64,000 nucleotides of DNA, taken from positions 1-64,000 of the forward strand of contig PHFX01000155.1 in assembly GCA_007618135.1 (NCBI GenBank). The letters are read 5' to 3'. Below the pieces are notes generated by a model. The model had not been told where the DNA came from. It searched no databases and worked only from the letters and a program-made list of their open reading frames with translations. The position numbers and the translations under genes are program-made. Shown here piece by piece: positions 1 to 64,000 of the stretch (its first letter is position 1; each line of letters starts with the position of its first letter). This stretch comes from Candidatus Brocadia sp. WS118. Its GTDB lineage: Bacteria > Planctomycetota > Brocadiia > Brocadiales > Brocadiaceae.

Positions 1-2
1 TG

Positions 3-131
3 ATCCCGGTACGTTATACTGACAAACAGGGAAAAACGTATCTTTTTCATGAGGTAAAACCAAACATCAAAAACCTTGACCCAAAAACCGTCACAAAACG
101 CATGTTCGGCACTCATTTTTTCCGGGATTGA
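3..131 (+). CDS. C-terminal fragment of an unidentified protein (runs in from the left edge)
   Basis: An open frame enters from the left edge and stops at a TGA at 129-131, giving 42 residues that end in GTHFFRD. The segment is basic (many Lys/Arg) and has no motif I recognise. It lies 19 bp before a small DUF104 gene on the same strand, so the two could be co-transcribed. Function is unknown because most of the gene lies outside the window. Confidence 0.45.
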   Translation: MPVRYTDKQGKTYLFHEVKPNIKNLDPKTVTKRMFGTHFFRD

Positions 132-150
132 AATTCCTTAACATCAAGTT

Positions 151-330
151 ATGTCCAAAACAATAGATGCTATTTTCGAAAACGGTGTCTTTAAACCAAT
201 AACCCCAATTTCTGTTTCTGAGCATAAAAAAGTAACCCTTATTATTGCAGATGAAAATGAAGAACTTAAGGTACAACATATTCACATCTGTGTTAAGCAA
301 AAATATCGCTATAGTAAACGTCTTAAATAA
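151..330 (+). CDS. DUF104-family small protein, probable antitoxin-like
   Basis: A 59-residue protein starting MSKTIDAIFENGVFKPI. This closely follows the N-terminal signature of the DUF104 / AF2212-like family (K-T-I-x-A-I-x-E-N-G-V-F-K-P), whose members are often found next to PIN-domain toxins and are regarded as putative antitoxins. The usual start is conserved, but the tail after about residue 35 is basic and diverges from the family. No PIN gene follows; a MITE begins 82 bp downstream, so any partner may have been lost. No good ribosome binding site is visible; the ATG directly follows a TTGAAATTCCTTAACATCAAG-like stretch that recurs near 49460 and, inverted, near 61420. Family call is fairly sure, function is inference. 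Confidence 0.65.
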   Translation: MSKTIDAIFENGVFKPITPISVSEHKKVTLIIADENEELKVQHIHICVKQKYRYSKRLK

Positions 331-412
331 GTTGCCGTTCTGTTCCTCCACTATAAATACGGTGATTTGAAAATAGGCAGGATACATAAATATGCACAAA
401 GGTGTGTCTCTG

Positions 413-562
413 GTAACAATTTAGTTTTTTGAAAAATTCCCATAATAAAGATTTTTATCACGTAGTGTAGGGGCGAAGCATTTGCTATGCTCGCCATAAA
501 TGCATTCATACCCAATCCAACAAATGCTTCGCCCCTACATCTTCAAAAAACAAATTTGTTAC
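413..562. mobile_element. MITE copy 1 (IS66-like ends)
   Basis: A 150-bp element bounded by inverted ends GTAACAATTTAG.../...AAATTTGTTAC, with an inner palindrome GTAGGGGCGAAGCATTTG / CAAATGCTTCGCCCCTAC. The right end carries two mismatches to the left end, and the flanking 8-mers (TGTCTCTG and GTTGTCTG) match only partly, so this looks like an older insertion. It sits just past the 3' end of pheT (stop at 574) and, being a strong hairpin, may serve as its terminator. Confidence 0.8.
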
Positions 563-573
563 GTTGTCTGCTA

Positions 574-2577
574 TTATGCCCTTCTTAACTCGGCGCCAAG
601 CGTTCGGGAAAGGGTATCGACTATCTTCTGCTGTGCATTATCGACTTCTTCACCCGTTAATGTCCGGTCTTTTGCCTGGAAGCAGAGGTTAAAGGCAACG
701 CTCTTCTTTCCGGCAGGAATCTGTTTTCCACGATATATGTCGAAAAATTTCATTTCCTTCAGGAAATCAACTCTGGTATCCATAATGCATTGCTCGATAG
801 ACGACCAGGTTACTTCCTCATTTACCAGCAGGGCAAGGTCACGGAAAACGGCAGGATATTGCGGCAGGTCTTGATATTTCTTGGCGGAATTTGACTTTTC
901 TACCAACAGATCATGGTCCACTTCCACGAGGCAGGATACCGCCTTGAATCCCAATGCCTGACTGGCTTCCCCACAGTACCCAACTGGATTGCCATCCATT
1001 TGAATCCTTGACGCCCTTCCATCCTGGAATAGTCTGGATTCGCTGAAGGGAACCCATTCACATTGCAATACGATACCGAGATTTCTGAGCAGCGCCTCAA
1101 AAATCCCTTTTACCGTTAAAAAATCGGCATCAACCAACAGGGACAAACAGTTTTTTTCCTGCGGCAGTTTATTCCCTGCAAGATACACTTTGGCAATTTC
1201 AAAGATTTTAATTTGCTCTGTGCCATGATTCAGATTATACACCTTGGCGCTGATAAGACTGGGCAGGAGCGACGTCCGCAAACGGCTCTCTTCCTGTCTC
1301 AACGGGTTTGCAATATCGATACCCGCCCTATCCGACCACATATTTACCGATTGCAAAGGTGAGGCATCGACAATACTGAAGGTTTTCACCTCATAAAAAC
1401 CAAGCCCGGTGAGGAATTGGCGGATTGTATCTTCAACGATCTCTGCTTTGCTCTTTGTATTCCCACGCACACAGACAGAAGTTTTGGCAGGTATCTTATC
1501 ATACCCATAAATCCTGGCGATTTCTTCAATCAAATCGATCTCGCGATAGACATCGCCCCGAAAACCCGGCACCTCAACATCAATAAAGTTTTCGCTATCA
1601 TTGAGCATCTTAAAGGAAAGTCTTTTTAAGATATCAAGGGCACGGTCTCTTTTGATCTCTGTCCCCAGGACTTTATGAAGCCGTTCCATTCGGATGGTAA
1701 TTTTTTTTGTTTCGTGTCTTCCCGATGTTCTTTGAATAGCACCGCTGGTAATTTCCCCTCCCGAACACTCTTTGATAAGCCTTGTGGCTCTTTGAGATGC
1801 GCGGTCTATACCTTCAGGATCCGTGCCTCTTTCAAAGCGGTATGAGGAGTCTGAAGCAATGCCTAATGATCTCGATGTACGCCGCACCTGCCTTGGTTCA
1901 AACTGAGCACATTCCAGGAGGATATTTCTGGTTGATTCAGAAACCTCCGTCTCCTTGCCGCCCATAATGCCGGCAATGGCAACGGGTTTTCTGCCATCTG
2001 CGATGACCAGCATGTCATGGAAAAGCGCCCTTCTGGCGCCATTAAGAGCGACAATTTCTTCTCCACTCCTTGCCCTCCTCACCAGGATCTTTTGTTCTGC
2101 TACCTTGTCCAGGTCAAATGCATGCAGCGGTTGTCCCGTCTCCATCATCACATAATTGGTTATATCAACGATGTTGTTTACCGGCCGAAGACCAATGCAC
2201 CGTAATCTCTTTTGCATCCAGTCAGGAGACGGCGCAACGGTTATATGGCGAATTACCCTGGCAGTATAATGGGGACACAATACCGGTTCTTCAACAACAA
2301 TCGTGATCGCCTTTGATATCTCCGTATTCACGCTGATAAAATTTGTTTCCGGGAACTGCACACTTCCTCCAACGATTGCAGCTACCTCACGAGCAATACC
2401 AATAATACCAAGACAATCCGGGCGATTGGAGGTAATTTCTATATCAAGGCAAAAATCGTCTTCCACGGGTTTTATCTCAGCGACTACCAATCCAACGCTG
2501 GTCAGCCTGTCAGCAAGTTCCAGCGGAGTTAAGTGAAAAGCAACATATTCCTTGAGCCAGTGGTAGCTAATCTTCAT
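574..2577 (-). CDS. pheT: phenylalanyl-tRNA synthetase beta subunit
   Basis: Beta subunit of the cytoplasmic PheRS heterotetramer, which charges tRNA-Phe. The 667-residue protein has an N-terminal B1 portion starting MKISYHWLKEYV, a B3/B4 editing domain (VNNIVDITNYVM...GQPLHAFD), a B5 domain with VPGFRGDVYREIDLIEEIAR, a core domain, and a C-terminal FDX-ACB anticodon-binding domain starting around YPAVFRDLALLV. Bacterial PheT is usually about 790-800 residues. Here the sequence goes from the first 38 residues straight to DIEITSNRPDC, so the EMAP-II/OB-fold tRNA-binding insertion (normally about residues 40-150) is absent. It lies 7 bp after pheS and must be co-transcribed with it. Identity is certain. 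Confidence 0.97.
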   Translation of the reverse strand: MKISYHWLKEYVAFHLTPLELADRLTSVGLVVAEIKPVEDDFCLDIEITSNRPDCLGIIGIAREVAAIVGGSVQFPETNFISVNTEISKAITIVVEEPVLCPHYTARVIRHITVAPSPDWMQKRLRCIGLRPVNNIVDITNYVMMETGQPLHAFDLDKVAEQKILVRRARSGEEIVALNGARRALFHDMLVIADGRKPVAIAGIMGGKETEVSESTRNILLECAQFEPRQVRRTSRSLGIASDSSYRFERGTDPEGIDRASQRATRLIKECSGGEITSGAIQRTSGRHETKKITIRMERLHKVLGTEIKRDRALDILKRLSFKMLNDSENFIDVEVPGFRGDVYREIDLIEEIARIYGYDKIPAKTSVCVRGNTKSKAEIVEDTIRQFLTGLGFYEVKTFSIVDASPLQSVNMWSDRAGIDIANPLRQEESRLRTSLLPSLISAKVYNLNHGTEQIKIFEIAKVYLAGNKLPQEKNCLSLLVDADFLTVKGIFEALLRNLGIVLQCEWVPFSESRLFQDGRASRIQMDGNPVGYCGEASQALGFKAVSCLVEVDHDLLVEKSNSAKKYQDLPQYPAVFRDLALLVNEEVTWSSIEQCIMDTRVDFLKEMKFFDIYRGKQIPAGKKSVAFNLCFQAKDRTLTGEEVDNAQQKIVDTLSRTLGAELRRA

Positions 2578-2584
2578 TTATTGT

Positions 2585-3610
2585 TTAGAATTGTGATAAA
2601 AAACGCAAGTCATTTTCGTAGAAAAGACGAATATCATTGATACCATACTTCAGCATAGTAATCCGTTCGACACCCATTCCAAAGGCAAAACCTGTATACT
2701 TTTCCGCATCGTAATGCACAGCCTTAAATACATTCGGATCAACCATGCCGGCTCCCAAAATTTCCACCCACCCACTGTATGAACATACGCTGCAACCTTT
2801 GCCTTCACAGATAGAGCATGAAATATCGACCTCGGCGCTCGGCTCCGTAAAAGGGAAAAATGATGGCCGAAAACGCATCTGGACGTTTTGGCCAAAATAG
2901 GCCTTGATAAATTGGTAGAGCACCCCTTTCAGATCTGCAAAGCTGACCCCTTCGTCTACCAGCAGGCCCTCCACCTGATGAAACATAAAGGAGTGCCTCG
3001 CATCAACGGTATCAGGCCGATATACCCTGCCCGGAGCAATAATTCGAATGGGTGGTTTTTGTTTTTCCATGATACGAATCTGAACGGTGGATGTCTGGCT
3101 TCTTAAAAGCACATCCTCTTTGATATAAAAAGTATCAAAATCTGTTCGCGAGGGATGATCGGTGGGGATGTTTAATGCTTCAAAATTGTAATACTCCAGC
3201 TCCACTTCAGGACCGTAAGCCACATCAAAACCCAGGCTTGCAAATACCCCCTTGATATCATCAATCGTTTGAGTGAGGGGATGTTTTTTTCCCACAAACG
3301 GAGGTTTACCCGGTAAAGTAATATCAAATAATTCAGCCTTGACTTTTGAAACCGGTTGCACGGACAACTTGCTTATCAACTCTTGTAGAGCAGCGTCTAT
3401 TTCAGCCTTGAGCGAGTTAACCCCCCTTCCAAAATCAACACGCTTGTCGATAGGCAATGTTGGGATAAGTTTCATAAGATCATTGACAATACCCTTTCTT
3501 CCTAGGTATTTCGTCCTCAATTGTTCTGCATCTTTCTGGGTATTTGCAGAACAAATTTCATCCAGTAAATTTCTTTTTATCTCTTCTAATTTCTCTAACT
3601 TCTCTACCAT
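2585..3610 (-). CDS. pheS: phenylalanyl-tRNA synthetase alpha subunit
   Basis: Catalytic alpha subunit of PheRS, 341 residues from the chosen start MVEKLEKLEE. An N-terminal coiled coil (about residues 1-90) is followed by the class II aminoacylation core: motif 2 near FHQVEGLLVDEG, and motif 3 near the C-terminus with GFAFGMGVERITML. A longer frame opens at 3655, but that ATG lies inside the loop of an intrinsic terminator (3632-3684), so the ATG at 3610 just after the T-run is the better start. Bacterial PheS is about 330-350 residues, which fits. Transcribed with pheT; expression probably depends on read-through of the hairpin. Confidence 0.96.
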   Translation of the reverse strand: MVEKLEKLEEIKRNLLDEICSANTQKDAEQLRTKYLGRKGIVNDLMKLIPTLPIDKRVDFGRGVNSLKAEIDAALQELISKLSVQPVSKVKAELFDITLPGKPPFVGKKHPLTQTIDDIKGVFASLGFDVAYGPEVELEYYNFEALNIPTDHPSRTDFDTFYIKEDVLLRSQTSTVQIRIMEKQKPPIRIIAPGRVYRPDTVDARHSFMFHQVEGLLVDEGVSFADLKGVLYQFIKAYFGQNVQMRFRPSFFPFTEPSAEVDISCSICEGKGCSVCSYSGWVEILGAGMVDPNVFKAVHYDAEKYTGFAFGMGVERITMLKYGINDIRLFYENDLRFLSQF

Positions 3611-3631
3611 GGAAATGCGTTTCTCAAGGAC

Positions 3632-3684
3632 ATAAAAAACGTAGGCACGTTCCATCCCGGTCTGTTTCCGGAAGAGAACGTGCC
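3632..3684 (-). terminator. intrinsic terminator / probable pheST attenuator
   Basis: On the minus strand GGCACGTTC (3684-3676) pairs perfectly with GAACGTGCC (3652-3644); the loop contains CCGG/CCGG that can extend the stem. A T-run (TACGTTTTTTATG) follows at once. It lies 60 bp after rplT and just before the pheS start, so it either ends the infC-rpmI-rplT transcript or attenuates pheST. A leader TTGTGCC at about 3736-3742 could pair with GGCAC of the 5' arm as a weak antiterminator. No Phe-rich leader peptide or T-box consensus is visible. Confidence 0.8.
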
Positions 3685-3744
3685 TTCTATTTCAGAAATA
3701 CCACATCACATGAAGCTGACAGGGTAATGCTTAGGCACAAGATG

Positions 3745-4098
3745 TTACATTGCCGCCTTAACCTGCTCGACTAATTGATCAAAAGCAGGTTTATCATTGA
3801 CCGCCATCTCAGCCAGCATTTTTCTGTTGAGATCTACCTTTGCTTTAATTATCCCGCTCATAAAACGGCTATAGGATAACCCCCGCTCCCTGGCTGCAGC
3901 GCTGATTCTGGAAATCCAGAGTTCCCGAAATTTTCTCTTGCGGGCTTTCCGGTCTCTAAACGAAAATACCATGGCACGAATATACGTTTCCATGGCCTTG
4001 CGGTACAGATTACCTCGGCCGCCCCAATAGCCTTCTGTCTTGTTCAACAATCTTTTTCTCGATCTTTTTCTTGCACAACCCTTTGTTGCTCTTGGCAT
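3745..4098 (-). CDS. rplT: 50S ribosomal protein L20
   Basis: L20 of the large ribosomal subunit, 117 residues, early assembly protein binding 23S rRNA. Starts MPRATKGCARKRSRKR, with the typical basic tail followed by RAMVFSFRDRKARKRKFRELWISRI and the C-terminal globular domain (YSRFMSGI...LNRKMLAEMA...F..L). Length is standard. It is third in the infC-rpmI-rplT operon; in other bacteria L20 represses this operon by binding its mRNA, but I see no specific operator here. Confidence 0.98.
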   Translation of the reverse strand: MPRATKGCARKRSRKRLLNKTEGYWGGRGNLYRKAMETYIRAMVFSFRDRKARKRKFRELWISRISAAARERGLSYSRFMSGIIKAKVDLNRKMLAEMAVNDKPAFDQLVEQVKAAM

Positions 4099-4134
4099 GT
4101 TACAACTCTTTCATCAAAAAAATTAAAATTTACT

Positions 4135-4332
4135 TTACGACCCTCGTAACGCCCTTGTCATGATTTTGTTGAAAGCGGACGAAACCTCTGCCTTTTTTCT
4201 CAGACGTCCACGCCGTCTTCCTGACTTCCCTGACATCAGATGGCCTTTCCCAGCCTTTGGTCTCTTGACCTTCCCCTTAGCGCTTATTTTTATCCGTTTT
4301 TTAAGACCCTTATGGGTTTTTAACTTTGGCAT
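4135..4332 (-). CDS. rpmI: 50S ribosomal protein L35
   Basis: L35, 65 residues, starting MPKLKTHKGLKKRIK, with the conserved KR-rich body and SGKSGRRRGRLRK. An upstream in-frame start at 4356 would add eight residues, but AAGGAGG sits eight bases before the ATG at 4332, which settles the start. It lies between infC and rplT, the usual order in bacteria. Confidence 0.97.
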   Translation of the reverse strand: MPKLKTHKGLKKRIKISAKGKVKRPKAGKGHLMSGKSGRRRGRLRKKAEVSSAFNKIMTRALRGS

Positions 4333-4420
4333 CTCTACAACCTCCTTTTCCAACAAATGAATTTATATTTAGTCTGCTCTGAATGACAAGAAGCCGAATT
4401 CAATTGCCACAGAGGCTTTT

Positions 4421-4918
4421 TTACTTCGGTGATAAGATTATACCCATTCTGCGCTCATCAGATATTTTTTCCTTCTCCACCTTAGCAATATCCTCAAGTG
4501 CATCAGAGATTTGCTTCAAGATACTTTCACCCAGCTCTGTATGGGCACGTTCCCGTCCCTTAAACATTATGCTGACGAGAACACGGTCTTTATTTTCTAA
4601 AAATTTCCTGGCCTGCCGGATCTTTGTTTGTATGTCATGCTCACCGGTTTTCGGCCGCAGTCTTAATTCTTTTAATTGCACGACATGCTGCTTCTGATGT
4701 AACTTTTTCTTTTGTTTATATTTAAACTTGCCATAATTCATAATCCGACAAACAGGTGGAGTTGCATCAGGAGCTACCTCCACAAGATCAAGCTCCACAG
4801 TCCTTGCCTTTGCAATAGCATCTTCTTTACTAATCACACCAACCTGAACACCGTTCTCATCGATCAACCGTACCGTTGAGGAACGGATCCGCTCGTTAAT
4901 CCTTAATTCTTGTGAAAT
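4421..4918 (-). CDS. infC: translation initiation factor IF-3, probable ATT start
   Basis: IF-3 binds the 30S subunit and checks start-codon choice. The conserved N-terminal motif ELRINERIRSSTVRLIDENG lies upstream of the first ATG (4867), which would begin inside it at the Met before IDENG. Reading back in frame, the only sensible initiator is ATT at 4918-4916, nine bases after a strong GGAGG (about 4928-4932). This gives 165 residues, close to the family norm (about 170-180), with N-domain, linker (YGKFKYKQKKK) and C-domain (KTGEHDIQTKIRQARKF...). E. coli infC also starts at AUU, and IF-3 uses this to repress itself. Start is inferred from the conserved N-terminus and the ribosome binding site. 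Confidence 0.93.
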   Translation of the reverse strand: MSQELRINERIRSSTVRLIDENGVQVGVISKEDAIAKARTVELDLVEVAPDATPPVCRIMNYGKFKYKQKKKLHQKQHVVQLKELRLRPKTGEHDIQTKIRQARKFLENKDRVLVSIMFKGRERAHTELGESILKQISDALEDIAKVEKEKISDERRMGIILSPK

Positions 4919-4945
4919 GTATATTCTCCTCCCAAAAAGTTACGA

Positions 4946-6868
4946 TTACCTTTTTTCTCTGATTTCAGATTCCGCGTTTCTTATAAACTCTTCCAGAGGG
5001 ATCGCCCCCTCGTTCCCTTTTTTCCTGCTTCTGACGGCAACGGTGCCACCTTCCACTTCTTTATCTCCGACGATCAGTAGATAAGGAATCTTCCCCACCG
5101 TGCCTTCCCGTATCTTGTAATTAATTTTAGCGCTGCTCAAGTCACATTCTGCCCTGAAATTCTTAGCAAGCAACAGAGCTTGTATTTTTTTCGCATAATC
5201 AACGTGTGCATCGGTAATCGGCAATATCCTTACCTGAACAGGTGCAATCCATAAGGGAAAATCGCCCGCATAGTGTTCTATCAGACATCCAATAAACCGT
5301 TCCATAGCACCCAGAACGGTGCGATGCACCATTACCACACGATGATGAAACCCGTCAGAACCAACATAATTGACATCAAATCGTTCCGGCAGATTAAAAT
5401 CTACCTGAATCGTGGGCCCCTGCCAGCCGCGTCCTATGGCATCCTTGACCTTGATATCAATTGCCGGACCATAAAACTTTGCCTCGCCCTCCATTCGGAC
5501 ATATTTTAATCCTTTTTTTTCAAGGGCAATTTTCAGGGCTTCCTCGGCGTGTTCCCAAACTTCATCCCGGCCTATGTACTTTTCCTTTTCTCCTTTGCCC
5601 CGGACGCTTAATTCTATCTCATATTCATGAAATCCAAAACTTGAAAGCATGAACTGAGCCAGATCAATGACCCCCAGGATTTCACTTTCCAGCTGATCCG
5701 GGGTGCAGAATATATGCGCATCGTCCTGGGTAAATCCTCTCACACGCAACAGGCCGTGCAAGACACCCGACCTTTCATACCGGTACACGGTGCCCAATTC
5801 CCCCCACCGTAAAGGTAAATCGCGGTAACTGTGCAGCTTTGTCTTATACATAAGCACAGCAAAAGGACAGTTCATGGGTTTTAAGATATATTCCTGACCA
5901 TCCACCTCAATTGGTGAGTACATGCTTTCACGGTAAAAATTCCAATGACCGCTGGTTTTCCATAAATTGATTTTTGCAATATGAGGACTATAAAGAATTT
6001 CATACCCGCGCTTAAAATGCTCTTCTCTCCAAAAATTCTCAATAATATTGCGTATCCTTGCACCCTTGGGATGCCAGAAGGTTAACCCCGACCCCCCCTC
6101 CTCATGAAAACTGAAAAGATCTAAATCCCTTCCAATTTTTCGGTGGTCGCGTTTTTCAGCCTCTTCAAGGAATTTTAGATATTTGGCAAGTTCTGCCTGC
6201 GTAAAAAATGCCGTCCCATAAATACGCTGCAGCATGGGATTCGTTTCCTTCCCACGCCAATAAGCACCGGCAACACTCAGGAGCTTGAATATCCCGGCCT
6301 TGCTTGTCCTCTGAATATGAGGGCCGCGGCACAGGTCCATAAAATCCCCTTGCGTATAAAAAGAAACTGTTTCATCCTCGATATCTTTAATAAGCTCTGC
6401 CTTAAAAGGTTGATCAACGGCTTCCATCTTCTTTATCGCTATATCGCGAGGCAGTTCCATCCTTGTGATAATAATATCCTCACGAATAATTTTTAACATC
6501 TCTTCTTCAATCTTCCTGAGGTCCTCTTCAGACAGGCTGTGCTGGAGGCCGAAGTCATAATAAAACCCATTTTCAATCGTAGGACCTATCCCAAGTTTTA
6601 CACCAGGAAAGAGCCGGCTGACTGCTTGCGCCATAATGTGCGCTGTGCTATGGCGGAGAATTTCCAGACCTTCCTCGGTATCTTCGGTAATTACCAATAA
6701 GGAAATATCTTCTTTAACAGGATAACTAAGGTCCACAAGCACACCACCAGCCTTTCCCGCCAGCGCCCTTTCGCCCAAACGATTTCCGATATTGCTGGCG
6801 ACTTCGCCGATGGTGATATTTTCTTTGTATTCCTTTTCTGTCCCGTCAGGTAACGTAATCTTAACCAT
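4946..6868 (-). CDS. thrS: threonyl-tRNA synthetase
   Basis: Class II synthetase charging tRNA-Thr, 640 residues, standard length. Domains in order: TGS (about 1-60), editing/SAD domain with HSTAHIMAQAV (HxxxH zinc/editing motif) and a downstream DLCRGPH, catalytic core with MNCPF and YRYERSGVLHGLLRVRGF (motif 2), and a C-terminal anticodon-binding domain beginning near WIAPVQVRILPI. Start ATG at 6868 is preceded by AAAGG. infC follows 27 bp downstream on the same strand, so thrS probably heads the thrS-infC-rpmI-rplT operon. Confidence 0.98.
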   Translation of the reverse strand: MVKITLPDGTEKEYKENITIGEVASNIGNRLGERALAGKAGGVLVDLSYPVKEDISLLVITEDTEEGLEILRHSTAHIMAQAVSRLFPGVKLGIGPTIENGFYYDFGLQHSLSEEDLRKIEEEMLKIIREDIIITRMELPRDIAIKKMEAVDQPFKAELIKDIEDETVSFYTQGDFMDLCRGPHIQRTSKAGIFKLLSVAGAYWRGKETNPMLQRIYGTAFFTQAELAKYLKFLEEAEKRDHRKIGRDLDLFSFHEEGGSGLTFWHPKGARIRNIIENFWREEHFKRGYEILYSPHIAKINLWKTSGHWNFYRESMYSPIEVDGQEYILKPMNCPFAVLMYKTKLHSYRDLPLRWGELGTVYRYERSGVLHGLLRVRGFTQDDAHIFCTPDQLESEILGVIDLAQFMLSSFGFHEYEIELSVRGKGEKEKYIGRDEVWEHAEEALKIALEKKGLKYVRMEGEAKFYGPAIDIKVKDAIGRGWQGPTIQVDFNLPERFDVNYVGSDGFHHRVVMVHRTVLGAMERFIGCLIEHYAGDFPLWIAPVQVRILPITDAHVDYAKKIQALLLAKNFRAECDLSSAKINYKIREGTVGKIPYLLIVGDKEVEGGTVAVRSRKKGNEGAIPLEEFIRNAESEIREKR

Positions 6869-7048
6869 ATGAAACCTTTTCTCTGTTCCGTTGCAATTGC
6901 TTTTAAATTACTTTTCTTTAATACTAACGAACTGCTTTCTTAGTTTCTTTTATACAATAACAATATTCCTATTCTTCTGACCACTAAAAAGGAGTTAATG
7001 CAACAGAAATATTTCTTGAAATTTCTTAAGACGTGCTCAACCAATCTA

Positions 7049-7125
7049 TGGTGGGCGATACTGGGCTCGAACCAGTGACCTCTTGCTTGTCGAGCAAGCG
7101 CTCTAGCCAACTGAGCTAATCGCCC
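7049..7125 (-). tRNA. tRNA-Val, anticodon GAC
   Basis: On the minus strand the 77-nt sequence folds into a full cloverleaf: acceptor GGGCGAT pairing with ATCGCCC, D-arm with AGCTCAGTTGGCTAGAGC, anticodon stem CTTGC/GCAAG around loop TCGACAA (anticodon GAC, valine GUC codons), and T-arm with GGTTCGAGCCC. The CCA tail is encoded. It lies upstream of thrS on the same strand, about 180 bp away. Confidence 0.97.
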
Positions 7126-7477
7126 TAAGTATTTTAGCGGTGGAGTGACACTCAACCTTCTCCCGAAATCTTTAAGAACATCATACTTAGGCGGAAATAT
7201 GCTATCAAATAGGGGGTTTTTTGTCAAGCAAAAATGGCTCTGAGACATTCGTACAATTTTTAAAAAAGTATTTAAAAACTCAGGATGCTTTGCTATGATT
7301 AAACCAGTTAGGGATTAAATTCTTAAATCTCTTGTTAACTTGGGACGTGGCGTGTTGGTGTACAATTGCATACAGAGAAAAATAATGTTTAGACAAACTA
7401 CCGCATTCCGAGTTGTTTTGTAATAGCAGATTTCCTCTACATCTATCATTTAAATAAAATGTTTAACGTAATTTTCT
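7126..7477. other. intergenic region between tRNA-Val and nadA (divergent)
   Basis: About 350 bp of AT-rich DNA between divergent transcription units. It should hold the promoters for the tRNA/thrS side and for nadA. A weak candidate for nadA is TTGGGA followed 15 bp later by TACAAT near 7340-7365. No conserved small gene or RNA fold is recognised. Confidence 0.4.
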
Positions 7478-8383
7478 ATGTCTACCATAATAGAAAATAT
7501 TAAGGATTTAAAAACAAAAAGAAATGCTGTAATCCTTGCGCATAACTACCAGCGTGGCGATGTGCAGGATATTGCCGACTTCACGGGCGATTCGTTAGGA
7601 CTTTCCCAGCAGGCGGCCAAGACAAAAGCTGACATCATTGTATTCTGTGGTGTACACTTTATGGCTGAGACAGCATCAATCCTCTGTCCTGATAAAATGG
7701 TACTATTACCCGATGAACATGCAGGGTGTCCCATGGCTAACATGATAACCCTGAGACAACTCAAAATAAAGAAGAACGAACACCCTGATGCTAAAGTTGT
7801 TTGTTATGTAAATAGCACGGCCGCTATAAAAGCTGAAAGTGACATATGCTGCACTTCTTCCAATGCAATGAAAATTGTGTCATCAATTCCAAAAGACCAA
7901 GAAATCCTTTTTATACCTGATAAAAGCCTTGGCGGCTATGTATCTTCCAAACTGAATCGACCTATGATACTTTGGGAAGGCTACTGTCCCACCCATCATA
8001 GGATATTGTCTGAGCATATTATTTCCTTAAAAGCGAAACACCCGCATGCAAAAATTGTTGTCCACCCGGAATGTACGCCGGATGTCATTGCATTGGCAGA
8101 TCATGTTGCCAGTACTACTGGCATCGCTAAGTATTGTAAAGAAACCGATGCCAAAGAATTTATCATTGGCACAGAAACGGGTATCCTACATCGTTTAAAA
8201 AAAGAGAATCCCCAAAAAGCCTTTTATGCTATTACCCTTCTTGCTGATTGTTCTAATATGAAACTTATTAGCCTGGAAAAGGTATTGTGGTCATTGGAGG
8301 ACCTCGTTTACCAGGTAAAGGTACCCGATGATATTGCAGCAAAGGCACGGGTGGCTATCCAAAAAATGCTCGATTTGTCGTAA
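7478..8383 (+). CDS. nadA: quinolinate synthase
   Basis: Quinolinate synthase condenses iminoaspartate with dihydroxyacetone phosphate in de novo NAD synthesis; it is a cytoplasmic [4Fe-4S] enzyme. The 301-residue protein starts with the family signature VILAHNYQRGDVQDIADF and contains CGVHFMAETASILCPDK, DEHAGCPMA, EGYCPTHHRI and LLADCSNMKL. The three expected cluster ligands are Cys84, Cys170 and Cys258. The His21 and Tyr24 active-site pair is visible in AHNY. No nadB or nadC is adjacent. larE follows 40 bp downstream on the same strand. Confidence 0.97.
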   Translation: MSTIIENIKDLKTKRNAVILAHNYQRGDVQDIADFTGDSLGLSQQAAKTKADIIVFCGVHFMAETASILCPDKMVLLPDEHAGCPMANMITLRQLKIKKNEHPDAKVVCYVNSTAAIKAESDICCTSSNAMKIVSSIPKDQEILFIPDKSLGGYVSSKLNRPMILWEGYCPTHHRILSEHIISLKAKHPHAKIVVHPECTPDVIALADHVASTTGIAKYCKETDAKEFIIGTETGILHRLKKENPQKAFYAITLLADCSNMKLISLEKVLWSLEDLVYQVKVPDDIAAKARVAIQKMLDLS

Positions 8384-8423
8384 CAATTCACCGCAAAGAC
8401 GCAAAAGTGCAAAGAAAAATCTT

Positions 8424-9239
8424 ATGGACACACAAGAAAAGCTGAAAAAATTACGAGATACGATAAAGACCTTAGAAAGCGTGGTGGTGGCTTTTTCCGG
8501 AGGTGTGGACAGCTCCCTGGTAGCAAAGGTTTGTTATGATGTACTGGGAGACAAAGCCCTGGCCATCACTGCACGATCCGAGACTTATCCGGAGTATGAA
8601 TATAAAGAGGCACAAAAGATTGCTAAGGAAATTGGCATCCCCCATATGACCATCGATACCAGCGAATTGGGCATCGAGGGATTTGCCCAAAATCCACCCA
8701 ACCGTTGCTATTTCTGTAAATCAGAATTATTTGGAAAACTCAAAGAGGTTGCCCGGGAAAAGGGCTATAAGCATGTTGCAGATGGTGCAAATCTTGATGA
8801 TACAGGTGAATACAGACCCGGCCTGGATGCAGCAAAAGAACTTGAAGTACGTAGCCCTTTAAAAGAGAGTGGATTAAGAAAACCTGATATACGCGAGTTA
8901 TCGAAATACCTGAAACTTTCCAACTGGGATAAACCGCCCTATGCATGCATGTCTTCCAGGTTTCCCTATGGAAACTCAATAACCGAGGAGAAATTGTCCA
9001 TCGTTACCGCGGCGGAAAATTATCTGAGGAGCATTGGACTGCGACAATTCCGCGTTAGACACCATGACACCATTGCACGGATTGAGGTAATGCCAGAAGA
9101 TATCCCCACACTCTTGCACAATGGCAAGCGAAGAGACCTCGTTAAAAAGTTCAAGGAAATCGGCTATAAATACGTGACGATAGATATGGAAGGATATCGG
9201 AGTGGCAGTATGAATGAGGTGCTTGCCCAACAAAAATAA
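8424..9239 (+). CDS. larE: LarE-family ATP-dependent sulfur transferase (three-cysteine type)
   Basis: PP-loop enzyme; in lactate racemase maturation LarE adenylates the pyridinium dicarboxylate carrier and delivers sulfur for the nickel-pincer cofactor. The 271-residue protein has the PP-loop FSGGVDSS (residues 24-31) and the family motif PPYACMSSRFPYG with Cys175, equivalent to the sacrificial cysteine. Two further cysteines, Cys95 and Cys98 in NRCYFCK, make a three-cysteine set like that of LarE homologues reported to hold a [4Fe-4S] cluster. The ATG at 8424 is chosen because upstream sequence is not conserved and holds a CACCGCAAAGACGC repeat. No larA/B/C is in the window, so the target is open. 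Confidence 0.88.
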   Translation: MDTQEKLKKLRDTIKTLESVVVAFSGGVDSSLVAKVCYDVLGDKALAITARSETYPEYEYKEAQKIAKEIGIPHMTIDTSELGIEGFAQNPPNRCYFCKSELFGKLKEVAREKGYKHVADGANLDDTGEYRPGLDAAKELEVRSPLKESGLRKPDIRELSKYLKLSNWDKPPYACMSSRFPYGNSITEEKLSIVTAAENYLRSIGLRQFRVRHHDTIARIEVMPEDIPTLLHNGKRRDLVKKFKEIGYKYVTIDMEGYRSGSMNEVLAQQK

Positions 9240-9275
9240 AAAGGGTAATATTCCTTTTTAGAATATTACCCTTTT
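9239..9275. terminator. bidirectional intrinsic terminator
   Basis: Perfect 15-bp inverted repeat AAAAGGGTAATATTC (9239-9253) / GAATATTACCCTTTT (9261-9275) between the convergent larE and prepilin genes. A/T tracts on both sides let it work in both directions. Confidence 0.9.
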
Positions 9276-9294
9276 AAAAAGTAATAAGAACACG

Positions 9295-9948
9295 TTATTG
9301 CAATATTGATGTATCGGTTCCTACCGTACTAACTGCACGCGCAGCCAAACTTCCACCCGTTTCAAACCAGATGTTGTCATGACTGGCACCATAGTAACCG
9401 CACGTAGCAGTGCCCTTCCATTCAACATGACCATCGATAAAGAGCACATTCTGTCCTTTATTACTATGATTGTTTGAAAGTCCCGTACTTGCAGTATCGG
9501 TTCCTAGCCTATCTGCAACGACAACTACTCCCGGATCGTTACTTGCCGTGTGGTTGTCATCATATCCATAGCTACACGAGGCTGCCGTAAAAGAAGAATT
9601 CGTCGTTGTTAACGTTAACACATTGGCCTCGGTAACTGCAGTGTCACTCGGACATCTGAAGACTTTTCTATCGGTAATATACACATCAAACAATTTTCCC
9701 AGTGATTGCAATTCTGCAGCTGCACTATTACTACCAACTGTCGTGGGAAGCGCTTCGTTGTTATCATTGGCATACATATTAAGGGCTAACCCGATCTGTT
9801 TCAGATTTGAGGCACACTGTGTCCTGCGTGCCGACTCACGTGCCTTTCCCAACACAGGCAGAAGAATACCTGCAAGGATACCAATAATGGCAACTACAAC
9901 CAACAATTCTATTAACGTAAAACCTGCGCTACTCCTTTTCTTCATCAT
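9295..9948 (-). CDS. type IV prepilin-like protein with H-X9-DG domain
   Basis: A 217-residue pseudopilin. The N-terminus [19 protein letters not shown] shows a prepilin peptidase site (G before FTLIE) and the hydrophobic helix used for assembly into type II secretion or type IV pilus-like fibres. The C-terminal part contains [20 protein letters not shown], matching the processing-associated H-X9-DG motif that is greatly expanded in planctomycetes. Between them are Cys- and Asn/Thr-rich stretches. Start is supported by GGAG eight bases upstream. It stands alone, convergent with larE, as is common for these genes in planctomycetes. Exact role is unknown. Confidence 0.9.
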
Positions 9949-10460
9949 AATTAATTCTCCTTTTTATATCGTTAATTTAATTTTTCTCATACCTTTTTCC
10001 TACATTATCAAATACAACACGGTTTTTTTTGATTACCTCCTTTTGTATGTATAAAATTTGCTGTTTCTGAATACCCTTGGACTTTAGAAAATCAGCATTT
10101 TTAAACGACATATTGTTGCAGCTATATTTTGGCCAGTTGATTAATTTCAGAGTAAGATAAACCTCTTTTAGCATATAATAAAACTACGGATTATTATTTT
10201 ACTCTTATTCAATGGTTAGTTATCGGAAAAATTAAAAAATAGTTTAGTAAAAATATCCTGGTTTTTGAGCTACCATGACATATTAATACATAAGTAGTAG
10301 ATACCAATAAACTTACGCTCAGTATAAACGGAATTTAATTAAAGATATTATTTTGATTTATTCTCGCTTTATTTTGCATTTCTATTTCTTCTGGCAGATG
10401 AAATAGAGCAATAGTGATAAAGACTTGCCATCGTGACCAATAAATTGTAAGATACAATTC
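9949..10460. other. AT-rich divergent intergenic region
   Basis: About 510 bp, strongly AT-rich, between the prepilin gene (minus) and amrS (plus). No believable coding frame: the frames present are low-complexity Lys/Asn/Ile translations. It probably contains promoters for both genes; no hairpin or repeat stands out. Confidence 0.4.
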
Positions 10461-11471
10461 ATGAAAGAGGCCATGTTTTTTGAACAATGTGGGGATGGTA
10501 AGGTAAAATGTTATCTATGTCGTCATCATTGTATTATCGATGAAGGCAAGAAGGGTATTTGTCGAGTCAGGAAAAATCAAGGTGGCACACTCTATTCACT
10601 TGTTTATAGAAAGCTTATCTCTGAAAATAGAGACCCTATTGAAAAGAAGCCGCTTTTTCATTTTTACCCTGGCAGTACCGCATTTTCTGTGGCAACGGTA
10701 GGATGTAATTTCAGGTGCATGAACTGCCAAAACTATGAGATCTCCCAATTACCGAAGGATCAAGACCATATTGGCGGCAAAGACATCGCACCAGAGAAGA
10801 TTGTTGAAGATGCCATTCGTTATCACTGTAAAAGTATCGCATATACTTATACAGAACCCACGATTTTTTTTGAGTATGCATATGAAATTGCAAAAATAGC
10901 ATCACAGCAATCTATTAAAAACGTATTTGTTACAAATGGGTATATAACACGCGAAGCCTTAGCAACAATAAAACCGTATCTGCATGCAGCCAACATTGAC
11001 TTAAAAAGCTTCTCCACCGAAACGTATAAAAAGCTCTGCGGTGCTCGACTGGAAGAGGTGCTCGACTGTATCCGTTCCTATAAAGAAATGGGGATCTGGA
11101 TAGAAATCACCACCTTGATCATCCCTGAAATTAACGATTCAGCGTCGGAATTGAAACAGATTGCAGAGTTTATAAAGAGTGTTGGACCTGAAATTCCCTG
11201 GCATGTTAGTCGCTTTTACCCCCAGTATCGGCTTATTGAAAAACCACCAACTCTGGTAGACACACTAAGAATGGCTCGTAATATAGGCATGGAGGCAGGT
11301 CTCCGCTATGTTTACGAAGGTAACGTTCCCGGCGAAGGAGGCGAAAATACTTATTGCTATAAGTGCAAAAAAATTCTTATCAAAAGAGATGGATATCAGA
11401 TCCTCGAAAACAACATCGTCAATGTAAGGTGTCCATCATGTAACACGGCCATTGACGGTGCTGGTATTTAG
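10461..11471 (+). CDS. amrS: AmmeMemoRadiSam-system radical SAM enzyme (PflA-like)
   Basis: A 336-residue radical SAM protein. A Cys-rich N-terminal segment (CYLCRHHCIIDEGKKGICRV, residues 17-36) is followed by the SAM cluster motif CNFRCMNC (Cys82, Cys86, Cys89) and a TIM-barrel with AYTYTEPTIFFEYAYE and FVTNGYI. The C-terminus carries two CxxC pairs (CYKCKK, CPSC), possibly zinc. This layout is that of the AmrS family, pyruvate-formate-lyase-activating-enzyme relatives that co-occur with AMMECR1 and MEMO proteins. Neither AMMECR1 nor MEMO is nearby. The substrate is unknown; a universal stress protein follows 23 bp downstream. Confidence 0.88.
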   Translation: MKEAMFFEQCGDGKVKCYLCRHHCIIDEGKKGICRVRKNQGGTLYSLVYRKLISENRDPIEKKPLFHFYPGSTAFSVATVGCNFRCMNCQNYEISQLPKDQDHIGGKDIAPEKIVEDAIRYHCKSIAYTYTEPTIFFEYAYEIAKIASQQSIKNVFVTNGYITREALATIKPYLHAANIDLKSFSTETYKKLCGARLEEVLDCIRSYKEMGIWIEITTLIIPEINDSASELKQIAEFIKSVGPEIPWHVSRFYPQYRLIEKPPTLVDTLRMARNIGMEAGLRYVYEGNVPGEGGENTYCYKCKKILIKRDGYQILENNIVNVRCPSCNTAIDGAGI

Positions 11472-11494
11472 CTATAAAATTATTGGGAGATCGT

Positions 11495-11953
11495 ATGATC
11501 GTATTAAAGAAAATACTATGCCCTGTAGACCACTCCGAATGTTCATATCTCGCCTTAAAGTATGCTATTTCTTTGGCGTTAAAAGATGAGGCAAAATTAT
11601 ACCTCATGCATGTAATAGATATCCGTTTATACGATACTGAAATTTACAAATTCAGCCCCTATAAACTTAATGAGATTGATTTGACTAAAATCAGGGAAGA
11701 TTTAATGAAAAGCCTGCCGGAAGGAACATTAGATGTTCTGGAGATAGAAACAATCGTGGTAAAAGGCGTGCCCTTTCACGAGATAATTAATGCTGCAGCC
11801 GCAATTGATGCGGATCTTGTTGTAATCGGTACGCATGGTAGAACTGGACTCTCTCACGCCGTTATGGGCAGCGTGGCTGAAAAAGTGGTACGGAAAGCTC
11901 CGTGCCCTGTGCTTACTGTCAGAATGCCACCTTCTATACCCCACAAAGACTAA
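11495..11953 (+). CDS. universal stress protein (UspA family)
   Basis: A single-domain Usp of 152 residues, MIVLKKILCPVDHSECSYLAL onward, alpha/beta hydrolase-like Rossmann fold. The C-terminal GTHGRTGLSHAVMGSVAEKV matches the G-x2-G-x9-G-S nucleotide-binding motif, so it is probably the ATP-binding type. A TTG at 11483 is in frame, but the ATG at 11495 with GGGAGA just upstream is preferred. It is likely co-transcribed with amrS and ends at the hairpin at 11981-12023. Confidence 0.92.
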   Translation: MIVLKKILCPVDHSECSYLALKYAISLALKDEAKLYLMHVIDIRLYDTEIYKFSPYKLNEIDLTKIREDLMKSLPEGTLDVLEIETIVVKGVPFHEIINAAAAIDADLVVIGTHGRTGLSHAVMGSVAEKVVRKAPCPVLTVRMPPSIPHKD

Positions 11954-11980
11954 CAGTAAATTTACTGGCGCTCAAAAAAC

Positions 11981-12023
11981 GAGCCATCGCAGCGTGAATA
12001 TTGCGCTGCAATGGCTCTTTATT
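11981..12023 (+). terminator. intrinsic terminator after usp
   Basis: GAGCCATCGCAGCG (11981-11994) pairs with CGCTGCAATGGCTC (12004-12017), one mismatch, followed by TTTATTA. Confidence 0.85.
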
Positions 12024-12063
12024 ACAAAGGGGTTTCTTGGGAGAAATTTACCTTTGATTATAT

Positions 12064-12459
12064 TTATCGGACTGAATACCTTCCCATATGTCTGTCATGT
12101 AATTCACCAATTTTTGACTTATTCCAATTAGATACCCTGCTGTAATATCCTACTATTCGCGTAACTCCATAAAGACGTGTCGTAATCCCCGTCTCAAGGG
12201 CATGAATAACCGATTCTATATCCTGACGAATCACCGAATCAACGTCTATGGCAAATGCACATTCTAATTTATGGTTAATAATCTTTATACAATCTTCTTT
12301 CGGGTTATTTCCTGGGATATCTCCATCTATCTCCAAAAATTCATGCCTTTTTACTGCTGCATCAAAGGCATTTAGCTTCTCTTCAATTAATATCTCTATA
12401 TCTTCCTTACTGTCAACTCTATCCCGTACCACAGGACTTTCCAGTATTGCTGTTGTCAT
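12064..12459 (-). CDS. small protein with a C-terminus like anaerobic ribonucleotide reductase NrdD
   Basis: A 131-residue protein I cannot place in a named family. The first 90 residues are acidic and probably helical (EDIEILIEEKLNAFDAAVKR). The last 30, with VTRIVGYYSRVSNWNKSKIG followed by ELHDR, resemble the tail of class III ribonucleotide reductase NrdD, in which R-I/V-x-G-Y-x-x-x-V-x-x-W-N-x-G/S-K-x-x-E follows the zinc cysteines and precedes the glycyl radical site region. The zinc cysteines and the reductase core are absent. Start is supported by a GGAG-rich leader. It could be a regulatory or scavenged tail domain; function unknown. Confidence 0.55.
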   Translation of the reverse strand: MTTAILESPVVRDRVDSKEDIEILIEEKLNAFDAAVKRHEFLEIDGDIPGNNPKEDCIKIINHKLECAFAIDVDSVIRQDIESVIHALETGITTRLYGVTRIVGYYSRVSNWNKSKIGELHDRHMGRYSVR

Positions 12460-12888
12460 TCTCCATATCTCCTTATGTATTGTTAGTCGTTTCTTGTCCT
12501 TTTACCATACCAGTTTCATCAATAAACACTTACCATATTTATGCAATACGGCAACACAAACAACATAGCAAATTTCTAACTTCAACTATCTGACCGACCA
12601 CCTCCATTTCTTTTAAAACTTTTCCAAAATAATATACGCTCCCATATGTAGTACATCACGTATGCGCATATTTATATCAAAATAATTTAACTTGTCAAGG
12701 AAAAAACACAATATTTTGTATACTTTTTAGCTATCAATACAATATGTTGATTATAACTATTTTATTGTCCGGTATTTACGATTTTATACATTATCTATAA
12801 CAAATCAATCTATTGTATGGACAAGCTATTGATACTTTCGTAAATTTTTCATTGAAAGAGGTCCGTATAGTTTGTAGAATCCAACTCT
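12460..12888. other. AT-rich divergent intergenic region
   Basis: About 430 bp of AT-rich DNA between the small NrdD-tail protein (minus) and the HAD phosphatase (plus). No coding frame, repeat or RNA fold is recognised; promoters for both neighbours are expected here. Confidence 0.35.
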
Positions 12889-13539
12889 GTGAATAAAGCT
12901 GCTATATTTGATATCGATGGAACCATAATCAGAAACATCTCATCCGAGCGGGTTTTTTTCCGATACCTTGTGGAAAAAAACCTTATTACTTTCCATGACC
13001 TATTGCGATTTGCACATGTGTTCTTTAATAACCTTTTATTTTTCAAAGGGTTATATGTTAGAAAAAATAAATATTATTTGAAAAATAAAGAATATGAAAA
13101 GATCGTTTCAAGCATAAGCGAATGTTTCAAAGAGCGGATTTCCCCATATATTTCATCGGCTGCTGTAGAAGAGATAAATATGTTGAAAGATGCAGGGTAT
13201 ATGATTGTATTGCTATCAGGGACGTTAAGTCCTTTTGTAGAATGCTTTAGAAAACATTGTAATGCTGATGTGGGTATAGGGACGAGCCTCGCTATTGATA
13301 ACAAAGGCATAATCACCGGGGAAATTAATGGTATACATTCATACAGCGGCGGGAAAGCAAAGATTGTGAACCGCCTTGTTACGGAGTATAATATTGATCT
13401 TTCGTCCTCTTATGCCTATGCAAATCAATATGTAGATGTGAAATTTATGCGGATGGTTGGATATCCGGTAGCGGTAAACGCCAGTCCGTTACTCAGATTA
13501 TATGCAAAGATTAACCGTTGGAAGATTATAGAATTTTAA
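12889..13539 (+). CDS. HAD-IB family phosphatase-like protein
   Basis: A 216-residue haloacid-dehalogenase hydrolase of the SerB-like IB subfamily. Motif I is FDIDGTI near the N-terminus, motif II is VLLSGT, and motif III is GGKAKIV. In the usual motif IV (A/G-D-S-x-x-D) the sequence here is YANQYVDVKF, so the first Mg-binding Asp is replaced by Asn. This may lower or change activity. The tail PVAVNASPLLRLYAKINRW is typical of the family. Initiates with GTG at 12889 without a clear ribosome binding site. The nitroreductase gene follows 10 bp later. Substrate unknown. Confidence 0.8.
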   Translation: MNKAAIFDIDGTIIRNISSERVFFRYLVEKNLITFHDLLRFAHVFFNNLLFFKGLYVRKNKYYLKNKEYEKIVSSISECFKERISPYISSAAVEEINMLKDAGYMIVLLSGTLSPFVECFRKHCNADVGIGTSLAIDNKGIITGEINGIHSYSGGKAKIVNRLVTEYNIDLSSSYAYANQYVDVKFMRMVGYPVAVNASPLLRLYAKINRWKIIEF

Positions 13540-13549
13540 AAGGAAGACC

Positions 13550-14053
13550 ATGAATATACATGAAGTCATAAAGAAAAGACGGAGTGTTCGTTCTTATAAG
13601 TCAGAGCCAGTTGAAGAAGAAAAACTTAACAGAATATTGGAAGCCACGTTATCTGCCCCCAGTGCGGCTAATAGGCAACCTATCTATTTTGTAGTTATCA
13701 AGGATGAAAAAATAAAATATCAATTTAAAAACGCGTATAAGGCACCATGGTTTTATACAGCGCCAATAATTATTTGCGCCTGTAGTATTCCTGAAAAAGG
13801 TTGGAAGCGAAACGATGGGAAAAACTATGCAGACATTGATGCTACCATTGCTATGGACCATCTCATCCTTGCCGCAACATCTGAGGGGTTGGCCACCTGC
13901 TGGGTTGCAGCTTTTAATGTATCCATAGTAAAATCTATTTTAAACCTCCCTCCAGGAATTGAGCCTGTAGCATTGACCCCACTCGGATATCCCCTGGATA
14001 TTCCGGAGCCGACGCTTCGGAAACCCATGGAAGAGATAGTAAAAACTATCTAA
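13550..14053 (+). CDS. nitroreductase-family FMN oxidoreductase
   Basis: A 167-residue nitroreductase-fold protein. RRSVRSYKSEPV (FMN phosphate-binding Arg/Ser) opens the domain, and APSAANRQP supplies the second flavin contact. GLATCWVAAF and PVALTPLGYP complete the canonical pattern. Preceded by AGGAAG at good spacing. Probably co-transcribed with the HAD gene. These enzymes reduce nitro groups, quinones or flavins; no specific substrate can be given. Its stop overlaps the end of the convergent PEGA lipoprotein gene by 4 bp. Confidence 0.9.
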   Translation: MNIHEVIKKRRSVRSYKSEPVEEEKLNRILEATLSAPSAANRQPIYFVVIKDEKIKYQFKNAYKAPWFYTAPIIICACSIPEKGWKRNDGKNYADIDATIAMDHLILAATSEGLATCWVAAFNVSIVKSILNLPPGIEPVALTPLGYPLDIPEPTLRKPMEEIVKTI

Positions 14054-14502
14054 TGCACAACTGGACTATTTAACCGTTTTCGTAATTCTTCAGCGTTTCT
14101 CATAACCTCTTCCTGGCGTTCAGCTTTGGACACCTCTTTTAATGGATCTAATTGATAGACAAAATAATGTTCGTCCTTCAGCTTTGCAGGAATTACTAAT
14201 TCAGAAAAAAAATCCAGTGGCAAAATTTGATAGAAAGGTGGTTTTATCTTTTCGTAAATAATTTTTCTTTCATACGTGAGCCGGCCTTCAGCGTCTACTT
14301 TTTCTAACGTGATCTTTCGAGTTCCATAATAAGTAAACGTAGTCGTAACTGGTGTTTCACCAATTAGTTCGTCGTCCAAATAAACCATTGCTCCGGGCGG
14401 TTGTGAATCAATGGTGAGAGATCGCAAAACACAGCCACAGAGCATAGCACTACAGAGAAGACATACCGAAAAAAAAACTGTTTTAGAAAATCCTTTATCC
14501 AC
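14050..14502 (-). CDS. PEGA-domain lipoprotein
   Basis: A 150-residue exported lipoprotein. The signal peptide ends in the lipobox LCGC. A PEGA domain follows (SLTIDSQPPGAMVYLDDELIG then ETPVT), a beta-rich module common in surface proteins. After a basic linker, the C-terminus is a charged helix. It starts with GTG two bases after the stop of the phosphodiesterase gene, so the two are translated from one message. Function unknown; location is probably the outer face of a membrane. Confidence 0.85.
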   Translation of the reverse strand: MDKGFSKTVFFSVCLLCSAMLCGCVLRSLTIDSQPPGAMVYLDDELIGETPVTTTFTYYGTRKITLEKVDAEGRLTYERKIIYEKIKPPFYQILPLDFFSELVIPAKLKDEHYFVYQLDPLKEVSKAERQEEVMRNAEELRKRLNSPVVH

Positions 14503-14504
14503 TG

Positions 14505-14999
14505 CTAACCTTTATCCAGAGATATTGCTGAAAGGTCAATAATATCTGCTTGGGATGCCATAATGTCAAGGATTGCAACGGTATTCCTCCCATTTAACCA
14601 TCCGCCACACTCACCCGGATTAATGTACATAGGAAGTCCCGTTTTAATTTCGGGTACATGCGTATGAGCATAAATAATGATATCCGTATTCAGCTTAGAC
14701 CTTTTCGATAGACTCTCAAGCATATGGGTTACAACAATATGTTTTCCATCCAAAATAAGATCATACGGAGATTCATGCAAATTTTTACATACGGCCTGCA
14801 ATCCCATTCGTTCGCCATCATTATTCCCAAATACCCCTATAAACTTTGCACTCACATTCATTATTTCTTTCAGGGCGAAAGGGGCAACATAATCTCCAGC
14901 ATGGATGATATACTTTAAATCCTGAGTATTAAAAAAAGAGACTGCTGTTTTAATAGCATGGATATTATCATGAGTATCTGCAAGAATTCCAATTTTCAT
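14505..14999 (-). CDS. YfcE/MJ0936-family metallophosphodiesterase
   Basis: A 164-residue calcineurin-like phosphoesterase. All metal-binding motifs are present: ADTHDN (D-x-H), HAGDYV (GD), GNNDG (GN-D/H), VTHML and YAHTHVP (H-x-H). Small members of this family hydrolyse phosphodiesters such as bis-pNPP in vitro, with Mn. The true substrate here is unknown. Leads a two-gene unit with the PEGA lipoprotein. Confidence 0.92.
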   Translation of the reverse strand: MKIGILADTHDNIHAIKTAVSFFNTQDLKYIIHAGDYVAPFALKEIMNVSAKFIGVFGNNDGERMGLQAVCKNLHESPYDLILDGKHIVVTHMLESLSKRSKLNTDIIIYAHTHVPEIKTGLPMYINPGECGGWLNGRNTVAILDIMASQADIIDLSAISLDKG

Positions 15000-15269
15000 A
15001 GAATTATCTTTTTGATTCCCAAAAATTTATCCTAAAATACAACCTCTTCCTTTTGACCCTGTTATCCTATACTGAAGTTTTGCGTTCCCTGCCTGTATGT
15101 TTCTGTGAGAAGATACGATATTATCTCGCCACTTGTCAAGATTTTTATGTTTTGTTACTCCTGTTAATAATCATCATGTCTCTGATAATTTCCTTTAGGA
15201 CTATTCTCAATGCACAACAAACTCTGATATCCACGACAAACTGGTTTTTCCCGGCGAAACCATCAACAA

Positions 15270-15917
15270 TTACCGATGCCTTGTCACCCCTATCTTTTTA
15301 CAAAAGATATTCACTGGACAGATGCTGCATTTTGGAGAAACGGGAACACAGATGTTTTGACCAAACGTAACAAGAAGATCATTAACGGTAAGCCAATATT
15401 TTTTCGGGAGTTTTTCACGAAGGGCAAATTCAGTTTCATGAGGGTTCCTTGTCTTAACATATCCCCAGCGGTTGGTAATCCGATGAACATGGGTATCCAC
15501 ACAGATGCCTGGTTTTTGGTATCCAAGAGTTACCACGAGATTTGCTGTTTTGCGGCCTACGCCGTTGAGTTTTAATAATTCATCAATTTCATCCGGCACT
15601 TTGCCCAAGTATGTCTTAATCAATGTCTCGCAAATCTCCTTGATCTTTCTTGCTTTTGTTCGATAAAACCCAACCGGATAGATAATTTTTTCCAGCGCTT
15701 CTACAGGAATCCTTACCATCGACTCTGGATTATCGGCTATGGCAAAGAGCCGATTTGAAGCCTCACGGGTGGTCTGATCCTTTGTCCTGAGGCTTAAAAT
15801 ACAGGAAATAAGCACGTGAAATGGGGTTCGTTCCCGGGAAATGGTTGTAACAATGGGCTCGACAAACCGTTTGTTTTCCTGCTCAATACGTCTGAGCACT
15901 TTATGAATGTCAAACAA
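15270..15917 (-). CDS. nth: endonuclease III
   Basis: Bifunctional DNA glycosylase/AP lyase for oxidised pyrimidines in base excision repair. The HhH motif is LNGVGRKTANLVV with catalytic Lys123 and Asp141 in VDTHVHRITNR. The [4Fe-4S] loop is C-x6-C-x2-C-x5-C (CVPVSPKCSICPVNIFC). An ATG at 15947 lies at the foot of the preceding gene's terminator hairpin; the TTG at 15917, seven bases after AGAGG, is a better start and gives 215 residues, matching E. coli Nth (211). Confidence 0.95.
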   Translation of the reverse strand: MFDIHKVLRRIEQENKRFVEPIVTTISRERTPFHVLISCILSLRTKDQTTREASNRLFAIADNPESMVRIPVEALEKIIYPVGFYRTKARKIKEICETLIKTYLGKVPDEIDELLKLNGVGRKTANLVVTLGYQKPGICVDTHVHRITNRWGYVKTRNPHETEFALREKLPKKYWLTVNDLLVTFGQNICVPVSPKCSICPVNIFCKKIGVTRHR

Positions 15918-15934
15918 AAAACAACCTCTCAACA

Positions 15935-15974
15935 AAAACGGCAACATGCAAATTGCGTTTACACGTTGCCGTTT
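15935..15974 (-). terminator. intrinsic terminator after the aquaporin gene
   Basis: Inverted repeat AAAACGGCAAC (15935-15945) / GTTGCCGTTT (15965-15974). Read on the minus strand, a T-run follows the stem, ending the aquaporin transcript just before nth. Confidence 0.85.
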
Positions 15975-16025
15975 ATTTTTAGTTTCTGTTATAGAATAAC
16001 AAGTTTTACCGTATATTTGTTATTC

Positions 16026-16712
16026 TTATTTTCTCACATCAGCAAAGAGTTGATCATAGACAAAACCCGCGGCAATTCCACCCAGAATCGGGCCAATCCA
16101 CCAGACATAGTGATGGGTAAACTGCCCTGATGCAATAGCAGGGCCAAAAACACGCGCAGGATTCATTGCACCGCCACTGATTGTACCTCCAATCATAACA
16201 CCAAAGAGTACCACAAGACCAACGGCAACCCCAGCAAATCCCGCCGTTGCCCTTTTGTCTACCAATGTCCCATAGATAGTAAAGACCAGAAGAAACGTAA
16301 TAATAAATTCCATCAAAATTCCGCGTCCGATAGAAACCCCGGGCGATAGCATGCAGGTGCCTAAATATACCGTCTTCAGCGCATCAGGAAAGAGCGTCTT
16401 CAGCGCCAGCCCCGCAATTGTTGCACCAGCAATTTGAGAGATAATATACATAATGGCCGTATTGGGGTCCATTCTTTTACTGATCCAAAATGAGATCGTC
16501 ACTGCCGGGTTTACGTGGGAGCCGGAAACGTAACTCGTTGCATAAATAACGGCAATCACCACCACACCAAACGCAATAGAAATACCCAAAAGACCTAGTC
16601 CTTGCCCACCTACTTGTCTCAAATAAAAATCCGCGCATACAGAGCCAGCCGCTATAAATACAAGCGCAAACGTTCCAACTAACTCTGCTAAATATTTTTT
16701 GTACGCTTTCAT
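16026..16712 (-). CDS. MIP-family channel (aquaporin)
   Basis: A 228-residue inner-membrane channel with six transmembrane helices and two half-helices carrying HVNPAVT and AMNPARVFGP (both NPA boxes intact). By counting back from the NPA Asn as in E. coli AqpZ, the selectivity-filter positions read Phe (helix 2), Val (helix 5), Gly and Arg. AqpZ has Phe/His/Thr/Arg. A missing His predicts a wider, less water-specific pore, so glycerol, urea or ammonia are possible. The gene stands alone with its own terminator. Confidence 0.92.
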   Translation of the reverse strand: MKAYKKYLAELVGTFALVFIAAGSVCADFYLRQVGGQGLGLLGISIAFGVVVIAVIYATSYVSGSHVNPAVTISFWISKRMDPNTAIMYIISQIAGATIAGLALKTLFPDALKTVYLGTCMLSPGVSIGRGILMEFIITFLLVFTIYGTLVDKRATAGFAGVAVGLVVLFGVMIGGTISGGAMNPARVFGPAIASGQFTHHYVWWIGPILGGIAAGFVYDQLFADVRK

Positions 16713-17233
16713 TTCGCTTTCTCCCGTATATTTTTATCTAAATTTTTTTTGGTACTCAGCAAGAACGTTTATAAATTAACCACCATCTGATACGGTAAAC
16801 TTTCCGAAATAACCTATCGATCCTTATTCTATAAGATTCACCGAACTACTTGACCAACCTTACATTACCTCCTTTCAAAATTGAAATTTATACATAACTA
16901 CGCTAAACACATAAATTTGTAACAAGTTAACACAATCAATGAACCCTGTCAAGCAAAAAGATTAATTCCCCGTTCTACGATGCCTGAACTGAATATTGAC
17001 GAAATATTGTATGCGGCAAGCGTAATGGATGGTAAATAAGGGTAAAACGTCTTCCTTGCCTATGCATGGATCAATTCTTCAATAAGCGTGGCAGAACGTA
17101 TTGTGGAAGGTTTTTCGAAAGACCGGAATGGAAAATGGAATAATCCTGAAAAAAAGATTGCCGGACGTGAAGAACGCACATAGCAACGAAACTGTTAAGC
17201 AATCAGATACATCAAAGCCACAAACGCCGGCGT
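16713..17233. other. intergenic region with a possible gene relic
   Basis: The first 200 bp upstream of the aquaporin gene are AT-rich and should carry its promoter. From about 16980 to 17180 there are short plus-strand frames (MPELNIDEILYAASVMDGK, stop; then, in another frame, AWINSSISVAERIVEG and more to a TAG at about 17180). They have coding-like codon use but no recognisable family. They may be a decayed gene; I cannot identify it. Confidence 0.3.
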
Positions 17234-18673
17234 TCAGTTTTCCCCTAATGATCCGTCACCATTGATCTTTTGGGCATAGATGTCCCAATAACTCTTATCT
17301 TTCTGACGGCCATCCTGCCAGACAAGAATTGCCCCACCCGCACCAACACCAACTACCAGTGGAAAACATTGGGTATCTGAAGCTGCAGAAATAACTATGC
17401 CATTTTTTTCCCACAAAGGAAGGCCCTTTTGGTCAATTCGTTGTGCATACACATCAAAATCGGCCGGAGACATACGGTTGTCGTTCCACACTACTATTGC
17501 TCCCTGGTTGCCATCGCTGATTATAGATACACGATTTTGGATACCAGACTCTATACATATAGGAGCACCATTGTTTTCCCACTTGACGGAACCGGAAAGG
17601 TCTATTCGTTGTGCATAAATATTAAAATCTCCACTGCGCATATCCCACCAGGCACACATGGCACCACCAGCACCGTCAGTAGTAATCACAGGATAATTTT
17701 GATTTCCTGATGCGGTACATAAGGGAATGCCATTCGCTAACCACTGCGTGGCTCCATTCCCGTCGATCTGCTGGACGAAGATATCGTTATTATTGGTGCC
17801 GTTACGGGTATCTATCCAGGTTATAATTGCCCCTTCAGCCCCATTACTCACTGCAACGGCAAAACTCTCATGCCCCTGAGCATTGCATACCGCGACCCCC
17901 CATTTCCCCCATAGTATAGCTCCACTTCCATCGATGCGTTGAGCATAAATGTCCGCGTAATTTCTCCGAAAGTCCTGCCACACAACAATGGCGCCGCTTG
18001 TCCCGTCAGATACCATTTCTGGTGCGTTTTGTGCGCCCAATACACCGCAGACAAGTACTCCGTTTTTTTCCCACAGCAATTCTCCGTTTTTGTTCATTCG
18101 CTGGCCGTAAAGATCGGCATAATTCGTTCGAAAATCTTCCCAGACAATAATCGCCCCTCCTGCACCATCCGATGCAATACAGGGACTATTCTGTTCTTTC
18201 ACTTCATTACAGACAGATATACCATCTTTCGCCCATAAAGGGTTTCCCTCTGCACCAACACGTTGGGCATAGATATCGTAATTACCGATACCGCTTCGCA
18301 TATCATGCCATACAATAATAGCGCCTCCATTACCGTCACTTACCAGCCTTGGCCGTTTTTGATTTTCGGGCGCAGTACAAACAGGAACACCGTCCTCCTG
18401 CCACAGGATTTTCCCCCGTGCATCAACACGTTGAACATAGATATCAAAATGGACATCCCTCGCATCTTCCCATGCAATGATAGCCCCACCAGCACCATCG
18501 CCAATTATTTGCGGAGAACTCTGCTGGCCGGAAGCCGTACAGATTGCTGTATTTTCCCGTAAATGAGAAGACCATGCAGCTACAGAAAACTGCTGACAGG
18601 GTAAGACAAAGAAAAATACGAATAGGAAAAAGATGCATATTGGTCGGAATGTTGCCCCGAAGGTGATAATCAT
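17234..18673 (-). CDS. exported protein with eight tandem propeller-like repeats
   Basis: A 479-residue protein with an N-terminal signal peptide and eight repeats of about 52-55 residues. Each repeat reads roughly G-x-x-V/I-C-x-A...Q-x-x-P...SDG-x-GGAIIVW-x-D-x-R...D-I-Y-A-Q-R-V/I-D...G...L-W. The repeat length and the GGAI-V-W strand suggest an eight-bladed beta-propeller, perhaps for binding at the cell surface or in the paryphoplasm. No enzymatic motif is visible. It begins 7 bp after the TPR gene stop, so the two form an operon. Function unknown. Confidence 0.85.
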   Translation of the reverse strand: MIITFGATFRPICIFFLFVFFFVLPCQQFSVAAWSSHLRENTAICTASGQQSSPQIIGDGAGGAIIAWEDARDVHFDIYVQRVDARGKILWQEDGVPVCTAPENQKRPRLVSDGNGGAIIVWHDMRSGIGNYDIYAQRVGAEGNPLWAKDGISVCNEVKEQNSPCIASDGAGGAIIVWEDFRTNYADLYGQRMNKNGELLWEKNGVLVCGVLGAQNAPEMVSDGTSGAIVVWQDFRRNYADIYAQRIDGSGAILWGKWGVAVCNAQGHESFAVAVSNGAEGAIITWIDTRNGTNNNDIFVQQIDGNGATQWLANGIPLCTASGNQNYPVITTDGAGGAMCAWWDMRSGDFNIYAQRIDLSGSVKWENNGAPICIESGIQNRVSIISDGNQGAIVVWNDNRMSPADFDVYAQRIDQKGLPLWEKNGIVISAASDTQCFPLVVGVGAGGAILVWQDGRQKDKSYWDIYAQKINGDGSLGEN

Positions 18674-18680
18674 AGGATTT

Positions 18681-19586
18681 TTATCTTTTTACTCCTGCGT
18701 ACAAAAGAGGATCTAACTCTACAGCCTTATTATAAAACTTCATAGATTCTTCGTATTTTCCCAAATTATACAGACTATTTGCCTTATTATGCCACGCCCT
18801 TGCACTCTTCGGATTGATTTCGATTGCCTTATCAAATGCCTTTATTGCATCATCGTGCATCCCCAATCTGTTTAAGGTAATTCCCATATTATTCCACGCC
18901 CATGTCCTTTTGGGATTCGTCTGAACTGCCTTGCCAAAGAGCTTCAGGGCTTCATCAAATCGCTCAAAGAGAATTAAGATATATCCCTTCCCGTGCCATG
19001 CCAAATCCTCTTTTGGATTGACCTCGATGGCCTTATCAAATGCATGCATTGCCTCGTTGTATCTGAATAATGCAATCAGGGCAACGCCTTTATTATACCA
19101 GGCAGATGCAAACCCTGGTTCCGACTCAAGGACCTTGTCGTATAACTTCAAAGCTTCTTCGTATTTACCTTGTTTGTAAAGGGTAATTCCCTTATTCACC
19201 CGAGTGGAGTTAACCGTGGGATTAATCGTCAGCGCTTTCTCATAAGCCTGAATAGCCATATCATATTTCCCCAGACAATAGAGTGCATTACCCATACCGT
19301 CCCACGCCTCAAAGTAACCAGGATAACGTGCTATAGAATTATTATACGCCTTGACTGCACGTTCATACCTGCCTCGTTTATAATGCGCATTTCCCGTTTT
19401 AATTAACTTCCGTGCGCTGTGTTTTTTTGATGTGGTTTTATAGATTTTTCCTTGCATCGTGACAGCCCAGGTACTTTGACAAGGAAGAAAGAGAAAGGCG
19501 ATCAGGAAGAAAAATACCCCCTTGTACAAACATCCCCGCGCAACGGTGAGGAATACACAAGCTATCGTATTTAACCTATGATACAT
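18681..19586 (-). CDS. exported tetratricopeptide-repeat protein
   Basis: A 301-residue protein with a hydrophobic signal/anchor segment (about residues 8-42) followed by seven consecutive 34-residue TPRs, from about residue 60 to the end. Each has the A-W-x-x-K/M-G-x-x-L...G-x-Y-x-E-A-x-x-x-Y/F-x-K-A-I/V-x-x-x-P pattern. TPR solenoids mediate protein-protein contacts; the partner is plausibly the propeller protein encoded directly downstream. Location is probably periplasmic. Confidence 0.9.
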   Translation of the reverse strand: MYHRLNTIACVFLTVARGCLYKGVFFFLIAFLFLPCQSTWAVTMQGKIYKTTSKKHSARKLIKTGNAHYKRGRYERAVKAYNNSIARYPGYFEAWDGMGNALYCLGKYDMAIQAYEKALTINPTVNSTRVNKGITLYKQGKYEEALKLYDKVLESEPGFASAWYNKGVALIALFRYNEAMHAFDKAIEVNPKEDLAWHGKGYILILFERFDEALKLFGKAVQTNPKRTWAWNNMGITLNRLGMHDDAIKAFDKAIEINPKSARAWHNKANSLYNLGKYEESMKFYNKAVELDPLLYAGVKR

Positions 19587-19816
19587 ACTTTAAGATTACC
19601 AGATAAACCATTCCGGTATTTCGACAAACAAAAAAAATGTCACAATAATTTTAAAATCTTATAAAAATCATCCTTCAAAATCAACCAATTAATAAAACAC
19701 ACCAGGTCTCAGTGAAAAACAAGCGTAACTATAAATGATCCAGAAAAGAAAAAATTTACCGTGACTTTTTCAAATCGTTTCTTATAAAATAGCTTCATGA
19801 ATAAGGAAAAGAATTT

Positions 19817-20506
19817 ATGAAATTGCTTGTCGTTGCAGCAACCATCCCTGAGATTAAACCGCTTTTATTATCTCTGGGGCAGCGTGAAGCCAAAGAATTC
19901 AGCATGATTACGGTTCACTCCCGCCACTTGAACATTGATATCCTTATTACCGGGATAGGACTGATGCATACGGCCTATTTCATGGGAAAGGCATTGACGA
20001 ACAACACCTATAACCTGGCATTACAATTTGGAATTGCAGGCAGTTTCAGAAAAGACCTTTTACCTGGTATGCCAGTAAATGTCGTGGAAGAGGTCGTGGC
20101 AGATTTAGGCGCTGAGGATAAAGATAAATTTTTGGATGCCACAGAATTGCGCTTGTTGCCCCCTGATCAATTCCCCTATCATGCTGGTAAATTACTCAAC
20201 AAAACCCCTGATTCGGCCTATGGAATATCAGCACTCAAAAAGGTAAAAGGTATTAGCGTTAATAAAGTTCACGGCTATCAAGACAGTATTGATAAAATTA
20301 TTCGAAAATACGATCCTGATATTGAAAGCATGGAAGGAGCGGCTTTTTTTTATGCCTGCTTGATGGAACGTGTCCCCTGTCTACAAATCAGGGCTATTTC
20401 AAATTATATAGAGGACAGAAATAAAGACCGGTGGAGCATCCCTTTGGCTATCGACAATCTCAATAAAATTGCGCTAATAATTATTCATCAGCTTACCAGG
20501 CAATGA
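19817..20506 (+). CDS. mqnB: futalosine hydrolase
   Basis: Nucleoside-phosphorylase-fold enzyme that removes hypoxanthine from futalosine in the alternative menaquinone pathway. The 229-residue protein shows FGIAGSF and ESMEGAAFFYACL (purine/ribose pocket with the catalytic region D/E-S-M-E-G-A-A) and ISNYIEDRN. A good AAGGAAAAG precedes the ATG. The gene is 22 bp from mqnD, which confirms the pathway; mqnA and mqnC are not in the window. Confidence 0.93.
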   Translation: MKLLVVAATIPEIKPLLLSLGQREAKEFSMITVHSRHLNIDILITGIGLMHTAYFMGKALTNNTYNLALQFGIAGSFRKDLLPGMPVNVVEEVVADLGAEDKDKFLDATELRLLPPDQFPYHAGKLLNKTPDSAYGISALKKVKGISVNKVHGYQDSIDKIIRKYDPDIESMEGAAFFYACLMERVPCLQIRAISNYIEDRNKDRWSIPLAIDNLNKIALIIIHQLTRQ

Positions 20507-20528
20507 TGAAACTGTAATGCCCTAACGT

Positions 20529-21368
20529 ATGAAACTAACCCTCGGTATTTCACCGTGTCCCAATGACACCTTTATCTTCGATGCCATGGTGAATAAAAAA
20601 ATTGATACGGAAGGATTGTCATTTGAATTGGCCATCAACGATGTGGAAAAACTGAATATGCTCGCCCTTCGGCATACCTTAGACATTACAAAACTCAGCT
20701 ACTACGCCTATGCTCACGTAACCAACCAATATGTTTTATTAGATGCAGGGAGCGCCCTGGGTAAGAACTGCGGCCCGCTATTAATTTCAAAGCCAGAAAA
20801 TGAAAAACGGGATGTCGCGAATCTCGTCATCGCAATTCCGGGAAAATACACTACCGCCAATTTTTTATTGAGCATGGCATTTCCCCTGGTAACTAATAAA
20901 GTAGAAATGCTTTTTTCAGAAATTGAAAATGCAATCATACACAACAAGGTAGATGCAGGCGTCATCATCCACGAGAACCGGTTTACCTATCAGGGGAAAG
21001 GGCTGGTCAAAATTATGGATCTGGGGGCATATTGGGAAACACAAACAGGACTTCCCATCCCTTTGGGTGGCATCGCAATAAAACGAAACCTCCCCGCTGA
21101 AATCTCCAGAAAAGTGAATCGCATGGTGAAAAAAAGCGTGGAGTATGCCCTCGCCCATCCTGCAGCATCCATTGAGTTTGTCAGATGCTATGCCCAGGAG
21201 ATGAATGAAAGCATTCGGAATCAACACATCCAGTTATACGTTAATAACTACAGTATTGATTTGGGTCAAATTGGAAGGGAAGCAGTCAAAACACTTTTTG
21301 CGTGGGCAAGAAGAAACAAATTAATCCATGACACCAAAGAGAACATTTTCCTTGGATCAACTGAATAA
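20529..21368 (+). CDS. mqnD: 1,4-dihydroxy-6-naphthoate synthase
   Basis: Converts cyclic dehypoxanthinyl futalosine to 1,4-dihydroxy-6-naphthoate. The 279-residue, periplasmic-binding-protein-like fold opens with LGISPCPNDTFIFDAM, a near-diagnostic MqnD motif, and has KLSYYAY, LGKNCGPLLIS, IHENRFTYQGKGL and GLPIPLGGIAI. Forms an operon with mqnB. Confidence 0.95.
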   Translation: MKLTLGISPCPNDTFIFDAMVNKKIDTEGLSFELAINDVEKLNMLALRHTLDITKLSYYAYAHVTNQYVLLDAGSALGKNCGPLLISKPENEKRDVANLVIAIPGKYTTANFLLSMAFPLVTNKVEMLFSEIENAIIHNKVDAGVIIHENRFTYQGKGLVKIMDLGAYWETQTGLPIPLGGIAIKRNLPAEISRKVNRMVKKSVEYALAHPAASIEFVRCYAQEMNESIRNQHIQLYVNNYSIDLGQIGREAVKTLFAWARRNKLIHDTKENIFLGSTE

Positions 21369-21416
21369 CCACCGGGCTTTGTCAAACTTTAAACAGGTGA
21401 CTCTTCGTTTCGTTCC

Positions 21417-21782
21417 ATGATTCTAGAAAAAAATAATGATACAAGAAAAATTATCATGTTGTTTAATCGTACACTGAAAATCCTATCTCGTACGATAAAG
21501 CTATTTTCTGTTCTCATTCTTGGCTTTCTTTGTTTTTATACGGGAGTGTTTGCTCTTCACGCTGGGCTGAGTGTGTGTCCGTACCACATGAAAAGGTTTC
21601 AGCAGTCAGAACTCATACCGGTCGTGTATGGGTATCCGGTACATGAGTTGTTATTAGAGGCATCACGAGGAGAAATCGTCCTCGGCGGCTGTGTCGTTGG
21701 CCACATCAAGGCGGTTTGTCCTTATTGTAAATGGCCCGCAAGGTCGTCATTCTTCAATAGGGCGTGTACCAATACACGGTGA
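21417..21782 (+). CDS. hypothetical membrane-anchored protein with Cys motifs
   Basis: A 121-residue protein with one transmembrane segment (about residues 30-50, LFSVLILGFLCFYTGVF). After it come SVCPYH, GGCVVGH and AVCPYCKWPAR, cysteines that could bind metal or form disulfides. A second possible start is at 21456. It follows mqnD by 48 bp on the same strand. I do not recognise the family. Confidence 0.5.
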   Translation: MILEKNNDTRKIIMLFNRTLKILSRTIKLFSVLILGFLCFYTGVFALHAGLSVCPYHMKRFQQSELIPVVYGYPVHELLLEASRGEIVLGGCVVGHIKAVCPYCKWPARSSFFNRACTNTR

Positions 21783-22396
21783 ATAAGGAAATTCTCCATT
21801 ATGGCAGAATATTCAAGGCAAACCTCTTCCATGATAGAAAGGCTATGGGAAGTGAAAACACTTAGCGCCGTCTCGAAGCGCCACCGCGGTGTTGGAATCA
21901 TCAGTTGCATTGCTGTTAATCACAGTAGTGGCATAATCGAACCTCCTTATTTTCATGCACATATTGAGATGAAATCAATACATCATCTGCTCCGTTGACA
22001 AACAAATGATGAATTTGACATTATGATAAATTTGTGGACCCTTGTGAATCATGTAGGGTTATGAATCGTACGAGATTACCCCTGAGCAAACGACTCTTAT
22101 TTAGATGTATTATCCGTTACTGAAACTTTGAAAATATGGGTGCGGTCAATGGAATAAATGTTTTGGACTTTATCATAATTTTCATTTGATAAGGCAATAA
22201 ATCTGCGATTTTTTGCTGCGGAAAATCTTTTTCGCTTGACAAAAACCTTCTCATGGGTGACCCCGACTCTTGTCCGGCCAAATGCGAAAAGAGCCATTGA
22301 TTAATGGAGTTACTTAACGAAAACACGAGACCATAATTGATAAATGAAAGTTTAACTCCCAAGTAACTAGACTTAATATGAAAGTTTGCTTTTCGG
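21783..22396. other. long intergenic region, no firm gene
   Basis: About 610 bp. On the minus strand at 21956-21843 there is a possible 37-codon frame starting MKIRRFDYATTVINSNATDD, and AAGGAGG at about 21945 precedes another ATG that runs only four codons. Neither can be identified. The stretch 22097-22362 has open minus-strand frames without recognisable motifs. Nothing here is firm. Confidence 0.3.
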
Positions 22397-24622
22397 TCAT
22401 AACGGTTTGCCTGTCACTGCATCGATGTAAATCCATTCCGGGTCGATGACCTGATTCTGTTTACTCATATTTACATACGCCCATACCGTTTTGCCGTCGA
22501 GGTCAGGCCAAACCTGATTCGGATAAATTATGCCTGGAATGCCACCTCCGAAAAAGCCTGATTCACGGCCATCGGGCCCAACAACATACACATACGCCTC
22601 CATTCCAACCTGACCGCCATTTTGGCCGGTACGTTTGAGTAACAGTTGCAGTGCATCATCTGCATCCAGAATGTTTTGCGCCATAGGTTGTCCTTTTACG
22701 AGTGTAGCCAAATCATGTTTTGTCGTAAAAGAGCGGATTTTCCCATCTCGAACCTCAACCCGAACTTTCCTAACCCTCCCTTGTTCTTGAGGACTCAGGT
22801 AGTCAAAGTGGGCAATATTGATTGATATCTGCCCTCTAAGTACCTCACCTAATAAGCCGATATGGATGAGCCTCATTTCAGGATGCCACTTAGCCGCTAT
22901 CGCATCCGCCTCACGTCGCATCGGACCGTAGGTTTTCGCTGCATTGTTCGGTAATGGCCTCGGTTGTTTCATGGATTCAGCTAATCGCTCCAGGGTTGCT
23001 AGCCCAGTAGCTTCATGGTAAGTCATGGCAGCTCCGGTGCGTGCATCGATTACCATGGCTTTTGAAAGGATGGCCTGTCCAAAACTCATGAATGTCCAGC
23101 CTGTCAATCCGGTTTCAAAGACCTTCAATCTTGCCCCGAAACTATGGTCGTTAAACCCAACTTGACGGGCATACGCTACTGCTTCAGGTAAACTTAAAAA
23201 CTGATCAGGTAGGGGACGATCACTTTGGCTCATTTTTAAAGGAACACTCACGAGTGAACCCTCCTTAGTCAGCATAACCGTGAGCCCTTCAACAGGTGTG
23301 GATGGGGGAAAAAAAACAAAAGCTGCCCCGTCAGGAGTCACATTGAGATTGACCATGCCATCGGCAACTGCCTTTGCATGGATTTCAACTAGCACAGCAT
23401 CTTTTTTCCACTTCAATGCTGCCTTTTTGGCCTTAGTTGCGAGCTTATCGTCAATCAGAACTATTCCCGGTCCCGATGAAAGATTCAGCTCTGAAAGTTT
23501 CACGGTCTTTGTCGGAGCTTTCACTTTAGGCTCACTCACGGCAACTGACTCTGAATTAGACTGGGTATTTGTCAAAGAATTTTTACCTGGAGGGTTCTTT
23601 TCTGCCGGTCCGGATTCTGATTTTTTAAATAATCCTCCGAACGTTTTAAAGAAGCTACTTCCAGACTCTTTAGATTCTGTCTTTTCACTCGCAGACACTG
23701 CTTTCTTGGTCAATTCTTCACTCAGCTCGGAATTATAAGCTCTCGCTTCATCAAAAATTCCTTGTTGCGCTTCTGTGGAATGATTCAAAGTGTCCTCTAT
23801 AGCTTCACTAACCACTTCACTTCCCTGAGCTTCCATGCCTTCCACCTTTTTTTTTGCCGCTTCTACCGTCCCAGAGACAGATTCATTCACGGTCTGAGTA
23901 ACATCACGGGCTTTTGCCTGTGATTCTCCGATTGCATCTTGCCCTTTCTTTATAGTATCCGAAACAGGGTCTTTTTGCCATGTTTCCTCCACTTTATCAT
24001 TACTAACTTTTAATTTCTCTCTTCCAACAATGCTCTGCCCTGTCTCCTTAGTTTTGGAGATTGCCGTTTCAACATATTTTTTGACAGTACCAAAAAAGGA
24101 TTTGACCCCATCAATCGAGTCATTGCCTGGTCCCGCCGCAGTTGTTGCATCACTCTTTCCTGCAATTTCAGATGAACCCTTACTATCCTTCCCGGTGCCA
24201 TCAGGTAATTCAACCGCGAATATCCCAGTCTGTGTTTGCTTCACAGAAGAGTGGTCGTCAAATGCTTTTGATGCTATTCCGGTCAAACGCAACCACTGTA
24301 CTTTTCCAGAAAGGTCAGTTTCGACGGTTAATTGATCCATTCCCTTCAATTCGTAAAATCCAGACTCATCAGACTCACTTCCCGTTTCCGGATAGAACAG
24401 AATCTTCCCTGCGCTGGCTTTGTACCTCCCGGATTTGATTGTTTTGTTATCGCGCTCGATGGTATAGTTCCCTTTCGAAGAGAGGTCGAGTTTTAGCACA
24501 TTGAAGACGCCTGTTCCCTGCCATTTACCAAACAACCGTCTATCAAAATCCTGTGCATCCAGTACTCGCATCACAAGCATGAGTAGAAGGGCTATAAGTA
24601 ATCCTGAAGCTTTTTGATTCAT
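22397..24622 (-). CDS. large exported protein with low-complexity helical middle
   Basis: A 741-residue protein with a signal peptide (about 1-24). Residues about 25-110 form a lipocalin-like/META-type small domain (FGKWQGTGVFNVLKLDLSS...GRYKASAGKILFYPE). Residues about 130-390 are charged, Lys/Glu/Ser-rich and likely coiled or disordered, with repeated V-x-x-T-x-K-x-G elements. The C-terminal 350 residues look globular with PepSY-like strands (VRKVRVEVRDGKIRSF, ILDADDALQLLLKRTG). The last part ends WIYIDAVTGKPL. Not identified; the C-terminal pattern suggests a protease-inhibitor-like or surface role, which is inference. Confidence 0.6.
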   Translation of the reverse strand: MNQKASGLLIALLLMLVMRVLDAQDFDRRLFGKWQGTGVFNVLKLDLSSKGNYTIERDNKTIKSGRYKASAGKILFYPETGSESDESGFYELKGMDQLTVETDLSGKVQWLRLTGIASKAFDDHSSVKQTQTGIFAVELPDGTGKDSKGSSEIAGKSDATTAAGPGNDSIDGVKSFFGTVKKYVETAISKTKETGQSIVGREKLKVSNDKVEETWQKDPVSDTIKKGQDAIGESQAKARDVTQTVNESVSGTVEAAKKKVEGMEAQGSEVVSEAIEDTLNHSTEAQQGIFDEARAYNSELSEELTKKAVSASEKTESKESGSSFFKTFGGLFKKSESGPAEKNPPGKNSLTNTQSNSESVAVSEPKVKAPTKTVKLSELNLSSGPGIVLIDDKLATKAKKAALKWKKDAVLVEIHAKAVADGMVNLNVTPDGAAFVFFPPSTPVEGLTVMLTKEGSLVSVPLKMSQSDRPLPDQFLSLPEAVAYARQVGFNDHSFGARLKVFETGLTGWTFMSFGQAILSKAMVIDARTGAAMTYHEATGLATLERLAESMKQPRPLPNNAAKTYGPMRREADAIAAKWHPEMRLIHIGLLGEVLRGQISINIAHFDYLSPQEQGRVRKVRVEVRDGKIRSFTTKHDLATLVKGQPMAQNILDADDALQLLLKRTGQNGGQVGMEAYVYVVGPDGRESGFFGGGIPGIIYPNQVWPDLDGKTVWAYVNMSKQNQVIDPEWIYIDAVTGKPL

Positions 24623-24741
24623 GACAGCCTCCCTGATCGATATTTTTCGATCATTTTACATCTAAAAAAACTCAGTAATAAAAAATTGCATTTAGAACGG
24701 AAAATAGTTGTACAAATAATATTTTGAATTCAAAGTTAAAA

Positions 24742-24846
24742 TAACAATTTAGTGTTTTGAAAAAGTAGGGATGAAGCATTTGCTATAATTGTCATGAACG
24801 CATTCATATTCATACCAAAACGGGCATATGCTTAGCCACTACCCCC
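24742..24846. mobile_element. degenerate MITE copy
   Basis: The left end TAACAATTTAGTGTTTTG and the inner arm GTAGGGATGAAGCATTTGCTAT are clear, but the right arm is decayed (CATATGCTTAGCCACTACC) and the right terminal repeat is missing. An old remnant of the family seen intact at 41232 and 48327. Confidence 0.65.
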
Positions 24847-24884
24847 TGCTCAAACTAAGCGAATGAGGCTGATTACACGCGTCC

Positions 24885-26926
24885 TCATGGCCTTCGACGT
24901 GGAAAATTGTTTGAGGAAGAAGGACCCCGGCGTCGCGGGCTCGCGGTGTCGCCGATCTCGCGGTAGCAGTCAGCGGCAATCTGCTCCACGGGGCGGGGAG
25001 TCCAAATTCCGATGATTGTCAGATACGCACTCCCGACTCCGTATTGTCTGGCGTAGTTTTCGTAGCCCTTGGTTCGGCAAAAATACTCCGCTGCCTCCTG
25101 TTTGCGGCCGAGTTTGTAAAGCGCTACTGCCGCCAGACTCCTGCTTGTTCGCAACAGGCCTGCGGCGTTCGGCGGTATCTTCTGCTGTTCGACCGTACAC
25201 GACGGCTCAGGCAACATCGCATCGATCACGGTTCGGAGCATCGGGTGATTCCTGAGTTGTAGTTGCTCAGTTTCCGATCGGCTACGACTTTCGACGTGAC
25301 TGAACAACGCGATCACCTCCGGCGAAGTGATCCGAGGTTCAATGTCCAGATTTTTCTCATAAAGCGCCAGTGCGGTAGTCGTATCCTGTTCCTCAATCAT
25401 GCGTGCCAGACGAATTCGCAAGGCCACGGCTCGGCCAACTTCATCAAACAAGCAGACTGGAGAGCCGGCGCCAAGCGCAGTAGCGCGGAGGACCCCGTTC
25501 GTCTCCTCAACCGCGAGTCCCGCGCGAAAACACGCGGCGGCCTCCTGCACTTGATGCTGTCCCTCGGCAACGGCCCCCATGTAAGCAAAGATGCGTGAAT
25601 CATCGGGATCGATGCGGCTCGCCTTGACCAGAAAATCAGAAGCGCCCTTCCAGTTGGATTTGAGGATGCACTGCCACGCAGCCAGCAGATGTGCGCCAAC
25701 GGAAGTCTGCTCGAGGTTGCGTCCGACAGTCGCCTGCTCAAGGTAATTGTCGAAATCCCCGAGTGAGGCATAGGCGTTGGCAAGGGCGTATCGGTACTCG
25801 ATCTTATCCGGCGCAAGTTGCACGGCGCGTTCGTAGGATTTGCGCATTGTTTCGAAGTCCTTTCGGCTTAACGCGAGCGTACCGAGATAGTCGAGCGATT
25901 CTGGGGTGTCTTTGAGCGCCTTGAGAGCGCGACGCGTGTATTCATCTCCCATCTTGCGCAACCCATCCGCGCTGCGTCGAGCAGGTTTTCGAACAACCGC
26001 ATCGATGATTCAGAAGGCATGACGGCTTTGGTCTCGTCGATCACCTTTTCCACAACCGACAACCATTGTGTACTTTTCGCATCGAGCTGGCGAGCAATCG
26101 CCAGGTCTTCTTTCGCACGCGCGAGATTCCCCATGCGTGCGGCGGCGATCGCGCGCTGGCAGTAGCCTTCGAACAACACCGGCTGCCTGCACAACACGAT
26201 CGATAGTTCGCGCCGTGCCCGGTCGAAATTGCCGGCGCCAGTCAGTGCTGCCGCATAGTACCAGTGAACGTCCAAATCGTCCGGATTGCGTCCCAGGTAT
26301 TCAGCCAGATCGGCCACGGCAGCGGCGTAGTTATTATCTACACGGTACTGGAGCCCACGCGCGAGCAGAGACTTGTCATCGCCGAACTCCTTCATTTGGA
26401 GCTTTGCGAACTCGGCTGCAACCTTCGGAAACTGCTTAACCGCCTCCTCAGGTGGGATCGGCTGTCGCAATGAAGTGAGGTTTTCGCCCAGTCGGAAGAT
26501 GAGCCACTCGAAATCGGTCCGCGGCGAGGGGTAGGTCAACATGCCTGCCCGATCGCCGGCCAGCGCCGCAGCAAACGCGCCAATCGCTCGTGCCAGCCGG
26601 GTCGGATGCCCTGACGCCAGCACGCGGTCAATTTCGGCGCGGCCGTCCGTGAATCGCTGTTGAAGAAGGAGGGTGAGGGCTCGCGCGGCTGGATAGTCCT
26701 TGTTCTGCGTCGCTTGTGCGCACGCTGCGGTGAACGACTCTATCGCCTTGTCGAGTTCGAATTGGCCCAGGCTTTCTAATCCTTGTACGTAGCTGGCCCA
26801 TCCTGGTTCTAGCGTAGCCGGCTCGCTGATATGCTGCACTGGTGGGGGTAGTTCCTTCGCCGTCAGGCACGTCCAATGGACGAGCAACCACAATGACACC
26901 AATATTACTAGTGCGCTTGGTCTCAT
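24885..26926 (-). pseudogene. GC-rich exported TPR-like gene broken by a frameshift
   Basis: Two overlapping frames (26926-25868 and 25961-24885) together encode one alpha-helical TPR-like protein of about 680 residues with an N-terminal signal peptide. The first frame runs to FENLLDAAR, and the second continues SADGLRKMGDEYTRRALKAL, so a single-base indel near 25970-25980 explains the break. Repeats such as AVADLAEYLGRNPDDLDVHW and ASRIDPDDSRIFAYMGAV are TPR-like. The base composition is visibly more GC-rich than on either side, suggesting transfer from another source. It could also be a sequencing error. Confidence 0.7.
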
Positions 26927-27064
26927 GAGGACACCAGACTAATAGGGAATTGCTTCTGACACTACGGGTTTACTGCTTCATCTTAGTGCCACCGAAACGA
27001 GTTTCTCCACCGGCAGCCTATGTGCAAATTCTTACCTGATCAGGTGAAAGAAACCTATTTCTCT

Positions 27065-27190
27065 GTAACAATTTAGCTTTTTGAAAAACCCGTATATTTA
27101 TTTACGTAAATTCAACACAAAACGGAATACGTAGCGCGGGTGGTTTATCCCCCGCCCAATGCTACATTTTTCAAAAAGCTAAATTGTTAC
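27065..27190. mobile_element. MITE copy with 8-bp target duplication and different core
   Basis: Perfect 24-bp terminal inverted repeats starting GTAACAATTTAGCTTTTTG, flanked on both sides by ATTTCTCT (8-bp duplication). The core is not the usual GTAGGGGCG palindrome but GTAGCGCGGGTGGTTTATCC...GCTAC (27131-27165), a module also found at 49396 and 61440. Both ends share the same T-to-C change against other copies. Confidence 0.88.
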
Positions 27191-27453
27191 ATTTCTCTAA
27201 ATTTTGTGTTAAAAGTAACCAAAAACGAAGAAAATTGCAAGTTTTTTTTAATTCTTTCAGCTTAACTAAATGAAGAAGGCAGGACAAATCTTTTTTAGCA
27301 ATGCGTGTTTGTTTTTTCATAACTTTGATTTCTTCCTGGTATTTACTTTCGCTTTTTATCCTGGTTACTACTTTCTTGAGAGCTTTACTTACGCTCGATC
27401 CTTGTATACCAAAAATATCTCTTCTATCTCTGTATTCTTCGTATTACTCATTT

Positions 27454-29586
27454 TTACTTTTCTACCATCATCTTTGCCCTGACGAGTCTGACCTCCTCAT
27501 ATGAATAACCTTCTCCTAATTTCTCTTTTACCGGGCTGAGTGCCTGTAGACCTGATTCTTCAAATACCCCTCTGATATGCTGCTGTTTTTCCGAGGGAAC
27601 AAAACCGTCAAGGGAAATGTCTTCACCATCCAGAATCAGTTTTTCCAGATGAGAGGCAATCGTGGACACTGCCAGGCCTCTTTTTTGCGCAATTTCTGGC
27701 ATGGTGAGGCATTGTCTATAAAGGTCTAATGTTGCTTGAACGGTAGAAGTCTTTGGCTCTTTTCCCGGAATTTCTTCAGGTGGCGGAGAGCATTGCTTTG
27801 GTATGATGTTGTTTTGCTCGCAGTAATTGACGATCTCTTCGAGAAATATCTTTCCATACTTCATTAATTTTCGATCTCCTATACCGCTTATCTTCCGTAA
27901 ATCGAGCAAACTTTGCGGATAATAGGCCGTCATCTCTTTTAAGCTGGTATCATGGAAAATGATATAGGGCGGCACGCCTTCCTGATCGGCCAGCGTCTTT
28001 CGCAAAGCCCTCAGACGGTCAAACAGGGTCTGGTCATAGACTTCACTCACTTCGGCCTTCTGGACAGGGAGTCTTTCCTCGGGTTTTATCAAAAACACCT
28101 TTTCTTCGCCCACTAATACCGGACGGCTCTTTTCATGCAGTTTCAGGATGGGATATTCATCGCCGTCCAATCGCACGTATCCGAGCTGAATTAATTCACG
28201 GATGAACGACTGCCATTGCACCTTTGCATATTCCTTCCCGACACCATAGGTCTTCAGGGTATCATGCCGGTTCTGTAACACCTTTTGATTCCTGGCGCCC
28301 AGCAAGACATCGACAATATAATTTATCCCGAACCGTTCGCCTGTCCGGTAAACACAGGACAATATCTTTTGTGCTGCAATCGTTCCATCAAACCGTTCCT
28401 TCGGTTCTAAACAGACATCGCAATCGCCGCAATTCGGCTCTTCGAATTGCTCACCAAAATAAGCTAACAGTAGCCTTCTGCGGCAGACATTGCTTTCACA
28501 ATACGTTATCAGCTCCCTCAATTGTTTATAGGCAATCTGCTTTTCATGTTCATCTTCTTTCTGTTGAATGAAGTGCTCGATCTTAAACTTATCAGCGTAA
28601 CTAAAAAAGAGGATACAGTCACTCGGTAATCCATCCCTGCCGGCACGCCCTGTCTCCTGATAATACCCCTCGATGCTCTTCGGTAAATCGTAATGGATTA
28701 CATACCGCACACTCGGTTTATCGATGCCCATACCGAATGCAATCGTTGCCACTATGATCTCCACATCATCACGGATGAACCGCTCCTGGTGATCCGTTCG
28801 GACTTCAGCCGTAAGACCGGCATGGTACGGCAATGCGCGGTATCCCTTCGACTGCAAACCCGACGCAAGAGTTTCTACGGTCTTACGACTCTGGCAATAG
28901 ATGATTCCCGAATCCGTCCGGCGGTCTTTCAGATATTGGAGAATTTGATGGAATGGATCGTGTTTGGGTCTTATCTGGTAATACAAATTCTTCCGGTTAA
29001 AACTTGCCTTGAAAATCTTATTATAAGACAGGTTTAGTTGCCTGATAATATCATCCTGAACTACTTGCGTGGCGGTGGCTGTTAAGGCCATAACAGGAAC
29101 ATGGGGAAATTTCTCCTTCAACACTTTTAACTGGCGGTATTCAGGACGGAAATCATGTCCCCATTCAGAAATGCAATGCGATTCATCGATGGCAAACAGG
29201 CAAACCTTGAGTCCCTGTAAGAATTCCAAAAACTCGGGCATGAGAAGTCTTTCCGGCGCGACATACAGTATCTTGAGTTCATTCTCTAGTAACTTCTGCC
29301 TTCGGGCATCAATTTCAGCATAACTCAAAGAACTATTGATAAATGTCGCCGGAATACCATTGGCCAGCAAACCATCCACCTGGTCTTTCATCAGGGCTAT
29401 TAAGGGAGAGATAACAATGGTCACGCCGTCAAAAAGAAGCGCAGGCAGTTGGTAGCACAGGGATTTACCACTCCCTGTCGGCATCAGGACAAAGACGTCC
29501 CGCTGTTCTATCACCTCCTTAATGATATCTTCCTGAAGCGGGTAGAAGCTCGTATAGCCAAAATATTTTTGCAGTACGTCATGCAT
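27454..29586 (-). CDS. recQ: ATP-dependent DNA helicase RecQ
   Basis: SF2 3'-5' helicase acting in recombination and fork repair, 710 residues. Order: helicase core with MPTGSGKSLCYQLPALL (motif I), DESHCISEWGHDFRPEY (motif II, DESH instead of the usual DEAH), YHAGL, QETGRAGRDG (motif VI); RecQ zinc-binding cysteines (YCESNVCRR...NCGDCDVC); RQC winged helix; HRDC domain near LLDLRKISGIGDRKLMKYG; and a C-terminal helix-turn-helix (LTMPEIAQKRGLAVSTIASHLE). An in-frame GTG lies 15 bp upstream, but the ATG of MHDVLQKYFGY is the family-like start. Confidence 0.96.
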   Translation of the reverse strand: MHDVLQKYFGYTSFYPLQEDIIKEVIEQRDVFVLMPTGSGKSLCYQLPALLFDGVTIVISPLIALMKDQVDGLLANGIPATFINSSLSYAEIDARRQKLLENELKILYVAPERLLMPEFLEFLQGLKVCLFAIDESHCISEWGHDFRPEYRQLKVLKEKFPHVPVMALTATATQVVQDDIIRQLNLSYNKIFKASFNRKNLYYQIRPKHDPFHQILQYLKDRRTDSGIIYCQSRKTVETLASGLQSKGYRALPYHAGLTAEVRTDHQERFIRDDVEIIVATIAFGMGIDKPSVRYVIHYDLPKSIEGYYQETGRAGRDGLPSDCILFFSYADKFKIEHFIQQKEDEHEKQIAYKQLRELITYCESNVCRRRLLLAYFGEQFEEPNCGDCDVCLEPKERFDGTIAAQKILSCVYRTGERFGINYIVDVLLGARNQKVLQNRHDTLKTYGVGKEYAKVQWQSFIRELIQLGYVRLDGDEYPILKLHEKSRPVLVGEEKVFLIKPEERLPVQKAEVSEVYDQTLFDRLRALRKTLADQEGVPPYIIFHDTSLKEMTAYYPQSLLDLRKISGIGDRKLMKYGKIFLEEIVNYCEQNNIIPKQCSPPPEEIPGKEPKTSTVQATLDLYRQCLTMPEIAQKRGLAVSTIASHLEKLILDGEDISLDGFVPSEKQQHIRGVFEESGLQALSPVKEKLGEGYSYEEVRLVRAKMMVEK

Positions 29587-29676
29587 AATGCAGCACACCA
29601 CAACCGAAAGAATTTAACCACCGTTTAACACAACCTGCACCAATTATTTTCCTTCCAATTTTTACAACATCATCAT

Positions 29677-29780
29677 TAATTTAGTTTTTTGAAACACATT
29701 ACACACACCCCTAAATCCCCTCTTTTTAGAGGGGACTTCTGCTCTCCCCTCTAAAAAGAGGGGCCGGGGGTGTGTTTCAA
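29677..29780. repeat. palindromic repeat, possible diverged MITE
   Basis: The left side carries AATTTAGTTTTTTGAAA, matching the MITE end without its GTAAC. It continues into a long imperfect palindrome: CACACCCC...CCCCTCTTTTTAGAGGGGA, nine-base spacer, TCCCCTCTAAAAAGAGGGG...GGGGTGTGTTTCA. Likely a nested repeat. Confidence 0.6.
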
Positions 29781-29870
29781 TAACGCGAAGAAAAACTTAC
29801 TAAAAAAAGCATTTTTTACAGAGTAATATCCATAAGTCAAAGGTTCACAAAAGGGCATGAAAATATGCCA

Positions 29871-29963
29871 CCCTCCCTTCATCCCTCGTTCGACTGAGCT
29901 CACGAAGAAGTCCCGTCAAGGGAGGGAAAGCTCCCTCGCCCCTGGCGGGAGAGGATTGGGCTA
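29871..29963. repeat. GC-rich palindromic intergenic repeat
   Basis: CCCTCCCTT (29871-29879) is inverted as AAGGGAGGG (29918-29926), followed by CTCCCTCGCCCCTGGCGGGAG. Such CCCTCGCCCC/GGCGGGAGAGG units are common dispersed repeats in many bacterial genomes. With the neighbouring palindrome it fills the 490-bp gap between recQ and the SUMF1 gene. Confidence 0.5.
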
Positions 29964-30089
29964 ATAGGTATTTTCGCACCAATACTAACGGCATGATTAT
30001 GGATGATACTGATTTTTATTTCCTGAATCAATTGGAATCAGGAGAAACTATTTTGACTTTCAAATAATCTGTGATAAACTTTCACCATT

Positions 30090-30989
30090 ATGATAAGAAT
30101 CAGCGAGGGAAAACAAAACCTTCCAGAGGACATGATCCTCATCCCTGAAGGTCTGTTTCTCATGGGCAGCACACAACAGGATATTGACAAATTGCTGGAA
30201 CTTGACCGCAACATTGAAGCGGAACGGCTGGAAAATGAGATTCCCAGGCGAGAGGTTTATTTGAATGCCTACCTCATCGACAAATATCCCGTCACCAATG
30301 CGCATTATAAAAAATTTATCGAGTCCGGTGGTTATACGCAAAAGGCTTTTTGGTCTGATGCTGGATGGCAATATATCGTTCAGGCAAACCCGCTGGAAAA
30401 CAGCGATCTGGATGTTGTTTTCCGCGGCGAGCCTGATTGCCCGGCAGTAAACATCTCGTGGTATGAGGCAGAGGCATTTGCCAGATGGTCAGGAAAAAGA
30501 CTTCCCACAGAGGCAGAATGGGAAAAGACAGCCCGTGGTACCGACGGCAGGATATATCCGTGGGGAAATGAGTTTGATAAAACACGGTTAAACTGTGCTG
30601 AGGCCAAGATTGAAAAACCTACCCCGGTTACGAAATATCCACAAGGTCAAAGTATGTACGGATGTTTCGACATGGCAGGAAACGTGTGGGAATGGACAGC
30701 GGACTGGTATGATAGTCAATACTATCGTTGCGCCCCTGACAAAAACCCACAGGGACCGGTGATGGCAGAAGAAAACCCTTATTTTGGAAGGCCGGAAGAA
30801 GTGGGTATCTCTATTTACGACTTAAAACCTTCTCCAGCCGGTAAATCCCTGAGCGGATGCAAGGTGCTACGCGGCGGTTCATGGAATGGGTCAGGTATTG
30901 TTCACATCCGTTGCGCAAACCGGGATTATGACGAACCTACTTACAAGAGCGACACCATCGGCTTCCGTTGCGCCAAATCTCCGGATTAG
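30090..30989 (+). CDS. SUMF1/FGE-fold (DUF323) protein
   Basis: A 299-residue protein of the formylglycine-generating-enzyme-sulfatase superfamily. Hallmarks are MILIPEGLFLMGS, DKYPVTNAHYKKFIE, VNISWYEAEAFARWSGKRLP, TEAEWEKTARG, YPWGNEFD, MAGNVWEWTADW, LRGGSWN and IGFRCA. In true FGE two copper-binding cysteines lie in a C-x4-C motif near the C-terminus; here only HIRCANRD is present, so it is more likely a binding or other-function paralogue. No signal peptide. No sulfatase gene is near. PfkB kinase follows 122 bp downstream. Confidence 0.88.
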   Translation: MIRISEGKQNLPEDMILIPEGLFLMGSTQQDIDKLLELDRNIEAERLENEIPRREVYLNAYLIDKYPVTNAHYKKFIESGGYTQKAFWSDAGWQYIVQANPLENSDLDVVFRGEPDCPAVNISWYEAEAFARWSGKRLPTEAEWEKTARGTDGRIYPWGNEFDKTRLNCAEAKIEKPTPVTKYPQGQSMYGCFDMAGNVWEWTADWYDSQYYRCAPDKNPQGPVMAEENPYFGRPEEVGISIYDLKPSPAGKSLSGCKVLRGGSWNGSGIVHIRCANRDYDEPTYKSDTIGFRCAKSPD

Positions 30990-31111
30990 GAACTAGCGTT
31001 AAAGTTTTCACACAGAAATAAAACGTTTGTCAATTCATGATAATAACCTGAATAACGAATTTTAAATTACTTCTAGACTTTGCAATAATTAACCAGTTAA
31101 AAGGAGTCACC

Positions 31112-32065
31112 ATGAATATTCTTGTTTCCGGTTCGTTGGCTTATGACAGAATTATGAACTTTCCAGGGAAATTTTCCGACCATATCCTACCGGATAAGAT
31201 ACATATACTGAACGTGTGTTTTACGATCAACGGGGTAACCGAGAATTTCGGAGGCACTGCCGGCAATATTGCTTATACCCTCTCCCTGATGGGTGAAATC
31301 CCAACCATACTAGCCACGGCAGGACGCGATTTTGAACCTTACCGGAATTGGTTAACGCAGCGCAACATTTCCACACAACATATAAAAGTCATCCCTGAAG
31401 AGCTAACAGCGGGTGCCTATATAACTACCGACCAGTCAGACAATCAGATAACGGCGTTCAATCCAGGCGCAATGAAACACAGTTCCACCTTTAATTTCGA
31501 TACTGTCGAGGCCAAAAAGACCCTTGCCATTGTTGCACCGGGGAATTTGGGTGATATGGTCAATTTCTCAAATATTTACAAAAAGCGAGAAGTCGACTAT
31601 ATTTTTGATCCGGGACAATCCCTTCCTGCATGGACAAAAGAACTGTTAACCGAGTTGATCAATGGGTCAAAAATATTTATCTGTAATGATTACGAACTGC
31701 AATTAACCCAGGAAAAAACTTCTATGACCGTTGACGATATCCTGGAAAAGACACAGACACTCATTGTAACAAAAGGGGAATACGGTTCCGTTGTCATGCA
31801 GAGGGAAAACAACAAGGTACGGAGCATTGATATCCCCGTTGCTAAAGTCCGGCAGGTAAACGACCCTACCGGGGCAGGTGACGCTTACCGGGCAGGGTTA
31901 ATGAAGGGTCTTGCGTCATCAAAGAAAGATATTATCCATGCTGCAAAGATCGGGGCTGTTTGTGCCGCTTATTGCGTAGAAGTCTATGGCCCCCAGAATT
32001 TTCACTTCACCCATGAATCATTTAATGAGCGCTTTGCTTCTCTATTTGGGGAAAAGGCTTTTTAA
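31112..32065 (+). CDS. PfkB-family sugar/nucleoside kinase (adenosine kinase-like)
   Basis: A 317-residue ribokinase-fold enzyme. The N-terminal NILVSGSLAYDRIM, the lid region GGTAGNIAYTLSLMG, and the signature DPTGAGDAYRAG (anion hole and catalytic Asp) are clear. Overall pattern is closest to bacterial/archaeal adenosine-kinase-like members. AAAAGGAG precedes the start. Substrate is inferred only from resemblance. Confidence 0.88.
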   Translation: MNILVSGSLAYDRIMNFPGKFSDHILPDKIHILNVCFTINGVTENFGGTAGNIAYTLSLMGEIPTILATAGRDFEPYRNWLTQRNISTQHIKVIPEELTAGAYITTDQSDNQITAFNPGAMKHSSTFNFDTVEAKKTLAIVAPGNLGDMVNFSNIYKKREVDYIFDPGQSLPAWTKELLTELINGSKIFICNDYELQLTQEKTSMTVDDILEKTQTLIVTKGEYGSVVMQRENNKVRSIDIPVAKVRQVNDPTGAGDAYRAGLMKGLASSKKDIIHAAKIGAVCAAYCVEVYGPQNFHFTHESFNERFASLFGEKAF

Positions 32066-32141
32066 AATCTGGCCGTTAAGCTTTTGCCCTAACCCAAACG
32101 AGTCGGAAAAGACAAAGCCCAACGTACGAAATTCGTGAGTC

Positions 32142-32174
32142 AACCCTGTCAGGGTTTAAAACCCTGACAGGGTT
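32142..32174. terminator. bidirectional terminator made of a dispersed palindrome
   Basis: Perfect 15-bp inverted repeat AACCCTGTCAGGGTT / AACCCTGACAGGGTT with a three-base loop and T-rich flank, between the convergent pfkB and ybgC genes. Confidence 0.8.
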
Positions 32175-32182
32175 AATTTTAT

Positions 32183-32608
32183 TCATGATTCGATATTTCT
32201 TTGTACCAAAAGTCTTTTCAGCTTGTCCGGCATAGGAGCAGGTTTGCGGCTTGCATTAAGACACGCTAGTTTTGTCATACCCTCCACAATGAGGATATTC
32301 TCACCCTCACGGATTACCTTATGGTGAAACTCTACGGTGGCATGTTTCAGTCCGGAAATCCAAGTCTGGATAACAAGGATATCATCATACCGGGCAGGTG
32401 AGCGAAATCTGCAGTGCGCTTCAGTAACGGGAAAGTATATCTGCTCTTTTTCCAATGTCGAATATGGCAACCCGAGATTCCTTAGATATTCCGTCCGCCC
32501 CATCTCAAAATAAACAAGGAAATTGGCATAATAGACAACACCCATCTGATCGGTCTCCTGGTAACGGACGCGTGTCCTGATTTCGTGAATTTTAGCCTGA
32601 TCTTGCAT
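32183..32608 (-). CDS. ybgC: YbgC-like acyl-CoA thioesterase
   Basis: A 141-residue single hotdog-fold thioesterase. The signature YQETDQMGVVYYANFLVYFE contains the catalytic Asp, and the helix GRTEYLRNLG follows. The family (4-hydroxybenzoyl-CoA thioesterase/YbgC) hydrolyses short-chain or aromatic acyl-CoA. It lies 73 bp after hflC on the same strand. Confidence 0.9.
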   Translation of the reverse strand: MQDQAKIHEIRTRVRYQETDQMGVVYYANFLVYFEMGRTEYLRNLGLPYSTLEKEQIYFPVTEAHCRFRSPARYDDILVIQTWISGLKHATVEFHHKVIREGENILIVEGMTKLACLNASRKPAPMPDKLKRLLVQRNIES

Positions 32609-32681
32609 CTCTATTTCTGCCTCTTCTTGCTTTTATACCCCCGGGAAAGGCGCAAATACCGGTTCTGATGATGGAGGTTGT

Positions 32682-33644
32682 CTACTCTTGCCCTGCCTTG
32701 CCTTCATGCCTGAAACTCTTTAGGTATCTGAAGTAGTCTCCATCGGTAGTCAGGATAAGATGCGTCTGCTTGTCGAACGTTGATTCGTAAGTTTGTAATG
32801 TTTTGGTGAAGGAATAAAATTCGGGCGCCTTTTCGTATGCCTCGGCATAAACCTTCACCGCCTCGGCATCAGCTTGCCCCTTGATTTCCTCTGCTGTCCT
32901 GTATCCCTCTGACTCTATACGCTCCAGTTCTCTTTTCATAGAACCCAATATTTCTGCCTCTTCTTTCCGCCCTTCCGATTCGTATTTATTAGCAATACGG
33001 ATACGCTCGGACCGCATCCGGTCATATATCTTGGGAATGACGGCCTCCACGTAATTAATATACTTGATCCGGACGTCAACCAATTCAATGCCATACCTGC
33101 CCTCCAGTGCACGTGAGGCCATCTTCCTGATCTCCTCGCCGATCTTGTCGCGGCCCATGGTAATCATCACCTTTTTAATGTCCTCTGCCTCTTCCAGCTC
33201 CTTTGTCGTATATTCGAGTTTCCGGTTCGTATTCCTGAGCACTTCCTTTAAAGTATAGGCGCTGACTACGTTTTTCACTGCCGATTCGATTACTTCATCC
33301 AATACCCGCATCCCGCGATCTTCCGCACCCAGTGAGGTATAGAACTTCAACGATTCCGCGATCTTCCATCGCGCCCAGGTGCCTACCCCGATGTTCTCCT
33401 TGTCTCGTGTCAGAATATCGCTGGGTTCCCCGCTCCATTCCAGGAGTCTTTTATCAAAGTATCTGACTTCCTGGATAAAAGGAGTTTTTACGCAAAGTCC
33501 TGGTTCGGTCACGGTTCTAACAGGTTTCCCAAACTGTGTTATAACCGCTTGCAGTCTCACATCCACAACGTAGAGAGACGCCTTCAGACAGATAACCACA
33601 ATCGCCACAATGATGATTACAATAATGACAGCCATTTTTTTCAT
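32682..33644 (-). CDS. hflC: HflC-like SPFH membrane protein
   Basis: A 320-residue type II membrane protein: one N-terminal transmembrane segment (VIIVIIIVAIVVICLKASL), then the SPFH/band-7 domain (VVDVRLQAVITQFGKP) and a coiled coil with AEEIKGQADAEAVKVYAEAY. HflK and HflC form a membrane cage around FtsH and modulate its proteolysis. It overlaps the hflK stop by 4 bp; AAGGGG lies six bases upstream of its ATG. Confidence 0.93.
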   Translation of the reverse strand: MKKMAVIIVIIIVAIVVICLKASLYVVDVRLQAVITQFGKPVRTVTEPGLCVKTPFIQEVRYFDKRLLEWSGEPSDILTRDKENIGVGTWARWKIAESLKFYTSLGAEDRGMRVLDEVIESAVKNVVSAYTLKEVLRNTNRKLEYTTKELEEAEDIKKVMITMGRDKIGEEIRKMASRALEGRYGIELVDVRIKYINYVEAVIPKIYDRMRSERIRIANKYESEGRKEEAEILGSMKRELERIESEGYRTAEEIKGQADAEAVKVYAEAYEKAPEFYSFTKTLQTYESTFDKQTHLILTTDGDYFRYLKSFRHEGKAGQE

Positions 33645-34645
33645 TTCTTTTCCCCTTCCTCGTTAAGTCCCAGGATGGGCAAAAAACTTTCGATCTCTTT
33701 GTCAAAAACGTAAAGCTTTTCACATTTTGGAATAATCTTCGCCATCGTTTCCAGAAAGAGCCTGCGCCGGGTTACGTCTTCAGCTTTTTTGTATTCTTCA
33801 AAGACCGCCAGAAACGCCTTGACATCTCCGGTAGCCTCGTTCACTCTTCGGATCCGGTATCCTTCAGCCTCTTTGATTACTTGTTCTTTTTTTCCTTCCG
33901 CTGCCGGCAGGATTTTATTCTTCTGACCTTCAGCGTCATTGACAATTCTGTCTCTGATTTGAATCGCCTGATTTACCGCGTTAAAGGCATCTTTCACCGG
34001 CGCCGGTGGATCGACTCCCTTCAGCAATACCGTCTGGATGTCGATACCGCACTTGTAACTATCCAGAATTCCCTGGATATCTTCCCTTGCCTTTTGCTCT
34101 ATCTCTGTCCTGCCAATCGTCAACACCTCGTCAACAGAGCGGTCCCCCACTAGGGTACGCATAACAGCCTGTGAAACGCCACGAATCGTTTCGCGGACAT
34201 TTCTTACATTAAAATAGAACTCCTCTATTGCCTTTATCTTGTACCGGATAACCCAATGCACCTCGGCACAGTTCAGATCACCGGTCAGCATCAATTTCTC
34301 TTCGACTGCGTCCGGATAATCATAGTTGACCGTAAAAGACGCACCGCGGAACTCCGTCCTGAATCCAAATTCTTCGTTGTAGATACGCTTTACCTCTCCC
34401 TTCAATACCCTGTCAATACCATAAGGAACCTTTGTGTGAAGCCCAGGGCCTACGGTTTCCGTGTACCGGCCAAACCGCAAAACTACCGCCTCTTCATTTG
34501 CCTTCACGGTATAAAAGGACGTGTATCCGGTAATAATAATAAAAATGATAATCAAAGACGGCGGTATAAACTTTTTTATCGATCCCCAGGGTATATCTTC
34601 AATGCGGATTTCCTGCGGTCTTCTGTATTGGCCATAGTCGGGCAT
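33641..34645 (-). CDS. hflK: HflK-like SPFH membrane protein
   Basis: A 334-residue partner of HflC. A short cytoplasmic N-terminus is followed by a transmembrane helix (SLIIIFIIITGYTSFY) and the SPFH domain with EEAVVLRFGRYTETVGPGLH. Coiled coil near the C-terminus (AEGKKEQVIKEAEGYRIRR). The N-terminal Gly-rich stretch of proteobacterial HflK is missing. AAAAGGAG precedes the ATG. No ftsH nearby. Confidence 0.93.
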   Translation of the reverse strand: MPDYGQYRRPQEIRIEDIPWGSIKKFIPPSLIIIFIIITGYTSFYTVKANEEAVVLRFGRYTETVGPGLHTKVPYGIDRVLKGEVKRIYNEEFGFRTEFRGASFTVNYDYPDAVEEKLMLTGDLNCAEVHWVIRYKIKAIEEFYFNVRNVRETIRGVSQAVMRTLVGDRSVDEVLTIGRTEIEQKAREDIQGILDSYKCGIDIQTVLLKGVDPPAPVKDAFNAVNQAIQIRDRIVNDAEGQKNKILPAAEGKKEQVIKEAEGYRIRRVNEATGDVKAFLAVFEEYKKAEDVTRRRLFLETMAKIIPKCEKLYVFDKEIESFLPILGLNEEGEKK

Positions 34646-34748
34646 ATCGTTTTCTCCTTTTTACGTCCCTCGTGCAAACGAACCTGTAGATATCATAGAT
34701 ACATCTGTACTGTTACAATCATATGTTGCTATTCCACCGAATGTCAAT

Positions 34749-34768
34749 AAAAAAGGCATACAGCCTTC
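34749..34768 (-). terminator. intrinsic terminator after dapA
   Basis: On the minus strand AAGGC-TGTAT-GCCTT is followed by TTTTATT, just past the dapA stop and before hflK. Confidence 0.7.
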
Positions 34769-34787
34769 AATCTCGTTCTGGTTATGG

Positions 34788-35657
34788 TTACGACATGAGA
34801 CCATAATTTTTCAACGCACCCATTAACTGGCTCTCGTGTTCTTTGGTCATATCGCAAAGCGGCAAACGCACCTCCCCGTTTATCCTTCCCAACATTCTCA
34901 TAGCAGTTTTTACCGGAATCGGATTGGTCTCAATAAACATACTTTTGCACAGGGGAAAAAGTTTGTGGTGGCACTTCCTGGCCTCATCGAAATTACCCTC
35001 TAGACAATAACGGGTTAACGCAGCCGTATCGGCTGGAACAACATTGGCCACGACGGATATTACCCCTCTCCCCCCGACTGACATAATAGGCAGGGTAAGA
35101 GAGTCGTCTCCTGAAAGTACCGTAATGTTGCATAGTTGTAATATCTGAGTCGTTTGATCAATGCTTCCGCTGGCCTCTTTAATTCCAACAATATTTTTGA
35201 GCTCGGAAAGCCTCGCCACCGTTTCCGGCAAAATAGATATGCCAGTCCTGGACGGAACATTGTACAGGACAATGGGGATATCAACCTCTTCTGCAATGAG
35301 TTTGTAGTGCCGGTAGAGTCCCTCAGGGGTGGGTTTATTGTAGTACGGTGTGATGAGCAATGCCCCGTCTGCCCCAACCTTTTTTGCCTGCCTGGTCAGC
35401 CTCAGGGCTTCCATCGTATTGTTTGAGCCGGCTCCAGCCAAAACCTGTATCCGCCCTGCGACCATAGCAACAACCTCACTAATCATCCGTTCGTGTTCAT
35501 CAAAAGAGAGTGTTGCAGATTCCCCTGTTGTACCGCAGGGAACAATTCCCTGTGTCCCATTTTTAATATGAAATTCGACAAGCTCTTTCAGCTTTTGATA
35601 GTCGACTTGTCCATTTTTAAACGGCGTTACTAACGCTACATACGAACCCTTGAACAT
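34788..35657 (-). CDS. dapA: 4-hydroxy-tetrahydrodipicolinate synthase
   Basis: Condenses pyruvate with aspartate semialdehyde in lysine/diaminopimelate synthesis; TIM barrel. The 289-residue protein starts MFKGSYVALVTPFKNG and contains GTTGES, the Tyr of LYNVPSRTG and the Schiff-base Lys in VGIKEASG. An in-frame start at 35708 exists, but AAGGAGAATACC directly precedes the ATG at 35657 and the family N-terminus agrees. Confidence 0.97.
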   Translation of the reverse strand: MFKGSYVALVTPFKNGQVDYQKLKELVEFHIKNGTQGIVPCGTTGESATLSFDEHERMISEVVAMVAGRIQVLAGAGSNNTMEALRLTRQAKKVGADGALLITPYYNKPTPEGLYRHYKLIAEEVDIPIVLYNVPSRTGISILPETVARLSELKNIVGIKEASGSIDQTTQILQLCNITVLSGDDSLTLPIMSVGGRGVISVVANVVPADTAALTRYCLEGNFDEARKCHHKLFPLCKSMFIETNPIPVKTAMRMLGRINGEVRLPLCDMTKEHESQLMGALKNYGLMS

Positions 35658-36291
35658 GGTATTCTCCTTTTTATCCTTGAGAAAGAATGAAAACAACATC
35701 CTTTCCATTCAAATACTTTAGGTGGCATTCATTAAATTTAACTACACAGGTGAAAAGTCAAACCATCTTTGATGATATAAATGATTTCGTTAAGCTGTCG
35801 CCACTTGACAGGTATGATAGCAAAAAGACATGGAGAATGGAAGCTGGAAAAATCACAAAAATACGGCTAATTATTAGAGACAGACACTATTTTGTTTGAT
35901 AAATGACCCAAATCAATATACTATTTGTTGAGCAATCTTCATAATAATGCCGTGATGCAAACGTGATCGGGGGTACTATACGTCTTCGGTAAGTATCTTC
36001 TCAATCTGTTTTTTGATATTTCGTGCTTCGGCAGCAAACGGAGAGAAAAACATTTTAAGTCTTTCTCTGCGTCCTCAGCGCACTCTGCGGTGAACTATAT
36101 TATTTTGCAGCAATGAGCGCTTCATAATGAGAACTGGTCTGCATTCAGCTATAGTAACAAACATTCTTGTATCTATAACAGGCAAGAAATCCCCCTTAAA
36201 AAAGGAGGAGTCGGGGGGTTGTAAAATACCCTGATATTTAAAAATACGATGAGAAAAAATACAAGTTCAACAACGAAGTTTAACCAAATAC
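35658..36291. other. intergenic region with dispersed repeat fragments
   Basis: About 630 bp. The stretch 36057-36095 contains TCTCTGCGTCC...CACTCTGCGGTGAA, a widely dispersed bacterial repeat motif (compare CACCGCAAAGACGC at 8389-8402). 36188-36225 carries AATCCCCCTTAAAAAAGGAGG...GGGGGG, another common intergenic palindrome. No firm coding sequence; a plus-strand 70-codon frame at 35687-35899 lacks recognisable motifs. Confidence 0.4.
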
Positions 36292-37158
36292 ATGAACATG
36301 AGTGAGTTTATTATGAACCACGAGGTTGTTATTCGACTCGGGTTCTTTTTCGGCATCTTAGCGGTTATGACTTTGTGGGAGATTGTGGCGCCCAGGCGGA
36401 TGCTTACGGTCTCGAAGGTATTTCGCTGGATGAATAATCTCGGAGTCGTGTTCCTGAACAGCTTCCTGTTACGCATCATCTTTCCCACGGCAGCAGTAGG
36501 TATGGCGGTATTTGCTCAAAAACACGGATGGGGCATTTTCAACTATCTCCGGCTACCGTACAATACGGTTATCGTCGTATCCGTGGTTATGATGGACTTC
36601 GCCATCTACCTGCAACACGTAATGTTTCACGCCGTTCCTGTCTTTTGGCGTATGCACCGCATACATCATGCGGATCTGGACTTCGATGTCACTACCGGTG
36701 TGCGGTTTCATCCTCTGGAAATTATACTCTCCATGCTGATCAAGTTTGCAGTAATTACCGTGTTGGGGCCACCCGTGCTGTCGGTGGTTGTATTTGAAGT
36801 GGTACTCAATGCAACGTCCATGTTCAACCACGGCAACGTGTGCATCCTGCGCAGCGTAGACTATGTGCTACGCTGGTTTGTTGTGACACCCGACATGCAC
36901 CGGGTACACCATTCAGTGGAAGACCACGAGACCAACAGCAACTTCGGTTTCAATCTGCCGTGGTGGGACCGCTTGTTAGGCACTTACCGGGCGCAGCCGC
37001 GCATGGGCCACGAAGGTATGACCATCGGACTCAGGGACTTCCGGGATACAAAGCGCTGCGTAAACTTGCATGGCATGCTGGCGATGCCCTTTATTGGTAG
37101 AATTACAGCCTATGCGATCATGAGTCGCACATGGGAGAAATACAAGGAAGGCCATTAA
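36292..37158 (+). CDS. fatty-acid hydroxylase / sterol desaturase family membrane protein
   Basis: A 288-residue integral membrane di-iron oxygenase-type protein (PF04116). It has several transmembrane segments and the His clusters HVMFHAV, MHRIHHADLDFD, FNHGN and MHRVHHS that bind the metal pair. Members hydroxylate or desaturate fatty acids, sterols or carotenoids and normally need O2, which is odd for an anaerobe; a role in lipid modification or O2 handling is possible. The composition is somewhat richer in GC than its flanks. No obvious partner gene. Confidence 0.88.
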   Translation: MNMSEFIMNHEVVIRLGFFFGILAVMTLWEIVAPRRMLTVSKVFRWMNNLGVVFLNSFLLRIIFPTAAVGMAVFAQKHGWGIFNYLRLPYNTVIVVSVVMMDFAIYLQHVMFHAVPVFWRMHRIHHADLDFDVTTGVRFHPLEIILSMLIKFAVITVLGPPVLSVVVFEVVLNATSMFNHGNVCILRSVDYVLRWFVVTPDMHRVHHSVEDHETNSNFGFNLPWWDRLLGTYRAQPRMGHEGMTIGLRDFRDTKRCVNLHGMLAMPFIGRITAYAIMSRTWEKYKEGH

Positions 37159-37217
37159 CCTTTTTCATTCACGTTTTAAAATTTCACCTGGCGGATATCA
37201 TTTCAGAATAGAAACCT

Positions 37218-38720
37218 TTAAAGCGCTTCTACCCGGTTCCTTCCTTCTTCTTTTGCCTTATGCAATGCCTTGTTTGCAAGCTTTATCAGGGTTTCCTGTT
37301 CTTTTCCATGCTCCGGGTATGAAGCAATTCCAATGCTCATGGTTATTTTAAGCGTCTGTCCCGATACAATATCATCAAAGTCAGTGACTTCAATAATTCT
37401 CCGAATTGCATCTGCCTTCACGAGGGCTTGTGTTGCGAACAATGCAGGCATAATAATGGCAAATTCTTCGCCGCCGTACCGTGCGACAACATCCGATTTA
37501 CTCACAGAATCACTCAGAACCCTGGCGATTTGTTGCAATAAACGGTCACCTGCCCTATTCCCGTAAGTGTCATTTAAATTTTTGAAATGATCCAAATCCA
37601 GAATAAGGAGGCTAACGTGTTCATTACGTCTTTTTGCCAGGAGCAACTGTTTGTCCAGTATCTCATTGAAGAATCTTCTATTGTATACCCCGGTAAGCTC
37701 GTCTGTTATGTTCTTATGTTTCGCGATATCCAGGAGTTCTAGCCGATGGAGAGACAAAGCAGTCAGCCCCACATAGTTTGATATAAGCCTATGGGTCTTT
37801 TCGTCGTCCCAGCAGCGAATATCTTTTTTTATCAACAGAACGATTCCAAACGTTATCCCGCCTGCTATTAAAGGAATGCATACATAACCACCCTGTTCTT
37901 TTTTGTGGATTACACACTCACAGGAATCATTTTTGGTGATGTCTTTTGTGAAGCATTCCTTGCCTGTTTTCATTACGCGGCATAGAGAGGGGTCAAGGAT
38001 GACTTCGTTCCTGATGAGTTCATTTACCGGCATAGAGGGATCTATGACAGGCACATACAGCATGTTTCTCTCTCTGTCCAGCATTATTGCGGCAACAATA
38101 TCCGGGTCAAAATGTTTTCGTAAGGCTAGAACCATATGCTTAAATACCGCATCCTCGGTTGCCGCATCGTTCATGGTCGTGGAATAGGACATGAAATCCT
38201 CGAGTTCCTTAATGTGTTTATTTCTTTCTTCTTCCGCCCGCTTTCGTTCAGTAATATCTTCTTTAACGGCAACGAAGTGAGTGATGGTACCCTGTGAGTT
38301 CTTTACCGCAGAAATGGATGCAAATTCCCAATAGAGTTCGCCATTCTTTTTCCTGTTACAAAATTCTCCCCGCCACTCCTTCCCCGCAGTAATGGTTTCC
38401 CACATTTGACGGAATTCCTCAGACGATACATTATCGGGTTTTAGGATGCGTGGATTTTTTCCTATGACTTCTTCGGGATGGTAGTCCGTTAACTGAGTGA
38501 ACTTGGGGTTTACGTATTCGATAATGCCACGGTTGTTCGTAATAACAACCGTGCTTGAACTTTGCTCTATGGCGCGGTATAACTTGCGAAGTTCTTCCTC
38601 TGCCCGTTTGCGTTCAATAATTTCAGCTTGCAGGTCTTTGTTTTTCTTTGCCAGTTCTTCAGCGGTGGTAGTTATGTCATTTTTCAGAGATACATCAGTT
38701 ATATTCAAAGCATCTTCCAT
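37218..38720 (-). CDS. PAS-GAF-GGDEF diguanylate cyclase
   Basis: A 500-residue cytoplasmic signalling protein. An N-terminal coiled coil (to about residue 45) leads into a PAS domain with PAC (about 48-165), a GAF-like domain with several cysteines (about 180-325, including DSCECVIHK), and a GGDEF domain (about 335-500). The active loop is RYGGEEF, so it should make c-di-GMP. The inhibitory I-site R-x-x-D, five residues upstream, reads S-K-S-D, so product inhibition is probably lost. It lies three genes downstream of a GEMM-I riboswitch, on the same strand. Confidence 0.93.
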   Translation of the reverse strand: MEDALNITDVSLKNDITTTAEELAKKNKDLQAEIIERKRAEEELRKLYRAIEQSSSTVVITNNRGIIEYVNPKFTQLTDYHPEEVIGKNPRILKPDNVSSEEFRQMWETITAGKEWRGEFCNRKKNGELYWEFASISAVKNSQGTITHFVAVKEDITERKRAEEERNKHIKELEDFMSYSTTMNDAATEDAVFKHMVLALRKHFDPDIVAAIMLDRERNMLYVPVIDPSMPVNELIRNEVILDPSLCRVMKTGKECFTKDITKNDSCECVIHKKEQGGYVCIPLIAGGITFGIVLLIKKDIRCWDDEKTHRLISNYVGLTALSLHRLELLDIAKHKNITDELTGVYNRRFFNEILDKQLLLAKRRNEHVSLLILDLDHFKNLNDTYGNRAGDRLLQQIARVLSDSVSKSDVVARYGGEEFAIIMPALFATQALVKADAIRRIIEVTDFDDIVSGQTLKITMSIGIASYPEHGKEQETLIKLANKALHKAKEEGRNRVEAL

Positions 38721-38879
38721 TCGTTTTTTGTCAAATAAATTCTATTATATCAAGTATATTACTATATCTGAAAAGAATGAGATATGCAATACAGAAAGAG
38801 AGGTATGGTTTGCCCTCTGACTTATCGGGAACAGGTGTAATCTCAAGGTTGCGGCGTCAGCAACTATTTTCATGAAACG

Positions 38880-39833
38880 TCATACCAGCGAACCCCCGCA
38901 ACTGCTTCCAGCCCCTGCCGTGCAACCAAAGCAGTGTGCTCCGGTTGCAATGAAACCATAATTAAATTCCTCAAAAGATTCAATATCCCATATTGTCCTG
39001 AGACGACCCCCAACCGGGATTTCAAGCATCTGATTAAAGTCGCAGTCATAGAGCCGGCCATCCCAACCAACTGAAATAAGCGTCCTGCACATCACAGTAT
39101 CAATCGTCTGCGGGTTAAAGGCGTTAACAAGCAGCTCCCGGTAGCCTTCCGCTTGACCGGTATGTGCAAGGTATTCCCCCCATCGCCTGATGGGCATATT
39201 CACCATGGTATACAAATGATTGAAAACAATGCCGAATTGCTCCCATAGTTTCTTTTTATACTGATTTTCTAACGCCTCCTGAGGCGGTGGAAGGAAAGCT
39301 CCACCAGGGTTATAGACCAGAGTTAAGCTCAATCCGCTTCCTTCAACTCCAAATCCGAGGGCATTGAGTTTTTGTAATGCATCGATGCTCGTGTCGAATA
39401 CGCCACGACCACGCTGTTTATCCACGTTTTCCCTGGAATAACAGGGTAACGAAGCAACCACTTCAACGCAATGATCCCGGAAAAATTTCGCCAGGTCTTC
39501 CTGCCCTTTAACCTGCAAGACGGTGAGATTACATCGGTCCATAACACGACGTCCCAAAGCGCGAACCCGTAGAATCATATACCGGAACGCCGGATGAAGT
39601 TCCGGGGCGCCTCCCGTGAAATCAACGAGATCAATTGACGGCGTATTGGCAAGCAAGACTAGGATACGGTCCACGGTTTTTGTCGACATCATCTCGGTTC
39701 GCTTTGGACCGGCATCTACATGACAGTGAATACAAGCCTGATTGCATAACTTCCCTACGTTTATCTGAAGCGTTTTAAGATTTTTGCGTTTTAATTGGAT
39801 ACCGAAGTGTTTTAATGTATCTTCAAAATTCAT
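38880..39833 (-). CDS. arsS: ArsS-family radical SAM protein (arsenosugar biosynthesis type)
   Basis: A 317-residue radical SAM enzyme. The cluster motif is CNQACIHC (C-x3-C-x2-C, residues about 30-37), and VDFTGGAPELHP and the DUF3641-type C-terminus with DCDFNQML and HCFGCTAGAGSSCGG are characteristic. ArsS joins dimethylarsenate to the 5'-deoxyadenosyl group of SAM. No ArsM or other ars gene is seen in the window, so the substrate is not proven. It begins 8 bp after tlpA, so the two are co-expressed. Confidence 0.87.
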   Translation of the reverse strand: MNFEDTLKHFGIQLKRKNLKTLQINVGKLCNQACIHCHVDAGPKRTEMMSTKTVDRILVLLANTPSIDLVDFTGGAPELHPAFRYMILRVRALGRRVMDRCNLTVLQVKGQEDLAKFFRDHCVEVVASLPCYSRENVDKQRGRGVFDTSIDALQKLNALGFGVEGSGLSLTLVYNPGGAFLPPPQEALENQYKKKLWEQFGIVFNHLYTMVNMPIRRWGEYLAHTGQAEGYRELLVNAFNPQTIDTVMCRTLISVGWDGRLYDCDFNQMLEIPVGGRLRTIWDIESFEEFNYGFIATGAHCFGCTAGAGSSCGGSLV

Positions 39834-39841
39834 CTCTGTTA

Positions 39842-40324
39842 TTATTTTAACAACTTGCTCAGTTCCGCATCCAAATCTTCTTCTGCAATATAACCAACAT
39901 GCGTATTGACAGCTTTGCCGTCTTTCCCGTAAACAATCGTGGTTGGATACGCTTGCAAATTGTATGCAGCACCGATATCGCCTCCGTCAAGGTAGATGGG
40001 ATAATTGACGCCTAATGATTTTATAAACGGCGGGACCACCTCCGGCCCGTTTTCATCAAAGGCAACACCAATAATCTCGAAACCCTTGTCCTTGTATTTC
40101 TTATAAAGATTGATAAAACCTGGCATCTCTTTCCTGCACGGCGGACACCACGTTGCCCACAGATTGAGGACCACCACCTTGCCTTTATTGCTCTGAAGTA
40201 AAGTATTTAATTCCGCAAGTTTTATCTTTTTGACCGTACTTTCTGCGTGAGAAATCGTTGATACAGAACCGATCGAAACAGTTAGAAATAAAATAGGCAT
40301 AAACCAAGATAGTGTTTTGTTCAT
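39842..40324 (-). CDS. tlpA: TlpA-like thioredoxin-fold protein
   Basis: A 160-residue exported thiol-disulfide oxidoreductase. A signal peptide (about 1-27) is followed by a thioredoxin fold with the active site WATWCPPCRKE and the cis-Pro region QAYPTTIVYG. TlpA/ResA proteins keep cysteines reduced outside the membrane, for example for cytochrome c maturation. It lies between the sCache-like gene (82 bp upstream) and arsS (8 bp downstream). Confidence 0.92.
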   Translation of the reverse strand: MNKTLSWFMPILFLTVSIGSVSTISHAESTVKKIKLAELNTLLQSNKGKVVVLNLWATWCPPCRKEMPGFINLYKKYKDKGFEIIGVAFDENGPEVVPPFIKSLGVNYPIYLDGGDIGAAYNLQAYPTTIVYGKDGKAVNTHVGYIAEEDLDAELSKLLK

Positions 40325-40406
40325 GATTTACTCCATTCTGAAAAAAATACCTTAAATGATCAGGCAAGCGATGCTGCAGGAATTATGAGCTCCATAAGCT
40401 GTTTTC

Positions 40407-40976
40407 TTAAGGATAACCGGGATGCTCCCGCTTCGTGGGTTCAGGATATTCCCTTTCAATGATAATCGCCTTCTTCTCCCAGACATCTTTCTTTTCATTA
40501 TAGTTCCAGGTGTAATTTTCTTTTCCATTTACCTTATGGAGGGAAATGCCCTTTTTATCAATCGTGAAATAATTCCTGCTTTTCCCCTGCACAAAAAAAT
40601 CGAGATCGTAGGTCTTACCGTCCTTTCCTTTAAAGTCGGCACAGACAAAATACTCATTCTTTTTTGTCTGCGAGAGTTTTTCACGATGTATCTTGTCGAA
40701 AATGAGCTCCAGTTCTTTTTTTGTATGCTTATCATAGTATAGAAAAAGGCCTTCTTTTGAATTCTTCTGTATGTATTCTTCAGCAAATTTTGCCACATCC
40801 TCAAGGGTTACGATCGATTTCTCTTTCTCTTTGAGTCGCACCATTTGCTCCGGATGATCTGCTGATGCAGTGCACGAGATGTTTGTTTCCAAAGTAATTA
40901 CTAAGATTCCGACATACATCATGAATACGGCCGCAACGGCTGCCAAACCTTTCCTCAGTATTTTATATAAACACAT
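40407..40976 (-). CDS. exported sCache-like sensor or binding protein under riboswitch control
   Basis: A 189-residue protein with a membrane-spanning signal segment (LAAVAAVFMMYVGILVITL) and an extracytoplasmic domain. The stretch VTLEDVAKFAEEYIQ, then YYDKHTKKELELIFDK, then KNYFTIDKKG resembles a single-Cache (sCache_2) fold as in secreted small-molecule binding proteins. No kinase or chemotaxis output domain. The ATG at 40976 is chosen because AAAGGAG lies eight bases before it. A GEMM-I riboswitch ends 24 bp upstream, so expression should follow cyclic dinucleotide level. Function unknown. Confidence 0.75.
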   Translation of the reverse strand: MCLYKILRKGLAAVAAVFMMYVGILVITLETNISCTASADHPEQMVRLKEKEKSIVTLEDVAKFAEEYIQKNSKEGLFLYYDKHTKKELELIFDKIHREKLSQTKKNEYFVCADFKGKDGKTYDLDFFVQGKSRNYFTIDKKGISLHKVNGKENYTWNYNEKKDVWEKKAIIIEREYPEPTKREHPGYP

Positions 40977-40999
40977 TCTTGCTTCTCCTTTCATGTAAA

Positions 41000-41150
41000 G
41001 AAAAAAGCCTTACTGCAAAGATATTCATTGAAACCTCTTTGGCAGTAAGGCTGTCTTTTTATCAGATGTAGGGGCGTATAGCAATACGCCCCTACAAAAG
41101 ACCCTTATACTTTGCGTCCCCCGATCGCTCAGGGTTTGCCTTTTTCGAAA
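41000..41150 (-). promoter_or_regulatory. GEMM-I riboswitch (c-di-GMP-I class) with terminator platform
   Basis: Minus-strand sequence shows the GEMM core: AAAGGCAAACC, the hairpin CCCTGA-GCGA-TCGGGG closed by a GNRA tetraloop, then GGGACGCAAAG (41120-41110). The second arm is TAAGGGTCTTTT...AAAAGACAGCCTTA ending CTGCC, the same layout as Geobacter-type members (ACGGGTCT...AGACAGCCGGG). The 3' strand AGCCTTACTGCCAAAGA (41052-41036) can instead pair with TCTTTGCAGTAAGGCT (41021-41006), followed by TTTTTTC: an intrinsic terminator. Ligand binding would hold the 3' strand and permit transcription (an ON switch). It controls the gene at 40976. Ligand could be c-di-GMP or 3',3'-cGAMP. Confidence 0.9.
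41067..41096. repeat. GTAGGGGCG palindrome inside the riboswitch
   Basis: TGTAGGGGCGTA and TACGCCCCTACA form a perfect 12-bp stem with a six-base loop. It lies at the tip of the second aptamer arm and matches the core palindrome of the MITEs at 413, 41232 and 48327. Confidence 0.85.
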
Positions 41151-41231
41151 TGTATTAATATCACCTATGTATATAAACTTGTACAGCAATTTATGTCAAG
41201 CAAAAAGTACTGGTTCAAACATAAATAGATC

Positions 41232-41381
41232 GTAACAATTTAGTTTTTTGAAAAAGTAGGGGCGAAGCATTTGCTGGCTTGTGTATGAACACATGTATAC
41301 CAACGATAGCAAATGCTTCGCCCCTACCCTGCGCGATAAACATCACCAGTATTTGATTATTTCAAAAAACTAAATTGTTAC
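41232..41381. mobile_element. MITE copy with 8-bp target duplication
   Basis: A 150-bp element with ends GTAACAATTTAG and CTAAATTGTTAC, internal palindrome GTAGGGGCGAAGCATTTGC / GCAAATGCTTCGCCCCTAC, and AATAGATC repeated directly on both sides. It lies between the riboswitch and hemC, divergent genes, so it could carry or disturb promoter elements. Confidence 0.92.
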
Positions 41382-41547
41382 AATAGATCAAATTTATTTT
41401 CACACGCCTGCTACCAAAAATACTCCTCTATAACCAGCGTATTGGCTGACAAAGTAGTTTGACACCTCTGGCATATTATGATATTATCGAAAACGGTTAT
41501 TCGCATTAATTCATCAATATTTTTATCATTCAGGGAGAGAATCTGCA

Positions 41548-42504
41548 TTGGTAAAGGAAAAACAAATTGTCGTGGGTTCAAGGGGAAGTAAACTTGCATT
41601 AATACAAACAAATTGGGTTATATCTGAGTTGAAAAGGTTAAATCCAGGAATTGAATTTCACATCGAAAAAATATCTACCAAAGGTGACAAAATAACCGAT
41701 GCACCCTTATCACGCCTGGGAGGGGTCGGTTTATTTACCAAGGAGCTGGAGACGGCGTTAATGAAGGGCAAGATTGACCTTGCCGTCCACAGCGCCAAAG
41801 ACGTGCCAACGGAGCTGAACGAAGGGTTAATGATCGGCGCAACACCCAAGCGTGAAGACCCCCATGACGCCCTGATCAGTAACAACAACGCCAATTTGGA
41901 AAAACTGCCTGATACTGCGCGCATTGGCACCAGCAGCCTTCGAAGAAGGGCGCAATTACTTGCTTTCAGGCCTGATTTCAAAATCTTGGACCTGCGCGGC
42001 AATTTGGATACCAGGCTTAAAAAACTCGAAACAGACGATCTGGATGCGATTGTTGTGGCCCATGCCGGATTACGAAGAATGGGCTATACAGGACCGATCA
42101 GCCAGATCATACCGTTTGATATTATGCTTCCGGCGGTAGGACAAGGTTCACTGTGTATTGAAATCCGAAGAAATGACGAACGGATTTTTAAAATCGTTTC
42201 TGGTCTTAACGACACGCAGACCAGAATTGCCATAGAAGCAGAACGGGCTCTTCTGGCGAGACTGCAAGGCGGGTGCCAGGTGCCTATTGGAGCATATGCA
42301 CAGATACAAAATAATCAAGTATTCCTAGAGGCGATCATCTGTACCGTGGACGGTGGCCATGCCATCCGGGACAGCCACAGCGGCCCTGCCACTCAGGCTG
42401 CAAAGCTAGGAGAAGAACTTGCCCAGAGAATGCTGGAAAGCGGCGGCAAGCGGATCCTCCATGAAATTCGTCAGGAATTTCAGGCACGCGTTGATCATAT
42501 ATAA
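41548..42504 (+). CDS. hemC: porphobilinogen deaminase (hydroxymethylbilane synthase)
   Basis: Builds the linear tetrapyrrole hydroxymethylbilane for heme, which is in great demand in anammox cells rich in c-type cytochromes. The 318-residue protein has GSRGSKLALIQT, HSAKDVPTEL (catalytic Asp), GTSSLRRRAQL and the dipyrromethane-binding Cys243 in LQGGCQVPIGA. Initiates at TTG, 15 bases or fewer after AGGGAGAG. Length is normal. It stands alone, ending at the terminator at 42572-42608. Confidence 0.97.
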   Translation: MVKEKQIVVGSRGSKLALIQTNWVISELKRLNPGIEFHIEKISTKGDKITDAPLSRLGGVGLFTKELETALMKGKIDLAVHSAKDVPTELNEGLMIGATPKREDPHDALISNNNANLEKLPDTARIGTSSLRRRAQLLAFRPDFKILDLRGNLDTRLKKLETDDLDAIVVAHAGLRRMGYTGPISQIIPFDIMLPAVGQGSLCIEIRRNDERIFKIVSGLNDTQTRIAIEAERALLARLQGGCQVPIGAYAQIQNNQVFLEAIICTVDGGHAIRDSHSGPATQAAKLGEELAQRMLESGGKRILHEIRQEFQARVDHI

Positions 42505-42571
42505 AGCACAACTTATTTCGAAAGCGGTTAGCGGTGCGGTCCCAAATTGATTTCCTGCCTTCGACCAAATA

Positions 42572-42608
42572 AAAAAAGCCCATGACGAACAAAGTCATGG
42601 GCTTTTTT
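42572..42608. terminator. bidirectional intrinsic terminator
   Basis: AAAAAAGCCCATGAC / GTCATGGGCTTTTTT, perfect 15-bp stem with a seven-base loop, between the convergent hemC and HAO-like genes. Confidence 0.93.
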
Positions 42609-42650
42609 CTTATGAAGCTGTCTTATCTTTTTACAGACGTTCTACATCTG

Positions 42651-44261
42651 CTATTTTGTCAGACTAACTTTCTCGATACGTCCTTCCCGGCGCAATCTGG
42701 CTGCCTCTGACTGAATTTTTGTAAACTCCATCATCATCGGCGCCTGACCCCACCACCAGGATACGTCCTGCTGGACGTGGGCAGTGCCTTTGTAACCCTG
42801 GAGTTTATACCAGAACCATAACCGGTTGTACATGTTCTCGATATTGGACGGATTATCTTGCTGTTGTAAGAACATACCATACACACCAAGAATTGGACCT
42901 ACTACCGGGAATTTGCCCTTCAAGGTCTTAAAGGCATTATAAATCGGCTCTCCAAGGAATGCCGGACTCAGCTGCTTCTCAATCCCGTCGCTTAAAGGAT
43001 ATGGATCCCTATCCGCAGCGCTGGGATAGAGGTAACCGTCGGCAATCAAGTCTTCAACAATCTTCTGTGCCCTGTCTGCCAGGGTATGTGCCTGGAACAT
43101 GAACTCATCCAATGATTTCAGATAGGTATCGGCAAAACGGTCACTATGGCATTTTGCGCAGACCTCTAACCAGTACGACCTCTTGGCAACATTTTCTTCC
43201 GAGTAGATATCGATTTTATCACCAATAATCTTAATGCCGTAAGGATAATCCTTCAGGGAAGACGTATATTCCAGATTCTTCGGCGGTATCGTACCCATAC
43301 GCCAGATACCCTTCATAACCGGATTGTGAATAAACCTGCCATGCTTTTCATACATGTGGCAGAACTGACATGTTGGGGTGCGATAGTCCTTTCCGGGTCT
43401 TACTTCAGACAATGGCCGGTTGAAATCAAAATGCTCTTCTTCCTTATGATAGATCACCCCATGCTTTGACTCGCCATAAGATTCAGCATCAGGATGGTCA
43501 GGACCCATGTGACAGGTAATACAGGCCTCTGGCTGTCTGCCTTCGGCGGCACTGAACTTATGTCGTGTATGACATACATCGCATTTCTCGGCTCCGGAAT
43601 GGCACAAATCACAGCCGTGCTGTCCGTACAAATACCCTCTTCGCGCAGCCTCTGCATACCATGGCACGATGGTATTTGCCTCCCACGACTGGATGTGATT
43701 GGGACGTCCCACTTCTCTCTCGCGCAGGAAATCATCGAACTGCGGCCTGTGGCATTCACCGCACACCTCGCCGGTGGGCATCCTGATCTGTTTCTTTTTT
43801 GTGTCAGCATGACAATCGAAACAATGTACTTCATTTAAAATCCTGTTAGTGCGTTTTTCAATTTCTGCCGTTCGTGCAGACAGATAGGGAGTGCTTTTAG
43901 GATTTTTATGGCCAGAACTTCTCCAGTCTCTCACAACACCCGGTGTCGCTTCCTCATGGCATGTTACGCATAAATCCCTTCGCTCTTTTTCGATAAAAAT
44001 AGAATGGTCCAGGTTTTTCATGGGTTCATAATGCCGGTTGGGCTGCCAGTACATATCCAGCATCTGCGGCTTGAAATAGTCTTTAAAAGGACCTGAACCC
44101 TCTTTCATTCCAACGTTATCTTTGTAAACAGCCCGGTACCAGTCGGGCGTCCCCTCATACAGATCTGGTGGCGTTTCCTTCTTGGGTGGTTGTTCGGCTG
44201 CCCACGCCACAGAAGTAAACAGCATCGCAGACAAACACAACCCTATTCCAAATTTTTTCAT
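42651..44261 (-). CDS. octaheme hydroxylamine-oxidoreductase-like cytochrome c
   Basis: A 536-residue exported multiheme protein. A signal peptide ends near AWA. Eight CxxCH motifs have first Cys at about residues 98, 147, 167, 217, 227, 247, 298 and 368, the HAO pattern, followed by a long helical C-terminal domain (to TKIQSEAARLRREGRIEK). HAO-family proteins of anammox bacteria oxidise hydroxylamine to NO, oxidise hydrazine to N2, or work in the reductive direction; a P460-type catalytic heme needs a cross-linking Tyr from the C-terminal region. In the tail motif AHVQQDVSWWWG I cannot confirm such a Tyr (candidates at about 485 and 490). ATG at 44261 follows GGAGGTG. Third gene of a three-gene operon. 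Confidence 0.93.
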   Translation of the reverse strand: MKKFGIGLCLSAMLFTSVAWAAEQPPKKETPPDLYEGTPDWYRAVYKDNVGMKEGSGPFKDYFKPQMLDMYWQPNRHYEPMKNLDHSIFIEKERRDLCVTCHEEATPGVVRDWRSSGHKNPKSTPYLSARTAEIEKRTNRILNEVHCFDCHADTKKKQIRMPTGEVCGECHRPQFDDFLREREVGRPNHIQSWEANTIVPWYAEAARRGYLYGQHGCDLCHSGAEKCDVCHTRHKFSAAEGRQPEACITCHMGPDHPDAESYGESKHGVIYHKEEEHFDFNRPLSEVRPGKDYRTPTCQFCHMYEKHGRFIHNPVMKGIWRMGTIPPKNLEYTSSLKDYPYGIKIIGDKIDIYSEENVAKRSYWLEVCAKCHSDRFADTYLKSLDEFMFQAHTLADRAQKIVEDLIADGYLYPSAADRDPYPLSDGIEKQLSPAFLGEPIYNAFKTLKGKFPVVGPILGVYGMFLQQQDNPSNIENMYNRLWFWYKLQGYKGTAHVQQDVSWWWGQAPMMMEFTKIQSEAARLRREGRIEKVSLTK

Positions 44262-44292
44262 TTCATTCACCTCCATAGGTATTAGATGCTAT

Positions 44293-45075
44293 TTATTTTT
44301 TCGTTTCTTCTGGTTTAATGAGTGACATTACATAATACGTCAAGCACCATCTTTCTTCGTCGGTAAGTTCCTTGGCAAATGATGGCATGGGAGTACCGTT
44401 CAATCCTGTGGTAAATCTCAGATAAACATCCTGAGCAGAATTTCCGCCTTTAAACTTTCCCGTAGTGAAATCAAACGGTTTTATCGGAAATCCAAAATCA
44501 TCTTCCTGTTCAGCTGCGCTGGGACCGTCTCCCCGACCCTCAACGCCATGACACTTCCAGCACTCCAGTTTTTCTTCGTAAATTTTCTTTCCCTCTGTAA
44601 GTGCCCTTTCTGTGGGACGGAGCGGCAAACCAACCGTCACCGGTGCATCGGGTTTCCTGACTTCAAATGCCTCAGAAAAACTCTTCAGGACAGGAATTAC
44701 CGACACCCGTTGTTCTTCCGTCAGAATATCCCACGGAATCATGGTAGAATTCGGCACCCCATAAGAAATCGTACGGTAAATATCCTCGTCTGTAGGAAGT
44801 GAACCGCTCGGGGTCGTTCTGAATTTATAAGCACCTCTGGTAAAATCACGTGGTTTAGGAAGCATCGACCTCGCAAGAGGCCCGTCTCCCTTACCCTCTT
44901 CGCCATGACAGGGGCTACAATACTTTTTATAGGTATCCTTACCTAACTCGGTAACCTCTGTTGGTATATTAACTGCGCTGGCGGTCATTGGCGCTATACT
45001 CAACATCAAAGCTGCGCTTGTTACCGCCGTAGCACACCAAAAGCCAACCTTATCCAATAAGACCTTAGGTTTCAT
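44293..45075 (-). CDS. diheme cytochrome c
   Basis: A 260-residue exported protein with a signal peptide ending near ASA and two cytochrome c domains: CSPCHGEEGKGDGPLARSM (heme 1, Cys at about 53) and CWKCHGVEGRGDGPSA (heme 2, Cys at about 172), each with a later Met ligand candidate (STMIPW, GTPMPSF). The start at 45075 is chosen for its AGGAGG; an in-frame upstream start exists. Directly upstream of the HAO-like gene, it probably shuttles electrons to or from it outside the membrane. Confidence 0.93.
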   Translation of the reverse strand: MKPKVLLDKVGFWCATAVTSAALMLSIAPMTASAVNIPTEVTELGKDTYKKYCSPCHGEEGKGDGPLARSMLPKPRDFTRGAYKFRTTPSGSLPTDEDIYRTISYGVPNSTMIPWDILTEEQRVSVIPVLKSFSEAFEVRKPDAPVTVGLPLRPTERALTEGKKIYEEKLECWKCHGVEGRGDGPSAAEQEDDFGFPIKPFDFTTGKFKGGNSAQDVYLRFTTGLNGTPMPSFAKELTDEERWCLTYYVMSLIKPEETKK

Positions 45076-45153
45076 ATCGCCTATCCTCCTTTCCAATTGC
45101 CATTGTATAAACTCAACCAATTTATTCCAACTAATACACGTATTATCCCATTT

Positions 45154-45891
45154 CTAATTCTGGGAATAAACAAACTCTATCGTCGTAGTTTCTTTAGGGC
45201 GGACCGTTACCTCCTTTTCTAAATTTCCTAACTCTTCATGCCATACCTGGAATGTATAGGTTCCGGGCGGGATATCACAAATTTCAAAATAGCCGTTTCT
45301 GTCTGTCGTATCAAAATAGGGGTGGTCAAGAACGACAATCCATGCGTACGCGTTTTTATGAAGATCGCACGTTAACTTAATGATCTCCGGGTAATCGAAT
45401 GTTTTTGATATTCTCTGTTTGTACGTGGTGCCAAGATTGAAAGGCTGATTCCTAGCTGACCTAGTATGAATATTATGCATCTGTTCGTCGCCATTTAAGA
45501 AATCAACGGTTGTGCCTGATACTATCGCGATTGTATGAGGAATGAAATTATTATTTTGCTGGTCTATTATCGGATGGACAGGAGGTATTATCGTTTTTTT
45601 CCCCTGGGTAATATCCTTGAGAGAAACAACGGCGTTTTTTAACCCGTTATTTACCTTGCTGAAGACAAGTTTTTCAGAGTTAAGTTTCGAGGTATCTGAT
45701 AATTCCCAACCACGATAGAGATTTAATCCCACAGCAGCCAACTCACCCATGTATTTAACGTTGCCAATAATAGTACCACCATCTGGAACTTCTATCTCAG
45801 AATATTTGTTATCCGCTAGTATATCTTTTGAAGATATTAAATTACAACATAAAAATGCAAAAAGGATACTAAGTATGTATATCAGTTTCAT
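45154..45891 (-). CDS. exported cupredoxin-like protein with Cna/regulatory-type C-terminal domain
   Basis: A 245-residue protein with a signal peptide. The middle domain has FLNGDEQMHNIHT (His139, His142) and KLTCDLHKNAYAWIVV (Cys175, His178), a pattern like type 1 copper sites and the methylamine-utilisation/plastocyanin-like family. The last 60 residues (TTDRNGYFEICDIPPGTYTF onward) look like a carboxypeptidase-regulatory Ig-like domain. First gene in the operon with the diheme and octaheme cytochromes, so an electron-transfer or copper-linked role is plausible. GGAGGG precedes the ATG. Confidence 0.8.
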   Translation of the reverse strand: MKLIYILSILFAFLCCNLISSKDILADNKYSEIEVPDGGTIIGNVKYMGELAAVGLNLYRGWELSDTSKLNSEKLVFSKVNNGLKNAVVSLKDITQGKKTIIPPVHPIIDQQNNNFIPHTIAIVSGTTVDFLNGDEQMHNIHTRSARNQPFNLGTTYKQRISKTFDYPEIIKLTCDLHKNAYAWIVVLDHPYFDTTDRNGYFEICDIPPGTYTFQVWHEELGNLEKEVTVRPKETTTIEFVYSQN

Positions 45892-46143
45892 AATTTACAA
45901 TGTTTTCCCTCCTTCCAATAATATTGACTACAGACACGCGTCAAAAACTGTTCCTACCTAAAATAAAAATAGAAAAACATGAAAATATCTTCTAAGTTAT
46001 AAATTTCAATAATACTTAAATATTCATACTCCCGTGCATTTCTTCTGAAGTATATTTCCTGTGCAATTTCACGAATGAAATGATGTTTTCATAATATAAT
46101 GCTGTTTGCCAAAACATGAATGCTTCTCTCTGAGGAAATGTGC

Positions 46144-48255
46144 CTATTTACTCAGAGATCTCCGAAGCGGACTGCCCGTTACAGCGTATACTCCCTTGTC
46201 AATGTTCTTACTGTCAGCAAAGGCGAGGTAACTATACTTTCCATAATGAGGGATTTTAAATCCGGTACTTTTAATCGCATCTGCACTAAGGCCGGCAAAC
46301 AACACGATTCCCTTTGACCTGTTCTTAGCGTTTCTGGCACTTACGAGAATGGCGTTACCTTTCTCCTGATACCTTACTTTATTCACCACAAACGCCCCTT
46401 CTCCAAGCGAAAAATCCGCTGGCAACTGGTCCATGAGTATTTTCGCAAGTTTGTTTTCTGTCAGCCCACCCAATATGAACAGGCTTTTTTGAGCTATTTC
46501 CGCTTCCGTAATCTCAGTATCCGACTTTACTTCGTCCTTTTTGGCTGACAGAGATGCTGCAAGATTCTTATATGCCTCTTGTGAGGCGCGTTCACCGCTT
46601 GTCGGATACACAATAACCTTTTCTTCGTCTCCCAGGACAAAATCTATGGTTGGAGGAATTTCTTCCAGATGAAGACGTCTGAATACCTCGTAGTGAGGAT
46701 CTATCATCACCGCACGCGGTTCAGATTTTGTCTGAATGGAAATGATTTGTGACTGTTCCTTTAATTCCGCAACCGTATTACAAATCCCCTCTTCAAGTTC
46801 CAGTTGAACTGGCAAGGAGAAGCAATACCCTTTGTCTTTTTGAATGACCTCTACCGTGGTCACCCAGCCGTCTTTGTCCTTTTCAACCTCCGTTTTTCCC
46901 AATACTAGAAAAGGGGCGCCTTCACGATGAATCCATTGCTCAAAAAACCAGGACAAGTCTATCTTGCCGGTATCTTTAAATATATGTTGGATATCCTTCC
47001 AGTCTGCTCGCTGCCATATCTTTTCTTTATAAAACTTTCTCAGCGATGTATAAAACACCTCATCCCCAACCATTCGTCTGAGCATATGGAATACCATTGC
47101 TGTTTTCCCATATCCGATAGCCCGGGTCGTCTGATCCCTTCTGCCAATAAAATTTTTTAAAGGAAAATCGTTCTTTTTCGTGACGTAATTGGTGTATTTT
47201 CTGCAAATATCACTGCGATACTCCACTGCCGATGCGCTGTCCTTGAGTTCCTTATAATAATAATCCGCCATATAGGTGGTCAACCCCTCACACCAGTTCC
47301 CCTGCGATTCATCCACAAAGACCGAGTTACCCCACCAATTGTGTAAAATTTCATGGCCCAGGGAAGTATCCACAATAAAAGGCATTTTTACCACGGTATT
47401 CCCCAACAGGGTAAACGAAGGCATTCCATATCCTGTCTGAAAGAAATTTTCCACAATGGCAAACTTTCTGTACGGATAATCTCCCAGAAGCTTTTGGTAC
47501 ATATCCAGATACCGTGTCGTGGCCTTCAGATAGGTATCCACCAAACCTTGATCCTCTGGGAAAAAGAAGGCATAAACATCGATATCCTGATGTTTGAGCT
47601 GAGTTATCTGATATTTCCCGGCCACAAGGTCACATCCCTCTGACATGTTCTTTTCTTCCCACGTAGCATATATCTTATCGCCAACCACTTTCCTGCCCAC
47701 CAGGGCGCCCAGTGTTACTGCCTCGTATCCTGCGGGCGTGACAACCGTCATCTGAAAAGACGACAGAGAGCCAGGAACATCCGGATACCATCCGCATGCA
47801 GGACTCAGGTATACCCCCGCCTCATCAATAATGCCAGTCGTTTCGCCAACGTCCTCCAACTCCAAGGAGGCCGGCTTTCCAAAAAGAACCCCCTCGTATG
47901 CAATATCCAGCACTACGCCATTCGCTTGCCTCAGGTCTGATGGTATGGTAATTTCCAAACGCTGTCTGTCTCCATGTGACGTAGTCTTAAACGCTAACTT
48001 TCCGTTTGAAGCACCAACGGATAGGATTTGGAATCCCCCGTTGATAAAACACGAAAACTTTTCCTTATCTTCACATTGAACGCACAGATGATCGACCACC
48101 TTTATCTTGTGTTCTTTCAAAAAGAGTTCAATCTCCAGATTGTGTCCCAGAATCTTATTTCCATGCACCTCATTGGCAAATGTGCCAGACACCGTAGCAA
48201 TGAAAAAAATACACACAAAAGGCAATACATGCCTGATTAATTTTGTAGTTACCAT
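46144..48255 (-). CDS. exported M1-family metallopeptidase
   Basis: A 703-residue protein with a signal peptide. The zinc site is HEILHNWWGNSVFVDE with HExxH at about residue 301 and the third ligand Glu in NWCEGLTTYMADYYY. An N-terminal beta domain resembles aminopeptidase N, and the C-terminal third (after about 530) is a beta-rich domain not typical of PepN. The exopeptidase GxMEN motif reads TGYGMPSF here, so it may not be a classical aminopeptidase. AAGGAG precedes the ATG. Stands alone at the edge of the accessory island. Confidence 0.88.
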   Translation of the reverse strand: MVTTKLIRHVLPFVCIFFIATVSGTFANEVHGNKILGHNLEIELFLKEHKIKVVDHLCVQCEDKEKFSCFINGGFQILSVGASNGKLAFKTTSHGDRQRLEITIPSDLRQANGVVLDIAYEGVLFGKPASLELEDVGETTGIIDEAGVYLSPACGWYPDVPGSLSSFQMTVVTPAGYEAVTLGALVGRKVVGDKIYATWEEKNMSEGCDLVAGKYQITQLKHQDIDVYAFFFPEDQGLVDTYLKATTRYLDMYQKLLGDYPYRKFAIVENFFQTGYGMPSFTLLGNTVVKMPFIVDTSLGHEILHNWWGNSVFVDESQGNWCEGLTTYMADYYYKELKDSASAVEYRSDICRKYTNYVTKKNDFPLKNFIGRRDQTTRAIGYGKTAMVFHMLRRMVGDEVFYTSLRKFYKEKIWQRADWKDIQHIFKDTGKIDLSWFFEQWIHREGAPFLVLGKTEVEKDKDGWVTTVEVIQKDKGYCFSLPVQLELEEGICNTVAELKEQSQIISIQTKSEPRAVMIDPHYEVFRRLHLEEIPPTIDFVLGDEEKVIVYPTSGERASQEAYKNLAASLSAKKDEVKSDTEITEAEIAQKSLFILGGLTENKLAKILMDQLPADFSLGEGAFVVNKVRYQEKGNAILVSARNAKNRSKGIVLFAGLSADAIKSTGFKIPHYGKYSYLAFADSKNIDKGVYAVTGSPLRRSLSK

Positions 48256-48326
48256 ATCACAACTCCTTTTTAACCGACTCTAAAGAGTCTTCATATCCTT
48301 AAATCCAGTTTACAATTCCTTCACGA

Positions 48327-48476
48327 GTAACAATTTAGTTTTTTGAAAAATTCCAATAATGGTGATTTTTGCCGTGCAATGTAGGGGCGAAGCATTTGCA
48401 ATAATTGGCATACATGCATTCATACCCAAACTGGCAAATGCTTCGCCCCTACTTTTTCAAAAAACTAAATTGTTAC
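48327..48476. mobile_element. MITE copy with 8-bp target duplication
   Basis: A 150-bp element, ends GTAACAATTTAG / CTAAATTGTTAC, core palindrome GTAGGGGCGAAGCATTTGC / GCAAATGCTTCGCCCCTAC, directly flanked by CTTCACGA on both sides. It inserted next to the 3' end of the methyltransferase relic. Confidence 0.93.
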
Positions 48477-48478
48477 CT

Positions 48479-48785
48479 TCACGATAAACATGTTACATTA
48501 TAAACCTTCAACACCTCATCTCCATAGTGGTTGATAACTTTGACAGCGATTTTGCTTTTTGCTGGTATTGAAAAGGGACGGCTTTTGGTCCTGTTCGTCC
48601 TTTCCCTTCCACACCAATTGCGGGTCAAGGGAAGGGTCGCGCGGATAGAGAATCTTTTTTGGTCTGGCTTCATCCTCTTTAACAAAATCCTTCAGCTCTG
48701 CGGTGGGGATGTTGGTGCGTTTATCCTTTTTATGGATATGTGCTTCTACAGGAGTATTTGCAGATGGATTCTTTTTCTTTGCCAT
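48479..48785 (-). pseudogene. relic of a type III-like DNA methyltransferase (Mod)
   Basis: The first 66 codons (KKDKRTNIPTAELKDFVKED...DPSLDPQLVWKGKDEQD) match the N-terminal region of site-specific adenine methyltransferases that partner BPTD_3080-like restriction enzymes. The sequence then shifts frame and continues as FSIPAKSKIAVKVINHYGDE plus a short tail, which looks like the C-terminal end of such a protein. The entire catalytic middle is missing, so a large internal deletion occurred. No motif I or DPPY remains. Confidence 0.75.
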
Positions 48786-48857
48786 AAACTAATCTTCTCT
48801 TGGCTTTGCCTTCTTTGCTATTTCAACAATGGCATCTAATTTTTCTATGATTTCGGG

Positions 48858-49097
48858 TCAACATTTTGTTTTTTTCTGTATTTTCATACATCGCTTTTTC
48901 CCGGAATATTCTTTTGCCTTCCTGTAAATATCCTCAACGCTCATATCTTCAAAAAGTTTATCCTGGAGCTTCGGATAATTCCGTTTTTCGGAGGTAATCT
49001 GAGAGAGAAATCTTATCGCGTCAACCTCTCCGAGACTTTTAAATAATATTTTCAGTCCTTTTTGCCTTATTTCCATATCACTTGCTATCCTGGTCAT
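48858..49097 (-). CDS. small protein downstream of a PIN gene, possible antitoxin
   Basis: A 79-residue charged protein starting MTRIASDMEIRQKGLKILFK, followed by SLGEVDAIRFLSQI and YRKAKEYSGKKR. Similar short proteins accompany PIN toxins in anaerobes and cyanobacteria, which makes an antitoxin role plausible. Its ATG immediately follows the stop codon of the PIN gene; the ribosome binding site GGAGG lies inside the PIN 3' end, so translation is coupled. Confidence 0.55.
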   Translation of the reverse strand: MTRIASDMEIRQKGLKILFKSLGEVDAIRFLSQITSEKRNYPKLQDKLFEDMSVEDIYRKAKEYSGKKRCMKIQKKTKC

Positions 49098-49367
49098 TTA
49101 TTTTTCCTCCATATTATATACAATCTCATCGTGAGTCACCATATTATTTGCTAAAGAGAAAGCCATTTCTATTTCAACCCTTATATCATCGTAGGGGTTC
49201 AGGCTATTTTCATAATCAATCACAAAAGACCACAAAAGTCCAAATTCACCGCTTTTTATCTTCTGTAAGATTGAAAATATCGCTATTGTTTCAAGTCTTA
49301 TCCTGACTTCCATTTGGTTATCAAAGGGACGGTTATAAATGTTTACATCAAGGTAGAGTTTTAACAT
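49098..49367 (-). CDS. truncated PIN-domain toxin
   Basis: An 89-residue protein. MLKLYLDVNIYNRPFDNQ matches the N-terminus of PIN-domain RNases, with the first catalytic Asp (YLDVN), and SFVIDYENSLNP supplies the next acidic region. PIN proteins are about 130-150 residues; this one stops after MVTHDEIVYNMEEK and lacks the C-terminal half with the remaining Asp residues. It is probably inactive, a relic. Confidence 0.7.
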   Translation of the reverse strand: MLKLYLDVNIYNRPFDNQMEVRIRLETIAIFSILQKIKSGEFGLLWSFVIDYENSLNPYDDIRVEIEMAFSLANNMVTHDEIVYNMEEK

Positions 49368-49395
49368 TTCCCAAATCTGTGTTTATAGCTTTTTT

Positions 49396-49450
49396 GTAGC
49401 GCCGATCCCTTGTGGTCGGCTAAGGGCGGGAGATAAACCACCCGCGCTAC
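49396..49450. repeat. GTAGCGC...GCGCTAC imperfect palindrome
   Basis: A 55-bp element with ends GTAGCGC/GCGCTAC and an inner CGATCCCTTGTGGTCGG; an inverted near-copy is at 61440-61493, and its half sequence is the core of the MITE at 27065. Just beyond it is TTTGAAATTCCTAAACATCA, which recurs at 128 and (inverted) near 61420. Confidence 0.7.
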
Positions 49451-49468
49451 GGGATAGGTTTGAAATTC

Positions 49469-52454
49469 CTAAACATCAAGGAGAGTATTAACATTTCCCC
49501 ATTCCGTATTTATGGTGTTTCTGATTTCTGTTTTTGCATTCCACGGGTCTCTGATCTCCAGAAATGCCCATGCGCCAAAACCGCCGTGGTTGTTAACGGC
49601 TGGCGCCCAGAGATCTCTTGCAGTAGCGACCTTTGCTTCTTTTTCTTCCTTCCTTTCCCCTGTAACTTCGATAATGAGATTGAGGATGGAAGAATGGTTA
49701 TTCTCCCCGCCAGGCAATCTCAGCCTGACAATAAAATCGGGAATATAGTTCTTTTCTTTTCCATTGAATGTATAGGGAATGGTGAAGCCCAGTTTGTGGT
49801 TTTTCGCATACGATATAACCTCGTCCATTTCTTCAAGTGATTGGGCAAGTTTCTGCTCCCATGAGTCTGTATCTGCAACCACATGGCTTATGTGGCTCAA
49901 TCTCGTTGGGTAGACTTGTCTGACGGTATCAAAGTCAACGTATCGGGTGGAACCCAGGGTATCATAAGGTTTCAGGATAGGTTTTAATGCCTTCGTACCG
50001 TGAGAAGATTGAATAATTGAACGGTAGATACGATCTGAGGCGTTGTGGGCAAACTCAATAAGCAATAAAAGCTGTGGAAAGGTGTTGTCCTTGCACACGA
50101 CACACGTGTTGAGCCAATGCCTTGTAATATCGAGTATCTGAGGAAACAGATACGGTTTTGTATTTCCCTTGTCATCCTGGAAATGATTTTCCAGCGTCAA
50201 TTTGGCAAGAAGAAACGCCACTTCCTGGAGACGCCTTGTTTTTAAGCCATCAAGCGTGTGGATGCTGGATTCTCCAACTATTGGATCAAGTTCGACCTTT
50301 GTCGGGATGTCAGCGGTGCTGAGGATAAATTTTGAGTCGTCCGTGAAGATTGCTTTGATTTTTTCTGCCGGTATCTCATAGCCATACCCTATAAGGCGCG
50401 GAAAGGTTATTTCAAGATGCACACGATCTGGTAATGCATAAACGCGGGTAATTTCCGGACCTGGTTTTGGACCATTTGCAGAACCCGAACATGGGATAAA
50501 TGAGAATGGCACTCCATACACCTCAGCGTACTCAGGCTCAAACATGCCATTGTCATTTGTGCGATACCTTATTCTGCGGAGCCCTCTGCCTACAACCTGC
50601 TCACAAAGGAGTTGCGTGCCAAATGCGCGAACGCCCAGGATATGGGTAACGGTATTTGCATCCCATCCCTCGGTGAGCATTGAGACGCTTACGACGCATT
50701 TAATGTTTTCACCTAATTTGCCGATCTTGCCGACCGTGTTCATCACCTCGCGAAGCAGGTCTTCATTGGTAAGTTTTTCAGTATCACGTCCGGGATAACG
50801 CTTGCGGTATTCGGCTTTAAATTCTTCAATCTCCAGAGCGGCGATTTTTTTGAATTCATCGCTCATTGCCTCGCCTGATTCGAGTTGCTGACTATCTATC
50901 AGAATAGTATTTGGCCTATCGTCCCATCTGCCGTTTTTTCATTGTTAAAGACAGGCAACTGTCCGGGGACAATAATAGTAACGCCGTCAGGCAATATCTT
51001 CTCCCAGCCAGAGATGTAATCAAATATCAGCTTTGAAACATTGGTATTATTGCAGAGACGGGAGGCGTTCCCCGCCCACTTTGTTCCCATGATTTATAGG
51101 CTTTTTCATAATTACCGTAGAGACTATGAAGAGCACCCTGAAGTTCTGCGGGGAGTTTCGGCTCACCGCTTACTGCATCTGTTTTCCTGCCCTTTTTAGG
51201 CAAATCATCCCGTATGCGCATCCAGAGATCACGGTAAGCCGGCTGGCTGCCGGTCATCTGGTCATCGGCTACCGGCACGCGGGGAATCTTGACAATGCCG
51301 GATTCGATGGCGTCTACGAGGGAAAAGTCTGATACAACCCACGGAAAGAGTGTGCCTTCCGGGTAACCTGAACCCCGAAGGAAAAATGGAGTTGCAGAAA
51401 GGTCATAGACAACCTTGATACCAATCTTTGCTTTAACTGCTTCCAACCCTGAAATCCAGATACGGGCTTCTTCGTTCCTTTTTTCAGCCTCTTTTCGCTC
51501 TTCGCCATGCAGGGACGATTCATGAATTGCCCCTGCGTCATCGGTACGACGGCGATAGCAGTGATGGGACTCGTCGTTTATAACAATAATATTTTTCTTG
51601 GAACCCAGTTCCCGGCAAACACGCCGCACCATCTCACCCGGGGTTTCTGTAAATGCCCCGGTTTTAGCTGACAAGATATCCCTGGTAAGTCTTGCCGCAT
51701 CTGATTTTTCCCTGAGCTTAAAGGCGTGGAAATTGGTTATCATGATTTTCGCCTTATGCAATTCTTCCCGTAAATCCTGAGGAAGGATGTCACGCTGGTG
51801 GTAATAGTTTCCTGCGTCATTCGGCAAAAGGACCCGCAAGCGGTCACGAATGGTAATGCCGGGTGCGACAATCAAAAATGTGTCGGAGAATCGTGCATCC
51901 TGCGGGTTTGCTAACTTATTAAGTGCGTGCCATGCGATGATTATAGCCATGACAACGGTTTTTCCCGTGCCAGTCGCCATTTTGAAGGCAATGCGATACA
52001 GGAGTGGGTTTGCCTCCTGATTTGATTGCCGGATAGTATTTTCAACCCACGAATCACCCTGTTTGGCGGCTACTTCTGTGATATAAATTATGGTTTCAAG
52101 CGCCTCTATCTGACAAAAGAAGAGTTTCTTCTCACGCTCAGGAGTATTCCAGTAATCAAGCAGAAATCTGGTTCTTTTTGTAATATCGTAATAATCGTTT
52201 TTTCGCCACAATGATACTTTTTCACGAATTTGATTTACCATCGTATTTTCTTCAATACGATCTCCTGTCCATTCCGTATCAAATGATAATTGTATTCCTT
52301 TCTTTTTGGGTCTGGCAATGGGAATAAAATAAGAGCTGATGCGGCGTTTCTCAATAACTTCGTTAGTAATCCCTTCATCAGCAAACTTGAAATGACGTGT
52401 CGGTTCTATAAAAGGTGAATTTAGAATTGGGTTTTCGATGATAACTTGCTTCAT
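49469..52454 (-). pseudogene. type III-like restriction enzyme (BPTD_3080 family), two frameshifts
   Basis: A DEAD-like restriction subunit of about 985 codons. The N-terminal part has ATGTGKTVVMA (motif I), NDESHHCYRRR (motif II) and YDLSATPFF (motif III). The C-terminal part has SMLTEGWDANTVTHILG and QVVGRGLRRIRY (motif VI), then a PD-(D/E)xK-like nuclease (YIPDFIVRLR...LIIEVTGERK). The frame breaks near 51045 after PPVSA, where the family continues CNNTNVSKLIFDYISGWE in another frame. It breaks again near 50935, resuming as WDDRPNTILIDSQQLESGEA. Both look like small indels. Probably inactive unless these are sequencing errors. Confidence 0.85.
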
Positions 52455-52614
52455 TCGCTAGGCACTGAAAAATTGCATAAAATAACTTATCACTTCAACA
52501 ATAGTTATCAAGAGGAATAATTGCTCAGGCAGTTTTAACGAGGGCATTATCCTATTAACTTTTTAATATTTCAAGGATTTAATTTATTGATATTTTTATT
52601 TCCTCCTCAGAGAA

Positions 52615-52860
52615 TTAAATAGATACAGCCTTACCCAACCTCAGAAAAATGAGTTTGAATTCCGGATTATCTATTTTCAGGCAGCGTTTGACGGCCTCCG
52701 CATAGACCGCTTTTTGATACCGGTACTTTTCTGCCTTCGCAGGCAGGTCGGTCATGGTAACATGATCCGTCTTATAATCGGCAATAATGAGACGGTCGTC
52801 TATCTGATAAAGGATATCAATCATACCCAGTATGATCTGCCCATCCCAGTCCGCTGAGCC
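52615..52860 (-). pseudogene. relic of a RecB/AddA-type nuclease domain
   Basis: Only the C-terminal end remains: DWDGQIILGMIDILYQIDDR then LIIADYKTDH, then AEKYRYQKAVYAEAVKR. This is the GxxD...DYKT core of the RecB-family nuclease in AddA/RecB (exonuclease V) helicase-nucleases. Homology stops abruptly near 52860, so the upstream gene was removed by deletion or rearrangement. Confidence 0.7.
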
Positions 52861-53252
52861 TGACCTGAACTTGATTCAGGAATAACGAACTCGATTCGGC
52901 CTGCTGTAACGGCAAGCCCGTTTGAGAATGGCGAAACCCAGACCTTTGAGAAAAAAAGGAAGCCTATCAAGCCAACGGGTAGCGAGATAAAGCTCTGGCA
53001 GGGAGCAATGGGTGATGGGAGACGGAATGGCTGGAAGGCAAGATGCATGAATCAGGGATGCCTGATAGAGAGAATGACCGTATCAGGAAACAAAACCTCC
53101 ATAGGAGCAAAGATACACCGTCATGGGGCGTGGTGCAAAGGGCGGGAGGAAGGTGGATGAGTAAAAGACAAGGTATGGAATACATACCCATGTGATTGGC
53201 AGATATGCCTATACAAGTTGAAAATGCAAAGGACAGGTAAAACCTTTATCCA
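52861..53252. other. non-coding junction sequence
   Basis: About 390 bp with mixed, GC-richer composition than the flanks and no convincing frame. It begins where the nuclease relic breaks off. It contains purine-rich runs (GGGTGATGGGAGACGG, GGGCGGGAGGAAGG). It could be intron- or element-derived, but no diagnostic motif is seen. Confidence 0.3.
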
Positions 53253-55751
53253 TCACACTTCAATCAATCCTACTCTTTTTGCCGTTAAACCAATCTTTTC
53301 AATAAAGGCATTAAATCGAAACGGTTTTGTGATCACAGGCACCTTACTCTTTTCAATAAACGACCTATATTCAGGAGATAGGGTATCTCCTGTCATCAAA
53401 ATTATTTTTTCCCTTATGACCGGCAAATAACTTACCATCCATTCATAGAACTGAATTCCAGACATTTCGCCAGGCATTTTAAAATCCATAACAACGATAT
53501 CAAACTGATCTTCCTGAATGGCCTGCATTGCGTCTTTGATACTGAATGCTGCCGTTACATGGCAACCTTTTGCCATCAGCAATTCATTACAAGATTCTGC
53601 AATCCCTACCTCATCTTCAACCAGTAATAAACGTAAACCTCTCAAATCATAATCCTTTTTAACAGGGAATTTAACCTCTTTGTCGGTTTGTACTTTGATG
53701 GGAAGTGTAACCGTAAAAATAGCGCCTTTCTGACAGTTTTTCCCGACAATCATCCCTCCATGCTCTTTTATAATGCCATAGCTTACTGCCAAACCCAAAC
53801 CCGTTCCCTTTCCAACCTCTTTTGTTGTGTAAAAGGGGGTAAATAGCTTTTCCGGTTCAAGGATACCAGGCCCGGTATCCTCAAATTCAATTACAATCTT
53901 GTCGCCTTTTTGGAGCGTGCGAATGGTCAAAATACCTCTCCCATGTGCACTCTTCATGGCATCATAAGCATTATTAATCAGATTAATAAAGACCTGCATG
54001 AGCTGGACGCGGTCAGCCATGGTCTTCGGCAAGGCTTCAAAAAGAGATTGCTCCACCTCAATATTATTGACTCGGAGGTCATTGATTTTTAGTTCAAGAG
54101 CGTCCTTAAGAACTTCATTTATACAAACGTATTGCCCCTTCCTAACATTTTTTCTTTTCGTTGCAAAGGTGAGTAGATTTTCCACAATACGGGTACAGCG
54201 CTGGGATGCATCGATAATATGACGCAATCGATTCGTTGCATTTTTTGATAGATTATCACACATCAACATAAGTTCGCTAAAGTTCAGAATAATAGATAAC
54301 GGATTATTCAGTTCATGGGCAACCCCGGAAATCATAGTTCCAACGCTGCTCATCTTCTCTGCCTGAATAAGTTGTTCCTTCAAGATCTTTTGCTCTGTAA
54401 TATCGTAACCGAATAAATTTATGTTCAGAATCGTATTCCATTCATCTCTCAGATAGGTTACAATCCATAAGATATCCCGAGCCTGACGATCTCGGGAAGC
54501 AAAGGGTATCTCGATCTGCTCTCCTTTCCTTCCGCTCAAGAGCATCTGGATATCATCAAACAACTCTTCTACTTTGTCGTGCGGAATGAACATATCAATC
54601 ACAGGTTTACCAAACACCTCAGGCAAGGTATAGCCAAACCTCTTTTCTATCGCGCGATTTACAAACACAATTTCCCCTTTCGATGTTATCGTGACCACAT
54701 AAACATTGGTGTTTTGTATCAATGCATCGAGAAATTTCCTTTGGTTATACATTTCTTTTTCTGTTTCACTCAACTTCAACGTTTTTTCTTTTAACAGACC
54801 CTTCAAACGCCCCTGATATTCAAATACCCTCTTTTCCAACGTTCTCCTTTGTGTTACATCACGAACAAAGGCCCTGACCATATAATCATTTAAACTTATG
54901 TCGTACTGTATGGAACACATGATTTCTGCATCTAACCTTTTGCCGTCCTTCGATAATAAAGTCACGATCAAATTGTTATCCCTCCGTGAGTTAACGGAGG
55001 TATCATATTGTTTCTTAATAACAGAGCCATTCTCATCAGCAACGAGATCAAACAGGAACATAGAGGTCATTTCTTTTGCACTATACCCAAGCATCTCTAA
55101 TCCCAATTTATTTACATGGAGAAACCTTCCTTGGCTATCCAATTTAAAAATTATCTCTGGTGCATTCTCAACCATGTCCCTGTATTTCTCCTCAGAGGCG
55201 GTTAGACTATCCAAAAGCATAGCATTCATTAGGGTAACGGTAATTTGTGCAGAAACCTGATCTACAAGATTACTATGGGTTTTGTTAAAACCGGCAGAGT
55301 TTTTATTGAGAATATTTATACATCCAATTAATGCATTGTTGATAAATAACGGATAAACCATGTATGATGTAATACCGCTACCCGATAAGTGTTTGTCGAC
55401 TTCATTCCCATTTTTATCCAACCCATTTCTCATAATGATTTTGTTAGACTTTGCCATCTCATTATAAAGAACCTTTTCTAAGATGGTTTTCAGCTCCGTG
55501 CCTCTATGAAAGTTCTGGGTGTTTTGCTCAAAATTTGATAAAAACGTATAGTATTCACCGGAAGATTCGGTTCTCGATATTAAACTAAAATAGTCAAAGT
55601 TTATGATTTTTCTCAATTCAAGGCATAGAGCATGACAAAAATCTCTGTAATTCATACGGGAGAGCACTAAACGGTTTATACTGAGGATGGTTTCCCGTTC
55701 CAGCTCCATTCTTTTTACCGTATGATCTGCATCAATTTTCTGAGACACCAT
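53253..55751 (-). CDS. hybrid sensor histidine kinase (GAF-PAS-PAS-HisKA-HATPase-REC)
   Basis: An 832-residue cytoplasmic hybrid kinase without transmembrane segments. Order: GAF (about 20-180), PAS (about 190-320), coiled coil, PAS (about 350-475), HisKA with phospho-acceptor His in SGVAHELNNPLS, HATPase_c (FINLINNAYDAM, EDTGPGIL, GKGTGLGLAVSYGI), and a C-terminal receiver domain (LLLVEDE, phospho-acceptor Asp in VVMDFKMPG, Lys in ITKPF). ATG at 55751 is preferred because AAGGTGG precedes it; longer TTG starts exist. No response regulator gene is adjacent. Signal unknown, sensed inside the cell. Confidence 0.94.
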   Translation of the reverse strand: MVSQKIDADHTVKRMELERETILSINRLVLSRMNYRDFCHALCLELRKIINFDYFSLISRTESSGEYYTFLSNFEQNTQNFHRGTELKTILEKVLYNEMAKSNKIIMRNGLDKNGNEVDKHLSGSGITSYMVYPLFINNALIGCINILNKNSAGFNKTHSNLVDQVSAQITVTLMNAMLLDSLTASEEKYRDMVENAPEIIFKLDSQGRFLHVNKLGLEMLGYSAKEMTSMFLFDLVADENGSVIKKQYDTSVNSRRDNNLIVTLLSKDGKRLDAEIMCSIQYDISLNDYMVRAFVRDVTQRRTLEKRVFEYQGRLKGLLKEKTLKLSETEKEMYNQRKFLDALIQNTNVYVVTITSKGEIVFVNRAIEKRFGYTLPEVFGKPVIDMFIPHDKVEELFDDIQMLLSGRKGEQIEIPFASRDRQARDILWIVTYLRDEWNTILNINLFGYDITEQKILKEQLIQAEKMSSVGTMISGVAHELNNPLSIILNFSELMLMCDNLSKNATNRLRHIIDASQRCTRIVENLLTFATKRKNVRKGQYVCINEVLKDALELKINDLRVNNIEVEQSLFEALPKTMADRVQLMQVFINLINNAYDAMKSAHGRGILTIRTLQKGDKIVIEFEDTGPGILEPEKLFTPFYTTKEVGKGTGLGLAVSYGIIKEHGGMIVGKNCQKGAIFTVTLPIKVQTDKEVKFPVKKDYDLRGLRLLLVEDEVGIAESCNELLMAKGCHVTAAFSIKDAMQAIQEDQFDIVVMDFKMPGEMSGIQFYEWMVSYLPVIREKIILMTGDTLSPEYRSFIEKSKVPVITKPFRFNAFIEKIGLTAKRVGLIEV

Positions 55752-56005
55752 ATCTACCACCTTCTTCAGATTTTCCCAATGAATCCTTGTCAACAAAAGA
55801 ACCTTATAGTTATTTTTACCCCGCTGCGTCCTCCTTGCACATGGAGATTGAGAGTTTTAACTGCAGGCACTCGATGTGATTTTTATACACCCACTCCCTT
55901 TTATTTTCAATCAAAATATTATATATTATTTTCTCTTGCACAAAAAGTTCATATCAGCAAGGCTTAGACTTTTTTGCAGGATCTATTACAACGAGTGAAG
56001 ATAAC

Positions 56006-56608
56006 TCACACCATAATTCCGCGAATTTTTACTGCCTTCTTTTTCCCTATACCTTCCACACAGGCAAGCTCCCGCTCATTGGCAGCAAAGACTTTCTCTA
56101 CACTCCCAAAATATTCTAACATCCGTTTTGCTGTCCTTGGTCCAATACCTGGCAGCCCCTGGAGTAAGTACAGCTTTTGTGTCTGGATGCGTTTGGGTTT
56201 TCTCCCCACCCTCCTTAATAAATCATTGCCGCATTGCGCCTCATGCATTCCTGCCATTATTAAGATTTCCACCGTTCCACAAGGTGTTTTTGAAAAGATC
56301 AATGGTATTTGCCAGGAAACAGATAATGAAACGATCGCACCTTTTATGGCTTGGCGGTCAATTTTATAACCCGTATGAAACAAATCTATTCCTTCTATCA
56401 CCATAAACGGTGTTTCTGTATGCCTCTTTAAACGAGATGCCTGGGAGAAAAGACGTCCGTCAATAATGGATACAACAAAGTCCTTTGTTGTCTTTCGCTC
56501 AACAATGCGATTATTGATGCGATAATCAAAGGCTGTTTTGATGGTTTTGTATGTGTTTTTATATCTTTTGATTTTCTTTGATTCTACCAGCATTCTCAAG
56601 GCATGCAA
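56006..56608 (-). CDS. ERCC4 (XPF-like) nuclease with helix-hairpin-helix tail
   Basis: A 200-residue protein. The nuclease signature VERKTTKDFVVSIIDGRLFSQ (ERKxxxD) is intact, while the preceding GDY motif reads FDYRINN and the usual N-terminal DxRE strand is missing or diverged. The last 60 residues hold a double helix-hairpin-helix (LQGLPGIGPRTAKRML, CVEGIGKKKAVKIRG) that binds DNA. Family members cut branched DNA. Possible shortening at the N-terminus raises doubt about activity. Confidence 0.82.
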   Translation of the reverse strand: MHALRMLVESKKIKRYKNTYKTIKTAFDYRINNRIVERKTTKDFVVSIIDGRLFSQASRLKRHTETPFMVIEGIDLFHTGYKIDRQAIKGAIVSLSVSWQIPLIFSKTPCGTVEILIMAGMHEAQCGNDLLRRVGRKPKRIQTQKLYLLQGLPGIGPRTAKRMLEYFGSVEKVFAANERELACVEGIGKKKAVKIRGIMV

Positions 56609-56839
56609 GGGAAATCATTCTTTATCTCTTTTGATTTGTTTTGATATTTTTGTATAATTAGGTACGACATAAGTACGACATGGAACGGAGTGGATGGGCA
56701 AAGACCCCCACCCCCTCTAAAGCCACCATCCTTCTATATCTCTTATTAGACGCCTTCTAAAGTGCGGGTAATTTTTTTGGAATCGGCTTGATAAGCATCA
56801 TAAAAAGGGGTATAAAACCATATAAAAAGGATGTAAAAT

Positions 56840-57235
56840 ATGGGTAAAATATCAAAAAAAACAGAGACATTTCAAATACTTCGCAATTCCGGCAAGTCCT
56901 TGCATGATGCTTATAAAATGGCTGGATTCAAGGGGAATTCCGTGAGTGCGCCTTATAAGCTTGAGGGAAAGGTCAAGCAACACGCCTTGACTGACCCGAA
57001 GCTTTTGAAAATTTCCAAGAAAGTGGCAAAACATATACTTGAGATTGCTGAGGATGTTTTGAAAGAGCGCAAGGATGATCCTGAAATTCAAAAGTTATGT
57101 GTAAAGGCAGCAATGCAGATTATAGAAGGCCAGCAAGACCGTATTGAGCCTAAGAAGAACCTGAATTTCAATGCGAATATCTATGGCTGTGTGGACGCAG
57201 ACCCGGTTGATTTGGAGCAATATCGGTTACCATAG
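56840..57235 (+). CDS. small hypothetical protein, possibly phage terminase-small-subunit-like
   Basis: A 131-residue, Lys-rich, helical protein. The N-terminus (TFQILRNSGKSLHDAYKMAG) looks like a small helix-turn-helix; the middle has HALTDPKLLKISKKVAKHIL; the tail ends FNANIYGCVDADP. This vaguely resembles small terminase or similar phage DNA-binding proteins, not enough for a firm name. It lies by itself, before a terminator and a toxin-antitoxin pair. Confidence 0.45.
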   Translation: MGKISKKTETFQILRNSGKSLHDAYKMAGFKGNSVSAPYKLEGKVKQHALTDPKLLKISKKVAKHILEIAEDVLKERKDDPEIQKLCVKAAMQIIEGQQDRIEPKKNLNFNANIYGCVDADPVDLEQYRLP

Positions 57236-57316
57236 TGTTCGTTAAACATAGTCAAATATAGCCAGATAATGAGTTACGGGCATTACTGGATAATAATTGG
57301 ATGGCAACATCCAAGG

Positions 57317-57362
57317 AAAAGGCCGATTGTGGAAGCCGTAACCTTCCCGGTTGGCCTTTTTT
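57317..57362 (+). terminator. intrinsic terminator
   Basis: AAAAGGCC...GGCCTTTTTT with an inner GGAAG/CTTCC stem. It ends the 56840 transcript. A diverged second copy of its 3' part (ATAACCTTCTACAATTGGCC plus Ts) is at about 57889-57912, before the RHH gene. Confidence 0.8.
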
Positions 57363-57374
57363 AATTTGTACACT

Positions 57375-57635
57375 ATGTTAGAAATTAAGTATTCAGGGAA
57401 GGCGTCAAAGCAGTTTGCCAGAATATATAAGGGCGATAGAAAAAGTGCAGAAATGATAATAAAGGCAGTGGAAGGATTTTCCAGAAACCCTTTTGGGAAT
57501 TTTGATATAAAGATATTAAAAGGTGAGCATGCAAAATTTAAAAGACTTCGTATAGGGGATTATAGAATCATATTTGAGGATGATAAGGTTAATATGTGGA
57601 TTTATGAAATAAAACACAGGCAGGAGGCTTATTAA
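57375..57635 (+). CDS. RelE/ParE-family toxin
   Basis: An 86-residue toxin, MLEIKYSGKASKQFARIYKG onward, with the family tail GEHAKFKRLRIGDYRIIFED. RelE toxins cleave mRNA in the ribosome; ParE toxins hit gyrase; which applies is unclear. A longer in-frame start at 57351 lies in the terminator T-run and is rejected. Its last codon overlaps the antitoxin frame by one base, an operon with the toxin first. Confidence 0.88.
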   Translation: MLEIKYSGKASKQFARIYKGDRKSAEMIIKAVEGFSRNPFGNFDIKILKGEHAKFKRLRIGDYRIIFEDDKVNMWIYEIKHRQEAY

Positions 57636-57820
57636 CGATAAAGACACAAATCATAAAAGAAAAGAACAAACCTATTGCAGTAATAATGGATTACAAAGAA
57701 TATCTCAAGCTTAAGGAAGCAGAAGAAGACAAAAAAGATTATTATTCAGCATTGGAAACAAAGCTAAAAAATAAAAAGTGGATAAGTCACCAGGATTTAA
57801 AAAGAAAATTAGGTTTGTAG
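57635..57820 (+). CDS. Phd/YefM-like antitoxin with a non-standard start (ACG)
   Basis: A 61-residue frame: IKTQIIKEKNKPIAVIMDYK, then EYLKLKEAEEDKKDYYSALE. NKPIAVIMDYKEYLKL fits the Phd/YefM antitoxin pattern (x-P-x-A-V-I-x-x-x-x-Y-x-x-L). No ATG, GTG or TTG begins the conserved part. AGGAGG sits seven bases before ACG at 57635, which overlaps the toxin's stop codon; ACG may be a decayed ATG or a weak start used by translational coupling. The first real ATG is internal (about 57689) and would remove the DNA-binding part. Confidence 0.65.
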   Translation, partial: TIKTQIIKEKNKPIAVIMDYKEYLKLKEAEEDKKDYYSALETKLKNKKWISHQDLKRKLGL

Positions 57821-57935
57821 GACAAAATTAACACTGTCCATAAATAGGACATAGACGGGATATATTAGGTAACATTTACCGAAAAGCTATAACCTTCTAC
57901 AATTGGCCTTTTTTGTTATTTAAGAGTTATTTGTC

Positions 57936-58145
57936 ATGAAAATTACTGTTGATTTATCGAAATCTCTTGAAAAAGAACTTAAAAAAACTATGAAAGGTGA
58001 GATAATGCCTATGTCTTCATTTATTGAGGAAGCTATAGGCCACTATATCAAAGAGAGAAAAAGGAAAAGGATAGCAAAGAAGGCATTAGCGCTTGTGGGG
58101 AAAGCAAAGGTATCGCCAAATGCTTTAAAAGAATTGGAAGAATAG
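57936..58145 (+). CDS. ribbon-helix-helix protein (CopG/ParD-like)
   Basis: A 69-residue protein with MKITVDLSKSLEKELKK (ribbon) and SSFIEEAIGHYIKERKRKR (two helices), an RHH DNA-binding fold. These are antitoxins or small repressors. No toxin gene follows, so it is an orphan or acts on the neighbouring toxin locus. Confidence 0.75.
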   Translation: MKITVDLSKSLEKELKKTMKGEIMPMSSFIEEAIGHYIKERKRKRIAKKALALVGKAKVSPNALKELEE

Positions 58146-58489
58146 AAAAGCCGTGACTTTATTTTGGCAAATAATCTGAGGTACATTGGCAAAAATCAAA
58201 TAATGTGGTATAATAATGTTGGAGAGGGACTAAGAGAGAGTTAATGGGGTTAAACGTTCCTCAGGATATAATAAATGAAATTTAAAGATGTATATGTATC
58301 TATTCTACCGCTCTTAGTTCCCCCTCCTAAAGCTCTTTGAAATTATCAGTAACATTAAAATAAGACCCGTCCAACAAATATCAAAAGTATATAAAGTGCG
58401 TCGTAGTCTTTGAAATGTTACTGTTAATAATATAGGCTTCCTTAAACCTTTAGAGAAAGGGGTGTAAAACGATATGAGGGAGTTTAAAC

Positions 58490-58528
58490 AATAGCCTGGT
58501 ATGTCAGGGATGGCATATCAGGCTATTT
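58490..58528 (+). terminator. intrinsic terminator
   Basis: AATAGCCTGGTATG / CATATCAGGCTATT stem, followed by TTTG, directly behind a six-codon mini-frame with a ribosome binding site. This arrangement resembles attenuation. Confidence 0.75.
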
Positions 58529-58552
58529 TTGTTTATGGTTATTAAACTTCTG

Positions 58553-58680
58553 GATTTGAAGGATTTTGGCAATTCTTTACCTCTTTTTATATGAATGGTT
58601 TTGTATTGCTTTCTTTGTAAAATGCTACGATAATTGAAATATCTGCATAAAATATAGAATTTCATGTCTGTATTGCAAAG
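58553..58680. repeat. direct repeat A (upstream of the 58747 gene)
   Basis: About 130 bp matching 59287-59418 in the same orientation: shared blocks TTGAAGGATTTTG, TCTTTACCTCTTTTTAT, TTTGTATTG, GTAAA-TGCTA and TTCATGTCTGTATTGCAAA in the same order. Possibly a duplicated promoter or leader. Confidence 0.75.
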
Positions 58681-58746
58681 AGACAAAGAAAAGGTTTGAT
58701 GAAATAAAAAAGGAATGAGTTTTAGTATATGAAAAAGGAGATGGTT

Positions 58747-59073
58747 ATGAAATCTAGTATATATTATATGAGAGTGGTTTTTGTTTTTGTCATCCTGACG
58801 TCTTGTATTGCTGTTCATAATTTATTTGCATGTGTGGGTATGCCTCTTCCTGAAAAAATTACTAAAGAGAAATTGTCTGCAATGAAATGTTTTGTTTGTG
58901 GAACGGATTTATGTAAGAATGGTGAACCAGTTTTTATCAAAACAAAAGGATTAACATTTTCTTTTTGTACCAAAAAGTGTTCTGAAGCATTCACGAAAGA
59001 CCCGGGAAAATGTATTGACAACATGAGAACTCAGTCTAAGGAAAAAAACCTTGCCGGAAATTTCGTAGACTGA
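58747..59073 (+). CDS. small exported metal-binding (TRASH/YHS-like) protein
   Basis: A 108-residue protein with a signal peptide (VVFVFVILTSCIAVHNLFAC region). The rest holds MKCFVCGTDLCKNGEP and FSFCTKKCSEAFTKDPGKCI, spaced like a TRASH/YHS-type metal-binding domain (C-x2-C...C-x3-C). Such domains bind heavy metals such as Cu or Hg. The ATG at 58747 is six bases after AAGGAG; two earlier in-frame ATGs exist. It is flanked by direct repeats A and B. Confidence 0.7.
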   Translation: MKSSIYYMRVVFVFVILTSCIAVHNLFACVGMPLPEKITKEKLSAMKCFVCGTDLCKNGEPVFIKTKGLTFSFCTKKCSEAFTKDPGKCIDNMRTQSKEKNLAGNFVD

Positions 59074-59286
59074 AAAAGCGAATAGTATTTTTTTTGGGTG
59101 GAAAGCTGGCTCGCCTTAAACAAAATGAAAACGGGGGAGTTCTCCCTCCCCGCTTCTTGATTGTCAGACCTATTTTCTTACTCTAAAAACCTTGTAATGT
59201 GCAGCACATTACACATCACATCACAGAAAAATCATTTCAAACCTGTATCAACATAGAGTTAAAAACGAATCGATCAGAATAAATAC

Positions 59287-59418
59287 TGAAATTGAAGGAT
59301 TTTGATATGTCTTTACCTCTTTTTATCTGAACGAATTTGTATTGATTTGTTCCTGTAAAGTGCTATCATAATCAGCTAGTCTTCATGAAAATGGAAGTTC
59401 ATGTCTGTATTGCAAACC
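59287..59418. repeat. direct repeat B
   Basis: Second copy of the repeat at 58553-58680, about 735 bp downstream, upstream of the helicase gene. The 490-bp spacer 59074-59566 holds also a short GGGGGAG/CTCCC hairpin (about 59132-59150) and no gene. Confidence 0.75.
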
Positions 59419-59566
59419 TAGTCATAAACAGCTTACGCTTTTATATCAATGTATATGAGCAGTGTCGAAGGGTTTAATATCAATAACTCTTCGTTTAAAT
59501 AGCCGTTAAATAAGATGGCTTTTAGTACGGCTAATTTAAGTTCCGCAGTTTGGCAAGGTTATCATT

Positions 59567-61300
59567 ATGCACATCTATCCCACAGACGAAGAAGTTGAAC
59601 TTGCTGCGGAACTACTCGTCAACAAATACGACGTCTCCGCTCAGCTCTTGGGGCAGCTCTTTGATATAGAACAACGCGATCAGGCCAACGCAATCCTACA
59701 ATCGCTTGGTGCCAACCGTTTAACAGTGCTTGATGTTGCGCGGCTTCTAGTCCAGCGCGAAGGACCAGGTCTGTTCGCGGGAAGTTTAGACGTGACCCGC
59801 AAGTTGCGTCTGCACCTTCTCGAAAAACTTTCCGACAACGAGGTGCAGACTCTGTTTGACAGATATCGAGAAGCTAACAGCAACATCTCGTGCTCGTCAC
59901 ATATGCGAAAGAGACTAGCCAAAATGAACTGGCACTCTGGCAAGCATTGGGCCAACGATTTCGTCAGGGTACTTGGTTTTCCGGCGATTTTCGCGGGCAT
60001 CGTCCAAGAGGAAAAAGTCCCGACGATCAAAGATGTTCCTCCGTTAAAGGTGCCGCCTAAACTGGCTGAGTTCCAAGAAGCATTGAAAAAGCGGATGCTA
60101 GAAGTTCTTGAACGTGATGGTGTCCGAATGCGTTGCGTGGTAACACTGCCGACTGGCGGGGGCAAGACGCGTGTCGCAGTTGAGGCATTCATTGATTGGA
60201 TGCAACCTCGCTTCGACGATGGCAAGTATCTCCTCTGGGTGGCTCAGAGCGAAGAGTTATGCGAGCAAGCGATTGCCTGTATCGAGCAAATGTGGGGTTC
60301 ACGGGAATTTATCGCGCAGTTGCGAATCTATCGTTTTTTTGACGGACGCAATATACCTGTGGACGAACTTCGTGGCGGTGCTGTGGTTGCAAGCATTCAG
60401 CAGCTTCATAACCGGATCAAAGCAGATGACAAGGCGCTGGAGTCGATTCTAAGGGACACAGGAGCTATGATCATTGATGAAGCACATCGGGCTATATCGC
60501 AGATGTACGACACATTATTGGATCGGGCCGAGGTGCTTTGCGGAAGCGACCTCTTCCCAGTCTGCGGTCTCACAGCGACGCCTGGGCGTGCGGGCCTTTA
60601 TCGCACCCAAGAAACCGACAAACTTGTCGGCCGGTTTGAGGCTTACCTCATTAAGCCGGAACTGGGCGTACAATACGATGATAATCCACTAAAGTATTTC
60701 CGCGAGCATGGGTTTCTCGCTAAGGCGCATCACGTTCTGTTTCTTTCGGGCAGGGAATACACCCTCACAGACGAGGAAGTAGATGATATGCAACGAGTGG
60801 ACGACTTGTCAGCGGGGTTCTTGAAGCGATTGGCAATGGACAAAGAGAGAAACCTTTGGATCGTTCGCAGACTTCTTGAGTTGCCAAAAGCCACATCTAC
60901 CCTTCTCTACGCTTGCACCGTAGAACACGCTTACTTTCTTTCGGTCATCCTTACAGCCCAAGGCCGGAGGGCAAATGCACTATCCGCTGACACGCCTGCT
61001 ACCTTGCGCCGCTTACTTGTCCGCGATTTCAAGGAACAGAAGCTTCAGTTCCTTTGCAACTATGGCGTACTGACCACCGGCTTCGATGCTCCCAAGACTG
61101 AGTGCATCGTGCTGTGTCGTCCCACGACAAGCGAAGTGCTCTATGAACAAATCATCGGGCGGGGACTCCGCGGTCCTCAATTCGGTGGCACTTCGGAGTG
61201 TACGATAATCGATTTCGCTGACAATATCCAGCGCCTTGGTCCTCCGCTTGCTTACACCCGTTTTAAAGACTTCTGGAGTGACGAGAAGACCGTGGAATAA
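59567..61300 (+). CDS. stand-alone DEAH-box SF2 helicase, restriction/defence type
   Basis: A 577-residue protein. Residues 1-150 form a helical N-terminal domain of unknown type. The SF2 core follows: Walker A LPTGGGKTRV (about 194-203), DEAH (304-307) in MIIDEAHRAISQ, GLTATPGRAG (motif III), GVLTTGFDAPKTECIV (motif V) and QIIGRGLRGPQFGG (motif VI). Close to RadD-like and restriction-type helicases. No nuclease motif is seen. GC content is higher than the flanks, suggesting transfer. It lies on the same strand as, and 276 bp before, the methyltransferase; they may or may not form one system. Confidence 0.85.
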   Translation: MHIYPTDEEVELAAELLVNKYDVSAQLLGQLFDIEQRDQANAILQSLGANRLTVLDVARLLVQREGPGLFAGSLDVTRKLRLHLLEKLSDNEVQTLFDRYREANSNISCSSHMRKRLAKMNWHSGKHWANDFVRVLGFPAIFAGIVQEEKVPTIKDVPPLKVPPKLAEFQEALKKRMLEVLERDGVRMRCVVTLPTGGGKTRVAVEAFIDWMQPRFDDGKYLLWVAQSEELCEQAIACIEQMWGSREFIAQLRIYRFFDGRNIPVDELRGGAVVASIQQLHNRIKADDKALESILRDTGAMIIDEAHRAISQMYDTLLDRAEVLCGSDLFPVCGLTATPGRAGLYRTQETDKLVGRFEAYLIKPELGVQYDDNPLKYFREHGFLAKAHHVLFLSGREYTLTDEEVDDMQRVDDLSAGFLKRLAMDKERNLWIVRRLLELPKATSTLLYACTVEHAYFLSVILTAQGRRANALSADTPATLRRLLVRDFKEQKLQFLCNYGVLTTGFDAPKTECIVLCRPTTSEVLYEQIIGRGLRGPQFGGTSECTIIDFADNIQRLGPPLAYTRFKDFWSDEKTVE

Positions 61301-61315
61301 TTTACTGGGGAAGAC

Positions 61316-61420
61316 ATGGCACACGACGTCGATTTCTGCATTCCGACACATGATCTGGTGTGCATTGATGTAGAGTTTATGTCAAGGAGGGTTGCGAGAA
61401 GATTGAAACTTAAATATTAA
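61316..61420 (+). CDS. possible small protein of 34 residues
   Basis: Frame starting MAHDVDFCIPTHDLVCIDVE with GGGGAAG five bases upstream, 15 bp after the helicase stop. It ends in a basic tail (MSRRVARRLKLKY). Could be a truncated remnant or a real small gene. No family recognised. Confidence 0.3.
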   Translation: MAHDVDFCIPTHDLVCIDVEFMSRRVARRLKLKY

Positions 61421-61439
61421 GGAATTTCAATGTGAAATT

Positions 61440-61493
61440 GTAGCGCTGGGGTTTATCCCCAGCAATTGGCCGACCACAAGGGATCGGCGCTAC
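61440..61493. repeat. GTAGCGC palindromic repeat, inverted copy of 49396
   Basis: GTAGCGCTGGGGTTTATCC...GCCGACCACAAGGGATCGGC then GCTAC; the reverse complement closely matches 49396-49450. Both copies flank the island genes of the restriction-modification area. Confidence 0.7.
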
Positions 61494-61576
61494 GTCTCAA
61501 AAGATGCATTCGAAAAAAAGCCGATGGGTTTTTGTCTTTTAAAACCCAACCTAAATTAAATGTGGGGAAATAATTG

Positions 61577-64000
61577 ATGGCGAAGGGAAGAAGAAAACAG
61601 GCTAATCAATCAGACCAAACTGAAGCAAAGACATATCGCCATTCTGAGGCGGATGCTCCTTTACGTCCGGATGTTGGCACGCAGGCGCAGTTCAGGAAGA
61701 AAAAGCCCCCAAAAACTTACCGCTATGATTCTTCACTTTCGCCAGCATTGGATTGGGACGGACAAAACTCTGCACGTGAGCTGGGCGAGTGGCTTATTGC
61801 CATGATTGAAAAGGCGGCTGCGCTTCCAGCGCCACATACCTTTGATAAACCCCAGGAATTCAGGAATTCCGCAGGACATGTTATTTCCACCGTCAGGGGA
61901 CTGCATGATGCCGTGGAGCTGTTGAAATGTCTCCAAAGGCCTTTTCTCAACTGGACGGGTAAGGCAGAGCGGCTTTCCTTTGATGTGCCGACGCTCCCGC
62001 TCTTTGTCCATGAGCGTCTCTCCACGAAGGCAATTATTGAAACACTTAAAAGCCACAAAAAACAAGAGAAGGTCAAACAATTGCCCTTGTTTGAACTCTT
62101 TGGCGATCCTCAAAGGCCGGTTAGCGATCAGGTACTTAAGGCATACGAATACCGGGACAAGTGGGTGAATCGCATGATCCTCGGCGATTCCCTTGTCGTA
62201 ATGAACTCACTCTTGCATTACGAAGGACTTGGTGGACAAGTGCAGATGATTTACTTTGACCCGCCTTACGGCATCAAATTCGGCAGCAACTTCCAGCCGT
62301 TTGTGCGTAAACGCGATGTGGGCCATAATGATGATGAAGACATGACCCGTGAGCCGGAGATGGTAAAGGCTTACAGGGATACGTGGGAATTGGGACTGCA
62401 TTCATATCTTACATACATGCGTGACCGTTTGCTTCTTGCACGTGAATTGCTTACGCCAACAGGCAGTGTCTTTGTTCAGATAAGTGATGAGAATTTGCAT
62501 CATGTAAGAGAAATAATGGATGAGGTGTTTGGTACAGAAAACATGGTGGCGGTAATTCCATTTAGAAAGAAGACAATGCCGCTGGGTACAAACTATGCCG
62601 AGCAAATGGCTGACTTCAATGTATGGTATGCAAAACAAAAATTTGATCAACAAGGGAGACCTTGTGCTAAATATCGACAATTATATCGTCAGGTACCAAT
62701 GGAACCCGATGACAATTTCAAATACATTCAGCTGTTAAATGGAACACGTAGGGAGCTTTCGCGTGAAGAGAGACTTGATCACAATTTAATTCCTTCAAAA
62801 GCAAGACTCTATCGACTCAAATCACTTGAACCATCAGGACCAATGCCATCTGGCATGTTTAGACCAATCTTTGAGGGAAAGGAATACGATTATCCTAAAA
62901 ACGGTTATGCTACAGATCCGGAGGGATTAAATCGGTTGATTGCTCAAAAGAGAATACAACCATTGGGGCGATTGCTGAATTATGTCTTATTTTTAGATGA
63001 TAAACCATGTAGTGACTTAACTATTCCATGGTATGACACAGCTGGTGCTGATGACAAATCATATGTTGTTCAAACTAGCTCAGTAGTTGTTAGGCGTTGC
63101 ATCCTCATGACCACTGACCCAGGCGATCTTGTGCTCGATCCGACCTGTGTGCGGGAGGGGACAAAGGTTTTGACACCAAGCGCCGTTCCTACCCCCCTTA
63201 ATCCCCCCGTAAACGGGGGGAAATCAGATGATACTGTAAACGGGGGGAGACTGGCGGTGTCCGTAACCGGCGGGAAGTTGTCTGTATCCACAAAAGTAAG
63301 GACACAGGGAAATGCGGAACGGACGCGGGAAAATCCTGAAAGAGCTGCTCCGGCGTATCCCTCCCCATCTCCCCCCGTTTACGGGGGGACACAGGGGGGT
63401 ACGGGGATGTCCGGGGTTGGATTGACTCCCATAGAATCCCTCAAACCAGGCGACTACGTCTACTCCCACGACGGCGCACCACATCGAGTCATACGCACGA
63501 TAAAAAGACGCTATCACGGTATAATGGTTGGCATTCGACACAAATTATCACCTGACACACTCTGGCTTACCGAAGACCATCCTGTCCTTGTAAAAACCAG
63601 ACGCCACGCCTTTGGCCACCGGCGGGACTGGAGTCATGTCCCGAATGTTGTCTTTGCAAGGGCAAGAACCCTGCGCAAGGCAATGACTCCTTACGAACGC
63701 AAATTATGGTCGAAATTGCGGAATGAACAACTCGGAGTGAAGTTTCGCCGGCAGCATCCCGTTGGTCAGTATATCGCTGACTTTTACTGCGCAGAGCATT
63801 CTTTAGTCGTTGAAATAGATGGAAATTCTCATTTTTCAGACGAAGGGACAAAACACGATATTGCACGAACAGCATATATGCAAAATGCAGGGCTTGGGGT
63901 GCTTCGGTTTACGAACATCGATATTCAAAAAAATATCGGTGGGGTGGTAGAGCGCATACGGATGGGAATCGGCAAGGGTACTGAAAACTGTCCTGAAGAT
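61577..64000 (+). CDS. site-specific N6-adenine methyltransferase (type III Mod-like) split by an intein; runs off the right edge
   Basis: A beta-class amino-methyltransferase: DPPYG (motif IV, Asp228) precedes motif I. Residues 1-523 form the N-extein, with N-terminal helices (ARELGEWLIAMIEKAA), a target-recognition part and LVLDPT, the start of motif I (residues 518-523). Family members continue CGSGTTA; here Cys524 begins an intein instead. The family normally pairs with BPTD_3080-like Res proteins, of which a broken one lies at 49469-52454. GGGG seven bases upstream supports the start. The frame is open to the window end (808 codons seen), so the C-extein with the rest of motif I lies outside. 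Confidence 0.9.
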   Translation, partial: MAKGRRKQANQSDQTEAKTYRHSEADAPLRPDVGTQAQFRKKKPPKTYRYDSSLSPALDWDGQNSARELGEWLIAMIEKAAALPAPHTFDKPQEFRNSAGHVISTVRGLHDAVELLKCLQRPFLNWTGKAERLSFDVPTLPLFVHERLSTKAIIETLKSHKKQEKVKQLPLFELFGDPQRPVSDQVLKAYEYRDKWVNRMILGDSLVVMNSLLHYEGLGGQVQMIYFDPPYGIKFGSNFQPFVRKRDVGHNDDEDMTREPEMVKAYRDTWELGLHSYLTYMRDRLLLARELLTPTGSVFVQISDENLHHVREIMDEVFGTENMVAVIPFRKKTMPLGTNYAEQMADFNVWYAKQKFDQQGRPCAKYRQLYRQVPMEPDDNFKYIQLLNGTRRELSREERLDHNLIPSKARLYRLKSLEPSGPMPSGMFRPIFEGKEYDYPKNGYATDPEGLNRLIAQKRIQPLGRLLNYVLFLDDKPCSDLTIPWYDTAGADDKSYVVQTSSVVVRRCILMTTDPGDLVLDPTCVREGTKVLTPSAVPTPLNPPVNGGKSDDTVNGGRLAVSVTGGKLSVSTKVRTQGNAERTRENPERAAPAYPSPSPPVYGGTQGGTGMSGVGLTPIESLKPGDYVYSHDGAPHRVIRTIKRRYHGIMVGIRHKLSPDTLWLTEDHPVLVKTRRHAFGHRRDWSHVPNVVFARARTLRKAMTPYERKLWSKLRNEQLGVKFRRQHPVGQYIADFYCAEHSLVVEIDGNSHFSDEGTKHDIARTAYMQNAGLGVLRFTNIDIQKNIGGVVERIRMGIGKGTENCPED
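63146..64000 (+). other. intein (Hint domain) with an inserted DUF559/Vsr-like nuclease, 3' end outside the window
   Basis: Starts at Cys524 of the host frame. Block A is CVREGTKVLTP; IESLKPGDYVYSHDG continues the Hint fold; block B is LWLTEDHPVLV with Thr665 and His668 (TxxH). Residues about 699-795 are a DUF559 domain: TLRKAMTPYERKLWSKLR, FRRQHPVGQYIADFYC, VVEIDGNSHFSD, with Asp735, Glu746 and Asp748 as likely metal ligands (PD-(D/E)xK/Vsr-like). Most inteins carry LAGLIDADG nucleases, so this is an unusual type. Blocks F and G (His-Asn) must lie beyond 64000. The insertion point is the invariant Cys of DPT-CGSG. Confidence 0.88.
63188..63403. repeat. in-frame GC-rich palindromic element inside the intein
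   Basis: About 216 bp. The left arm (63188-63220) reads CCTACCCCCCTTAAT then CCCCCCGTAAACGGGGGG; the right arm (63371-63403) is its near-exact inverse, CCCCCCGTTTACGGGGGG then ACACAGGGGGGTACGG. It is translated as a Pro/Gly-rich spacer (NPPVNGG...PPVYGG) of about 72 residues between intein block A and IESLKPGD. Frame is kept. Confidence 0.85.

Follow-up and report, generated by a model that had tools for sequence, protein, structure and literature searches.

A predicted c-di-GMP-I ON riboswitch and its variable P3 tips in Candidatus Brocadia

We analysed a 64,000-nt stretch of contig PHFX01000155.1 from Candidatus Brocadia sp. WS118 (hereafter the window) and identified a riboswitch aptamer on its minus strand which shares one arm with a downstream terminator. 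With a probability of roughly 0.82, we read it as a c-di-GMP-responsive transcriptional ON riboswitch whose P3 helix, devoid of a tetraloop receptor, carries tips that are exchangeable across Brocadia. The aptamer and the switch are themselves ordinary. The features of the locus, all on the minus strand, are as follows.

41170-41199, minus: candidate promoter, TTGACA (41199-41194), 18 nt, TATATA (41175-41170), read by eye
41038-41150, minus: c-di-GMP-I riboswitch aptamer (RF01051, 58.4 bits; RF03167, 57.5 bits)
41140, minus: position equivalent to Vc2 G20, a G, which predicts c-di-GMP and not cGAMP (our own column assignment from the RF01051 alignment; rule from PMC6456294)
41119-41134, minus: P2 stem with a GCGA (GNRA) tetraloop at 41128-41125 (sequence and cmscan alignment)
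41068-41095, minus: P3 tip insert of 28 nt, the REP-like palindrome GTAGGGGCGTATTGCTATACGCCCCTAC (sequence; tip folding z about -6.5)
41042-41051, minus: shared arm GCCUUACUGC, P3 3′ strand of the aptamer and 5′ arm of the terminator (computed folds)
41001-41016, minus: terminator 3′ arm GCAGUAAGGC (41016-41007) and U tract (41006-41001) (sequence and folding)
40985-40991, minus: Shine-Dalgarno sequence AAAGGAG, supporting a start at 40976
40407-40976, minus: predicted exported protein of 189 aa, earlier called sCache (without a Pfam family; orthologs found)
39842-40324, minus: TlpA/ResA-like thioredoxin (PF08534; NF002854 below cut-off)
38880-39833, minus: ArsS, arsenosugar biosynthesis radical SAM protein (TIGR04167, 435.8 bits; PF12345)
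37218-38720, minus: PAS-GGDEF diguanylate cyclase with a GGEEF motif and the canonical Asp (PF00990, PF13426, TIGR00254)

The aptamer and its switching logic

Searching Rfam with cmscan, we found in the window one c-di-GMP-I aptamer above the curated score. The RF01051 match at 41150-41038 covers the full model (1-87; E 7.6e-9) and well exceeds the gathering score of 35 bits, which confirms the GEMM-I assignment of the earlier note, and the core elements then proposed, GGCAAACC, the GCGA hairpin and GGGGACGCAAAG, were each found. The span then given, 41000-41150, holds a real feature but came with no strand, and about 41000-41200 is needed to take in the terminator and the promoter. At the same aptamer coordinates, RF03167 (c-di-GMP-I-GGC) falls 1.5 bits below its gathering score of 59, a cut-off that many siblings in the genus exceed, and a short search reported the window copy under RF03167 rather than RF01051. 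The copy has the core of the GGC subgroup and, like it, a P3 without the CUAAG/UAUG receptor, but differs from that subgroup by its score and by the 28-nt palindrome in the P3 tip; unlike the canonical Vc2 subtype of RF01051, it has no 11-nt tetraloop receptor in P3. We thus consider it a predicted c-di-GMP-binding riboswitch of class c-di-GMP-I, nearest to the GGC subgroup.

The two terminator arms pair at 10 of 10 positions and are followed by six U, and the isolated hairpin has a computed energy of -22.7 kcal/mol, in agreement with the competing terminator proposed before. The candidate promoter, 20 nt upstream of the aptamer, was missed by our consensus promoter scan, since that scan accepts only -10 hexamers ending in T; the output of the promoter and terminator scans was near chance level. 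Of the 126 distinct related copies compared (four genomes plus orthologs), about 103 have the platform with the shared arm and the terminator, which indicates that the terminator pairing is not due to chance. When terminator arms were shuffled among copies, the real pairing (9.76 of 10) was only modestly above that of the shuffles (9.45; maximum 9.60), because the arms scarcely vary; a few compensatory changes were seen (GCCTTCCTGC/ACAGGAAGGT and GCCTTACTAC/GTAGTAAGGC).

The switch logic was taken from folds of growing transcripts, in which the shared arm stays paired within the aptamer up to a transcript 3′ end of ~41013 and is wholly within the terminator thereafter. The terminator fold is ~18 kcal/mol lower than the aptamer fold in secondary-structure energy and, thus, the switch must be kinetic. 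These computed folds support the earlier proposals that the 3′ arm of the aptamer doubles as a terminator arm (by our analysis the 5′ arm, where the note had the 3′-proximal one) and that two mutually exclusive structures sharing one strand make an ON switch. The arrangement resembles the cGAMP-responsive pilM ON riboswitch of Geobacter metallireducens, in which the 3′ strand of the aptamer likewise builds the terminator, the two folds likewise exclude each other and the pocket C is sequestered once the terminator forms (PMC9262584); the shared arm in the window also runs as far as the pocket's 3′ end. Unlike pilM, the window switch is predicted to respond to c-di-GMP and has a long, variable P3 tip. 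A transcriptional ON switch is therefore our best reading, with ligand control inferred. Before the 3′ arm of the terminator is made, GCCUUACUGC pairs inside the aptamer in the computed folds, and c-di-GMP binding during the ~25–30 nt of transcription that separate the arms may hold the aptamer in place, so that the polymerase would read into the gene of the 189-aa protein, and potentially, across an 82-nt gap, into those of TlpA and ArsS too.

It is quite improbable that the hairpin is instead a constitutive attenuator, or part of an OFF switch. The far greater stability of the terminator would fit such an element, yet both folds need the same arm, and pilM, a known ON switch, behaves alike (PMC9262584). 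Somewhat less probable still is an aptamer reduced to a relic by the palindrome. P1 of the window copy is indeed weakened by the loss of one pair (CCA where CCG is expected) and its tip holds the insert, but the core, the GNRA loop and the platform are unbroken, the part of P3 beneath the insert still forms on folding, copies with the same platform ordinarily carry P3 tips of 8–98 nt, and seven other Brocadia genomes retain the riboswitch ahead of the same gene.

Geobacter cGAMP riboswitches have a similarly minimal P3 without a receptor, and the earlier note had raised 3′,3′-cGAMP as a ligand of some members of the class. Along with the receptor-less P3 of the Brocadia copies, the A at position 20 in one sister copy (L139) would fit cGAMP sensing of the Geobacter GEMM-Ib style. 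The window copy, however, has G there, as do 117 of the 118 readable copies, and the A20G change in Gmet_0970 shifts selectivity from cGAMP to c-di-GMP (PMC6456294). Moreover, the GGDEF protein of the directon has an Asp nine residues past the base-binding Asn (NDTYGNRAGD, by our own reading), where Hypr enzymes have Ser, and is thus of the canonical diguanylate cyclase type. The G at position 20 and the Asp-type GGDEF together make c-di-GMP the predicted ligand, and cGAMP sensing by the window copy is very unlikely.

Genes around the switch

As AAAGGAG lies just upstream of it, the start of the first gene was re-assigned to 40976, which is probably the correct start rather than 40994. No Pfam match was found in the 189-aa protein (E up to 5), 12 relatives gave no credible Pfam match and none to a Cache family, and Foldseek and VIA-align returned no Cache match either, so that the former sCache designation is not supported. 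The predicted model (mean pLDDT 72.9) has a weak NTF2/cystatin-like sheet resemblance, with Z under 8 and no confident match; the same domain is also found fused to a transglutaminase-like lipoprotein. On the other hand, the thioredoxin was correctly recognized as TlpA-like, and the radical SAM protein as ArsS, with a TIGR04167 score far above the cut-off of 300 bits.

The PAS-GGDEF gene, which the earlier note lacked, as it did the P3 tip insert and the 37-copy family described below, is the last of the same-strand run. Between it and the preceding gene lie 160 nt that include a promoter-like site (38772-38744), perhaps its own, and co-transcription is thus only possible. The presence of a diguanylate cyclase in the same run suggests feedback.

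The idea of a gene set headed by the riboswitch holds in part. The riboswitch and the first gene are kept in most other Brocadia, but the whole set is not a stable regulon: in several Brocadia genomes, TlpA and ArsS are absent, incomplete or outside the sequence in view. A number of genomes do have ArsS after the riboswitch and the 189-aa gene, three with the complete protein and two with a partial or cut one; TlpA is often lost, cut or degraded, with some contigs ending nearby. By comparison of these loci, the conserved unit is the riboswitch with the 189-aa gene, this predicted exported protein being the only one consistently kept behind the switch.

The riboswitch is flanked on its other side by hemC and, adjoining hemC, a multihaem cytochrome (42651-44276). 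This cytochrome is distantly related to hydrazine dehydrogenase, with a score of 126 bits against a cut-off of 900, and is 91–98% conserved across Brocadia. We also identified a MITE-like repeat of ~150 nt with terminal inverted repeats GTAACAATTTAGTTTTTTGAAAAA, some copies of which hold the palindrome GTAGGGGCGAAGCATTTGC; it occurs in the window at 41229-41387, 407-565, 24735-24803, 27064-27191 and 48327-48479, one copy sitting between the riboswitch promoter and hemC. Two further RNAs were detected: an int-alpA RNA (RF02996) at L077 15805-15871, close to where the contig of the window ends, and an Acido-Lenti-1 RNA (RF01687) at L069 1316-1361, in the same region of another Brocadia genome.

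P3 tips and palindromic repeats

The P3 tetraloop receptor was absent from the window copy and from all 97 copies examined in three Brocadia genomes; the related genome G022 has five copies that possess it. A P3 without the 11-nt receptor would leave its tip free of that tertiary contact, and so replaceable. The tip is hypervariable in the copies of the genus that we examined. In the window copy it is a palindrome with the arms GTAGGGGCG...CGCCCCTAC, degenerate versions of which occupy the same place in four copies of the same genome (L012, L025, L026 and L029). A near-identical GTAGGGGCGTATTGCAATACGCCCCTAC stands isolated at C3:24817, and GTAGGGGCGACC palindromes occur inside frames that bear VMPNHLHGIIII, a signature of Y1 transposases, for which reasons we call the tip REP-like. 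The window-type palindrome has five perfect matches per strand, three of them inside apparent Y1 transposase frames, read by eye; the genome has 12 Y1_Tnp matches. The likeness in sequence to REP elements and RAYT transposases lies in a GTAG-headed palindrome and in related palindromes within Y1-transposase-like genes; unlike REP elements, the window palindrome is the tip of a riboswitch helix. Rickettsia palindromic elements are selfish palindromic repeats tolerated inside genes, but they belong to another lineage and differ in sequence, while the repeats described here lie in riboswitch hairpin tips.

None of the riboswitches of the seven other Brocadia genomes has the window tip: five carry GTTTAAAC palindromes, two have TTTTCC-GGAAAA, and the orthologs of L025 and L029 likewise carry GTTTAAAC tips. 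Between the window copy and its orthologs, identity is 0.52–0.58 in the tip, 0.67–0.91 in the terminator loop and 0.63–0.94 in the downstream leader; against copies of its own genome with the same tip type, the tip reaches 0.77–0.85, whereas the downstream leader is only 0.60–0.69. Orthologs of the switch have the core, the terminator loop and the leader in common but differ in their palindromic tips, and one tip type can be found at several unrelated loci of a single genome. Terminator loop identities overlap between orthologs and paralogs, and the aptamer cores are so similar that core identity alone cannot prove descent. Tip identity is below 0.7 in 12 of 16 reciprocal-best pairs, though their cores are 0.80–0.97 identical. 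An empty/filled pair was also found, with an 8-nt tip in L001 and L113 and a filled one in the ortholog L093. Three copies of the window genome share bases beyond the palindrome too (ATCTGAT.AAAAGA, ACCTGACAAAAAGA), which argues for conversion between c-di-GMP copies.

GTTTAAAC array clusters fall within riboswitches in 9 of 20 cases (p 2e-21) and 15 of 22 cases (p 1e-37) in the relatives G002 and G005, where riboswitches make up 0.13–0.16% of the genome, and all three array sites of G000 are in riboswitches. Among the sites initially outside, one turned out to belong to a c-di-GMP riboswitch and another to what is probably the relic of such a switch. Three more belong to cobalamin riboswitches, where they occupy the hairpin flanked by CCACUGG and GGGAAGG. 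Recombination among c-di-GMP aptamers cannot account for these three, and the repeats themselves must therefore move to, or originate at, such sites as well. Tandem cobalamin riboswitches (L202, L203 and L216) were observed in G002 and G005, several with GTTTAAAC palindromes; the inserts in their CCACUGG-GGGAAGG hairpin are mostly 32–38 nt long, one being 168 nt. A further palindrome, GAGACGCAT, has three sites in G022, every one at riboswitch coordinates, whereas neither G000 nor G002 matches it perfectly anywhere.

The P3 tips thus appear to have been exchanged between switches, and differently in relatives, an exchange which looks new; literature searches on anammox or Kuenenia riboswitches and on palindromes in riboswitches found nothing relevant. 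Alternatively, selfish palindromes may have been inserted and have decayed at each locus with no exchange between copies. The occurrence of the GTAGGGGCG palindrome family at C3:24817 and in apparent transposase genes favours this, as does GTTTAAAC in cobalamin riboswitches, which have no core in common with c-di-GMP-I; yet the post-palindrome bases shared by three copies are not expected from independent insertion, and we regard purely local insertion and decay as rather unlikely, though worth weighing. Under the exchange reading, near-identical cores across Brocadia would recombine and swap P3 tips, while dispersed palindromic repeats would occasionally insert into hairpin tips; the sequences do not separate gene conversion from repeat insertion, and both may contribute. 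Tentatively, and with considerable doubt, anammox riboswitch hairpin tips (P3 of c-di-GMP-I and the cobalamin hairpin) could be preferred landing or exchange sites of palindromic mobile repeats, perhaps via a single-strand Y1 transposase that prefers hairpins, so that tip swaps would repeatedly retune a genome-wide second-messenger regulon.

In L013 and L018 of the same genome, and in L139, L146 and L099, the tip holds an additional copy of the 3′ strand (e.g. GATAGCCTTACTGC), which is incomplete in some cases. It precedes the real one, as though the aptamer end had been duplicated within the tip, and could be a decoy arm.

A large riboswitch family in Brocadia

By pattern and model searches, on which all genome-wide counts rest, 37 c-di-GMP-I aptamer matches were found in the window genome and 20–58 in each of ten further genomes of Ca. 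Brocadia. The counts are 1–24 in the family's other genera; elsewhere in the order most genomes have few or no copies, although a single one reaches 10. For Geobacter sulfurreducens, 17 GEMM-I riboswitches have been reported (PMC8835794). L139 (Ca. Brocadia pituitae, AP021856.1, about 2823847-2823973), alone among the 118 copies in having A at position 20, is a candidate cGAMP-sensing member and precedes an ortholog of a sigma-54 activator gene. A second copy type, without the shared terminator and of the form GCCAUGGGUCUUC...GCCAGGUUGCC, includes L003, L011, L081, L085, L110-L112 and L114; it is often near a start codon and perhaps translational, and two such copies stand in tandem in G002 (2195099-2195292).

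The genes behind the copies of the window genome are mostly exported or surface-related, as called by automatic ORF prediction, in which some first genes may be wrong. Their products include subtilases, beta-helix, RCC1 and carboxypeptidase-regulatory repeats, DUF11, OmpH-like proteins and a caspase-like protein with PEGA, along with an amidase, a pseudopilin-like protein, a polysaccharide epimerase, a sigma-54 activator and CobS. With 20–58 c-di-GMP switches per genome, a large share of the cell-surface and matrix programme in the granule-forming anammox bacteria, organisms which are difficult to manipulate genetically, would be placed under one messenger. The palindromic repeats live inside what look like functional RNAs, and the exchangeable P3 tip would provide a natural library for how peripheral helices tune riboswitch kinetics.

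Follow-up and report, generated by a model that had tools for sequence, protein, structure and literature searches.

A stretch of 64,000 nucleotides from Candidatus Brocadia sp. WS118 (the window) ends within a gene for a type III DNA methyltransferase (Mod), and our analysis confirms that motif I of this Mod is interrupted by a complete intein. The intein harbors a nuclease domain of the DUF559 family. We favor the reading, at a probability of roughly 75%, that it is a mobile, self-splicing intein that employs DUF559 as its homing endonuclease and has spread between Mods of Planctomycetota and Cyanobacteriota. Splicing and DNA cleavage are both inferred here, as no data are available for either.

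The intein and its host methyltransferase

The contig from which the window derives (G000:C58) is 74623 bp long and extends beyond position 64000. Its translation yields one open frame of 1280 codons, running from 61574/61577 through the window edge. At 63146 the Mod frame reads LVLDPT and then CVREGTKVLTP; past the edge it continues as ...VWLMADKLQTGD...YVYDLEVEGAHSFLTNVCAVHN, followed by CGSGTTAYVAEQWGRRW, where the extein resumes. The intein thus spans contig positions 63146-64174 and ends with the residues AVHN, after which comes CGSGTT. A C-extein of ~410 aa follows CGSGTTAYVAEQWGRRW. The features of the locus are listed below; positions beyond 64000 refer to the contig.

59567..61300, + strand: helicase gene (ResIII/Helicase_C; PF04851, PF00271) upstream of mod; its best PADLOC match is a type IV restriction model
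61577..63145, + strand: N-extein of the type III-like (beta-class) Mod, ending in LVLDPT at the start of motif I (PF01555 N6_N4_Mtase, 81.2 bits; PADLOC MTase_III, E 1.4e-137)
63146..64000 in the window, to 64174 on the contig, + strand: intein, 343 aa (frame read-through; TIGR01443; same-site homologs in B. carolinensis and five cyanobacteria)
63146..63178, + strand: intein block A, CVREGTKVLTP, with the nucleophile Cys1 (C1, R3, G5 and T6 invariant in an alignment of seven inteins)
63190..63401, + strand: REP-like unit, 212 bp, in-frame in the first Hint loop (the palindrome CCCCCCGTNNACGGGGGG is contained in both of its inverted arms, 63190-63224 and 63367-63401)
63419..63595, + strand: Hint motifs N2 (IESLKPGDYV) and N3/block B (TEDH, 63569-63580), from an alignment with SufB inteins and the KlbA intein 2jmz (E 6e-8)
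63656..63961, + strand: DUF559 (Vsr-like, PD-(D/E)XK), putative homing endonuclease (PF04480, 108.7 bits, cut-off 20.6)
63779-63781 (Asp), 63812-63820 (ExD) and 63830-63832 (His), + strand: predicted catalytic residues of DUF559, invariant in seven inteins
65404-68556 on the contig: ResIII (Res-type) gene in one long frame, downstream of mod

A first-pass annotation of the window had proposed an intein with DUF559 at the motif I cysteine of a methyltransferase, had expected a His-Asn followed by CGSGTT beyond position 64000, and had held that the absence of a C-terminal splice block and of CGSG would refute the idea. The extended contig supplied the predicted junction and the refuting case did not occur. 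The proposal is borne out by the complete frame, by HMMs and by orthologs with an empty site. The latter came from the suggested comparison with inteinless Mods: an uninterrupted LDPTCGSGTT is found in three Mods of the Brocadia group (G003, G005 and G026), whose N-exteins are 67-70% identical to that of the window, and in a paralog within the window genome (C263). Furthermore, seven cyanobacterial mods display the empty site as LDxTCGSGTT. Candidatus Brocadia carolinensis (AYTS01000026.1) has an intein at the identical Mod residue, 74% identical to ours. Homologs at the same site in independent genomes rule out chance, an assembly error or a truncated gene.

The PADLOC match, the adjacent Res gene and the motif order, with DPPY (motif IV, 62258-62269) preceding the GxGTT of motif I, identify the host as a type III Mod of the beta class. 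Its specificity region (window 62600-63070; compare L031, L032 and L033) is nearly unalignable between alleles, the flanks being far more alike. Between the two Brocadia Mods that bear the intein, this region is 35% identical and the N-terminal 340 residues are 85% identical, and on this basis the Mod systems appear to swap target recognition. In type III systems, restriction as well as modification needs Mod. Failed splicing should therefore disable both activities and not expose the cell to Res, which leaves the earlier suggestion that unspliced Mod would expose unmethylated DNA doubtful.

The seven Mod inteins can be aligned over the entire Hint and DUF559 domains, with C1, T142, H145, W288, G297-D298, H332, H342 and N343 among the invariant residues. 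All class 1 splice residues are present, i.e., Cys1, the TxxH of block B (TEDH), His342-Asn343 and the Cys+1 of CGSGTT. Profile searches, likewise put forward in the first-pass annotation, agreed in part: PF04480 matched, as did TIGR01443 for the intein C-terminus (29.5 bits in the window precursor, cut-off 15.6; exceeded also in 5/5 cyanobacterial precursors scanned), but TIGR01445 for the intein N-terminus stayed below its cut-off (13.1 bits against 24.5). PF14890 (Intein_splicing) also fell short, at 26.3 bits (E 7e-6, cut-off 35.8). Both shortfalls can be explained by the two inserts, repeat and DUF559, which split the Hint domain. The first Hint loop of the window intein carries ~80 extra residues, and the section from block A to the next Hint motif (~63176-63418) is REP-like repeat DNA and not intein core, a point absent from the first-pass annotation. 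When the intein profile was compared to the PDB, residues 70-110 and 116-165 of the KlbA intein matched on either side of DUF559, the Mtu RecA intein matched on its C-terminal side, and 3hrl matched inside the DUF559 section. An AlphaFold2 model of the B. carolinensis intein (14 alignment rows) was poor, with a pLDDT of 48, and was not used. From the splice residues we infer, without splicing data, that the precursor would splice itself and restore CGSGTT.

The DUF559 nuclease and its position in the Hint domain

In all seven Mod inteins, DUF559 resides between Hint motifs N3 and N4. The first-pass annotation had placed DUF559 in the stead of LAGLIDADG; the nuclease itself is confirmed, but it does not occupy the usual endonuclease position, being located before N4 and not after it, where LAGLIDADG is found in the related SufB inteins. 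Downstream of N4, the Mod inteins have the short spacing of a mini-intein, lengthened only in G674 and G681 by a repeat insert, and no LAGLIDADG motif was found between N4 and the C-terminal block. Our inference from these alignments is that a mini-intein may have gained its nuclease at an unusual site, in a loop that does not normally carry the endonuclease.

The nuclease active site is intact by sequence, with D212, E223, D225 and H229 invariant in 7/7 inteins. The DUF559 profile matched the PDB entry 3hrl with an E-value of 1.2e-24, and the same search, read up to an E of 1, returned only 3hrl and PvuRts1I and no sequence similarity to the I-Bth0305I (EDxHD) type. The domain comprises only ~105 aa and shows no recognizable extra DNA-binding module. 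In a phylogenetic tree, the DUF559 domains of the inteins cluster on a single branch with moderate support (80/91), separate from the DUF559s inserted in restriction-modification (R-M) genes, and no repeats are found at their borders. Elsewhere in the window genome, a DEAD/MZB helicase of 1745 aa (L010 5253-10487; G000:C240) carries a C-terminal nuclease domain of the DUF559 type.

The nearest Hint domains in our genome-contig scan belong to SufB inteins of cyanobacteria, Latescibacterota and others (L085-L090; 40-49% over N2-N3). They share the class 1 splice residues with the Mod inteins, but reside in another host protein, carry LAGLIDADG after N4, and have neither DUF559 nor a hairpin repeat in the first loop. 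Inteins within DNA methylases are known from actinophages, where they are horizontally mobile and encode a LAGLIDADG endonuclease (Gosselin et al. 2023, PMC9957025). They resemble the window intein in being mobile and in their methylase host, and differ in the endonuclease and in that the phage hosts are known as orphan methylases (PMC9957025). Vsr-type (EDxHD) homing endonucleases such as I-Bth0305I have also been described (PMC3943268, PMC12350094). These enzymes share the Vsr/PD-(D/E)XK nuclease type with the intein DUF559 and are used for homing, but are elongated, mostly of phage origin and equipped with extra DNA-binding regions (PMC3943268), and I-Bth0305I was not matched by the DUF559 profile in the PDB. 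Free-standing DUF559 proteins (3hrl, Caulobacter VsrA) have the PF04480 domain in common with the intein but are not within one; DUF559 has been described as Vsr-like in Caulobacter, and the same paper discusses VsrA as an endonuclease of mismatch repair (PMC12907096). One report on Thermosynechococcus sp. TA-1 mentions, within a single paragraph, inteins and a DUF559 gene that is assigned to EDxHD (PMC9403480); the inteins it lists are in dnaE, nrdJ, gyrB and gmd, and it describes no DUF559 intein in a methyltransferase. We found no description of a DUF559 intein endonuclease in the literature searched, and an earlier account in Dassa 2009, in Taylor 2011 (Vsr-type homing enzymes) or in the intein databases is not excluded.

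Distribution, selection and signs of mobility

Among 392 genomes of the window's phylum, Planctomycetota, no further case was found beyond the window and B. carolinensis. A profile built from the two Brocadia inteins was positive in five of 386 cyanobacterial genomes (G731, G666, G430, G674 and G681); all five inteins are in Mods, each with a conserved motif on one side and CGSGTT on the other. When the 386 genomes were searched for DNA encoding HN followed by CGSGTT, a pattern blind to DUF559, exactly these five were returned, which means that every intein at that site in the sample carries DUF559. No such intein was found in 247 genomes of Acidobacteriota. Viral contigs searched with the intein and with DUF559 and intein profiles contained no DUF559 intein; matches to the HN-CGSGTT pattern there were primase-like zinc fingers (12/13) and one short frame. 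Phages and plasmids searched by tblastn held DUF559 only, without a recognizable surrounding intein, a long phage match (MT835756) being an alignment overrun. As judged from this distribution, the insert family looks like a mobile one that jumps between phyla.

DUF559 is under purifying selection: between the window and B. carolinensis its dN/dS is 0.096, next to 0.13-0.18 for the Hint domain and 0.97 for the repeat tract. Most of the exteins lie at 0.03-0.12, while their recognition region and the 24 codons adjoining the insertion site reach 0.34-0.35. The dS of the intein is similar to that of the host gene, so this Brocadia pair gives no indication of recent homing. The comparison of G674 and G681 gave an intein dS of 0.102 (bootstrap 0.059-0.154) and an extein dS of 0.228-0.362; with the intein dS well under that of the exteins, movement of the intein most likely postdates the split of the hosts. 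Moreover, G666 and G430 have inteins that are 59% identical, in Mods from different Mod groups that share only 23% identity, and the window and G731 display the opposite pattern (intein 47%, Mod 65%). The dS contrast and the incongruence between inteins and Mods are signs of horizontal homing, at the level of sequence comparison. A serine codon that reads TCN in the two Brocadia alleles with the intein and AGY in the empty ones was dropped as a mark of co-conversion because TCN also occurs in some cyanobacterial empty alleles.

Within the family of G681, the intein is borne by G681, G674, C1 of G843 and a copy of G847 that is split over two contigs; the mod genes of G548, G814, G819 and C4 of G843 are empty. 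At the intein-bearing locus of G843 (L140, G843:C1), mod has in-frame deletions and a late stop and the intein is intact; the same genome also has the intein-free mod.

Hairpin repeats, alternative explanations and implications

The REP-like unit in the first Hint loop is closed by an inverted repeat of 35 nt (89%), in which two copies of CCCCCCGTNNACGGGGGG stand head to head, and its DNA fold has a z of -5.8. The palindrome gave 103 matches in the window genome with up to 2 mismatches, against 0 for the reversed control, and both arms belong to a dispersed repeat of ~30-45 bp as judged by blast. The first Hint loop of the other 6/6 Mod inteins also contains GC hairpins, which conform to C6-N6-G6 exactly or almost exactly; the genomes concerned contain 137, 87, 80, 30, 6 and 1 copies of C6-N6-G6. 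SufB inteins have merely one or two residues at this position. Repeat peptides of this kind also occur in-frame in the methyltransferase outside the intein, as VNPNTPSSLLSPTRGEG on the window contig beyond 64000 and as the insert IVFPANLVNGKSTPLSPPVNGGR...GVGEP in the Mod C-extein of B. carolinensis (L031). Near a mod fragment of a relative (G002) lies an IS200-like (Y1) transposase (L048 3-941) that resembles REP-associated transposases and would be a rival to DUF559 as a possible mobilizer of the hairpins.

Long DUF559 frames in genomes of the order Brocadiales were rejected as inteins, since they are Hsd genes with an in-frame DUF559 and no Hint domain. These modules are bounded by hairpin repeats and lie in HsdR, at two reciprocal sites, in HsdM and in HsdS:

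L035 2309-6088, L036 232-4083, L037 553-4359: in-frame DUF559 modules, HsdR site A
L038 988-5070, L039 2272-6192, L041 1437-3992: in-frame DUF559 modules, HsdR site B
L040 1021-3594, L043 1415-3190: further in-frame DUF559 modules of the HsdR/HsdM/HsdS set

In the DUF559 tree, the domains from HsdS, HsdM and HsdR site A group in a single clade (99/97); the HsdR site B domains make up a second clade, whose neighbor is a free-standing gene from the window genome. At free-standing DUF559 loci (L053-L080), and also on human-gut contigs labeled as phage (L081-L082), GC-rich hairpin repeats are far commoner in the flanks of the DUF559 frames than farther away in those loci. For the free-standing genes, GC stems were found in 79% of near versus 22% of far flanks (p 7e-16, which is optimistic as related loci are not independent). 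We tentatively propose, without much confidence, that DUF559 and GC-hairpin (REP-like) repeats might be partners in an undescribed mobile element, the units of which would insert in-frame with a preference for R-M genes. One such pair would have been captured by a mini-intein, with the nuclease becoming a homing endonuclease and the hairpin being kept in the Hint loop of all seven.

In the homing intein that we favor, the precursor would splice autocatalytically and thereby restore CGSGTT in motif I. DUF559, before or after splicing, would cut intein-free mod alleles at the LDPT/CGSGTT codons, and recombinational repair would copy the intein into the cut gene. The origin probably lies in a single entry of a free-standing type of DUF559 into the N3-N4 loop of a mini-intein, and the resulting element would then have spread among Mod genes, non-orthologous ones included, of both phyla. 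The weak point is specificity, given such a small nuclease domain without an added DNA-binding module. The missing sign of recent homing in the Brocadia pair, the moderate support for a single intein DUF559 clade and the poor AlphaFold model also count against homing. Conceivably, the intein splices but its DUF559 is no homing endonuclease: the module would have inserted in-frame by its own action and be kept for another reason, such as its own mobility, repair or helping Res. The repeat-bounded modules without Hint in the Hsd genes of the same order and the non-canonical position within Hint speak for this; we nevertheless consider it unlikely, because the intein DUF559s branch apart from the R-M-inserted ones, lack border repeats and are present in 7/7 inteins at one site, in two phyla and with mobility at the level of the whole intein.

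It is harder still to regard the insert as dead, either as a Hint/DUF559 fragment that disrupts mod or as an intein-like bacterial domain without ligation activity. All splice residues are in place, Cys+1 included, the exteins of intein-bearing alleles are under purifying selection, and the Res-type gene follows in one long frame. The ~80 aa that the repeat tract adds are confined to a loop, although this addition, the N-terminal intein model below its cut-off and the damaged mod of G843 would fit decay. We thus see little room for this explanation, and retain the homing intein as our preferred reading.

If correct, DUF559 would add a Vsr-like nuclease family, as well as a new attachment point in the Hint domain, to the repertoire of intein-borne homing endonucleases. 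The intein family targets the SAM-binding motif I, which is common to many DNA methyltransferases, and this would account for the jumps from one Mod to an unrelated one and from phylum to phylum. For the DUF559 domain, which is widespread and mostly of unknown function, a possible use would be indicated, and a repair-type nuclease that has become selfish could be studied in a tractable example.
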